A stretch of 37,462 nt of DNA from a virus. The stretch lies in the IMG/VR virus record IMGVR_UViG_3300044633_000534, positions 1 to 37,462 of that record. The stretch is one strand, 5' to 3'. The notes beneath the pieces are model-generated. The model was given only the letters and a program-made list of their open reading frames with translations, was not told where the DNA came from and ran no database searches. Positions 1 through 37,462 of this stretch are shown one piece after another. A program made the position numbers and the translations under genes. Position 1 is the first letter of the stretch, and every line of letters starts with the position of its first letter.

Positions 1-89
1 GTTAACTCCTTACTTTAGGGATAATGATACTACCTCATTAAACTTAACTTCCAGATTCTTGACTAAATTAAATATATCTGACACTTCGT
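1..89. repeat. Terminal direct overlap (contig circularisation)
   Basis: Bases 1-89 are identical to 37374-37462. Reading frame is kept across the join, which supports a circular or circularly permuted genome of about 37,373 bp. The same 89 bases also occur at 37221-37309, inside the fibre repeat array, so the overlap may simply be where an assembler ran into a repeat. It should not be read as a proven physical terminal repeat. Confidence 0.8.
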
Positions 90-865
90 CAATGCTTACT
101 AATTATAGGAATGCATTAAATACTAAACTAAATATAACTGACACAACCTTAATGCTATCTAAATATTTAAGACGTGCAGACACAACACTATTAAATCTTA
201 CATCAAGATTTGCAACTAAATTAAATATTTCTGATACATCTTCGATGTTAACTCCTTACTTTAGGGATAATGATACTACATCATTAAACCTTACATCAAG
301 ATTTGCAACTAAATTAAATATTTCTGATACATCTTCGATGTTAACTCCTTACTTTAGGGATAATGATACTACATCATTAAACCTTACATCAAGATTTGCA
401 ACTAAATTAAATATTTCTGATACATCTTCGATGTTAACTCCTTACTTTAGGGATAATGATACTACATCATTAAACCTTACAAATAGATTTAATACTAAAC
501 TAAATATAACTGACACAACCTTAATGCTATCTAAATATTTAAGACGTGCAGACACAACACTATTAAACCTTACTTCAAGATTTGCAACTAAATTAAATAT
601 TTCTGATACATCTTCGATGCTATTACCATACTTTAAGGATGCGGACACCACATCATTAAACCTTACAAATAGATTTAATACTAAGTTAAATATATCTGAC
701 ACAACCTTAATGCTATCTAAATATTTAAGACGTGCAGACACAACACTATTAAACCTTACTTCCAGATTTGCAACTAAATTAAATATTTCTGATACATCTT
801 CGATGTTAACTCCTTACTTTAGGGATAATGATACTACCCAATTAAACTTAACTTCAAGATTTGCG
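1..865 (+). repeat. 93-bp tandem repeat array in fibre gene (left part)
   Basis: Units of 93 bp (31 codons) follow one another; for example the same bases recur at 301 and 394. Eight full units are present, of two alternating types (TSSMLTPYFRDND and TTLMLSKYLRRAD), plus one short 20-codon unit near 65-125. Several neighbours are almost identical at DNA level, which suggests recent unequal recombination or slippage. All unit lengths keep frame. The array continues at the right end of the window. Confidence 0.9.
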
Positions 866-2101
866 GCAAAGCAAAATAATATTACACTTACCACAACAGG
901 CACAAGTGGTGCAGCTACATTTAACGGCACTACTTTAAATGTTCCAAACTACGCGACAACGGGAGGCACTGGCACAGTTACAAGTGTAGGCTTAACTGCA
1001 CCATCTATATTTACTGTTAGCGGCTCACCTGTTACAACCTCTGGCACTTTAGTATTGACATATAGCGGTACTGCTTTACCTTTATTAAATGGTGGTACAG
1101 GTGCAACGACTGCCGATGCTGCATTGACTAATTTAGGAGTTACAACAGTTGGTAAAGCATTGTTAGTAGCTGATAATAGTGTTAGTGATAAATTTATAAA
1201 AGTTAATGCAAATAAAACACTAACACTTTTAAACGCAGACGATACAAGGACTGTGATTGGTGCAGGCACTGTAACAAGTGTTAGTGGCACAGGTGCAATA
1301 TCAGTAGCAACAGGAACAACTACACCAGTTATAAGCGTAGCAGATGCTGCATTTGGTACTGCTGGAATTGTTACTTCAACAGGTACACAACAATTTAGCG
1401 GTGATAAAGTATTTGAAGGAATAACACAATTTAACGGAAGAGCATTATTTAAAGATTATACCTATACTGCAACACGATTAGCAGGTTTATCTTCCACAGA
1501 TAGATTTGCAACTGTTACAATTGGCACAGGATTATCTTTATCAAGTGGCACATTGTCTGCAACAGGTGGATCTGGAACGGTTACAAGTGTTAGCGCAGGA
1601 AGTCCTGCAAATGGTTTAAGCGTAGCAACAGGGACAACTACTCCTGTTATATCAATGGCATTAGCTGGAAGTGCAACAATAGGAGTTGTGAGTGCAACTA
1701 CTCAAACATTTGGAGGAAATAAAACATTTACAGGAACAATAGATGTTTCATCAACTGGAACATTTGGAGGTAGGGTAAACACGCCATGGTTAGAGAGAAC
1801 ATACACATCATCTACAAGTTCATCTTTTACAGTAAGTGTAAATACAACATGGTTAGATATCAATACAAGTGTTCTTACAACTATAACGCTTCCTAATGCA
1901 GCTACTTATCCGGGCAAAGAATTACATATTAGGCAAACAGGCACCGGGCAAGTGCAATCTGCATCTTCTAATGTTATACCTTTTACTTCTCCTCCTACTG
2001 GTAGTGCAGGTACAGCAATTTTTAATCCAACAAATAATAAAGCCGTCACACTTGTAAGTGATGGCGTAAATTGGATAATTATGCAAAGAAGTACCAATTA
2101 A
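2..2101 (+). CDS. Giant tail fibre protein, C-terminal part (continues from 34456-37462)
   Basis: This is the 3' part of the fibre gene that starts at 34456. The frame is open from base 2, so no local start codon is needed. Joined across the 89-base overlap, the product is about 1,672 residues. Bases 2-865 encode 31-residue repeats built around TKLNISDTSSML and DTTSLNLTSRF. Next comes a glycine/threonine/serine-rich beta region with recurring GTVTSV and TTTPVIS motifs, typical of fibrous phage shaft sequences, then a C-terminal segment of about 100 residues with no motif I recognise. The N-terminal half contains a related copy of the KQ-NITLTTTGTSGAAT module, so the protein grew by internal duplication. 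It probably trimerises and acts in host recognition; that role is inferred from position and composition. Confidence 0.85.
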   Translation, partial: LTPYFRDNDTTSLNLTSRFLTKLNISDTSSMLTNYRNALNTKLNITDTTLMLSKYLRRADTTLLNLTSRFATKLNISDTSSMLTPYFRDNDTTSLNLTSRFATKLNISDTSSMLTPYFRDNDTTSLNLTSRFATKLNISDTSSMLTPYFRDNDTTSLNLTNRFNTKLNITDTTLMLSKYLRRADTTLLNLTSRFATKLNISDTSSMLLPYFKDADTTSLNLTNRFNTKLNISDTTLMLSKYLRRADTTLLNLTSRFATKLNISDTSSMLTPYFRDNDTTQLNLTSRFAAKQNNITLTTTGTSGAATFNGTTLNVPNYATTGGTGTVTSVGLTAPSIFTVSGSPVTTSGTLVLTYSGTALPLLNGGTGATTADAALTNLGVTTVGKALLVADNSVSDKFIKVNANKTLTLLNADDTRTVIGAGTVTSVSGTGAISVATGTTTPVISVADAAFGTAGIVTSTGTQQFSGDKVFEGITQFNGRALFKDYTYTATRLAGLSSTDRFATVTIGTGLSLSSGTLSATGGSGTVTSVSAGSPANGLSVATGTTTPVISMALAGSATIGVVSATTQTFGGNKTFTGTIDVSSTGTFGGRVNTPWLERTYTSSTSSSFTVSVNTTWLDINTSVLTTITLPNAATYPGKELHIRQTGTGQVQSASSNVIPFTSPPTGSAGTAIFNPTNNKAVTLVSDGVNWIIMQRSTN

Positions 2102-2118
2102 TCATAAAAAACATAAAC

Positions 2119-4098
2119 ATGAAACAACTCCTTTCCCTCTTCCTCTATCTTATCCCTTGCCTTGCATGGGCACAGTATCCGAGCAATGGCAATCAAAAGA
2201 TAACGCTTGGAGAACAGACCAGTGCCGATGGGCTTGTGTATCGGGGACTTGCAGCAGATACTACTCGCAAGCCTTCCATTGATACAATGGCATATATTAT
2301 ATTAGATACGGCAACAAATATTCAATGGCATTATAAAAAAGCGGTAAGTAATGCGTGGGTAAAAATAGGAGGAACAACGGTTAGCGGAACAAGTGGACAA
2401 GTAGCTTATTTTGACGCTACTACATCGGTCACGGGTGACGCAGGGTTAATTTACTCGGCTGCAAATAAAACTTTAGGGATAAATACAACCACCACATCGG
2501 GTGCTAATTTGATTATAAAAAATAGTCAAGAGCCTGCGAGAAGTACATTTTTATCTTCACAAACTTTTGGAGCAGATACGACAAATTGGACTCGCGGAAC
2601 GGGATGGACTTTTAACGGTACACTTGCGGTAGCAACGGCAGCAACGGGAAATTTGACTTATACAACCTTGCCCGATACCATTATATCTGGTAGGGGTTAT
2701 GAAATAACATATACACAAAGTGGTTATTCATCGGGCACGGCAACCATAGCATTAGGCGATGTTACTTTAGCTATTCCTCAATATGATGTGACTGCTAATA
2801 TTATCCTTTTATTACCCACTTCTGCAACGGGTGGTTTTCGTATAACCACGTCAACTTATACGGGTAATTTAGATAATATTTCAATCGTAGAAATTACAGG
2901 CACTGCACCTGTTATTTTTGCTGGACAAGATGATGCAGCGGCTACTTTGTATAATAGTTTAAAAATGCCAAATAGTACAACACTTGCTTTTGGTGGTGGT
3001 GGTGGAAGGACTACGGGAATTAGAAATAACTTTTTTGGATTAAACGCTGGTCAAAACAATACAACAGGTGCAAATAATAATTTTTTTGGTGTAAACACTG
3101 GGACAAATAATAGTACTGGTTCAACTAATAATTTTATTGGCTCAAATGCTGGTCAAAACAATACAATAGGTTCAAATAATAATTTTTTTGGAAGTAGTGC
3201 AGGAGGCGCTAATACAACAGGTTCATCTAATAATTTTTTTGGAAATAGTGCTGGAGATGTAAATACCATAGGTACTAATAATAATTTTTTTGGAAGTAAT
3301 GCTGGGGGCGCTAATACAACAGGAAGTGATAATGTATTTATTGGAGAATCAGCTGGTTTACAAAATACCACAGGAATCAGAAATAATTTTATTGGTATAA
3401 ATGCTGGAAGAAACAACACAACTGGAGGAAGTAATTTCTTTTTTGGACAAAGTGCTGGTAGAAGTAATACAACGGGCAGTAGTAATGTTGGTTTAGGTGA
3501 TTTTACTTTTAATCAAACAGGCAGTACAACAGGAGATAACAACACATTAATAGGAGTAAATGCTGGCGATAACATAACAGGTAGTGCATCTGGAAATTTT
3601 GTTTTAGGTAACTCCGCAGACCTTCCAGATGCAGGAGGCTCAAATCAAGTAGTGATTAAAAATATAATATTTGCTACAGGCGCAAGTGGCACGGGCACAA
3701 CCGTTGCAGGAAGTGTCGCGATAGGTACGAATGCACCACAAGCAAATTATAGATTAACTGTTAATGATTCTTTATATGTCGGTGGGCGTGTTTCTGCTGC
3801 TGGATATACAACAAGATCTGACTACAATTTAAAAGATGAAATTAAAGGTATTAATTATGGCTTAAATGAAATCATGCAAATAATGCCAGTTAGTTATACT
3901 TACAAAAGTAACGGTGAGCATCAACTTGGCTTTATCGCTCAGGACATTGGCGTTATCATTCCTGAAAGTGTTCATTTTGATGGATACATGGGAGTAGATT
4001 ATCAAAGTATTATTCCTATTTTAACTAAAGCCATTCAAGAGCAACAAGCTCAAATTGAAGCTTTAAAACAAAGATTGTTAATCCTCGAAAATAAATAA
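2119..4098 (+). CDS. Second tail fibre/spike with C-terminal S74 self-cleaving chaperone
   Basis: The protein has 659 residues from ATG 2119; this start gives a clean Sec-like signal peptide of about 19 residues ending AWAQ. Residues 20-85 resemble residues 68-135 of the giant fibre. Residues about 145-260 look like a beta-sandwich carbohydrate-binding module (NWTRGTGWTF start). Residues about 302-454 are nine 17-residue repeats rich in NNFFG and NAG. The C-terminus (about 565-659) matches the Peptidase S74/endosialidase intramolecular chaperone: SD-NLKD at 567-573, GFIAQDIG, and a final YQSIIPILTKAIQEQ helix. Ser567 and Lys572 have the five-residue spacing of the known catalytic pair, so autocleavage after trimer folding is likely. 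The signal peptide is odd for a virion protein. Confidence 0.88.
   Translation: MKQLLSLFLYLIPCLAWAQYPSNGNQKITLGEQTSADGLVYRGLAADTTRKPSIDTMAYIILDTATNIQWHYKKAVSNAWVKIGGTTVSGTSGQVAYFDATTSVTGDAGLIYSAANKTLGINTTTTSGANLIIKNSQEPARSTFLSSQTFGADTTNWTRGTGWTFNGTLAVATAATGNLTYTTLPDTIISGRGYEITYTQSGYSSGTATIALGDVTLAIPQYDVTANIILLLPTSATGGFRITTSTYTGNLDNISIVEITGTAPVIFAGQDDAAATLYNSLKMPNSTTLAFGGGGGRTTGIRNNFFGLNAGQNNTTGANNNFFGVNTGTNNSTGSTNNFIGSNAGQNNTIGSNNNFFGSSAGGANTTGSSNNFFGNSAGDVNTIGTNNNFFGSNAGGANTTGSDNVFIGESAGLQNTTGIRNNFIGINAGRNNTTGGSNFFFGQSAGRSNTTGSSNVGLGDFTFNQTGSTTGDNNTLIGVNAGDNITGSASGNFVLGNSADLPDAGGSNQVVIKNIIFATGASGTGTTVAGSVAIGTNAPQANYRLTVNDSLYVGGRVSAAGYTTRSDYNLKDEIKGINYGLNEIMQIMPVSYTYKSNGEHQLGFIAQDIGVIIPESVHFDGYMGVDYQSIIPILTKAIQEQQAQIEALKQRLLILENK
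3022..3480 (+). repeat. Nine 51-bp coding repeats (17-residue N/G-rich units)
   Basis: Nine in-frame 17-codon units run from 3022 to 3480, with consensus NNFFGsNAGxNNTTGs. DNA copies are clearly related but diverged, so the array is older than the 93-bp one. The regular N, G and F spacing suggests a stacked beta-helix shaft, by analogy with trimeric fibres and adhesin heads. Confidence 0.85.
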
Positions 4099-4099
4099 A

Positions 4100-4696
4100 A
4101 TGAGATACCTATTTTTATTCCTTCCCTTGTTTTCATTTGCGCAAGACGTCGTAAAAGACACGGTGTATATCCAAAAGCAAGGAAACATTTATTACATCAT
4201 TCAGCAGACTACTTTGTCTGATAGCACAGTCACAGGCTCAAAGCAAATCTTAGGAGATAGTGCAACAGCCATTCAAAGCCTTGTTACCGATGCCGAAAGG
4301 CAAAGCAACACGATTGCCATTCATGCAAAGCCTATTATTACTAAGGCTAAATCAGTACAAAGGATTAATTATTACAATGATTTACACGTTCAAATAAGCG
4401 GCAAGCCTGTTTATTTTACAACGGCACAAAGAGACACGGCAAAGTTTATCGGTAATTGGAAGTTAAATTTTAACGGTGAAATTATTGATGGAGTAATTCA
4501 ATTAAACAGCAATAAGCGTTTAATCTTTAACCCAGACAACGGCAAGGTTTACACAATTTCAACCAATCTACTTTTATCTACTTTTACCAATCAAGTTTCC
4601 TTTGCATTTAATGGCATTAAATACGACTTGTATAAATATGCTGAGGGCAAATTTGCCACGGTAGATGGTGATGTGAGGTTAATAAAACTTGAATAA
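4100..4696 (+). CDS. Secreted protein of unknown function
   Basis: The product has 198 residues. It begins with a short Sec-type signal peptide (charged MR, hydrophobic LFLFLPLF, likely cleavage after SFAQ). The mature part is polar, beta-rich in appearance and has no Cys pair, catalytic motif or lipobox that I can see. It starts two bases after the fibre stop and its own stop overlaps the holin start, so it is translationally linked to fibre and lysis genes. It could be a surface or periplasmic factor, or a fibre accessory. Family not recognised. Confidence 0.8.
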   Translation: MRYLFLFLPLFSFAQDVVKDTVYIQKQGNIYYIIQQTTLSDSTVTGSKQILGDSATAIQSLVTDAERQSNTIAIHAKPIITKAKSVQRINYYNDLHVQISGKPVYFTTAQRDTAKFIGNWKLNFNGEIIDGVIQLNSNKRLIFNPDNGKVYTISTNLLLSTFTNQVSFAFNGIKYDLYKYAEGKFATVDGDVRLIKLE

Positions 4697-5100
4697 TGAA
4701 AGCAGTTATACTAAAATTATTACATCAAAGCTATGAGTTCTTTGCCGTTGCATTGACTACTGGTTTTATCTTCTCATTTTTTGTTCCTATAAAAGGATTC
4801 CTTTTGTTTACCGTTGCCGTTGTTTTTGCAGACACAATCACAGGAATCAAGGCAGCAAAGAAGGAAGGTCAAAAGATAAGCAGCAAAGGATTGTATAGGA
4901 CTACGGAAAAGATAGTCGTTTATTTTGTAGCCATCCTTATTTTTGAAGGTGCAAAAAATACCTTTAATATACCTTTTCCAATTACCTACATGGTGGCAAT
5001 GATGATATCTGGAACAGAGTTATTTAGCGTTGCGGAAAACATCAAGCGGATAACTAACGTTGAATTAGGAACATTAATATCAAGATTTTTTAAAAAGTAA
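4696..5100 (+). CDS. Phage holin (Phage_holin_4/toxin-secretion lysis family)
   Basis: The protein has 134 residues and several hydrophobic segments (about 14-30, 33-47, 73-86 and 94-108). Family features are the DTITGIKAAKKEG motif after the second segment, then ISSKGLYRTTEKI. These match the phage holin family 4 (toxin secretion/lysis holin) as found in Firmicutes and Bacteroidota phages. It would form lesions in the inner membrane that release or activate the endolysin. The start overlaps the upstream stop by one base, and the amidase gene follows within 400 bp, giving a standard lysis cassette. Confidence 0.88.
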   Translation: MKAVILKLLHQSYEFFAVALTTGFIFSFFVPIKGFLLFTVAVVFADTITGIKAAKKEGQKISSKGLYRTTEKIVVYFVAILIFEGAKNTFNIPFPITYMVAMMISGTELFSVAENIKRITNVELGTLISRFFKK

Positions 5101-5111
5101 AAACAAATAAT

Positions 5112-5411
5112 ATGCAGACTAATTTAAAAGATGCCCTTAAAAATGCAGACACAATTTCCAGTCCTTTAGGTTCAGTGAGTTGTTACGCTTTCAATTTTGC
5201 GGAACTTGCGCAAGAGGTAAATGTACTTCTTACTGACGATGGGAAAAAAGTCAAATTAACCTGGCGAGAATATGTTAAACTGGCTCAAATCATTTGGGAT
5301 AAAATAAAAGAAACAAGCCGTGAATGTGCAGGAAAAGAGATTTCGGTTAGTTTACCGCCTAAATTTTCTATTATCTCGGCTGCTTTTTCACTTATCGGAT
5401 TTAAGTTATAG
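5112..5411 (+). CDS. Small unknown protein in lysis cassette
   Basis: The product has 99 residues and no recognised family. It has an amphipathic N-terminal half, a basic middle (TWREYVKLAQIIWDKIKE) and a hydrophobic C-terminus (IISAAFSLIGFKL) that could touch a membrane. It lies between holin and endolysin, so an accessory lysis role such as a holin partner is possible, but nothing in the sequence proves it. No signal peptide is visible. Confidence 0.7.
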   Translation: MQTNLKDALKNADTISSPLGSVSCYAFNFAELAQEVNVLLTDDGKKVKLTWREYVKLAQIIWDKIKETSRECAGKEISVSLPPKFSIISAAFSLIGFKL

Positions 5412-5441
5412 GCGCAGAGAAGTCGCTACCTTAGTGCCAAG

Positions 5442-5470
5442 GGGAGGTGTATTGATTTACATCTCCCTTT
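5442..5470 (+). promoter_or_regulatory. Strong hairpin before endolysin gene
   Basis: Arms 5442-5451 (GGGAGGTGTA) and 5458-5467 (TACATCTCCC) form ten pairs, one of them G-U, with a 6-base loop; only three T follow. It sits 14 bases upstream of the endolysin ATG. It may be a weak terminator or a stem that tunes endolysin expression or mRNA stability. Confidence 0.5.
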
Positions 5471-5483
5471 AAAATATAAAAAT

Positions 5484-6143
5484 ATGAATGCAAATGATTT
5501 TGTAGTATGCGTGGATGCTGGGCATGGAGGACTTAACAAAGGCATAGGCCCAGACAAATATGTCACCTATCCATCAAAGTGTTTCCAACATAAACATGGT
5601 AAATTTCACTCGTACGGTTGGTTCTTTGAAGGAGTGTTTAACCGTGCCGTTGCTAATTTTCTTGAACAGTTTCTAATTGATTATGGCTTTCAAGTTAAAA
5701 AAGTATATGAGCCAATAAATGACACATCACTAAACAAACGCTGTCAGCTCGTAAATAGCTATGCTAACTTAGGCAAGGCTACTGTGCTTGTTTCCATTCA
5801 CGGCAATGCCGCAGCGTCAACTACTGCAAGAGGATGGGAAGTATTTACCTCACCAGGTGAAACAAGGTCGGATCAACTGGCAACAATGATAGGCAATGAA
5901 ATAAAAGATGCTACTCCAGGCTGGGTGCATCGGCATGATTACAGTGATGGAGACTTAGACAGAGAGGCAAGGTTTCAAATGTTAACTGCAACAAATGTGC
6001 CAGCAGTGTTAACTGAAAATGGTTTTTTTACAAACTATAACGATGCTGTGTTAATGATAGACAGAGAATGGCAAGAGGCTATTGCTAAAGCTCACGCTAA
6101 AGGTATCCTTGAATATGCCATTGGGCAAGGTGTGGAATGGTAA
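5484..6143 (+). CDS. Endolysin: N-acetylmuramoyl-L-alanine amidase (Amidase_3)
   Basis: The protein has 219 residues and consists of one Amidase_3 domain that cuts the amide bond between MurNAc and L-Ala of the peptide stem. The zinc ligands and catalytic residue are recognisable: His14 in VDAGHGG, Glu49 in FFEGVFNR, His106 in VSIHGNA and Glu178 in LTENGFFTN. There is no signal peptide and no obvious wall-binding domain, so export should depend on the holin at 4696. An insertion at about residues 22-44 (His/Lys-rich) enlarges the region between the first two ligands. It is the last gene of the rightward unit, facing the minus-strand genes. Confidence 0.93.
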   Translation: MNANDFVVCVDAGHGGLNKGIGPDKYVTYPSKCFQHKHGKFHSYGWFFEGVFNRAVANFLEQFLIDYGFQVKKVYEPINDTSLNKRCQLVNSYANLGKATVLVSIHGNAAASTTARGWEVFTSPGETRSDQLATMIGNEIKDATPGWVHRHDYSDGDLDREARFQMLTATNVPAVLTENGFFTNYNDAVLMIDREWQEAIAKAHAKGILEYAIGQGVEW

Positions 6144-6144
6144 T

Positions 6145-6173
6145 AAAAAAGCCGCAGGAGAAACACCTGCGGC
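6145..6173 (-). terminator. Intrinsic terminator of the leftward unit
   Basis: Arms GCCGCAGG (6151-6158) and CCTGCGGC (6166-6173) pair perfectly around a 7-base loop. The poly-A run 6145-6150 becomes a U tract on minus-strand RNA, so this ends transcripts from the minus genes. On the plus strand the hairpin is followed by AAATAAAA, so termination in that direction would be weaker. It lies in the convergent gap between endolysin and the 92-residue gene. Confidence 0.8.
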
Positions 6174-6198
6174 AAATAAAACACTAAGTAAACATCAC

Positions 6199-6477
6199 TC
6201 AACTGTAAAAGAGTTTTTTAAAAAGAACACTGGCTTTTACTTTTACATCCTCTTTTTCACTTGTATTATTTATTATCATAAATAAAATAGCTTGTAATCT
6301 TTCTTTATTCATGTACTGATAAAACTTTCTGCCTGCACCATCGTTGCCAGAGTAAAATTGCAGCAAGGCACTATTTGTGTTTACAACATTATTTTTATTG
6401 ATAGGTTTTGGATATTTCTCTACCAACATAAATCCTTGCTTTATTTCCTTGTCGTTTAATAATTTAGTTATTGTCAT
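6199..6477 (-). CDS. Unknown 92-residue protein, last leftward gene
   Basis: The product has 92 residues, lysine/asparagine-rich and mostly helical in appearance, with no recognised motif. It is the final gene of the leftward unit, 25 bases before the convergent terminator. The preceding small frame at 6464-6571 overlaps its start by 14 bases, which suggests coupled translation. Function unknown. Confidence 0.7.
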   Translation of the reverse strand: MTITKLLNDKEIKQGFMLVEKYPKPINKNNVVNTNSALLQFYSGNDGAGRKFYQYMNKERLQAILFMIINNTSEKEDVKVKASVLFKKLFYS

Positions 6478-6571
6478 GATTGCCTATTTTTAAAAGTGTT
6501 AGTTTAGTTTCTTCTTGTCTTATCCTGGTGGCTAAGTAATCAACGTAAAAATAATTAATCTTTCGTCTCAT
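6464..6571 (-). CDS. Possible 35-residue small protein
   Basis: An ATG at 6571 opens a 35-residue frame that begins MRRKINYFYV and ends GNHDNN. It overlaps the end of the RuvC-like gene by 17 bases and the start of the next gene by 14 bases, and so fills an otherwise empty 77-base gap. A GAGGAGA stretch lies just upstream of its ATG. The compact overlaps favour a real gene, but its short length leaves the call uncertain. Confidence 0.35.
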   Translation of the reverse strand: MRRKINYFYVDYLATRIRQEETKLTLLKIGNHDNN

Positions 6572-7094
6572 CGTCTCCTCGATGTATGCCAATGTCAACC
6601 GGTGGAGCTTCTTTTCTATAACCTTTATTTGCATCATTTTCGTAATAAGTTTTAGAAATTAGTGCTATTTGAAAAGCATCTATTTCGTCCTGTGAAAGTT
6701 TTTTGTTTCCATGCACCTCCATCTTCATTGCCTTTATAACTGACATACAATAATCAATAGTCCATTTGCTGCCTTTGTGCTGCGGTGAAATACCTTTTAC
6801 TTTATGGCCATTTAATTCTAATAGATCAATGATTGTTCTGGATGCGCCTTGATTCATGCCGACATTTCGGCTAATCTTGTTACTTGCTTTAACATTTGCG
6901 TGTTTTCTAAAAGTAATATTTTGCAAGGAAGAATCTTCTACAACTATGGCACAATCTCTCTCCCATGTTAGGCTATCCATTATCCATGCAGCCAAATTCT
7001 TGTACCTTCCAAAATACACTTTCTTATCATCAATCACGCATACTGCTAACCCGTTTAGCCTCATGGCTGGATCTATGCCTACGAATTTCATCAT
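6555..7094 (-). CDS. RuvC-like Holliday junction resolvase
   Basis: The product has 179 residues with the RNase H-fold layout of RuvC-family resolvases. The acidic residues are Asp8 (FVGIDPAMRLNG), Glu53 (VVEDSSLQN) and Asp136/Asp139 (QDEIDAFQIAL), matching the spacing of the four-acid active site. A segment at 76-90 (RNVGMNQGASRTI) fits the DNA-contacting helix of phage RuvC proteins. Such enzymes resolve branched DNA before packaging. The start overlaps the upstream membrane-protein gene by 65 bases; ATG 7091 is an equally good start. The last 40 residues are charged and probably disordered. Confidence 0.85.
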   Translation of the reverse strand: MMKFVGIDPAMRLNGLAVCVIDDKKVYFGRYKNLAAWIMDSLTWERDCAIVVEDSSLQNITFRKHANVKASNKISRNVGMNQGASRTIIDLLELNGHKVKGISPQHKGSKWTIDYCMSVIKAMKMEVHGNKKLSQDEIDAFQIALISKTYYENDANKGYRKEAPPVDIGIHRGDDETKD

Positions 7095-7974
7095 AATTTA
7101 TTTTTTTATTTAGAAAGTTACGTTTAACATATTTACTTACAAATTTGAGTAAACCAATGTAGTCATAGTATTTATTACCATATTTCCATATCCCTGCTAA
7201 TGGGAAGTATTCAAAGTGCTGCGTGCCGTAGGTCATAAACATTGTATTATCATAGGTAGTCCTACTGTATCCATCCCACAAGTTTATTCCGGATAACATA
7301 TCATAAGTTATAGTATCAACAGTATATGATTCATTTGCCTCACTGTAATAACATCTTTCCAGCATTTTATTTCCTATTTTTTCAAGGCTCATTGTGTTAT
7401 ATGCAAAGAAATGATTATTCTGTCCATTTATAGTAGTTACTCCCAGCACTAACATGATTGCTAAAGATAATTGTACGCTGCGCACCGTAGTGTTCATTTT
7501 AACGGGCTCTTTATCCTTCTTTAATACATTGCGCTTCCTTGGTGTTTTCATGCCAATACCGTAGGCTTCTATGCCCTTCTGAATGAATTGTATCTCTAAG
7601 AAATATCCAAAGCAAATAACAGTACCTATAAAAATAAACATTGCATAAAATTCTGCGCCACTTGTTTGACCTTGTATAGAGAAAAACAATTCCAACAAAG
7701 CTACTACCGTGGCACCTGCAGCAACCTTGGCAGGGTAAGGTGATTTCTTCTCACTTGGATTTAAAAAATCAATAAATACAATGGCAAATCTGCCAAACTG
7801 GAGCATAAGAGAGGCAGGAATAGAAAGCATTAATGGTAAGGGCAGAAAGTACACATTAAGAGCTGCTGTAATAAGGTAGGTTAAAATAATACCTACAAAG
7901 ATAATTTTTGGCATAGATGAGGCAATGTCATCAAATAGCCACTCAAAGTTTTGATTGTTAAAATTCTTTTTCAT
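7030..7974 (-). CDS. Multi-pass membrane protein of unknown function
   Basis: The protein has 314 residues. Hydrophobic segments lie near 22-42, 44-58, 87-103 and 110-130, followed by a basic loop (KTPRKRNVLKKDK) and another hydrophobic segment near 167-185. The last 125 residues are polar, aromatic-rich and end very basic. I recognise no family. It follows its own promoter region (8014-8021) and is far longer than its neighbours, so it may be a specifically timed membrane function such as host takeover or superinfection exclusion; that is only inference. Its 3' end overlaps the RuvC-like gene by 65 bases. Confidence 0.75.
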   Translation of the reverse strand: MKKNFNNQNFEWLFDDIASSMPKIIFVGIILTYLITAALNVYFLPLPLMLSIPASLMLQFGRFAIVFIDFLNPSEKKSPYPAKVAAGATVVALLELFFSIQGQTSGAEFYAMFIFIGTVICFGYFLEIQFIQKGIEAYGIGMKTPRKRNVLKKDKEPVKMNTTVRSVQLSLAIMLVLGVTTINGQNNHFFAYNTMSLEKIGNKMLERCYYSEANESYTVDTITYDMLSGINLWDGYSRTTYDNTMFMTYGTQHFEYFPLAGIWKYGNKYYDYIGLLKFVSKYVKRNFLNKKINYDEIRRHRSSHEAKRVSSMRD

Positions 7975-8013
7975 TTTTTGTGATGTTTAAAGTGATTTGT
8001 CATAATGACCTTA

Positions 8014-8021
8014 CAAAACTA
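8014..8021 (-). promoter_or_regulatory. Bacteroidota -7 box for the 7974 gene
   Basis: The minus strand reads TAGTTTTG here, a match to TAnnTTTG, 40 bases upstream of the start at 7974. Upstream on the minus strand, a TTG lies 14 bases away, followed by TATTTATTTT. That spacing is shorter than the usual 17-23. The same arrangement is found at 12345-12370. Confidence 0.6.
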
Positions 8022-8063
8022 ATATAAAATAAATACAATGTATATAAATATTAAAAATAATTA

Positions 8064-8094
8064 TAAAAAAAGTGCGAAGGCAATTCTCCGCACT
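8064..8094 (-). terminator. Intrinsic terminator after the 57-residue gene
   Basis: Arms 8071-8079 and 8086-8094 (AGTGCGAAG with CTCCGCACT) pair with one mismatch around the loop GCAATT. The A run at 8065-8071 gives a U tract on minus-strand RNA. It closes the gene ending at 8123 and sits directly before the promoter at 8014-8021. Confidence 0.7.
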
Positions 8095-8122
8095 ATAAAA
8101 CAACTTAAATCACCATTAACGA

Positions 8123-8296
8123 TTACGATTCTCTTTTCTTGTGTTTATTGTATCTCTCCCAGGCTGACATTACTCTTATTTCTTTTGTAGCTGTTTCTAT
8201 TCTTAACTCCTTAAACCTATCCAATGCCTCTTCAAGGTTCTTTGCGGTGACTGATACGCTTTTGCCATCTTCGTATTTAATTTCATATTTATTCAT
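8123..8296 (-). CDS. Small charged protein of unknown function (57 residues)
   Basis: From ATG 8296 the product has 57 residues: a short beta-like start (KYEIKYEDGKSVSVTAKN), a helix with many Glu/Arg residues and a basic tail. I chose ATG 8296 because it comes two bases after the stop of the preceding 38-residue gene. A longer frame back to 8344 would overlap that gene. No family recognised. A terminator follows at 8064-8094. Confidence 0.65.
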   Translation of the reverse strand: MNKYEIKYEDGKSVSVTAKNLEEALDRFKELRIETATKEIRVMSAWERYNKHKKRES

Positions 8297-8298
8297 TT

Positions 8299-8415
8299 CT
8301 ACTTCCATAGCAAATCGTATAAGTAGTAAATAATCCAAAGGCAAGTTAATACTCCGCCAAATGTTACAATGATTTTTGCAGCATTGTTGATAAATCCTTT
8401 TTCTTGTTCTGTCAT
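8299..8415 (-). CDS. Small single-pass membrane protein (38 residues)
   Basis: ATG 8415 opens 38 codons: a polar start (MTEQEKGFINNAA), one hydrophobic segment (IIVTFGGVLTCLWIIYYLY) and a short tail. It sits snugly between the dCTP deaminase stop (8418) and the next start (8296), two and two bases apart, which argues that it is a real gene. Function unknown; it could be a small inner-membrane modulator. Confidence 0.6.
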   Translation of the reverse strand: MTEQEKGFINNAAKIIVTFGGVLTCLWIIYYLYDLLWK

Positions 8416-8417
8416 TG

Positions 8418-8951
8418 TTATTTATTTAAATAGTTTTTACTTGCTACTGGATCTTTGCCCTGGTCACTATACTTTGCATCTGCCTTGCTGGCATAGTCGG
8501 TGTATGGCATTTCGCTAATGTCGTGATAGCATATTTGCGCTATCTTCATGTAAGGATATATTTTGACTGGCTGTACACAAACAAGCTCCAGAGTCCAATG
8601 CCCTCTAAAATTTACATCTCCAAAACCTGCAGTCACATGGACAAATAAACCTAATCTTCCTAAACTCGATTTGCCTTGAATTATTGGAACGTGCCGAAGT
8701 GTCTCCGTATATTCGACAGTTGAGGCAAGGTATAAAATGTTTGGCTGCAAAATCATTCCTTCTTCGGGAATAATAATAGGAGCATAAGCATTCTTCTTCC
8801 TGGTGTCAAGAACGTGATCGGTGTACATTAGCAAAGTATTACTTAGCGTTAAGTCCACACTGTTAGTACCAATGTTTGCTTCTATTAAAGGCTCAATGAC
8901 AATGTTGCCAGCTGCTATTTCGTCAATGATGGTCTTGTCTGTTAAAATCAT
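8418..8951 (-). CDS. dcd: dCTP deaminase (dCTP deaminase/dUTPase family)
   Basis: The product has 177 residues, slightly shorter than the bacterial enzymes. It converts dCTP to dUTP, feeding dUMP to the ThyX encoded just upstream. The family core is clear: KSSLGR (94-99), HVTAGFGD (105-112), GHWTLEL with the probable catalytic Glu122, and PYMKIAQICYHD. The first residue of the usual RSSLGR motif is Lys instead of Arg. No separate dUTPase gene was found, so the enzyme might be bifunctional or host dUTPase may be used. It overlaps the upstream gene by four bases (ATGA type). Confidence 0.9.
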   Translation of the reverse strand: MILTDKTIIDEIAAGNIVIEPLIEANIGTNSVDLTLSNTLLMYTDHVLDTRKKNAYAPIIIPEEGMILQPNILYLASTVEYTETLRHVPIIQGKSSLGRLGLFVHVTAGFGDVNFRGHWTLELVCVQPVKIYPYMKIAQICYHDISEMPYTDYASKADAKYSDQGKDPVASKNYLNK

Positions 8952-9262
8952 TTTATTTGTTTTTGTAAATCATTTAGTTCTGGATGTGTAAAATAAAACT
9001 CTGTCAGCATTGCAGCATTGCACATTAAGTGTGCAGAGTGCAAAAGTCCACTTTCATTGTCTATCATTTCACCAAGGCGCATGGCTTCCAGGTGACGCAT
9101 AGCGGAGGCAATCACAACAGAGAAGGGAAAGCCTTTCTCCCAATTACCAGCAGGATACTTCTCTAAACCTTGCGTCCAAACTTTGGCATACTCCCGTTGC
9201 GCAATGGCTGGGCAAAGGTCGTATCGTAGTTTGTTTTCATTGTATCGCATAGCTTCTTTCAT
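8948..9262 (-). CDS. dATP/dGTP diphosphohydrolase-like (DUF5664/dGTP_diPhyd_N)
   Basis: The product has 104 residues and fits the phage DUF5664 family annotated as dATP/dGTP diphosphohydrolase (MazG-like fold). Diagnostic elements are RYNENKLRYDLCP near the start, EKYPAGNWEKG (about 34-44), SAMRHLEAMRLGE (about 53-65) and ESGLLHSAHLMCNAAML (about 70-86). It probably hydrolyses purine dNTPs to dNMP and so shapes the dNTP pool. It overlaps both neighbours by four bases, forming a tight cassette with ThyX and dCTP deaminase. No purZ-like gene is present, so a modified-adenine genome is not supported. Confidence 0.8.
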   Translation of the reverse strand: MKEAMRYNENKLRYDLCPAIAQREYAKVWTQGLEKYPAGNWEKGFPFSVVIASAMRHLEAMRLGEMIDNESGLLHSAHLMCNAAMLTEFYFTHPELNDLQKQIK

Positions 9263-9900
9263 AGGTGAAATGCTTCTAAAGATAATATAAATTTATTTTT
9301 TAGTTTTAATTCATGCAGCATCTCCATGGCTATATATCTTGTTTCTGCCTGGGCATTTGCGTCAATGCGTAGTTTAAACATATTTATGTACGCGTAGAGC
9401 GATCCAGTCCAGATAAAGGTAGTATTTAGGTTTAACGGTAGTATAGTACGCGCTTGTTCCTTTGATACTCCAAGTTCTATTAAGGTGTTATACGCTCTTT
9501 TAGCGTGGTCAATCATTTGCTCCTCTATAAACTTTGCCTTCTCTGCTACATCGGTAAACAACATACCATCACTTCCTTGCTTACTTGATTTACTTTGTTT
9601 CCTCCATACATTTACCTTAGTGTATGTATCGGAAAAATCAACGTATCTTCCAGAGATACTATTGGCAGATAAGCCTATCTGGTGCTTGAACAACTGCCGC
9701 TCAACGTAGATAGGGCAAGTTATCCGGTACTGTAATTGTGGATGGCGAAAGGGGGAAGTGTGACCATGTGAGGCAAGGTAATTTATTAGGCTTTTGTTTT
9801 CCCCACTGGTGTAATTGCTTGCGTCCTTGCCATAGCTTACGCGAGCTGCGTTAACTACCATTTCATCATTGCCAAATATTTCTAATAGTTCTATTTTCAT
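9259..9900 (-). CDS. thyX: Flavin-dependent thymidylate synthase ThyX
   Basis: The product has 213 residues. It makes dTMP from dUMP with methylene-tetrahydrofolate, FAD and NADPH. The C-terminal signature is good: EQARTILPLNLNTTF (149-162) and FKLRIDANAQAETRY (175-189), with Arg178, Gln184 and Glu186. The flavin motif is unusual: instead of RHR-x7-S it reads KHQ at 72-74 followed by eight residues and SGRY at 83-86. This is a divergent but probably functional variant. It heads the three-gene nucleotide cassette and is preceded by a 140-base leader with hairpins. Confidence 0.9.
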   Translation of the reverse strand: MKIELLEIFGNDEMVVNAARVSYGKDASNYTSGENKSLINYLASHGHTSPFRHPQLQYRITCPIYVERQLFKHQIGLSANSISGRYVDFSDTYTKVNVWRKQSKSSKQGSDGMLFTDVAEKAKFIEEQMIDHAKRAYNTLIELGVSKEQARTILPLNLNTTFIWTGSLYAYINMFKLRIDANAQAETRYIAMEMLHELKLKNKFILSLEAFHL

Positions 9901-9912
9901 TTGTATTATTTT

Positions 9913-9924
9913 GTTGACGTCAAC
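9913..9924. promoter_or_regulatory. Perfect 12-bp palindrome upstream of thyX
   Basis: GTTGACGTCAAC is a perfect palindrome 13 bases upstream of the thyX ATG. Its position fits an operator or a small RNA stem, but no matching regulator is identified. Confidence 0.4.
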
Positions 9925-9933
9925 GATATGGTT

Positions 9934-10020
9934 AAAAAGTGCCTGTCTTTCCAGGCTGCCAATTCATCCTCTGACGCAATAGGATGGAAAGAAATGTTTA
10001 ATCAATAAAAAAACATCCTA
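9934..10020 (-). ncRNA. Candidate structured leader upstream of thyX
   Basis: On the minus strand, TAGGATG (10020-10014) can pair with CATCCTA (9986-9980), which can instead pair with AGGATG (9970-9965). A hairpin GCCTG/CAGGC (9956-9941) with loop GAAAGA follows, then five U. TCTTTCC just before the CATCCTA element can pair with that loop. The mutually exclusive stems suggest attenuation, but arms are short. The 140-base gap 9901-10041 holds no clear gene; short open stretches in two frames look weakly coding. Confidence 0.35.
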
Positions 10021-10041
10021 CTCCGAGGTCTGCAAATGTCT

Positions 10042-10452
10042 TTAAGTAGTCATGTGACCTACTAATATTCTTTCCTGCCGAAAGCTACTAAGCAAAGTTC
10101 GGTAATTATCAGAAGTAACTAAAAGTAATCTTTGCACTGCCCTACATTGCTCAAAGATAGCAGTGGCCTTGGGGTACTTACCTTTTACATAGTAATCTGT
10201 CAAAGTAGAAGAGTGCTTTATTCTTTTATACTCATCCTCTGGCATATCTCTTATACAGCTCATCATCATCTGGGCAAAGATAGATTCATTCATGCCAGAT
10301 ATAACAGTGTAGCGTGAATAGTAAGCAGATAACTGTCTAAGATACTCGTCACATTCATCTAACATCTCTGCCGATGGTGCTACGGAAATCCAAGTATTAA
10401 CTTCATCGCAGAAAGCCTGTATCTCCAGCATCTTAGTGTTCCACTCTTTCAT
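10042..10452 (-). CDS. Unknown helical protein next to RecB-like nuclease
   Basis: The product has 136 residues, mostly predicted helical, with Met/Tyr/Arg-rich stretches such as IFAQMMMSCIRDMPEDEY. No family recognised. Its start overlaps the nuclease gene by 20 bases, so the two are probably co-translated and may work together, for example as nuclease and DNA-binding partner. That is inference from context only. Confidence 0.75.
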   Translation of the reverse strand: MKEWNTKMLEIQAFCDEVNTWISVAPSAEMLDECDEYLRQLSAYYSRYTVISGMNESIFAQMMMSCIRDMPEDEYKRIKHSSTLTDYYVKGKYPKATAIFEQCRAVQRLLLVTSDNYRTLLSSFRQERILVGHMTT

Positions 10453-11338
10453 CCTTAACTAATATAAGTGTGACTGTTTTACTATGCTCTTCTGCTGCAC
10501 CAGTGTTTATTTCTTCTTTCTTCATTGCCTCTATTTCATATTCCTTGTTTACAATGTTCTTGGAAAATGTATATGACTTTCTTTGATAAGTAGTATAGCT
10601 TACTAATGCACCATGTACATCCATAGCCATTTTATTATCCTTTAGCAAATCAGTTAAATCTAATTTAATTAACTCTTTCTTTTTTTCTAATTCCTTTAAC
10701 TCCTTTGTAATCTCCGCATATTTAAACATCTTTTCTCCTATAACACTATCATTATATCTTTCGTATGCCTCGCTTATTTCTTTTGCTGCTTTCCTAATCC
10801 TTGCCTCTGCGGCATTTAATTCAGATGAATCAAAGACATACATAAAACTTTCATGCTCACCTGCCCAAGACAAAGTTTTGCCTCGCAGTTTTGTTTTCCA
10901 ATAGCTAATAACAGAGGTAGGCATTACTCCAAATTTATACCACAATATTAAAGAGTAGGTCTGCATCTGCAAAGATTGTTGTAGTCTTTGTGTTGACCAG
11001 GGAGCGGTGCCAGTCTTAAAGTCAACTACAAGCTCGTAATCTTTACTCATGTTGTCAATATAACCAAGCATTTTAAAGTCTCCAAAATCATGCTCTAATT
11101 TATATTCTACATGAGGATAAATTAAAGTCATGTCTATAAATCCTTCTGGAAAGTTAAAATCTCTTTGCACACCTGCTGCATAGTCTTCTATGTCCTTTGC
11201 AAACTGTTTGCCAAAGTCAAGGAAAGGAGATGGTTCATCGGGAATGCCGATAAAGTATTTCTTTTGGTAAGCAATGGGATCGCTTTCCCAAAGGTTTATT
11301 TGAGAAACTGATAAATGTTCTTTTGGTAATTTAAGCAT
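10433..11338 (-). CDS. PD-(D/E)XK nuclease (RecB/Cas4-like family)
   Basis: The product has 301 residues. It opens with the LSVSQINLWESDP motif typical of RecB/AddB/Cas4-type nucleases. The catalytic core is GYIDN (Asp95), VVDFKTG (Asp106, Lys108) and a following QSLQMQTYSL helix (121-130). No cluster of four cysteines is present, so it lacks the Fe-S cluster of Cas4. A helical, charged segment (about 175-235) follows. It probably processes DNA ends in phage recombination or host DNA degradation, together with the SSB and RuvC-like genes. Confidence 0.85.
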   Translation of the reverse strand: MLKLPKEHLSVSQINLWESDPIAYQKKYFIGIPDEPSPFLDFGKQFAKDIEDYAAGVQRDFNFPEGFIDMTLIYPHVEYKLEHDFGDFKMLGYIDNMSKDYELVVDFKTGTAPWSTQRLQQSLQMQTYSLILWYKFGVMPTSVISYWKTKLRGKTLSWAGEHESFMYVFDSSELNAAEARIRKAAKEISEAYERYNDSVIGEKMFKYAEITKELKELEKKKELIKLDLTDLLKDNKMAMDVHGALVSYTTYQRKSYTFSKNIVNKEYEIEAMKKEEINTGAAEEHSKTVTLILVKDERVEH

Positions 11339-11358
11339 GATAAGTTGTTTTAGTTTTT

Positions 11359-11386
11359 AAAAAAGAGGCAGCGCAGTTACTGCCTC
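11359..11386 (-). terminator. Intrinsic terminator between 139-residue gene and nuclease
   Basis: Arms GAGGCAG (11365-11371) and CTGCCTC (11380-11386) pair perfectly. The A run 11359-11364 gives a U tract on minus-strand RNA. The nuclease start at 11338 is only about 20 bases further on with no visible promoter, so downstream expression needs read-through or antitermination. Confidence 0.7.
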
Positions 11387-11398
11387 ATTATAAGTCAT

Positions 11399-11818
11399 TC
11401 ATCTCAATTTTTGAAACACTTGTATAAAGATCGTGCTTGTTGCTGCCGTTGCATTCTCATGCGGTATTTCTGCCTCAATTAATTTATTATAGATGTCAAT
11501 GTATGTCTGTGTGTAAATGGCAGACAGTTCAAAGGCAATAGCTGCAAGGTCAGGCTTCTCTGCTATTTCCTGCTCAATTACTGCTACTCCTGTCGGTGCT
11601 GGCATTGTTTGTGTCTGAACATACTTTAATTTACCGTTATCATCTATAACGTCAATTACTTCTCCTTGCTTTAAACTTTGTATAGGATCGCCAGGCTTAC
11701 CATATATCCTTGCTTCCTTGCCATCGGCAAATACTACAAGAATGTTTATGCTTGGGCCGTACTGTCCTTCTCTGGGCGCGCCAGCAGTATATTTAACTCT
11801 ACCTTTAGTGATTGTCAT
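11399..11818 (-). CDS. Unknown protein, possible OB-fold N-terminal half
   Basis: The product has 139 residues. Residues 1-65 are rich in alternating beta-type residues (GRVKYTAGAPREGQYGPS, then NILVVF, ARIYGKPG, EVIDVIDDNGKLKYV), a pattern like an OB-fold nucleic-acid binder. Residues 80-139 are helical. It lies directly upstream of the RecB-like nuclease, where recombination phages often encode ssDNA-binding or annealing proteins. The fold and role are inferred; no family was recognised with certainty. Confidence 0.75.
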   Translation of the reverse strand: MTITKGRVKYTAGAPREGQYGPSINILVVFADGKEARIYGKPGDPIQSLKQGEVIDVIDDNGKLKYVQTQTMPAPTGVAVIEQEIAEKPDLAAIAFELSAIYTQTYIDIYNKLIEAEIPHENATAATSTIFIQVFQKLR

Positions 11819-12071
11819 AATAATCTTCTCTTTGAGCGTCTAATCTTTTTAATTCTTCTTCCTCCTCCCAGTTACTTAACTGTTGGGCAATCCATTCAAA
11901 ATCTATTGCTTGTGCCATTATAGAGTTAAATAGCACTTGTTCTTTTGGTAATAGGTCATTAAAATTAAACAGTGCATCAATGACCTTGCTTATGCCTTCA
12001 TCGGAAATGTCGTGCAGGGCAAGGTGGTTATCTACAATGTAATCTAAAATATCTTGACTTGCTTGGTTCAT
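11805..12071 (-). CDS. Small acidic protein of unknown function (88 residues)
   Basis: The product has 88 residues and is strongly acidic, with a helical look and a Glu-rich stretch NWEEEEELKRLDAQRED near the end. It overlaps the following gene by 14 bases and the preceding stop by one base (TAATG-like junction). Acidic small early proteins can be DNA mimics or host inhibitors, but there is no direct evidence here. Confidence 0.72.
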   Translation of the reverse strand: MNQASQDILDYIVDNHLALHDISDEGISKVIDALFNFNDLLPKEQVLFNSIMAQAIDFEWIAQQLSNWEEEEELKRLDAQREDYYDNH

Positions 12072-12322
12072 TATATGTTGTTTTCTTCTTTAAAAGCTAA
12101 TGTTTTTTGTAAATATTCCATAGCTGTCTTATGCAAAAACCTATGAGATGAATTACATCTTGTATATTCCTTTTCTTCGGCAACCGGTATTGTATTAAGT
12201 TCAGTTAAAATCTCCTGTATTACAGTGTCTCCATTTTTGTCAAATAAATTTTTTACGAGTACATTAATACAAATCTTTGTAAGAATACTTACAATTTTGT
12301 CATCTCTTTCTTCTGTTGTCAT
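12071..12322 (-). CDS. Small unknown protein (83 residues)
   Basis: The product has 83 residues and is probably helical (DKIVSILTKICINVLVKNLF), with charged ends and two separated cysteines that do not form a zinc motif. It is the first gene after the internal promoter at 12345-12352, so it heads a sub-operon running toward the nuclease genes. No family recognised. Confidence 0.72.
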   Translation of the reverse strand: MTTEERDDKIVSILTKICINVLVKNLFDKNGDTVIQEILTELNTIPVAEEKEYTRCNSSHRFLHKTAMEYLQKTLAFKEENNI

Positions 12323-12344
12323 GATGTTTTGTTTTTTGTTTTTT

Positions 12345-12370
12345 CAAAGATAATACTAAAATAAATACAA
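12345..12370 (-). promoter_or_regulatory. Internal leftward promoter
   Basis: The minus strand has the -7 box TATCTTTG (12352-12345) 22 bases before the start at 12322. Fifteen bases upstream of it lies TTG (12370-12368), followed by TATTTATTTTA. The same TTG-TATTTATTTT block precedes the box at 8014-8021. Spacing is shorter than the 17-23 usual for Bacteroidota vegetative promoters. Confidence 0.6.
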
Positions 12371-12405
12371 AGTATAAATATTATATAAAAATATAAAAAT
12401 AATTT

Positions 12406-12434
12406 AAAAAAAGTGTGAGGTCAATTCCCCACAC
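12406..12434 (-). terminator. Intrinsic terminator after the 241-residue gene
   Basis: Arms GTGTGAGG (12413-12420) and CCCCACAC (12427-12434) pair with one mismatch around loop TCAATT. The A run at 12406-12412 becomes a U tract on minus-strand RNA. It closely resembles the terminator at 8064-8094. Between it and the promoter at 12345 lies about 50 bases of nearly pure A/T. Confidence 0.72.
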
Positions 12435-12460
12435 CTTGCAACACATTTTAAACCAGTTAC

Positions 12461-13186
12461 TTATCTCTTTAACACCTTGCGCCAGACTGCCAGCTGCTGG
12501 GCAATTACTGCGGCTCTTTTAAGGTTGCCCTGTTCTATTTTCTTTGCATGGCTTCGTATGCTCATGAGATCCATGTTCTCTGGCGGCTCTTTCAATGCAA
12601 GTTCCTTGGCTTCTTCCCAGAGTGCCCTCTTTTCCCCTTCTTCGTATGTTACCATGTCAAACTGCAAACACATATCATACCAGTACAAAGGTACGGCTGT
12701 GTAATCTTTTCCTTTAAATTCTTTTAGCATAGTAGGAAAGTTAGCATATAACTCCTCCCTTGTCTTCCGGGCCCTTTCTTCCATGTTTGCATTGTGCCGC
12801 AGTGCAGCTACTTCGTTGTCATGAGCTGCAATTATTTTCCTCCGGTAGATCAGATAAGCATTTAATATTTTGCCTATCGTGTGCATATTTGCCTTGCCAT
12901 AGAATTTTACATCTTCATCCAGGTCAAGGGACTGTGCCGCAAAGAGGCGGAAAGCAATTTCAATTTCATTAGCAGCTATCTGCCCAAATGTTTTAATAAT
13001 TTCTTTAGTAACTGTCGAATAAAATGCAATATCTCCATCAATGCCATAGATAGGGAAGAGTGCAGAAAGTGTATTTAAGACTTGACGATAGCTATCTTTA
13101 TCGTCAATGTTTGCTATCCTGTTTGGTCTTGCGTCAATAATGGCTTGTTCATCCTGGTTGTGTGGTTGGTACTTTGTAAGATTCAT
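12461..13186 (-). CDS. Uncharacterised replication-region protein (241 residues)
   Basis: The product has 241 residues, helical throughout, with DLDEDVKFYGKANMHTIG followed by LNAYLIYRRKII in the middle and a charged coiled segment (about 128-150). Proteins with a similar middle pattern occur beside replication initiators in Bacteroidota phages, so a helicase-loader or replication-accessory role is possible. I see no Walker A motif or DNA-binding motif to confirm it. The gene overlaps the preceding basic-protein gene by 38 bases and ends at the 12413 terminator. Confidence 0.72.
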   Translation of the reverse strand: MNLTKYQPHNQDEQAIIDARPNRIANIDDKDSYRQVLNTLSALFPIYGIDGDIAFYSTVTKEIIKTFGQIAANEIEIAFRLFAAQSLDLDEDVKFYGKANMHTIGKILNAYLIYRRKIIAAHDNEVAALRHNANMEERARKTREELYANFPTMLKEFKGKDYTAVPLYWYDMCLQFDMVTYEEGEKRALWEEAKELALKEPPENMDLMSIRSHAKKIEQGNLKRAAVIAQQLAVWRKVLKR

Positions 13187-13661
13187 CTTTCTTTTTTTTG
13201 TTGTCTTGATAATATTTGTTAACTCGTTCGCGGTGTATTTCCTTGTGATTGTCTATCCACTCCCTGCTGTTGTCTATCATCCTCCTCTTTCGATTATCAT
13301 CCAGTAAAAAATACCATAGCCTGTATCGTTGTTTTCTGTTAGCTGTGATTCTATCCTTTTGTTCCTGTGACATGGTTGCCCATTTTTCTCTTGCTCTTTG
13401 TGATATCTTCTCCTTATTGTTCTCGTAGTATTGTTTCTGCTTTCTTTTCCTTTCTTCCAGCATTTCTTCATTTAAATTTGACTTCCATTTGTTTACATAT
13501 CCATTTATCTTTTCCCTATTGATAACTCTGTACACTCGCAAATAGTCATTGCGTTTTATCCTATCTTCCTCTGTCATGTTGTTCCTCTTTGCCTCTTGGT
13601 ATAGCCTTTGATACTCCTTTCTTTTTGCTACTTCCTCTGGGCTCATGTCTTCATACTTCAT
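13149..13661 (-). CDS. Highly charged Lys/Arg-rich repeat-like protein, twin 1
   Basis: The product has 170 residues with a very high Lys, Arg, Glu, Asn and Tyr content. Short motifs recur: MSPEEVAKRKEYQRLY, NNMTEEDRIKRNDYLR, EMLEERKRKQKQYY and TMSQEQKDRITANRKQRYR. This resembles the basic helical extensions next to HNH or GIY-YIG domains, but no nuclease residues are present. It probably forms long charged helices and may bind nucleic acid. It overlaps its smaller twin (13651-13878) by 11 bases and looks like its paralogue. Confidence 0.72.
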   Translation of the reverse strand: MKYEDMSPEEVAKRKEYQRLYQEAKRNNMTEEDRIKRNDYLRVYRVINREKINGYVNKWKSNLNEEMLEERKRKQKQYYENNKEKISQRAREKWATMSQEQKDRITANRKQRYRLWYFLLDDNRKRRMIDNSREWIDNHKEIHRERVNKYYQDNKKKKDESYKVPTTQPG

Positions 13662-13878
13662 GTTGTTTATACTTTTTAGTGAATGAATATAATTGTTGTT
13701 TTTCTCTCTGATAATTTCTGTATTTTTCTTTCTGCTCTGGTGTCATAGAATGGTACTTTGCCATTTTGTATTGGTTGTTCTTATCTCTAAATGATCTCCA
13801 TTCCTCATAGGTCATGTTGTCGCGCTTTCGCTGCATATATGCCTTCATGTATGCGTTATACTCTTCCTTAGTCTTCAT
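13651..13878 (-). CDS. Highly charged Lys/Arg-rich repeat-like protein, twin 2
   Basis: The product has 75 residues with the same style as the following gene: YMKAYMQRKRDNMTYEEW and SMTPEQKEKYRNYQREKQQ. Two copies of an M-T/S-x-E-E/Q unit spaced about 22 residues apart are visible. It lies between the replication protein and twin 1. A nucleic-acid-binding role is plausible from charge; no family is assigned. Confidence 0.7.
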   Translation of the reverse strand: MKTKEEYNAYMKAYMQRKRDNMTYEEWRSFRDKNNQYKMAKYHSMTPEQKEKYRNYQREKQQLYSFTKKYKQHEV

Positions 13879-13890
13879 AGCTTCCGTGTT

Positions 13891-14829
13891 TCATGGCTGA
13901 TATTCATTTACGAGCCTCTCAATCTCCTCTTGCCTCCGCTTCTCTTGTGCGGCAGGGTTGGAATACATAAATTTAGTATAAATATTATTTGCCTGTGAGT
14001 AGATATTGCTAATAGTAAAGTTTGCTTTAAGCCACTTATCGCTGATTTGCCATGCAGCAGTGGTAAACATTCTCACCATTTCGTCTGATGCCTGCTCACT
14101 GACAGATACCTTCTTTAGCCATGTTACTAACTTTTTGCAGTTAGCACCATCCTTGGCAGTCATGATATAATTATTCTTGTCAGAAGGATAGGTAACACCT
14201 GCAAGCCGTTCATAGGTGGAGGCGAAGGCGGTAAAGCAGAGGTAGGTCTCGGAGGGATCGCGCTCTTTTACCTTTTCTTTTTGCTCGCAACCTTTTTCTT
14301 TTGAGTCAGAGTCAGTGTTCAGAAAATCATGGTAAGCCTGGCGAGAGAAAGGATTTTTAATTTTTGTTTTAGGGAGTGGATTTTCAAATTCACAACCTTT
14401 CTTTGTTGTATTCTTTGTAGTATTCTCTGTTGTACTCTCTGTAATAGTTTCGTTAATTTCACTATAACTGTTTAGTGGATTTAACTTATCAAGTTTAGTG
14501 GATTTCACTAAACTACTTTTGTTAATTTCACTAAACAACAAATCTGCATCAATCTCATAATGTGTTCTTGCTGGCACTCCTTTAAGGTACATATTCATAA
14601 ATGATAAACTTTTAAGCCTTAGTTTAGCACTTCTTAGTTCATTTGCAGTAAGCATTGTTTCCTCCATTATTTCAGCATCACTTTTATAAAATGCTCTGCC
14701 GTTAACTGCGGAGTACCAATACATTATTTGACTAAGCAATAATCCAGATGTTACACTGCCAGTTAGCTTAATGTAAATTGGATAAACTGCAATAGGTCTT
14801 TGATTTAGTTTTATTAGTATTTCTTTCAT
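13891..14829 (-). CDS. Phage replication protein (lambda O/DnaD-like initiator)
   Basis: The product has 312 residues. Residues 1-95 match the winged-helix N-terminus common to phage and plasmid replication organisers (RPIAVYPIYIKLTGSVTSG, then LLLSQIMYWYS and a GVPARTHYEID end). Residues 98-160 are a Ser/Thr/Asn/Lys-rich linker, and 195-312 form a helical C-terminal domain that may recruit helicase. The linker coding DNA holds inverted and direct iterons (14452-14536), the same arrangement as the lambda origin inside gene O. A terminator lies 18 bases upstream of its start. It probably melts or marks the origin and loads the host replisome. Confidence 0.8.
   Translation of the reverse strand: MKEILIKLNQRPIAVYPIYIKLTGSVTSGLLLSQIMYWYSAVNGRAFYKSDAEIMEETMLTANELRSAKLRLKSLSFMNMYLKGVPARTHYEIDADLLFSEINKSSLVKSTKLDKLNPLNSYSEINETITESTTENTTKNTTKKGCEFENPLPKTKIKNPFSRQAYHDFLNTDSDSKEKGCEQKEKVKERDPSETYLCFTAFASTYERLAGVTYPSDKNNYIMTAKDGANCKKLVTWLKKVSVSEQASDEMVRMFTTAAWQISDKWLKANFTISNIYSQANNIYTKFMYSNPAAQEKRRQEEIERLVNEYQP
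14452..14536. other. Candidate replication origin iterons
   Basis: Related blocks lie at 14452-14464 (GTTAATTTCACTA), 14471-14485 (TTTAGTGGATTTAAC), 14493-14513 (GTTTAGTG and CACTAAAC flanking GATTT, a perfect inverted repeat) and 14521-14536 (GTTAATTTCACTAAAC). They sit in the linker region of the replication gene, codons about 98-126. The spacing and location fit binding sites for the encoded initiator. Confidence 0.6.
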
Positions 14830-14840
14830 AATAAAATTAT

Positions 14841-14871
14841 AAAAAAAGGTGCAGACATTACATCTGCACCT
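14841..14871 (-). terminator. Intrinsic terminator after ParB-like gene
   Basis: Arms AGGTGCAGA (14847-14855) and TCTGCACCT (14863-14871) are perfectly complementary, with the A run at 14841-14847 giving a U tract on the minus strand. It lies eight bases after the ParB-like stop and 18 bases before the replication-protein start, with no room for a normal promoter between. Confidence 0.78.
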
Positions 14872-14878
14872 AATTAAT

Positions 14879-15685
14879 TTATTTTGCTTGTAATACTATT
14901 CTTGTATGACCTTGATTTCTAAAATTATAAATGTGTTCAATATTAGCAATGATAACACTTAAATGACTGTTTTTTCTATACTCAGAAGGATAATTTAATG
15001 CCTTTTTAACAAAAATATTTAAATCAAAATCTTTGTTTGAAAGACAAGTTTTAATAGCTCTACAATAAGACATTGTATTAGATTCTGGTATAACTCCATT
15101 TATTTTTCTTAATGCCGTAAAAACATATTCTGCATTATTATTGACATTAAATTTATAAAGACCTTTTCTAATAAAATCTGAATTTACAATATTACTTCTT
15201 CTTAAATATAATTCACCGTTATTTGGTACAGTTGTTAATTCAGCACAAATCATTAATGAAAAATCTTTATTATCCTTATATAAATTATATAATAATAAAT
15301 AATCTTTAACATTTAAATCACAATAACTTTTAACATAATCAATCAAAGACCAATTAGATGCGTTAGCATTTAAAATTATAGCTGTATTTAAGTCGTAATT
15401 TTTTTCAATAATATAATATATCATTGATTTACTTTTTTTTGCAGCTTCCAATCTGTGTTGCCCATCTATAACTTCATAATTTTTGTTTACAATAATTGGC
15501 ATTTTTAGAAATCCATTTTCTTCAATAGATTTTACCAATCTTTCAACATGAAGTAAATTAATGTTCCTATTTCCTTCTAATATTTTAAAAACACTAAGGT
15601 CATAGGTAAAATAAACTTGTAAATCTTTTTGGCTCATCGCTGGTATTGCGTCCGCCAAAATTGGATTTAATTGTAAATTGTTCAT
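14879..15685 (-). CDS. ParB/Srx-superfamily N-terminal domain protein
   Basis: The product has 268 residues. Residues about 35-85 show the ParB N-terminal pattern: LLHVERLVKSIEENGFL, PIIVNKNYEVIDGQHRLEAAKK, with GQHR at 75-78. Here Gln-His replaces the usual Glu-Arg of ParB. The remaining 180 residues are helical and show no clear helix-turn-helix. Members of this superfamily act as CTP-dependent partition proteins, nucleases or regulators, and the phage version may act in replication or gene control. The gene is preceded within 23 bases by the candidate structured RNA and followed by a strong terminator, so it may be a monocistronic unit. Confidence 0.75.
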   Translation of the reverse strand: MNNLQLNPILADAIPAMSQKDLQVYFTYDLSVFKILEGNRNINLLHVERLVKSIEENGFLKMPIIVNKNYEVIDGQHRLEAAKKSKSMIYYIIEKNYDLNTAIILNANASNWSLIDYVKSYCDLNVKDYLLLYNLYKDNKDFSLMICAELTTVPNNGELYLRRSNIVNSDFIRKGLYKFNVNNNAEYVFTALRKINGVIPESNTMSYCRAIKTCLSNKDFDLNIFVKKALNYPSEYRKNSHLSVIIANIEHIYNFRNQGHTRIVLQAK

Positions 15686-15707
15686 ATAAAAAATTTAAAA
15701 GTTACAT

Positions 15708-15800
15708 AAAAAAAGCCCAGTAAGTGGACTTTACTGGGCAGGGTTAAGAACAATATTGTATTGTTCTTTTCCTTTAAGCGATGTCCACTCCGTTTAAAGG
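15708..15800 (-). ncRNA. Candidate structured small RNA or riboswitch-like leader
   Basis: The minus strand encodes three hairpins in about 93 nt. P1 has arms CCTTTAA (15800-15794) and TTAAAGG (15777-15771). P2 has arms AAGAACAATA (15768-15759) and TATTGTTCTT (15755-15746) with a 3-base loop. P3 has arms GCCCAGTAA (15739-15731) and TTACTGGGC (15723-15715), followed by seven U (15714-15708), an intrinsic terminator. The P1 loop contains AGTGGAC, which is complementary to GTCCACT in the P3 loop and closing base. A -7 box ends five bases upstream. The P3 tail is 22 bases before the ParB-like start, so it could be a free small RNA or an attenuator for that gene. Confidence 0.65.
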
Positions 15801-15805
15801 ATATG

Positions 15806-15813
15806 CAAAGATA
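15806..15813 (-). promoter_or_regulatory. -7 box of the small RNA
   Basis: The minus strand reads TATCTTTG, a TAnnTTTG match, with the first base of the P1 hairpin six bases downstream, close to the expected start of transcription. No clear TTG is seen at the -33 position. Confidence 0.55.
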
Positions 15814-15831
15814 ATATATTTTTTATATAAT

Positions 15832-16071
15832 CTAATTCTTTTCCGAAATACTTTTAATATTTTCATTCCTATCCTCGATAAAGCCACTGCCATGACTACC
15901 TCCCACTATCTTTAGATACTGGTTCTCAACACTGGCACTATTAATAATCACCTGGGCAACATCTGCCACAACCTTGGCCTTGGCAATGTCATAGGTGCTG
16001 TCGGGATCGGTCAGTTCTTCAAGAACGGAGAAGAGGTGGTTGCGGAGGTCGCTGATTTTGTTTTTCATCAT
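15832..16071 (-). CDS. Conserved phage protein of unknown function (79 residues)
   Basis: The product has 79 residues. It begins with the pattern KISDLRNHLFSVLEELTD, then AKVVADVAQVIINSASVE, which I recognise from small conserved proteins in many phage early regions whose function is not known. The tail is polar. Here it lies upstream of the small RNA promoter. It could be a helical dimer, judged from the heptad-like first half. Confidence 0.75.
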   Translation of the reverse strand: MMKNKISDLRNHLFSVLEELTDPDSTYDIAKAKVVADVAQVIINSASVENQYLKIVGGSHGSGFIEDRNENIKSISEKN

Positions 16072-16093
16072 ATTTTTTTTAGAAGGCTTTTAA

Positions 16094-16315
16094 TTATTTT
16101 TTTGTAAATCTTATAATACAGTCGTTAAAATTATCTTGGCTTGTTCTACCAAGTCTGCGTTTATCATCGCCAAACAAAAATAATTTGTACTCTAAATCAT
16201 TAAGTTTATTAAATACATTTAATTCTTTATAATTACTGTTGCCCTCTACTACTTTGTACTTAAACTCCTCCAATGCTACAGCTAATATCCGAGCTTCATC
16301 TTTTGTTAGTCTCAT
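16094..16315 (-). CDS. Small unknown protein (73 residues)
   Basis: The product has 73 residues with an N-terminal helix (RLTKDEARILAVALEEFKY), a second helix (NVFNKLNDLEYKLFLF) and a basic tail. It overlaps the HNH-protein stop by four bases. Two-helix proteins of this form are common early phage genes; function unknown. Confidence 0.7.
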   Translation of the reverse strand: MRLTKDEARILAVALEEFKYKVVEGNSNYKELNVFNKLNDLEYKLFLFGDDKRRLGRTSQDNFNDCIIRFTKK

Positions 16316-16956
16316 TTTACAATGTCTTTAATCTGGTTAATTAATATTTGCACTTCTTTTAATTCCTGCGGTATCTTGTAATGATTGCGATTTAACACAG
16401 CCAAATCTCTTCTGGTGACAAGGCAGAGGTTACTAATGTCATCATTGTATTTATTACCATCCAATTTAAACACACACATATCTTTAGGTATTGAGCCATG
16501 CACTTGTTCCCAGTTGTATCGGGAGAGGCTCATCCATTTATGATTAGCGTATTTAATTTCATTATATGAGTTAATATCTCTAATACTTCCTATTGGCAAT
16601 TCATTGTGTGGAATATTACCTTTTTGAAATACTCCTGTGAGCTTTGCTTTATGTTGTGCGGACAATTTTTGTCCTTTGTTCCAGGGAGTGTGCCCTTCAT
16701 GAAAGCAAGTTCTTCTTGCTCTGCTACTTGTTTCTACGTTTTCCCATTGTTTAAGGGCAACTTGTATGCAATTACTTCTAATATACTCTTTTGTTTTCTT
16801 TATGCCCATGGCATAGGCTTTGTTGCTAATAGATGTAGAAGTGTGGGGCATCCAGGTGGCGATAACCTTGTTAGGAGTGTTAGGGTATAATCTTCTAATT
16901 ATTTCTATCTCCTCATTACTAAACATTTGTTTATTCCTTTTACTACCTTTTACCAT
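16312..16956 (-). CDS. HNH-type (HNH_3) protein with N-terminal DNA-binding helices
   Basis: From ATG 16956 the product has 214 residues; a longer start at 16974 is possible but increases overlap with the methyltransferase gene. An N-terminal segment (FSNEEIEIIRRLYP to ISNKAYAMGIKKT) looks like a homeodomain-like helix-turn-helix. The middle has a TPWNKGQKLS motif seen in phage HNH proteins. The C-terminal part resembles HNH_3 (LSRYNWEQVHG, then FKLDGNKYNDDISNLCLV). The usual catalytic His before the DG motif appears to be Lys, so the nuclease may be altered or inactive. It may be a free-standing homing-type endonuclease. Confidence 0.75.
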   Translation of the reverse strand: MVKGSKRNKQMFSNEEIEIIRRLYPNTPNKVIATWMPHTSTSISNKAYAMGIKKTKEYIRSNCIQVALKQWENVETSSRARRTCFHEGHTPWNKGQKLSAQHKAKLTGVFQKGNIPHNELPIGSIRDINSYNEIKYANHKWMSLSRYNWEQVHGSIPKDMCVFKLDGNKYNDDISNLCLVTRRDLAVLNRNHYKIPQELKEVQILINQIKDIVK

Positions 16957-17533
16957 GACTATCATTTTTAACAAACAACAATCCCCATGATGTTACATCT
17001 GTAACATTTTGCAAAAAGTCAAAACCTTGTTTCTTAAACAATTCTATCCATTCCTCTTTTTGTTTAATGTTTATGTGTCCCCATTCAATGTCCCAAGCAG
17101 GATCAGCAGAGGCATAAGGAGTAGATGTAAAATAAAAGTATTTGTTACAAGCATTGTATAATACTGGCATAACTTTATTTAATTCTGCATCGGTCATGTG
17201 TTCAAATACTTCTGTGGAATAGATAGCATCATACTTGCCTTTTACCTTAAAGTTCCCTTTTGGTAATAAATACCTATCTGAATCAATTCCTTTACTAATA
17301 GCAAATTCTCTTTCATAAGGATTAATGTCATAGCCAACATGATTATAAAAACTGATTCTTTGGCAGGCAGATAAAAAGAAACCTAATCCACTTCCAAACT
17401 CAAATACAGACTTGCAGCCCATTATTTGTAGTGTCCTTGCACCATTTGTATGTAGATTAACAAGAGATTCATAATTAGTAGTTGTAAAGCCAAGTTCTAC
17501 TGATTTGTCAAAAAAGAATTTATTGTCTACCAT
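16943..17533 (-). CDS. Class I SAM-dependent methyltransferase
   Basis: The product has 196 residues. Motif I is VFEFGSGLGFF (43-53), the acidic residue after strand 2 is in GYDINP (67-72) and motif IV-like YDAIYSTEVFEHM is at 101-113. These fit the Methyltransf_23/11 group, which usually methylates small molecules, sugars or lipids. There is no DPPY/NPPY motif, so DNA adenine or cytosine methylation is not supported. It stands between the glucosaminidase and the HNH gene in the early region, where it could alter host metabolites or surface sugars. Substrate unknown. Confidence 0.85.
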   Translation of the reverse strand: MVDNKFFFDKSVELGFTTTNYESLVNLHTNGARTLQIMGCKSVFEFGSGLGFFLSACQRISFYNHVGYDINPYEREFAISKGIDSDRYLLPKGNFKVKGKYDAIYSTEVFEHMTDAELNKVMPVLYNACNKYFYFTSTPYASADPAWDIEWGHINIKQKEEWIELFKKQGFDFLQNVTDVTSWGLLFVKNDSHGKR

Positions 17534-17534
17534 A

Positions 17535-18296
17535 TTAATATTCCATTTCGGGAAAACTGGCTTTTACTGTCCAGTATTCAGTTGATAAATTACTTCTCAC
17601 TTTCCAAAGATTACTGGTATGATAGCCAGACTTATAAAAACATTTACAAGTAGCATCTACAATGTTTTTTGCACTCATGCCTCTGTTGTACTTAGCAAAC
17701 ACATACCTTTTGCAATTCTTGTACCTTGGTAAGTTTAAAACATCTGCCCAGCCTTGCACCATGGCATTGTAAGAGGAGAAAGCCTGGAAGGCGCAAGGTA
17801 TCTTCTTACCGTTCTTATAGCAGTCATCCATAGCATTTATCTTCTTACCGGTGCCTCTGTATTTTATTCCTCCAGGATTAAGTGCCTTTGCCATCAAGTT
17901 ACTTTCTATTCCTGCATTGGTTGCTTCAATGATAAAAAAAGCATAGATTACAGAGATAGGAAGATCGGTTTTCTTGTGCATAGTGTAAAAGAAATCTTCA
18001 TACATAAAACCTAACCATATACGTCTTAAATCTACCAGACTTTTATTCTTTAATCTTCTAAAGCCTTGTCCTTCTAAAAACTCTTGCAATTCATCTTTGC
18101 CCATGCTTTTAATCTGTGTTCCTGGCAGATTCTTCATGTCAATAATCATTAGATTATCTTGTGGATATTCTTTAGCAGGATTAGGTGCCTTGTCCTTGCT
18201 TTTAGCATAGCTACCTTTGCCGGAAAAGGAGATAAACAGTGAGGAGATAACGAGGATTAAAAGCATATAGCCTTTAATTTTTGTTTGTTTGTTCAT
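17535..18296 (-). CDS. Glucosaminidase-type peptidoglycan hydrolase with export signal
   Basis: The product has 253 residues. A basic N-terminus and hydrophobic stretch (about 10-26) form a signal peptide or anchor. Residues about 112-190 match the glucosaminidase/lysozyme-like fold: DLPISVIYAFFIIEATNAG with likely catalytic Glu124, GGIKYRGTG, then CAFQAFSSYNAMVQGWADVL. It would cut glycan strands in the periplasm. Its place in the early leftward unit beside SSB, far from holin and amidase, is unusual. Options include host-wall modification, blocking superinfection, or a second lysis enzyme. Confidence 0.78.
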   Translation of the reverse strand: MNKQTKIKGYMLLILVISSLFISFSGKGSYAKSKDKAPNPAKEYPQDNLMIIDMKNLPGTQIKSMGKDELQEFLEGQGFRRLKNKSLVDLRRIWLGFMYEDFFYTMHKKTDLPISVIYAFFIIEATNAGIESNLMAKALNPGGIKYRGTGKKINAMDDCYKNGKKIPCAFQAFSSYNAMVQGWADVLNLPRYKNCKRYVFAKYNRGMSAKNIVDATCKCFYKSGYHTSNLWKVRSNLSTEYWTVKASFPEMEY

Positions 18297-18319
18297 ACTA
18301 ATTGGTTTATAAATGTTGT

Positions 18320-18706
18320 TTAAAATGGTAAATCTTCTCCAAGGTCTAATTTACCTACTGGTGGAGTAGCGGTGTGCGGAGTAGGTTCTGCCGTAGGCTT
18401 TCCTCCAAATTCTAAACTACTTACACGGCAGTTTAATACTGCAGCTGGCTCTCCGTTCTTTTGTAGGTAAGCATTTACTAAGCCACTTCCCTCTACTACT
18501 ATGTAAGTGCCCTTAACAATGTGCGGCTTTAACTTCTCTGCTCTCTCTCCCCAAATATTACAACTTATCCAAATTGTTTTCTCCGATGGATTAGGGCCAT
18601 AAACCTTTTCGGTGTGAGCAACACTAAATGAACATACCATAGTGTCTCCTACTGTCTTTAATTCTGCGTCTTGTCCAACGCGTCCAGAAACGATTAATTT
18701 TATCAT
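18320..18706 (-). CDS. ssb: Single-stranded DNA-binding protein
   Basis: The product has 128 residues with one OB-fold of the bacterial SSB type: LIVSGRVGQDAELKTVGDT, CSFSVAHTEK, TIWISCNIWGERAEKL and KGTYIVVEGSG. A Pro/Thr-rich linker and the acidic tip EDLPF follow, the tip that recruits host replication and repair proteins. It is the first gene of the leftward unit, 17 bases from the full-consensus promoter at 18723-18752, so it is expected early and strongly. Confidence 0.95.
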   Translation of the reverse strand: MIKLIVSGRVGQDAELKTVGDTMVCSFSVAHTEKVYGPNPSEKTIWISCNIWGERAEKLKPHIVKGTYIVVEGSGLVNAYLQKNGEPAAVLNCRVSSLEFGGKPTAEPTPHTATPPVGKLDLGEDLPF

Positions 18707-18722
18707 AATAATTTATTTTATG

Positions 18723-18752
18723 CAAAGTTATATATTTATACTATATTTGCAA
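18723..18752 (-). promoter_or_regulatory. Main leftward promoter (full Bacteroidota consensus)
   Basis: The minus strand shows TTG (18752-18750), 19 bases, then TAACTTTG (18730-18723), an ideal TTG-N19-TAnnTTTG promoter. It drives ssb and the leftward unit. Its -33 element is adjacent to the rightward -7 box at 18742-18749, so the two promoters overlap. Confidence 0.8.
18742..18749 (+). promoter_or_regulatory. Rightward promoter -7 box
   Basis: TATATTTG matches TAnnTTTG, 22 bases before the 52-residue gene. No TTG is seen at the proper -33 distance, so the promoter is probably weaker than the leftward one or needs activation. Confidence 0.65.
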
Positions 18753-18770
18753 CATAAAAAATAAATAATT

Positions 18771-18929
18771 ATGAACAAAGTTATGTTAGCTAAAAAGAAA
18801 GGAGTTTTACTTAGTGACGAGATACACGAAAAGTTACTAAAGATTCAAATAGATATTTCTTTTAAAACCGGTAAAAGAATATCTCTTGAAAAAACTATTG
18901 AACACGTTTTAGATAATTTTAAGAAATGA
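18771..18929 (+). CDS. Small ribbon-helix-helix-like regulator (52 residues)
   Basis: ATG 18771 opens 52 codons; the stop TGA overlaps the glycosyltransferase ATG. The product has a basic start (MNKVMLAKKKG), a short strand-like VLLS, helix DEIHEKLLKIQIDISFKTGK and helix SLEKTIEHVLDNF, the layout and size of Arc/CopG ribbon-helix-helix DNA-binding proteins. As the first rightward gene beside overlapping divergent promoters, it is a good candidate for the switch regulator. Assignment is by pattern and context. Confidence 0.65.
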   Translation: MNKVMLAKKKGVLLSDEIHEKLLKIQIDISFKTGKRISLEKTIEHVLDNFKK

Positions 18930-19915
18930 AGTTAACTACATTCACATCAAGTAAAAGCCAAGCAACAGATTATTATCGTTCAATAGGCCCATTTACAAGG
19001 TTAGCATTGCAGAAGAAGTTTGAGCATACTATTTGCACACAAGAGAGAGCCCAGTGGCATGATATTTATAACACTGACATTGTATTAATACAGCGTCCTA
19101 ACTCAACTGCATCACTGGGAATAATGGCAGATGCAAAGAGGATGGGAAAGAAAGTTATTATTGATTTTGATGATCATCTATTGGAAGTGCCAGAAGATAA
19201 TCCTGCATCTAATTACTTTAGCAATCCACAGGTGCAGAAACAAATACAAGATACTTTCCTATTTGCCGATGCTGTCATAGTATCTACAAAGAAGTTATAT
19301 GACCTTTATTTTCCTATGTGCCAGGGAAAGATACCTATGTTTATAATTCCTAATGGATGGAATCCTACGGATATGCCAATGTTTCAGGTACAGGAAAGGC
19401 ATACACCTACAAGGTTTATATGGCGTGGAGGATCTACACACTTTAGCGACTTACATACTATTAAGCCAGAGATTAATAAGATGTTAGAGATGGACACTGA
19501 AGTTACTTTCTTTGGCTTAAATAAGTTTATGATGTATGACTTAAACAAGAAAGCTATCAATGTTGACTGGTCATCTATGTTTGTTTACTTTACATTCATG
19601 CAGCGTATAGAAGGTGACTTTGGATTCTATCCTTTAGTAAGGAATGATTTTAATCAATCTAAAAGCAATATCTTTGCCATAGAGTGCATCGCTAATGGTA
19701 TGCCTGTCTTAGCAGATTCTTTCTTTCCAGAGTTTAATATGCCTGGTGTTATACATTATGATAATCCTGCAAAGTTTATTGAATTAGTTACTGATATAGT
19801 TAATGGCAACATTGATAAGGTATCAAGCGTTAAGGCAGGTAGGAGTTATGTTAAAGAGGTGTTACACATAGACTTATTGAATAAGAAACGATGGGAGATA
19901 TTAAAAGGGATATAG
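18926..19915 (+). CDS. GT4-like glycosyltransferase
   Basis: The product has 329 residues with features of GT-B fold glycosyltransferases: KKVIIDFDDHLLEVPEDNP (about 76-94), ADAVIVSTKKLYD, IIPNGWNPTD, IWRGGSTHF and a C-terminal FNQSKSNIFAIECIANGMPVL, the acceptor/nucleotide-sugar E-x7-E-like region of group 4 enzymes. It lacks a signal peptide, so it acts in the cytoplasm. It may glycosylate a virion protein, DNA or host surface precursor. Its place at the head of the late operon, just before HNH and terminase genes, favours a structural or packaging-time role. Confidence 0.82.
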   Translation: MKLTTFTSSKSQATDYYRSIGPFTRLALQKKFEHTICTQERAQWHDIYNTDIVLIQRPNSTASLGIMADAKRMGKKVIIDFDDHLLEVPEDNPASNYFSNPQVQKQIQDTFLFADAVIVSTKKLYDLYFPMCQGKIPMFIIPNGWNPTDMPMFQVQERHTPTRFIWRGGSTHFSDLHTIKPEINKMLEMDTEVTFFGLNKFMMYDLNKKAINVDWSSMFVYFTFMQRIEGDFGFYPLVRNDFNQSKSNIFAIECIANGMPVLADSFFPEFNMPGVIHYDNPAKFIELVTDIVNGNIDKVSSVKAGRSYVKEVLHIDLLNKKRWEILKGI

Positions 19916-20395
19916 ATGCCATACATAAGCAAGGGAATAGGTAGTACAATACATAAGGCTAAGATGCAGCGCACACCATCTGGTGAGCAAGGTAGCTACA
20001 ATAATGCATGGGCTAAGATGTCCAAGACTTATCGTCGTGCCAATCCCTTATGTGAATGTTGTATAGTGTTAGGTATAATGACAGACATAACACCAGGTGA
20101 TTACAAGGGATGTGTTGACCACATGATACCTATCACAAGAGGTGGTTCGATGTATAACTTAAACAATCTATTAGCACTATGTAAGTCATGTCATGATACG
20201 AAATCTATACATGAGAAGACAAGCATAGCACCAGTTACCTTGCACATGGACAGTGATGGCAAGTATGTACCTGCACACAAGGCACAGGTAGTGGCATGGC
20301 TCGTGGACAAGGTGCGGAGAAGGAGCGAGGATCAGGGAGGAGGAGGAGACACGGGGGAGGAGGGGAAACTTAGGGAAACACAGGATAATCGATAG
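19916..20395 (+). CDS. HNH endonuclease beside terminase
   Basis: The product has 159 residues. The HNH core is clear: Cys46/Cys49 in PLCECCI, VDHMIPITRGGSMYNLNNLL with Asp68-His69, and CKSCHDTK with Cys89/Cys92 and His93. Small HNH proteins next to terS/terL are known partners in DNA packaging and terminase cutting in HK97-type phages. The start directly follows the glycosyltransferase stop. The last 40 residues are Glu/Gly/Arg-rich and probably disordered. Confidence 0.9.
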   Translation: MPYISKGIGSTIHKAKMQRTPSGEQGSYNNAWAKMSKTYRRANPLCECCIVLGIMTDITPGDYKGCVDHMIPITRGGSMYNLNNLLALCKSCHDTKSIHEKTSIAPVTLHMDSDGKYVPAHKAQVVAWLVDKVRRRSEDQGGGGDTGEEGKLRETQDNR

Positions 20396-20464
20396 CGGTC
20401 ACTTTACTCGCACCATCGCAGTATCAAAAGGGGGGTCAAACAAATTACATAAAACATTGACAAC

Positions 20465-20914
20465 ATGGCACAAAAAAGCATAAAAACAAAACTACTCCAG
20501 GGCACCTTGGAGAAATCAAGAATTAAAACATTTACTCCCGGTGAAATCGGTGAGCCTATGTTTAACCTGGATGCAGGTGAGCAAAGAATATATAATCGCA
20601 TCCGTGAACACCTGCACCTTCACAAGGCTGGAAAGCAGGTTGATGAGATTTACCTATCAATAGCAGCTCGTGCCATTGGTCATTTATTGCACAATGCTGA
20701 ATTATTGAGCAAAGATGGTGCAGTTATGGTTCATCCAAACGGTGCCAGACAAGTAAGTGCCGAGTGGACTGCATTTAAGCAAGGATTTGAGTTATTCCTT
20801 GAATTATCTAAGACTTTAGGGCTTGATCCTAAGTCAAGGTTAACTTTAGAGTATTTTCAAGATGGAAGTGGAGATGAGGAGGATGAGATAGCTAAACTTT
20901 TAAAAATGAACTAA
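20465..20914 (+). CDS. terS: Terminase small subunit (P27 family)
   Basis: The product has 149 residues. It matches P27-family small terminases in length and in the C-terminal half: AVMVHPNGARQVSAEW, then LELSKTLGLDPKSRLTLE, followed by an acidic tail. It binds the packaging site and guides TerL. It begins 70 bases after the HNH gene and its stop overlaps the next start (TAATG). Confidence 0.88.
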   Translation: MAQKSIKTKLLQGTLEKSRIKTFTPGEIGEPMFNLDAGEQRIYNRIREHLHLHKAGKQVDEIYLSIAARAIGHLLHNAELLSKDGAVMVHPNGARQVSAEWTAFKQGFELFLELSKTLGLDPKSRLTLEYFQDGSGDEEDEIAKLLKMN

Positions 20915-21123
20915 TGAAACAAAGTATTTTTGAAACATTGACCTTTATTATCGTTATGAGTATAATGGTCACAGGTTTAGCCGTTCCATTTTACTATTTA
21001 TGGAATTGGTTGTTTGTTAAATTCTTTTGGTTTGATTTTATAGATTACTTAGAAGCAGTTGGCTTTGTTAGCTTTCTTTTTTTATTTCGATTTATAGCTA
21101 TTGAAGTTAAAACACCTAAATGA
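20914..21123 (+). CDS. Small membrane protein between terS and terL
   Basis: The product has 69 residues and two strongly hydrophobic segments (about 7-30 and 45-63) separated by an aromatic stretch (WNWLFVKFFWFDF). It overlaps terS by one base and terL by four bases. A two-pass membrane protein in this position is unusual. It could be an inserted moron, an exclusion protein or an antiholin-like factor. No family recognised. Confidence 0.7.
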   Translation: MKQSIFETLTFIIVMSIMVTGLAVPFYYLWNWLFVKFFWFDFIDYLEAVGFVSFLFLFRFIAIEVKTPK

Positions 21124-22787
21124 AATTTATTGAGGATGTTGTTTCGGGGAAGTTATTATTAGGCAAATATGCAAGGTTGGCAGTTGATAGACATTTAAAC
21201 GATTTAAAAAATAAAAAATGGGAGTATGTTTATTCAGAAGCTCACGCCAACAGGGCTTTCGGCTTTATCTCTGCCCTTCGACATACAAAGGGTGAATTTG
21301 CTGGGCAAAAGTTTAACATCCAACCATTCCAAGAGTTTTTTATTAAAGTCCTTTTTGGATGGCAAAGAAAAGAAGGAGGTAGGCGATTTCGCAAGGCTTA
21401 CCTTGAAATAGCAAGGAAGAACGGTAAGACAGAGTTAGCTGCTGCCATTGCCGTTTATTGTTTCCTATGTGACAATGAAACTGGAGCGGAGGTTTACACA
21501 GCTGCAACGACAAGGGATCAGGCAAGAATAGCTTTTGATACGGCAAAAGTATTTCTTAAATCACTAAAGGCAGATTCAAGGACATTTAATAAGTTAGTCA
21601 ATGTTTTAAAGTATAATTGCAACGTGCCATCTACTAATTCAAAGTTTGAGGCAGTTGCAGCAGAGGCAGATACACTGGATGGACTTAATCCACATTATGC
21701 AGGTATTGATGAATATCATTCACATAAAACAAGTGACGTTTTAGAGGTAATGGAGACAGGTATGGGTTCAAGGTCACAGCCATTACTGCTTATTACTACA
21801 ACCGCAGGCTTTAACCGTGAATCACCATGCTATTTATTCCGAAAGGTAATGGTTGATATATTGGAGAATAGAAAAGTAGATAATAGTGTTTTTCCTCTCC
21901 TTTTTTGCCTTGATGAAGGCGATGACTGGCAAGATAAAAAAAACTGGTATAAATCTAATCCTAATCTTGGTGTTACTCCATACATTAGCTACATGGATGA
22001 CCAGTATCAAAAGGCATTAAACGAAGGAGCAGCTAAACAGATACAATTTATGACTAAGAATCTAAATGTATGGACAACTACTTCCAGTGTTTGGATTTCT
22101 AATAGTTATATTGAATCAAGTAGATTAAAAGTTGATGAAGCTACACTGTATAATAAAAAGTGCTTTGCAGGTTTAGACCTTGCCTCTACGCGAGACATTG
22201 CTGCCTTAGTGCTTTGTTTCCCTGTGCAGCAAGGACTTGATAAGCCTCACATAAAGTCTTATTTCTTTTGCCCAGAGGATAATGTAAGAGAGCGATCGCT
22301 ATCAGATGGAGTGCCTTATGTGCAATGGGCACAGGATGGTGATATAATTATGACAGATGGCAATGTTACAGATTATGACTTTATAAAAGCTAAAGTCATA
22401 GAGTTAACTGCAAGGTATAAAATAGAGTGCATTGCTTTTGACCGGTGGAATGCCTCCCAGTTAGTTATACAGCTCACAAATGATGGAGCAAATATGAAAC
22501 CATTTGGACAAGGCTTTATTTCTATGTCTGCACCAACAAAAGAAATAGAAAAGATGTTTTTATCCAGTGAAATAACACATGATGGCAATCCAGTCATGGA
22601 GTGGATGATGACAAATGTAATGTTGCGTTTTGATCCAGCAGGAAATATAAAAATAGATAAAGCAAAGTCAACAGAGAAGGTAGATGGGCCTGTTGCTATG
22701 GTAATGGCTTACGCTCAAATAATGGTAGAACAAAGACCAACTATTTACACATCTGGTGAAAGAGAACAAGGATTATTAATGTTGTAA
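21120..22787 (+). CDS. terL: Terminase large subunit (HK97-like, Terminase_1)
   Basis: The product has 555 residues. The ATPase domain carries the Walker A-like EIARKNGKTELAA (96-108) and Walker B HYAGIDEYHSH with Asp197-Glu198. The coupling motif LLITTTAG is at 223-230. The RNase H-like nuclease has Asp353 (FAGLDLAST), Asp441 (IAFDRWN) and Asp522 (KVDGPVAM). All catalytic residues expected of the family are present. It packages DNA into proheads and cuts it. It starts in the overlap with the small membrane gene (ATGA). Confidence 0.95.
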   Translation: MKFIEDVVSGKLLLGKYARLAVDRHLNDLKNKKWEYVYSEAHANRAFGFISALRHTKGEFAGQKFNIQPFQEFFIKVLFGWQRKEGGRRFRKAYLEIARKNGKTELAAAIAVYCFLCDNETGAEVYTAATTRDQARIAFDTAKVFLKSLKADSRTFNKLVNVLKYNCNVPSTNSKFEAVAAEADTLDGLNPHYAGIDEYHSHKTSDVLEVMETGMGSRSQPLLLITTTAGFNRESPCYLFRKVMVDILENRKVDNSVFPLLFCLDEGDDWQDKKNWYKSNPNLGVTPYISYMDDQYQKALNEGAAKQIQFMTKNLNVWTTTSSVWISNSYIESSRLKVDEATLYNKKCFAGLDLASTRDIAALVLCFPVQQGLDKPHIKSYFFCPEDNVRERSLSDGVPYVQWAQDGDIIMTDGNVTDYDFIKAKVIELTARYKIECIAFDRWNASQLVIQLTNDGANMKPFGQGFISMSAPTKEIEKMFLSSEITHDGNPVMEWMMTNVMLRFDPAGNIKIDKAKSTEKVDGPVAMVMAYAQIMVEQRPTIYTSGEREQGLLML

Positions 22788-22818
22788 TGTACCTAATTAA
22801 AATAAAAACTTTTTAATT

Positions 22819-23049
22819 ATGGAAAGATTAATGAAGAAACATGAGTACGCTCAACAAGTAAGGCAGATTAATTGCACATCCGGATATTTTCATAGGTTTT
22901 ATGAGTTATCTGGTGAATGTCGTACACACCAAGAGGCATGGCAAAAGTTGGAAGAAGAAAGAGACCAGTTTGGTCTTGAAGAAAAATATAAAACCTACGA
23001 AAGTTTTAGAAAAGCAAAAAGTAATTATATGATGGTGCGCTTTGTTTAA
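22819..23049 (+). CDS. Small unknown protein between terminase and portal (76 residues)
   Basis: The product has 76 residues, helical and charged, with EWAQKLEEERDQFGLEE-like features (AWQKLEEERDQFGLEEKY). Its start sits at the end of an A/T-only inverted repeat (22794-22802 with 22811-22819). No family recognised. It lies between terL and portal, so a packaging or head role is possible. Confidence 0.65.
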   Translation: MERLMKKHEYAQQVRQINCTSGYFHRFYELSGECRTHQEAWQKLEEERDQFGLEEKYKTYESFRKAKSNYMMVRFV

Positions 23050-23088
23050 GATGTTACCATAACTCCATTTTTTCATACTAATCTGGTT

Positions 23089-23096
23089 TATATTTG
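23089..23096 (+). promoter_or_regulatory. Possible -7 box at the portal start
   Basis: TATATTTG matches TAnnTTTG and ends four bases before the portal ATG, so a transcript would start at or very near the ATG. A T-run (23068-23073) is near the -33 position but there is no TTG. Confidence 0.4.
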
Positions 23097-23134
23097 CCGC
23101 ATGGGAATAATTAACTCCATGCGGTCTTTTTTTT
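23097..23134 (+). terminator. Intrinsic terminator spanning the portal start codon
   Basis: Arms CCGCATGG (23097-23104) and CCATGCGG (23117-23124) pair perfectly, followed by TC and eight T (23127-23134). The left arm contains the portal ATG. In form it is a strong rho-independent terminator on the plus strand, yet it lies in the coding region. Confidence 0.65.
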
Positions 23135-24324
23135 CTAATACTCGTGGAAGTATTGAAAATCCAAGTACACCAATAAACGGTGATACATTAGGCGCATTAT
23201 TTCAAAGAGGTTCTGCTGCTGGCGTCGCAGTAGATGAATATTCAATTATAGGCCTTCCTGCATTTTACCGTGCTACACAAATACTTGGAGGTGTTGTTGC
23301 ATCTATTCCTTTTGACATTATAGAAAAATTGGATAATGGTGGCACAAGAATTGCAACTGAACATCCTAACTACAAAATAATAGCAAGAGAGCCATCGGAG
23401 TTATATACCTCACACACTTTTTATAAAACAATGGTGTTGCATTACTTGGCTCATGGTGCATTTTACGCAGCCATTAATAGGAATAGCATAACTACAAGAA
23501 TAAACAGCCTTACTATTTTAAATCCTACCAAAATGGAATTAGGATATAATAGTAGGAATGAATTAATTTTTAAGAATAAGGAAAACAACAAGACATATAG
23601 AGGTGACAATATCATCTATATACCTAACCTTGCGTGGGATGGTGTTAAGGCTTTGTTAGTGCCAGACGTTCACCGTGACAACTTTGGGTTAGCGTTAGCC
23701 AATAGAAATTATGGTGCTAACTTTTACAAAAATGGAGCTCATCTAAACGGTGTTTTAAAACATCCTGGAAGATTAACTAACGAGGCATACGATAGATTAA
23801 AAGGTAGCTTTAACCGTGCTTTTGGTGGAAGTCAAAATGCTGGAGGTACTGCAATCTTAGAGGAAGGCATGGACTTTCAGAAAGTAGGGCTTAATCCTGC
23901 CGATGCAGCATTTAACGAAACAAAGAAAGCTACTATCTCCGACATTGCGAGGATAACTGGTGTGCCAGGTGTTCTTTTAGAAGATATGGAAAAGGCAACA
24001 TTTGGCAACATGGAGCAACTTAGCCAGATGTTTGTAAACTATACAATAATGCCATTGTGTGAAACAATAGAGGCAGAATTTAATAGGAAGATATTTTTTG
24101 AGGCAGAAAAGTACACTTATTGTACACGTTTTAATCTTGATGGATTACTGCGTGGCGATATAGCAGCGAGATCATCTTATTATACTACGATGCGTAATGT
24201 ACTGGCAATGTCACCTAATGAAATTCGAATTAAGGAAAATATGAATCCTTATGCAGGTGGAGATAGTTATGAATTGCCTCTTGCATCTAACATAAAGATA
24301 GAACCATCAAGCGATGCCATATAG
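23101..24324 (+). CDS. Portal protein (HK97 family)
   Basis: The product has 407 residues and fits the HK97 portal family: DEYSIIGLPAFYRATQILGG near residue 40, SIPFDIIEK, NIIYIPNLAWDG, then GLNPADAAFNETKKATISD and ITGVPGVLLEDMEKATFGN. It forms the twelve-subunit ring at one vertex through which DNA is packaged. The start codon lies within a terminator-like hairpin; ATG 23119 is an alternative start six codons later. The 3' end overlaps the protease gene by 11 bases. Confidence 0.93.
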   Translation: MGIINSMRSFFSNTRGSIENPSTPINGDTLGALFQRGSAAGVAVDEYSIIGLPAFYRATQILGGVVASIPFDIIEKLDNGGTRIATEHPNYKIIAREPSELYTSHTFYKTMVLHYLAHGAFYAAINRNSITTRINSLTILNPTKMELGYNSRNELIFKNKENNKTYRGDNIIYIPNLAWDGVKALLVPDVHRDNFGLALANRNYGANFYKNGAHLNGVLKHPGRLTNEAYDRLKGSFNRAFGGSQNAGGTAILEEGMDFQKVGLNPADAAFNETKKATISDIARITGVPGVLLEDMEKATFGNMEQLSQMFVNYTIMPLCETIEAEFNRKIFFEAEKYTYCTRFNLDGLLRGDIAARSSYYTTMRNVLAMSPNEIRIKENMNPYAGGDSYELPLASNIKIEPSSDAI

Positions 24325-25249
24325 TAACTATCCACAATCAGCAACTAATGCAGCAAAGAAAGCATTGCAGCATAAAGAAGATAATGGTAGCCAGTGTGGT
24401 ACCAGTGTAGGCTGGACAAGAGCAAGGCAGCTATCAAGCAGAGAATCATTAAGTGACAATGAAGTGATACGCACATATAGTTTTTTAAGCAGAGCCAAGG
24501 TATATGACCAAGGCAAATATTTTGATGAAGATGATAATGAAATATGTGGTTCAATTATGTATGACGCATGGGGTGGTTCAACGATGTTACCATGGGCAGA
24601 AAGAACGGCTAATAAAATAATGGACGAAAGGTCAAAAGAAGAAACTATGGAAAAGAGAAGTATAAATTACGAGTTTAGGGCAATGCCTGAATCTCGCACC
24701 ATCGTAGGCACTGCTACGGTGTTTAACTCTGCCTATGACATGGGTTGGTATGATGAAGAAATGAGTGCAGATGTATTTACCAATTCAGACATGAATGATG
24801 TAGTAGCATTATTTAACCATGATGCTAATATGGTTTTAGCAAGAACCAAATCTGGTACATTGAAATTAAAGGTTACTGGTTCTGCTATGGAATATGAGTT
24901 TGAGGCACCAAATACTACTTTAGGTAATGATCTTTTAGAGATGGTTAAACGTGGTGATGTTTACCAATCTTCATTTGCTTTTAGTGTTGAGGCAGAGGAC
25001 TGGCAGGAAAGGGAAGGAATGAAACCTAAAAGAATTATACGTTCTATTAAAAAAGTGTATGATGTTTCTCCGGTAACTTATCCTGCAAATCCAGATACAA
25101 TGGTAGCAAAAAGAAGCTACGATGAAAAGAAAGGTTCTATTGATGATGAATTAAAAAAAGTGATTGATATATCTGTTAAGTCAGAAATTAATATACAAAA
25201 CGAGTTACGCAGGAACGCCCTGCATTTATTAAATTTAAAAACAAAATAA
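24314..25249 (+). CDS. HK97-type prohead protease (S78) with extra N-terminal domain
   Basis: The product has 311 residues. Residues about 115-270 are the prohead protease: RTIVGTATVFNSAYD, ALFNHDANMVLARTKSGTLKL with likely catalytic His169, YQSSFAFSVEAEDW with Ser220 as probable nucleophile, and VYDVSPVTYPANP. Residues 5-100 form a separate domain (SVGWTRARQLSSRESLS, then IMYDAWGGSTMLPWAERTA), a module seen in other phage structural proteins and here fused to the protease. It removes the capsid delta domain during maturation. It overlaps portal by 11 bases and the capsid gene by one base. Confidence 0.9.
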   Translation: MPYSNYPQSATNAAKKALQHKEDNGSQCGTSVGWTRARQLSSRESLSDNEVIRTYSFLSRAKVYDQGKYFDEDDNEICGSIMYDAWGGSTMLPWAERTANKIMDERSKEETMEKRSINYEFRAMPESRTIVGTATVFNSAYDMGWYDEEMSADVFTNSDMNDVVALFNHDANMVLARTKSGTLKLKVTGSAMEYEFEAPNTTLGNDLLEMVKRGDVYQSSFAFSVEAEDWQEREGMKPKRIIRSIKKVYDVSPVTYPANPDTMVAKRSYDEKKGSIDDELKKVIDISVKSEINIQNELRRNALHLLNLKTK

Positions 25250-26475
25250 TGAACTCTAAACTATTGAGAGAAAAGCGGGCTTCCGATTATGCTATAATGG
25301 AAGATTTGCAAAAGAGAGCATCAGCCGAAGGGCGTCTAATGAGTGCCGAAGAATTGGCACAATGGGACGCTGCCGATGCTAACTTTAAAAACTATACAGA
25401 CCAAATTTCAAGACTTGAAAGATGGAACGACATTAATGCTGACGATAGAGGCGTTAAAAACATTGATGACACAATAGCTGCATTGCCAACTGATAAAAGA
25501 GAGATTGTAAAGTCTCCAGAGTATCACACAGCATTTATGAAAGCTCTTGCAAAACGTGACTTATCAAGCAATGAGCAATCAATGCTTAGAGAGATGCGTG
25601 GAACTGCAACGATTACAACTGCTGAAAGTGGCTTAGCTGGTGGTTATGTCATTCCTTACCAATTCTCTTATGAGTTGGAAAAGACAATGGCATACTACGG
25701 CCCAATGCTACAGGTTAGCCGTATCATCACTACTCCACAGGCAGGGACACTGTACTGGCCAAAAGTAAATGACACTGCTACTGCAGGTTCATGGCATACT
25801 GAAGGTGGATCGGTTACTGTACAGGATATGACCTTTACAAGAGAGACTTTTTCAGCTCACGTTTTAAACACACTTGTAAAAGTGTCTGTTGAATGGGCAA
25901 ATGACGAGTTTGGTCTATTAAACACAGAGTTACCAATTATGTTAGGTGAGCGTTTAGGTCGTGGCTTAAACACTGCATTTACAACTGGTGATGGTTCTGG
26001 TAAACCAACAGGATTCAGAGACGTAGCACCTTCTGGTGTTGAATCTGCTGCTACTGGTTCCTTTACTGCTGCTAACTTGGTTGAGCTTGTACATTCAGTT
26101 GACATTGCTTACCGTAACTCACCATCTGCTGCATTTATGATGCATGACCAGATTTTGAGTGCAGTTAGAAAGTTAAACTTAGACACTAACAACACTACTT
26201 TGTTTCAACCATCTCTTAGAGAAGGTACACCAGATAGATTATTGGGTTATAATTTCTTTATAAACAATGATCTCCCATCTGCACAGGCTGCTGATGCAAA
26301 GATAATCTTCTTTGGAGATTGGTCTAAGTACATCATTCGCCAGGTAGCTAACAATGTCCTTGTGCCATTGCGTGAAAGGTTTATGGATGAGATGGAGTTA
26401 GGATTCTTAATGTACGCTCGTTTTGATGGTAAATTAATTCAGACTGCGGCAATTAAGCACTTGAAGAATCTGTAA
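25249..26475 (+). CDS. Major capsid protein (HK97 fold)
   Basis: The product has 408 residues. Residues 1 to about 100 are a charged helical delta/scaffold domain that the neighbouring protease should remove. The HK97 core then begins around TAESGLAGGYVIPYQFSYE, with STGDGSGKPTGF-like sequence (TTGDGSGKPTGF), AFMMHDQIL, LLGYNFFINNDLP and the C-terminal IIFFGDWSKYIIRQ. It builds the icosahedral shell. It is followed by a hairpin at 26494-26517. Confidence 0.95.
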   Translation: MNSKLLREKRASDYAIMEDLQKRASAEGRLMSAEELAQWDAADANFKNYTDQISRLERWNDINADDRGVKNIDDTIAALPTDKREIVKSPEYHTAFMKALAKRDLSSNEQSMLREMRGTATITTAESGLAGGYVIPYQFSYELEKTMAYYGPMLQVSRIITTPQAGTLYWPKVNDTATAGSWHTEGGSVTVQDMTFTRETFSAHVLNTLVKVSVEWANDEFGLLNTELPIMLGERLGRGLNTAFTTGDGSGKPTGFRDVAPSGVESAATGSFTAANLVELVHSVDIAYRNSPSAAFMMHDQILSAVRKLNLDTNNTTLFQPSLREGTPDRLLGYNFFINNDLPSAQAADAKIIFFGDWSKYIIRQVANNVLVPLRERFMDEMELGFLMYARFDGKLIQTAAIKHLKNL

Positions 26476-26493
26476 TCAATAGGGGATAGTAAA

Positions 26494-26517
26494 GGGATAG
26501 GGAGAAATCTCTATCCC
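26494..26517 (+). promoter_or_regulatory. Hairpin after the capsid gene
   Basis: Arms GGGATAG (26494-26500) and CTATCCC (26511-26517) pair perfectly with a 10-base loop. No U tract follows, so it is more likely an RNA-stability or processing stem than a full terminator. It separates the abundant capsid mRNA from connector genes. Confidence 0.5.
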
Positions 26518-26534
26518 TACTTAAAAATATAAAG

Positions 26535-27095
26535 ATGGCTTGGAAAGTAACAACGGCACCTGCTAAAGAAGTTTGGACATTAAATGAAGTTAAGAATTAT
26601 CTGAAAGTAGATACTTCTGCCGATGATACTTTGATTACTACTTTATTGCAGTCAGCTCGTGAAGTTGCAGAGCGTTATCTTAATCAAGCGTTAATTACAC
26701 AAACTATAACAGAAAAGTTAGATAGGCTTAATAACCCTACTATTTACTTATCTGTTTCTCCAGTAATTTCCGTTAGCTTATTTCAATATAACGATGGAGT
26801 TAACAGCGTACAAACTTACAATGCTGCTAATTATGTTGTAGATACTTTTTTAAAGCCTGGAAGATTAGCTTTAGCATACGGTTCTACATGGCCTACACTT
26901 TACGGTAATATTAATGATGTAACAATTACATACACGGCAGGATATAGCACAGAGCCATCTGGTGTGCCAATGCAGATCAGACAAGCTGTATTAATGATGA
27001 TTGCAGATGGTTACGATAATAGAGAAGATTATATAAAGAAATTACCTACGGCATCGGAGTATTTACTTGATCAATATCGCGTACAATTATTCTAA
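26535..27095 (+). CDS. Head-tail connector (HK97 gp6-like adaptor)
   Basis: The product has 186 residues. The N-terminal helix pair WTLNEVKNYLKVDTSADDTL and LLQSAREVAERYLNQAL is typical of gp6-like connectors (Phage_connect_1). The middle has the hairpin PVISVSLFQYND and VTITYTAGY, and the end has IRQAVLMMIADGYDNRED. It forms a ring beneath the portal. The stop overlaps the next start by one base. Confidence 0.88.
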   Translation: MAWKVTTAPAKEVWTLNEVKNYLKVDTSADDTLITTLLQSAREVAERYLNQALITQTITEKLDRLNNPTIYLSVSPVISVSLFQYNDGVNSVQTYNAANYVVDTFLKPGRLALAYGSTWPTLYGNINDVTITYTAGYSTEPSGVPMQIRQAVLMMIADGYDNREDYIKKLPTASEYLLDQYRVQLF

Positions 27096-27439
27096 TGAGA
27101 TACAACAAGAAAGAAGAAATAGGAAAGTTGAGAGAAAGAATAATAGTACAGAGTGTTTCTCGTGCTATTGGTACTACTGGTTTTGGAACAGAAACATGGA
27201 GTAATTTTGCTGAGGTGTGGGCAATAGTAGATTATAAAGGAGTAAACAAGGAGGAGGTAGAAGGTGGCAAGATAACAGCATTAAGCCAGGTTAGAGTTAC
27301 CTGTCGAAATAGGACAGACATAAACGAGCAACAAAGAATTATCTGGATGGATAAATATTATCAAATAGAAAATATTCAGATAAGCGAAGACAATATGTAT
27401 TTACATTTATTTTGTTCATTTGCTCAAAACTATGTGTAA
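27095..27439 (+). CDS. Head closure/head-tail joining protein
   Basis: The product has 114 residues and fits the Phage_H_T_join (SPP1 gp16/HK97 gp7-like) family: IGKLRERIIVQSVSRAIG, WAIVDYKGVNKEE, then VTCRNRTDINEQQRIIW. It closes the connector channel after packaging. Its stop overlaps the next ATG (TAATG). Confidence 0.85.
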   Translation: MRYNKKEEIGKLRERIIVQSVSRAIGTTGFGTETWSNFAEVWAIVDYKGVNKEEVEGGKITALSQVRVTCRNRTDINEQQRIIWMDKYYQIENIQISEDNMYLHLFCSFAQNYV

Positions 27440-27996
27440 TGTTTATATCACAAGCAAAATTAAATAGGCTAAAAAGATTGGAAGGCAAGACTAATAAAAA
27501 AGGTCAGCCATTAGCTATATCTAATTTTGCAAATAGTGTTATTGAACTTGACAACATTATGCAGCAAATTACAATAACAAAAAGAAAAGAAATTACAAAA
27601 GCAGCAGAGCCTATTGCACTTGCTGCTTATAGAAATCATGTTGAAATATCTACTAAACCACATAAATTTTATGTAAAAGGTAAAGGTTTAAAGTATAATA
27701 TAATGCCTGGTAATTTACGTCGCTCAATACAAATAGTAAGTGATGTAAAAAACTTTAAATATTTAACTTCTGCTATTGGACCATTGTATAAAGATGCTGG
27801 TAGTGGAGTTACATTAAGTAGTGAGGCTAAAGCAGATGGCTTTTATGCTCACATGATTTATGGCAGTACAAAAGCATGGGTAAAAAGAGTTAAAAACCTT
27901 GCAGAAAGAGCAAGTCAAATGGCAGTAATAAATAAAATGTCTGGCGAAGCTCTTAAAATGGCAAAACAATATCCTCGTAAATTTTGGGAGTTATGA
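27439..27996 (+). CDS. HK97 gp10-like tail/connector protein
   Basis: From ATG 27439 the product has 185 residues; an ATG nine codons earlier would overlap the previous gene. It has a basic N-terminus, a helical region and AYRNHVEISTKPHKFYVKGKG, then FYAHMIYGSTKAW, consistent with HK97 gp10-type proteins (minor tail or neck proteins), though more divergent than its neighbours. Order between head-closure and DUF3168-like genes supports the call. Confidence 0.75.
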   Translation: MFISQAKLNRLKRLEGKTNKKGQPLAISNFANSVIELDNIMQQITITKRKEITKAAEPIALAAYRNHVEISTKPHKFYVKGKGLKYNIMPGNLRRSIQIVSDVKNFKYLTSAIGPLYKDAGSGVTLSSEAKADGFYAHMIYGSTKAWVKRVKNLAERASQMAVINKMSGEALKMAKQYPRKFWEL

Positions 27997-28382
27997 TAGG
28001 TAAAGTAATATACGGGAGATTGACAACTGATGCAGCAGTAACTGGTATTTGTGGATTAAATATCTTTCCGGACATTGCTCCACAGAATGTCCAATATCCT
28101 TTTATGGTTTATACTGTCGTAAATTCTTTGCCAGTTGATTACAAAGATGGACAAAGTAACTTAGAAGAAATCAATGTGCAGATAGATGTATATACTAATA
28201 ATTACGAAACTACACAGACACTTGCAAACAATGTGCGCAATCGGTTAGATAGATTTGTAGGAACTGTAAATGGCGTTGCTGTACAAACATTAAAATATAT
28301 GAGCTCTGACAGTCAGGTGTATAATGCTGATTTAAATGTTTACTGGATGAGTGTTGATTTTATGGCAAAAATGAAACGATGA
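27993..28382 (+). CDS. Tail completion/terminator protein (DUF3168-like)
   Basis: From ATG 27993 the product has 129 residues and overlaps the previous stop (ATGA). The pattern GLNIFPDIAPQNVQYPFMVY, then NLEEINVQIDVYTNNYETTQ and a C-terminal WMSVDFMAKM is typical of DUF3168/tail terminator proteins that cap the tail tube. It lies just before the tail-tube gene, the usual place. Confidence 0.85.
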   Translation: MIGKVIYGRLTTDAAVTGICGLNIFPDIAPQNVQYPFMVYTVVNSLPVDYKDGQSNLEEINVQIDVYTNNYETTQTLANNVRNRLDRFVGTVNGVAVQTLKYMSSDSQVYNADLNVYWMSVDFMAKMKR

Positions 28383-28630
28383 AACTAAGATTATTAAAAG
28401 AATGGAATGGAAAGGCACCAGGTAAAGTAGGTGTGTTTTTATCTGAATATGGTGAGCAAATGATAAAGGATGGCATTGCAGAACTACTTGATGAAGACTT
28501 TGTTGTTGAACAAATGCCACAGAAAGAGGAGACTAAGCAAGATCCAGTCTATATTCCTATTCCAGTGCCTAACTCATATTTTAATGACGAAGAGCAAGAA
28601 GAAAAAATTAATAAACCAAAAAATAAATAA
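28379..28630 (+). CDS. Small unknown protein before tail tube (83 residues)
   Basis: The product has 83 residues: a folded-looking first half (LLKEWNGKAPGKVGVFLSEY) and a Glu/Pro/Lys-rich tail (PVYIPIPVPNS, then DEEQEEKINKPKNK). The first part resembles small proteins between tail terminator and tail tube in other siphophages, whose role is unclear. It overlaps the previous gene by four bases and is followed two bases later by the tail-tube gene. Confidence 0.7.
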   Translation: MKLRLLKEWNGKAPGKVGVFLSEYGEQMIKDGIAELLDEDFVVEQMPQKEETKQDPVYIPIPVPNSYFNDEEQEEKINKPKNK

Positions 28631-28632
28631 AA

Positions 28633-29061
28633 ATGGCAACTACTGGCATAATTAATGGTACGTTGATGCGACTATACAAAGATAGCACTGCTATCGGTTA
28701 CGCAACATCCTGCCAAATGAACATCTCTGCAGCCATGCGTGAAATCTTAACAAAGGATTCAGCAGCTGGAGGATGGAGGGAAGTAAAGAAAGGTCAACTC
28801 TCTGGCACACTGTCCACAGAGGCATTATATGCTGGGCCTGGTGATTCTTCTACTAATTACTTATTTGATGATCTCTTTACCGACTTAATTAGTGGTACTG
28901 CGCTAACTATTAAATTTACTACTGACGTACAAGGTGACAATGTGTTCACAATGTCTGCTATTTGTACATCATTAGATTTAAATGCAGGTGTAGAAGAGAA
29001 TACAAGCTATTCAGCATCCTTTGAGGTGACTGGTGCAATAGTAAAAACAGTAAAAGCATAA
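28633..29061 (+). CDS. Major tail tube protein (TP901-1-like)
   Basis: The product has 142 residues with the beta-rich pattern of siphophage tail tube proteins: TLMRLYKDSTAIGYATSCQMN, TKDSAAGGWREVKKGQLSG, then VFTMSAICTSLDLNAGVEENTSYSASFE in the C-terminal half. Size, position before the chaperone genes and folding pattern agree. It polymerises around the tape measure. Confidence 0.88.
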   Translation: MATTGIINGTLMRLYKDSTAIGYATSCQMNISAAMREILTKDSAAGGWREVKKGQLSGTLSTEALYAGPGDSSTNYLFDDLFTDLISGTALTIKFTTDVQGDNVFTMSAICTSLDLNAGVEENTSYSASFEVTGAIVKTVKA

Positions 29062-29077
29062 TTTTAAATCCTAACAC

Positions 29078-29446
29078 ATGAAAACAATAACAATAGCCAA
29101 CACATCCATACCGATTAAATTTGGTATGTATGTGTTAGGTACATTTCTAAGGGAGAGGAAACTTAAATTAAGTGACCTTTCCCTTTTAGGAGAAGATCTC
29201 TTATTAGCTCTTGAACTTGCCTTCTCCGGTGTTGAACATGGTTACAAAGCCAAAGGGGAGAAATGCCCTTATACTTTGCAATCCTTTTGCGACTTGGTAG
29301 ATACAGACATGGGAGGTATAACGCGCATTATGGAAATGATTTCAAATGAGATATCACCTCCAGAAGATGAGAGCCAAAAAAACGTAGTGGCGAAGGAGGA
29401 GAGCTCACACTTGAATACATCGAACGCTTTTGTTTCGGAGTTTTAA
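29078..29446 (+). CDS. Tail assembly chaperone, upstream (G-like) frame
   Basis: The product has 122 residues: a small beta start (ITIANTSIPIKFGMYVLG), helical middle and an acidic, flexible C-terminal tail beginning around SPPEDESQ. Near the end lies the slippery sequence A_AAA_AAC (29377-29383). Normal decoding ends at 29446, while -1 slippage enters the 29473-29724 frame and gives a fusion of about 215 residues, as lambda G makes G-T. The chaperones bind the tape measure during tail assembly. Confidence 0.88.
   Translation: MKTITIANTSIPIKFGMYVLGTFLRERKLKLSDLSLLGEDLLLALELAFSGVEHGYKAKGEKCPYTLQSFCDLVDTDMGGITRIMEMISNEISPPEDESQKNVVAKEESSHLNTSNAFVSEF
29377..29383 (+). other. Programmed -1 ribosomal frameshift site (A_AAA_AAC)
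   Basis: In the upstream frame the codons are CAA AAA AAC, so the heptamer A_AAA_AAC is in the exact phase for simultaneous -1 slippage. After the slip the next codon is CGT at 29383 and the -1 frame stays open through 29724 without any stop. The position between tail tube and tape measure is where siphophages encode this event. Confidence 0.9.
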
Positions 29447-29472
29447 GATTTCCCCCTTCGCAATACAACGAC

Positions 29473-29724
29473 ATGAGTTTTAAAGAGGTTGTTATGGCTA
29501 TGCAAGGCTATAATAATTTTTTTGAACAACAAGAACAAACAGAATGGGAAAGAGTTAGATGGCAGACAACACTTTTACTAAATGTTCATACGGCAAAAGG
29601 TAAGAGTTTAAAGCCAAAAGATTTAATTGAATTTCCATGGGAAAATCCTACAAAGAAAGAAACTAAAAGAAGTTTGACAAATACTGACAAAACAATATTT
29701 GACAAATGGGATAAAGAAGCATAA
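29473..29724 (+). CDS. Tail assembly chaperone extension (T-like frame)
   Basis: An ATG at 29473 gives 83 residues, but the frame is open back to the slippery site at 29383, so the natural product is probably only the -1 fusion with the upstream gene, adding 113 residues. The added part includes EYIERFCFGVLRFPPSQYND before the ATG and MAMQGYNNFFEQQEQTEWERV after it, a helical pattern seen in T-type chaperone extensions. It ends one base before the tape measure gene. Confidence 0.85.
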   Translation: MSFKEVVMAMQGYNNFFEQQEQTEWERVRWQTTLLLNVHTAKGKSLKPKDLIEFPWENPTKKETKRSLTNTDKTIFDKWDKEA

Positions 29725-31845
29725 ATGGCAATAGGTAAACTACTTTTAAAACTTGGCATTGATACCACTAATCTTGACAAAGAATTAGGTAAGGTAGAAA
29801 AATCTATGACGAGATTTGGTAATACGATGAGGAACGTAGGTTCTAATCTTACCACATCTTTGACTATGCCTATTGTCGGTCTTGGAGCGGCTGCTTTAAA
29901 ATCTTTCGCGGATATGGAAAGACTTGAAGGAGGCTTAACCGCCATTATGGGAAGTAGTAAAGATGCGGCTATTGAAATGGATAAGCTGCGTAAAGTAGCT
30001 GAAAATCCTGGGCTTGCTTTACCTCAAGTAGTTAAGGCTTCTGCTTCGCTGCAATCTGTAGGAATGGATGCAGATAAGGCAAGAAATGTGATTGAGCAAT
30101 TTGGTAATGCTGTTGCAAGGGCTCAAGGTGGTCCAGAAGAATTTTCAGGCGTAATATATGGTTTAACTCAAATAAGTAGTAGTACAAGTATTCTTGCAGA
30201 AGATTTAAACATAGTAAAAGAAAGGCTACCAGAGTTAAACGATATATTATTAAAAACATTTGGCACAAATACTGCAGAAGGTTTAAGAAATTTAAATATT
30301 AGTAATACTGAATTTATTGATGTTATTACAAATCAATTAAGTGTATTAGATAGGGCAAATGGTGGTTTAAATAATTCTTTTGATAATTTAAAGGACAATA
30401 TAAACGCATCTTTAGCAGAACTTGGAAAAACAATAAACGAAACATTAAAATTAGAAGTTGTATTTGATAATGTTTCAAAAAAAATACAAGAGTTAGTAGA
30501 TAGGTTTAAAGCACTTACTCCCGAACAACAGGCAAATATTGTAAAATTTACTTTAGTAGCTGCTGCGATCGGGCCCGTTATTTTAATACTAGGTCAATTT
30601 GCTACATCAATAACATCTATTATTACTTTAACTAGAACATTAATACCACTTTTTACCGTTATGACTGGTGGTACCTATTTACTAGTTGCGGCTATAGGTT
30701 CATTAGTTGCTTATTATGCAAGTACTGACGAAGGGCAAAAAAGCCTATCAAAAACAGGTAATTTATTGTCAGAATCTTTTGATAGAATTAAAAAAGCATT
30801 TCAAACTACTTTAAATTTATTATCTAAGCTTCAACCATTATTTGATATATTATTATTTGTATTTAGTAAAATAGCAGTATTTACTTTTGAAGTTGTTTTG
30901 TCTCAAATAAATGCGGTTCTATCAAGCGTTAATTTTGTGTATGATGGAGCCGTTAAACTTTTAGAGACTCTAAGGTTAATTAACAAACAGAAAGTTGAAC
31001 CAAAAGTAAGTGTAGATAGACCAAGCGGAGCAGGAGGAAGTTGGGGTCAAGAAGTTACCACTAATAAAAATAAATCAGTTACTTCGGTATTGCCAAAAAT
31101 GCCTTCAGTTAATCAAGGATTACCAAAAGGCAATTCCACATTAGATGCAATAAAAGAAATGCAGACTAATAAAAGTATGATGCAATTTGAAATGGTTAAT
31201 GTCAATACTCTTCCTACTTTAGATTTAATTCCTAAAAAATTAGAAAGTATTACAGCAGCTAATGAAAGATTAAAAGAAACTAATTTAGCATTAGCCAATT
31301 CATTTGATGCCATTACACATAGAGTAACATCTGTTGAAGTAGCACTTACTCCAATGCAAAATATATTAGTTGCGGCAACCGATGCTTTTTCAAATATGGC
31401 GATGCAAGGCGAAACCGATATGAAAAAGTTAGGTAGTGCAGCCATACAAGCGGCTAAAATGATTATTAGTGCCTACATTAAAGAAGGTGTAGCAGGTATT
31501 ATAAAAGGTATATTAGGCGGCCCGTTGGGTAAAACTTTAGGGCCTGGAGCTATAGCCGTAGCAGGTGCAGCTGGTGCTGGTGCAGCGGTTTTATTTAATA
31601 CGATGATTAATAAAGTAGCTCCACCAAAACTTGCACAAGGTGGTTTGGCATACGGCCCAACAATGGCAACAGTGGGAGATAACAGGAATGCAAGAGTTGA
31701 CCCGGAAGTAATTGCGCCATTATCTAAACTAAAGGGAATGTTAGACGGTGGCGGATCACCTTACATATTAACCACCAGAGTGGCTGGAAGTGATTTATTG
31801 GTGATTATGGAAAAGGCTAGAAATATTAATTCAAGAATAAGATAA
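29725..31845 (+). CDS. Tape measure protein
   Basis: The product has 706 residues. It starts with the typical LLLKLGIDTTNLDKELGKVE and a long helical region (VEKSMTRFGNTMRNVGSNLT, MPIVGLGAAALKSFADMERLEGG). Hydrophobic segments lie in the middle (about 270-335) and near 600-630 (GAIAVAGAAGAGAAVLF). The end has LAQGGLAYGPTMATVGD, common in this family. At roughly 1.5 angstrom per residue it would set a tail near 100 nm, an estimate from family behaviour. It is extruded into the host envelope at infection. Confidence 0.93.
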   Translation: MAIGKLLLKLGIDTTNLDKELGKVEKSMTRFGNTMRNVGSNLTTSLTMPIVGLGAAALKSFADMERLEGGLTAIMGSSKDAAIEMDKLRKVAENPGLALPQVVKASASLQSVGMDADKARNVIEQFGNAVARAQGGPEEFSGVIYGLTQISSSTSILAEDLNIVKERLPELNDILLKTFGTNTAEGLRNLNISNTEFIDVITNQLSVLDRANGGLNNSFDNLKDNINASLAELGKTINETLKLEVVFDNVSKKIQELVDRFKALTPEQQANIVKFTLVAAAIGPVILILGQFATSITSIITLTRTLIPLFTVMTGGTYLLVAAIGSLVAYYASTDEGQKSLSKTGNLLSESFDRIKKAFQTTLNLLSKLQPLFDILLFVFSKIAVFTFEVVLSQINAVLSSVNFVYDGAVKLLETLRLINKQKVEPKVSVDRPSGAGGSWGQEVTTNKNKSVTSVLPKMPSVNQGLPKGNSTLDAIKEMQTNKSMMQFEMVNVNTLPTLDLIPKKLESITAANERLKETNLALANSFDAITHRVTSVEVALTPMQNILVAATDAFSNMAMQGETDMKKLGSAAIQAAKMIISAYIKEGVAGIIKGILGGPLGKTLGPGAIAVAGAAGAGAAVLFNTMINKVAPPKLAQGGLAYGPTMATVGDNRNARVDPEVIAPLSKLKGMLDGGGSPYILTTRVAGSDLLVIMEKARNINSRIR

Positions 31846-34091
31846 TGGCTGCAAGATATACATCTACATTTTATTCAGAGAAAGGGCGTAAATATTACTT
31901 AGTAATAGATGACAGTACTTTTTCGGGAATGACTTATGATGTCGATGTTACAGGGGCACAAATAGAATGGCAGGCGGATGTTGAAAACGGATTAGAAAGA
32001 TACGCTCCTATTATTGGAAGTAATTTTAAGTTTACTATTATAATTAATACAGAACAAAAACAGCAATTATTAACCGATTTTTTAACGGCTCCAGAGGGAA
32101 GATTTACTATTCAATTAACTGCTTACGACACATCAAACACACCTAACTTTTATTGGTATGGTTATATTTTAGCCGATTTAATTGAATTTGATGACATTCC
32201 TTTAGAAATGGGATATAATTACACAATAAATGCTATTGATGGCATAGGATGGTTAAAAGGCATTGATTACAAACCTGATAATAGCGATATTTATCAGGGT
32301 GATGATACTATAATAAATCATGTAAATAATTGTTTACAAAAACTTACCTACGTTCAATCAATTTATGGCACATCTATAGGGGTGTTAGCTAGTGCATTTC
32401 AGTGGCATGAAGATTCATGGACTTATTCGACATCTATAGACCCACTTTTAAGAATGAGGATTAATCATAAGGTTTTTTATACCATAGATAGTAAGGGTAA
32501 TTATACCTACATGAAGTGTTATGATGTTTTAAAAAGAATGATGATACCATTAGGTTTAAGGTTCTTTTTTTCGGATAGGAAATTTTTTATGGTTCAGCCT
32601 AATACTTATTTAGATTCAGCCGTTACAATCAATATTTATTATTTAACATCTACTTTATTACAACAAAGTAGTTTTCAGTCAAGTATTGAAAATGATAACT
32701 ATTCTGGCACAAATAAAATGCTTCGTTTTAGCGGAGGCAAATGGGGATATTATGGACATATAAAGGATTTAGATATTGAATATGAACACATAGCATCTGT
32801 AAATTTATTGTCAGGTAAAATATTTAATAATTTAAACACTGAGTTTTTTAACTCAAAAGATTTAGATTACAATAATGATGAGGCTACTATAACATTTACT
32901 TCGGTAATGAAATATAGAGATAGTCAGGTAGGTTCAAGTACTATTGCAGAACATATAGTAGAGGGTTCTTTTGTTATTGAATTAAGACCTATCGTGGTGC
33001 CATTAATAGATTTTTTAACAGCCAACCGTTCACCTGAAATAACCACATGGACATTAGGCAGCGGCTGGACTTTTTCCGATGGTAGCGGAGCTGCTTTAGG
33101 TCATGCAAAAGCAACCAATGCAACAGGAGATTTAGTATATACTAATTTTACTCCTACCAATGGAGCAACCTATTATGTGAGCTTTGGAATTGAAGTTACA
33201 AGTGGTACATTAGTTTTAAAAATGGGTGGTGACACTTATAGCATTACTGCAACAGGAGAATACTACGAAAGAATAGTGTGTGTATCAACGCAACAATTAA
33301 CCTTTGATCCAAGTGGGACATTTAACGGGAAAATTAATTACGTTAAAATTAATCATGTAAAATACTGGCTAAAAAGGGATCTTACTTACAATGGCTTTCA
33401 ACACACCTTTACTGCTCAAAGTTGGGAAACTACATTTAGCTATTATAAATTTATTATACCGGGTGGAGCGACTACCTTGCCTGCCGCTGGTGGTACAGTA
33501 GATAATATTATTGTAAATTGGACTACACCAACAATGCCAGAAAGTGGTGACGTTGGCGTAAGATTTTTAATAAGTAGGATTCAAACGGCAACGGGTACGG
33601 ATTTACTTACAAGCTACCTAAAATTTTACGAGTTAGGTAATTTGTTTATGGAACATTTAGCGGCTGGTAATTTGGACGGTCAAAATGACGTAGTTGTTTA
33701 TGGTTCATTCAATAACGACACAAGTAGTATAAGTGTAAAAAAAAGAGTGTTCATTGGTGACGGCCCATCGTTAGGCAGCCCAGGTGCAATAAGAGTAAAA
33801 AATGATAGTAACACTTGGCAAATAACCGACGGGACTGGCTGGCGTGTAAAAAATATAGGTGACGGAAAAAACATTAATCAATTATTGGTAAATGAAATTA
33901 TTAAAGGTCAGCTATTCCCGGTAAGAAAGATGTTAAGTATGTCGTTTCAAATATTAGATAATAATAATCCTTGGTATCCTCATGTAGCCATTGAAAATAA
34001 TGATGTTAAATTTATAATGGAAACGGCTTCTTTAGAACTTAAAACTGATATAGTGCAAGGTACATTTATTGAAATAATAGACCAATCATAA
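31845..34091 (+). CDS. Tail tip/baseplate protein with carbohydrate-binding-like module
   Basis: The product has 748 residues and directly follows the tape measure (one-base overlap). The first half looks like a distal-tail/tail-tip protein (YWYGYILADLIEFDDIPLEM, YNYTINAIDGIGWLKGIDY), as seen in Bacteroidota siphophages. Residues about 390-505 form an inserted beta-sandwich module beginning TWTLGSGWTFSDGSG and ending near GKINYVKI. It resembles residues 145-260 of the second fibre (2119-4098). The C-terminal part has GDVGVRFLISRIQTATG and ends with a short conserved tail. It probably makes the tip hub and contacts surface glycans. Confidence 0.8.
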   Translation: MAARYTSTFYSEKGRKYYLVIDDSTFSGMTYDVDVTGAQIEWQADVENGLERYAPIIGSNFKFTIIINTEQKQQLLTDFLTAPEGRFTIQLTAYDTSNTPNFYWYGYILADLIEFDDIPLEMGYNYTINAIDGIGWLKGIDYKPDNSDIYQGDDTIINHVNNCLQKLTYVQSIYGTSIGVLASAFQWHEDSWTYSTSIDPLLRMRINHKVFYTIDSKGNYTYMKCYDVLKRMMIPLGLRFFFSDRKFFMVQPNTYLDSAVTINIYYLTSTLLQQSSFQSSIENDNYSGTNKMLRFSGGKWGYYGHIKDLDIEYEHIASVNLLSGKIFNNLNTEFFNSKDLDYNNDEATITFTSVMKYRDSQVGSSTIAEHIVEGSFVIELRPIVVPLIDFLTANRSPEITTWTLGSGWTFSDGSGAALGHAKATNATGDLVYTNFTPTNGATYYVSFGIEVTSGTLVLKMGGDTYSITATGEYYERIVCVSTQQLTFDPSGTFNGKINYVKINHVKYWLKRDLTYNGFQHTFTAQSWETTFSYYKFIIPGGATTLPAAGGTVDNIIVNWTTPTMPESGDVGVRFLISRIQTATGTDLLTSYLKFYELGNLFMEHLAAGNLDGQNDVVVYGSFNNDTSSISVKKRVFIGDGPSLGSPGAIRVKNDSNTWQITDGTGWRVKNIGDGKNINQLLVNEIIKGQLFPVRKMLSMSFQILDNNNPWYPHVAIENNDVKFIMETASLELKTDIVQGTFIEIIDQS

Positions 34092-34456
34092 TGCCATACA
34101 CGGAAAAAACAGTATTATTTAGAGGATTAGATTTTGATTCGGGTAGAACTCCTAATCATTCGCCTGGAGGTGTGGCAGGAACAGGATCTACAACGCCAAC
34201 AAATAGCACGCCAAATACACAAAATAGTAGTGTTACAAAAGTGTTTAAACAATCCTTTTTAGATAGCTATACAGCCATTTTAACTGTTACAAAAAATGCA
34301 GGTGTATTGCCTTCAAATCTTGAACAACTTTTAATTTTTCAAAATGGTCAAGAATTGATTAGTAGTCAATTCTCAGTTGCTGGGTCAGTTATAACAATAG
34401 ATTCATCTACTCATTACGATGGTTCTAATTATGTGATATTTTTTATAATTGTATAA
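34091..34456 (+). CDS. Small tail protein with NGQ domain
   Basis: The product has 121 residues. Residues 1-45 are a Gly/Pro/Thr/Asn-rich linker. Residues about 48-121 contain QLLIFQNGQELISSQFSV and HYDGSNYVIFFI, a domain that also appears twice in the adjacent giant fibre (about residues 380-430 and 590-645). It may link tip and fibre or serve as a fibre collar. It overlaps both neighbours by one base. Confidence 0.72.
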   Translation: MPYTEKTVLFRGLDFDSGRTPNHSPGGVAGTGSTTPTNSTPNTQNSSVTKVFKQSFLDSYTAILTVTKNAGVLPSNLEQLLIFQNGQELISSQFSVAGSVITIDSSTHYDGSNYVIFFIIV

Positions 34457-37400
34457 TGGAAGAAATTAAAGCACCAAAGAAAGAAAGGAAGTTTTTAAAA
34501 GCCGTTGGAAACATTGCCAAGGTGTTAGCCAATGAATTAGTAATGGGAATAGCAAGAAAGTTTATCGGCAAAGCCATTGACAAAGTAGGCAACAAACGGC
34601 AAGGACTTGTAATTGCTTTTTTATTGGTAGCAGGAATATCTTATGCCTCTATTGATTCCATTCCTTACCCTATTACAGGCAATAAGCAGAGATTAGGATG
34701 GCAGACCAGTGGCAACGGCTTGGTGTGGAGAGGTAGAGTTACAGACACAATTACAAAGCCGACAAGCTATTCAGATAAGAATGTAAAAGCCTATCTTATC
34801 CTTGATTCAGTTAGCGGTTCTTTATATGTATTTAAGCAAGGTTCATGGGCAGCCATTAGTGGTGCAGGAGGAGGTTTAACTATGCCTTTTGATTCTATTA
34901 CCTTTAACACTGCCAAGGATGGCACGGTGGGAGTAGGTGAGGTAGAATACAATGATACACAAGGTTCTTTAATACAAGGTCTAAAAGGTGGCAATGTTAC
35001 TAATATTATTGGGCAACAATTACACCAAAGGGTTAATAATCGCACGGGTGCAACCTTGGCAAAAGGTACTGCGGTTTATTTGTCAGGAAGTCAGGGAAAT
35101 AGAATTACGGTTGCAAAAGCATTAGGCGTTACCGATGCCTTTTCTGCTAACACTTTTGGTATAGTTGCCGAAAGCATAGCGAATAATCAAAGCGGTTACG
35201 TAATAACAGAAGGATTAATAACAAATATAAATACAAGTGCATTAGTAGAGGATTCAGCCGTTTACCTTTCGCCAACGGTGGCAGGAGGATTAACATCAAC
35301 AAAGCCGCAAGCTCCACAGCACACTGTTTATATTGGTGTTTGTGTAAAAAGTAATGCTGGTTCTGGGGAATTGTTTGTTAAGATTCGTAATGGTCAAGAA
35401 TTAAACGAATTACACGACGTTCGTATAACATCGCCAGTAAATAAAGCCTCATTATATTATTTAAGTAGTGAAGGTGTTTGGAGGGATACAACGCCAACAC
35501 TTTTAGTAAGCGATACAGCTTCCATGTTAGCCAATTATGCAACCAAAGCCTACGCGGACACAAGCGGCAGATTTTATGCAAGGCAAGATTTTAGAAATGT
35601 ATCATCAAGCACTTTAACCTGGACACAAACAGATACATTGGTTGTAAATGATACAACATCTTTACAAGTATATAGGAATGGTCAAATATTGTTGCCAAGT
35701 CAATACACTGTACCCACAAAAACATCTGTTGTAATTGGCTCAACTGCTTATAAAATAGGTGAAAATTATACTGTCATTTTACCTCGTGGTGGTGGAGGTG
35801 GTGGAAGTGGCAGCGGATCACTTACTTCAATATCTGGAGGTACTGGCATTACAGTATCACCTAATCCAATTACAACAACAGGCACAGTCTCCGCAGACCT
35901 CTCTGTATTAATGGAGTTAACAGATACAACTTTATTAAATCTTACTACAAGGTTTGCGACAAAGCAGCCTAATATAACACTTACCACTACTGGCACAAGC
36001 GGAGCTGCTACCTTAACCGGTGCAACTTTGAACATTCCACAGTACACAGGAGGCAGCGGCACAGTTACCAGTGTAGGTAGTGGTTACGGATTACTTGGTG
36101 GGCCGATAACAACAACAGGTACACTACGCGTTGACACATCCACAGTTTATGACTTTGTAAGAGATAGCATTGTGGCAGTAGAGATAGGAGGAGACACAAT
36201 TAAAATAATTAAACAGGAATACGAAAATGTTACAAGTGACACATTAGTATTTACTATTTTACCTAAATTTCCTATTCAGTTAAGGCAGTTTATATTACTT
36301 TTTCGCAATGGGCAGTTATTACTTAATGACCAGTTTTCCGTTATTGATACAAACAAAGTTAAGATAGCAGCCACATCTTACAAAGTAGGCGAAAACTATA
36401 CTTTAGTCACAGTTAGCGGCATCGGCTCTGTTTCCTCTGGGCAAGGCAATCCAATCTATCCAGAGGCAGGCATAGCCCTATCAACAGGCACAACATGGAC
36501 AACATCAATTACAAATAATTCAAGTAATTGGAATACAGCATATACAGATAGGTTAAAATGGGATGGAGGTAGTACGGGTTTAGTAGCAGCGACAGGGCGA
36601 ACAAGTTTAGGTGGTACAACTATTGGACAATCAATGTTTACTTTAACTAATCCTTCTGCCATTACCTTTCCACAGTTTAACGCGGATAACAGTGTTACAA
36701 CGTTATCTGCAGCTTCGTTTCGGAGTGCCATTGGTGCAGGAACTGTAACAAGTGTAATTGCATCTACCACAGCAGGCAATCCTATATCAATTACAAATAC
36801 CACTACTACGCCAACGATAGAATTATTAAGTGCTACGAGTGCAAGAAATGGGTATTTAACATCAACTGATTGGACTACATTTAATAATAAACAAGCGGCT
36901 TTAGGATTTACGCCAGCAAATAGCACAATAACTATAGGAACAAACGCACCGTTACAAGGTGGAGGCGATTTAACGGCTAATAGAACTTTGTCAATAACAC
37001 AAGCGACTACAAGCGCAAATGGATTTTTGACTTCAACTGATTGGAACACTTTTAACGGAAAGCAAAATACTTTAGTTTCCGGAACAACAATTAAAACAGT
37101 AAACGGAACGACTTTATTAGGTAGTGGTAATTTATCTGTAGGTACATTAGTTGGTACTGATACTGTTTCTCTTTCAAATAAGATTACTTTAAAAGTAAAT
37201 ATATCTGATACGGCTTCAATGTTAACTCCTTACTTTAGGGATAATGATACTACCTCATTAAACTTAACTTCCAGATTCTTGACTAAATTAAATATATCTG
37301 ACACTTCGTCAATGCTTACTAATTATAGGAATGCATTAAATACTAAATTAAATATATCTGATACGGCTTCAATGTTAACTCCTTACTTTAGGGATAATGA

Positions 37401-37462
37401 TACTACCTCATTAAACTTAACTTCCAGATTCTTGACTAAATTAAATATATCTGACACTTCGT
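34456..37462 (+). CDS. Giant tail fibre protein, N-terminal part (continues at 2-2101)
   Basis: ATG 34456 overlaps the previous stop (TAATG). The frame is open to the window end, about 1,002 codons here and about 1,672 residues in all after joining to base 2 via the 89-base overlap. Residues 1-47 are basic and helical, 50-66 form a hydrophobic segment (GLVIAFLLVAGISYASI), and 68-135 resemble the N-terminus of the second fibre. Two NGQ domains (about 380-430 and 590-645), a Gly-rich hinge near 440 and GTVTSV/TTTP beta repeats follow, then the 31- and 20-residue repeats. It is probably the main host-recognition fibre. The hydrophobic N-terminal segment is unexpected for a cytoplasmically assembled virion protein. 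Confidence 0.88.
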   Translation, partial: MEEIKAPKKERKFLKAVGNIAKVLANELVMGIARKFIGKAIDKVGNKRQGLVIAFLLVAGISYASIDSIPYPITGNKQRLGWQTSGNGLVWRGRVTDTITKPTSYSDKNVKAYLILDSVSGSLYVFKQGSWAAISGAGGGLTMPFDSITFNTAKDGTVGVGEVEYNDTQGSLIQGLKGGNVTNIIGQQLHQRVNNRTGATLAKGTAVYLSGSQGNRITVAKALGVTDAFSANTFGIVAESIANNQSGYVITEGLITNINTSALVEDSAVYLSPTVAGGLTSTKPQAPQHTVYIGVCVKSNAGSGELFVKIRNGQELNELHDVRITSPVNKASLYYLSSEGVWRDTTPTLLVSDTASMLANYATKAYADTSGRFYARQDFRNVSSSTLTWTQTDTLVVNDTTSLQVYRNGQILLPSQYTVPTKTSVVIGSTAYKIGENYTVILPRGGGGGGSGSGSLTSISGGTGITVSPNPITTTGTVSADLSVLMELTDTTLLNLTTRFATKQPNITLTTTGTSGAATLTGATLNIPQYTGGSGTVTSVGSGYGLLGGPITTTGTLRVDTSTVYDFVRDSIVAVEIGGDTIKIIKQEYENVTSDTLVFTILPKFPIQLRQFILLFRNGQLLLNDQFSVIDTNKVKIAATSYKVGENYTLVTVSGIGSVSSGQGNPIYPEAGIALSTGTTWTTSITNNSSNWNTAYTDRLKWDGGSTGLVAATGRTSLGGTTIGQSMFTLTNPSAITFPQFNADNSVTTLSAASFRSAIGAGTVTSVIASTTAGNPISITNTTTTPTIELLSATSARNGYLTSTDWTTFNNKQAALGFTPANSTITIGTNAPLQGGGDLTANRTLSITQATTSANGFLTSTDWNTFNGKQNTLVSGTTIKTVNGTTLLGSGNLSVGTLVGTDTVSLSNKITLKVNISDTASMLTPYFRDNDTTSLNLTSRFLTKLNISDTSSMLTNYRNALNTKLNISDTASMLTPYFRDNDTTSLNLTSRFLTKLNISDTS
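37195..37462 (+). repeat. Fibre repeat array, right part (153-bp units)
   Basis: A 153-bp unit (31 plus 20 codons) starting at 37221 begins again at 37374. Bases 37221-37347 are identical to 1-127. The array is continuous with that at 1-865, so its true length in the genome may be longer or shorter than shown if reads could not span it. Confidence 0.85.

Follow-up and report, generated by a model that had tools for sequence, protein, structure and literature searches.

Covarying loops in a previously undescribed RNA family ahead of early and replication genes of uncultured phages: a candidate kissing-loop attenuator

The window, the whole 37,462-nt stretch of viral DNA analysed here (IMG/VR record IMGVR_UViG_3300044633_000534), carries on its minus strand a gene for a ParB-like protein preceded by a compact structured RNA element. 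The phage hosts are probably Bacteroidota, based on the promoter type and on the Flavobacterium-phage relatives of the ParB-like protein. A tail-fibre-like repetitive frame with the same repeat (TSSMLTPYFRDNDTTSLNLTSRF) is present at both contig ends (34456 to 37461 and 59 to 2101, both on the plus strand), which suggests that the two frames are one gene split by the cut and that the genome is circular or circularly permuted. The features at the locus are the following.

15832 to 16071, minus strand: upstream gene of 79 aa, codirectional, with its stop just ahead of the RNA promoter (phrog_2044, E 4e-15)
15806 to 15813, minus strand: -7 box TATCTTTG, flavobacterial sigma-A type TAnnTTTG (sequence)
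about 15801, minus strand: predicted transcription start, one base ahead of P1
15708 to 15801, minus strand: predicted RNA of about 94 nt, structured throughout as P1, P2 and terminator (covariance model and fold)
15771 to 15800, minus strand: hairpin P1, its loop carrying the word AGTGGAC (fold and compensatory changes in the family)
15783 to 15789, minus strand: P1 loop word AGTGGAC, 5' side of the loop-loop helix (family covariation)
15746 to 15768, minus strand: hairpin P2 with a GAACAA...TTGTTC core (fold and alignment)
15715 to 15739, minus strand: intrinsic terminator hairpin of 9 bp, mismatch-free (fold; 8 of the 9 pairs with compensatory changes in the family)
15723 to 15729, minus strand: terminator loop word GTCCACT, 3' side of the loop-loop helix (family covariation)
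15708 to 15714, minus strand: terminator U-run, U7 (sequence)
14879 to 15685, minus strand: gene for the ParB-like protein, 268 aa, downstream of the RNA (PHROG 12305, E 2.7e-25; Pfam ParB_N weak)
14847 to 14871, minus strand: plain intrinsic terminator separating the ParB-like gene from the DnaD-like gene (also kept in relatives, with compensatory changes in the stem)

The phrog_2044 name, "RNA polymerase beta subunit," looks doubtful for a gene of 79 aa. Because the -7 box of Flavobacterium psychrophilum spans -12 to -5 (PMC9723704), we placed the RNA start at about 15801. A first-pass annotation had described the -7 box, P1, P2 and the 9-bp terminator with U7, and sequence and fold place all of them where it had put them. 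As it had also noted, AGTGGAC (15789 to 15783) and GTCCACT (15729 to 15723), the last base of which is the stem-closing base of the terminator, are exact complements, and exactly 22 nt separate the U-run from the ParB-like ATG at 15685. The window RNA folds at -36.2 kcal/mol compared to -17.8 +/- 3.0 kcal/mol for shuffles (z -6.15, 0/200), and the predicted 94-nt transcript alone has an MFE of -32.5 kcal/mol (z -5.9). With about 18 possible 7-mer comparisons, we estimate that a 7-nt loop match would occur by chance in roughly 1 in 1,000 cases, and on this estimate the window alone is only suggestive. A covariance model detects a single copy in the window (15806 to 15708, 77.6 bits, E 1.3e-13, with the E values of the model being rough). 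The minus-strand transcript contains, at 9043 to 9053, 11 nt identical to the complement of the terminator loop (AAAGTCCACTT), where chance would give about 0.07 such matches; this is the sole trans-target candidate inside the window. We rejected the RNA as a replication origin, as the GC skew turns near 18 to 19.5 kb, at the gene-orientation switch and away from the RNA.

Judged by their sequences, the relatives of the element settle with certainty that it is real. We used two protein-led samples, both selected blind to the RNA. The first comprised 11 viral contigs with a relative of the ParB-like protein (56 to 68% identity); 11/11 have the RNA layout upstream, and the loop match is present in 11/11, mostly in letters unlike those of the window, with loop pairs such as GTGGAGAC/GTCTCCAC, GTGATAG/CTATCAC, GTAGCAG/CTGCTAC, GTCGAGC/GCTCGAC and CTAGACA/TGTCTAG. 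The second comprised relatives of the replication initiator of contig L113, and 14/14 loci with the N-terminus (full-length) carry the RNA; six of these were read directly, and the other eight contigs were seen in the covariance-model search. Further copies came from DNA patterns on P1 and P2 that ignored the loop word and from one that fixed only CGGAGT ahead of it, and for one type of P1/P2 pattern every match with the P1-P2-terminator layout has the loop match. Covariance model R1 identified 82 copies with >70 bits in the first 68 sources. Altogether, 106 copies were aligned, 76 of them distinct, and we give distinct counts because many contigs are near-duplicates; alignment A6 holds 87 copies, 76 of them distinct. 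Contig L014 was set aside as a relative, as its -7 box comes after the GTGGAC word and a P1 of the kind found in the RNA family is absent. At 4645 to 4725, it has a leader-like terminator, flanked by a tRNA-like stretch and by a gene starting MAKDPRFNFYVDNWIGG, with a -7-like box inside, which is possibly an unrelated attenuator of a similar kind.

The RNA family is previously undescribed and was found here only in uncultured viral contigs. All copies came from IMG/VR contigs in a search that also covered named phages, a GTDB pattern scan and 296 Bacteroidota genomes. In named phages, blastn with the window and two other copies gave no RNA match beyond short low-score pieces; none of the 32 matches of the GTDB pattern scan has the fold; and the covariance model gave 0/296 hits in the Bacteroidota genomes, a weak result obtained with strict filters and without a positive control. 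In the lillamy phage, only 59 nt separate the ParB homologue from the gene before it, which leaves no space for the RNA.

The alignment was fitted to a three-stem model without loop-loop pairing, and the loop-loop counts are therefore not circular. The P1 loop and the terminator loop are exactly complementary over at least 6 nt in 106/106 copies and over at least 7 nt in 74 of the 76 distinct copies; the P1 loop is 10 nt long in 69/76 and the terminator loop 8 nt in 56/76. In A6, the four helices are 96.6% paired, compared to 79.4% when shuffled and 36 to 48% for slid structures. For the loop-loop helix, 98.3% of the cells are paired (515 Watson-Crick, 2 G-U and 9 other of 526), and all 7 pairs change on both sides. 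This helix is nearly pure Watson-Crick, whereas G-U pairs make up 6 to 10% in P1, P2 and the terminator, where they fit the minus strand as the RNA strand. In alignment A4, the loop-loop helix alone is 98.0% paired, with 104 double-change cells compared to 31 in shuffles (0/500), and its slid versions are 25 to 44% paired. Shuffles leave relatedness in; counting changes along a tree from which the loop-word columns were left out removes it in part. On this tree, the loop words turn over completely, with at least 20 words and at least 27 whole-word changes. Along its branches, the 5' side changed 54 times and the 3' side also 54 times, with 59 changes of pair state, and the changes on the two loop sides are thus nearly all coupled. 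When conserved column helices of at least 4 pairs were sought de novo, only P1, P2, the terminator and the loop-loop helix reached at least 7 pairs.

At least six Watson-Crick pairs, kept by compensatory change, hence join two hairpin loops, as in a kissing-loop RNA. The first-pass annotation had proposed compensation between the two loops as the test of their pairing, and both sides indeed change together in the homologues. The family provides unusually clean evidence for a loop-loop tertiary contact, one that involves an intrinsic terminator.

Across the family, the sequence upstream of the promoter varies, and in the copies listed a -7-type box lies at a near-fixed distance ahead of P1. An open-frame ATG follows the U-run after 1 to 26 nt (median 7), and there is therefore no room for a promoter in between. 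The order of promoter, intrinsic terminator and gene without an intervening promoter, as in an attenuator, is the same across the family. The proteins encoded downstream fall into at least nine unrelated groups and include ParB-like proteins, ParB-methylase proteins, MT-A70, N6/N4 and Dam methyltransferases, HNH endonucleases, and HTH proteins of the replication module. The copies form an RNA family with four helices, including the loop-loop helix, a conserved -7 box and a fixed place before early and replication genes. Thus, the annotated phage structured RNA with its own -7 box, here conserved, a terminator end and a leader position ahead of a gene is borne out. Its suggested role as an attenuator of the ParB-like gene holds for the leader position and fails for the specificity, as genes of at least nine unrelated families follow the RNA.

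Many contigs have two copies, at two gene heads 1.3 to 2.5 kb apart, nearly always with different words; the exception is G022, with nearly the same word in its two copies (GTGGACA and GTGGACGC). Replication initiators that are 84 to 91% identical to the L113 protein have RNAs with the words GTGGACGC, GTAGCAG and GTAGGAG. Because these orthologous initiators carry three words, the word evolves faster than the gene. In a sub-group (L194 5484 to 5584, L196 14030 to 14130, L197 5889 to 5989, L212 4461 to 4561 and L214 7742 to 7842), the loop match GTGCAGC/GCTGCAC is kept and the U-run is broken (GTTCTCATTTTT); these copies were overlooked by the scanner solely because of the broken U-run. They may indicate that the kissing fold itself matters beyond termination.

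A terminator near a start codon is not unique to the RNA, as the plain terminator at 14871 to 14847 is equally close in the same phages: its U-run lies about 12 nt before the next ATG (14829), with no P1 or P2 in front. Here, the scanner reports a kissing partner only in L002 and L069, a 6-nt AT-only match. Terminators at this locus thus do not have the loop match as a general feature. The location of the plain terminator inside an early operon suggests that these phages read through terminators there.

We compared the RNA with known classes. No family in Rfam 15 matches the window RNA at the gathering score; the window has 33.8 bits against the PyrR site RF00515, below the gathering score of 54, and this likeness is unrepeated in other copies. 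At nine further loci searched against Rfam at E 0.1, the RNA was unmatched, and the single match was a tRNA elsewhere in L202. The first-pass annotation had called the element riboswitch-like; a ligand pocket is unsupported by the columns conserved at ≥90%, which are stem or loop-helix pairs and the U-run, with no conserved unpaired core. In addition, the ParB-like, methyltransferase, HNH and HTH replication genes share no metabolite-linked pathway as would be expected for a riboswitch. In a de novo helix search for an antiterminator, no competing helix covaries beyond one pair, and the only competing conserved helix, between the 3' arm of P2 and the 5' arm of the terminator, has 5 weak pairs and no double changes. 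Some attenuators, driven by a factor or by RNA, lack a mutually exclusive antiterminator. A leader-peptide attenuator was rejected: an ATG precedes P2 in some copies and is absent in the window, L007 and the second copy of L180, the letters around it follow the P2 stem, and the short leader ORF is not conserved. Antisense copy control of the plasmid type was also rejected, as both loops are on the same strand and the stem G-U pairs fit a minus-strand RNA.

Based on these sequence data, we propose that the element is a cis-acting leader RNA that functions as a kissing-loop attenuator, and we give this reading a probability of roughly 50%. It is the simplest reading because promoter, fold, terminator and gene follow each other in this order without room for a second promoter. 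Transcription would begin about one base ahead of P1. P1 would fold first, and its loop would catch the loop of the emerging terminator hairpin in the same molecule via 6 to 9 Watson-Crick pairs. Kissing would link the terminator with the 5' end of the molecule and in this way set how often polymerase stops; it could either hold the terminator together or delay its closure. Most rounds of transcription would yield a stable RNA of about 94 nt, and the downstream gene would be expressed only from polymerases that pass the terminator, presumably in response to a trigger for read-through. The linkers total 7 to 11 nt. By rough geometry, 26 stacked pairs need about 73 Å, and 9 to 10 linker nt plus the P2 base reach about 77 Å; intramolecular kissing is just allowed by this rough estimate. 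The position of the RNA close to the gene speaks for a leader from which free RNA is released as well. If the contact sets termination, then the element would be a compact, swappable switch with its specificity in about 7 letters that outpace the evolution of the controlled genes. Two questions thereby become testable: what influence a tertiary contact has on intrinsic termination, and what drives phages to alter a private RNA word again and again.

A different role for the words is conceivable, and we regard it as unlikely: the released RNA would kiss nascent or finished copies with the same word, so that copy number or a resident phage would silence the leader, and words would diverge under pressure against cross-talk, a situation known from plasmid incompatibility and from the immunity of phage P4. 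Trans action between same-word copies would explain the changing words, which evolve much more quickly than the gene next to them (with at least 27 word changes) and nearly always differ between the copies of two-copy phages; the near absence of G-U pairs from the kissing helix also agrees with it, and P4 CI RNA provides a precedent by halting transcription of replication genes through pairing within the same transcript (PMC4825925). However, a partner for each loop is already present within the same molecule, G022 has nearly the same word twice, and the first- and second-position words come from largely different sets, which makes the difference within a genome weak evidence. An extension of this idea, a phage-encoded self-specific RNA identity system in which same-word recognition in trans, dosage feedback on replication genes and exclusion of same-word phages drive word diversification, is distinctly unlikely.

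That the RNA is a stable structured small RNA acting elsewhere, as a protein decoy or on a host target, with a terminator that merely ends it and a loop contact that protects it from nucleases, appears rather unlikely. Its compactness from the start of P1 to the end of the terminator, with both ends tied by the contact, and the maintenance of the fold even with a poor U-run would suit such a molecule; yet it would need neither a fixed place before many unrelated start codons nor two gene heads per genome, and the unconserved loop letters argue against a fixed target sequence recognised through the loops.

We consider it improbable that the contact works as a cis antiterminator, in which P1 would hold the terminator loop before the 3' arm appears, delay closure and raise read-through. 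The order of synthesis (P1, terminator loop and 3' arm) is compatible with this, although the anatomy fits equally well with the reverse, and the plain terminators elsewhere in the operon suggest that the phages must read through terminators. However, compensatory changes keep the terminator stem fully intact, and no covariation is seen for any other pairing of its arms. Finally, a chance fold or a plain terminator with functionless loops is refuted by the covariation, as a single 7-nt match has an estimated frequency of about one per thousand such cases but 106/106 aligned copies keep the match while its letters change.

Among known systems, the ESAS elements of cluster K mycobacteriophages are inverted repeats in the DNA that act as promoters. 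The RNA resembles them in that a single phage has the same regulatory element before the start codons of several genes unrelated to each other, and differs in being an RNA fold that ends in a terminator and has covarying loops. Riboswitch and protein-binding leaders, such as the PyrR site RF00515, share the order of promoter, folded domain, terminator and gene; unlike such leaders, the RNA scores below the gathering threshold and has no conserved unpaired core. The pT181 and ColE1 RNAI/RNAII systems use kissing of 7-nt loops with changing, specificity-setting words in control near replication genes, and pT181 uses attenuation by an intrinsic terminator. There, the partner is on the opposite DNA strand and complementarity is automatic, whereas the two loops of the RNA share one strand, so that a change in one has to be matched in the other. 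The CI RNA and seqA-seqC immunity of phage P4 and IsrK of Gifsy-1 are similar in that a phage RNA heads early or replication genes, complementary segments occur in one transcript and transcription stops before the genes (PMC4825925). In the case of IsrK, read-through yields a longer mRNA (PMC4825925). P4 CI RNA is a separate processed RNA that pairs with sites upstream and downstream (PMC4825925), whereas here a single RNA of about 94 nt has both complementary loops, one in its 5' hairpin and one in its intrinsic terminator. By analogy, the P4 CI RNA system would offer the nearest known logic for action in trans between copies with the same word.
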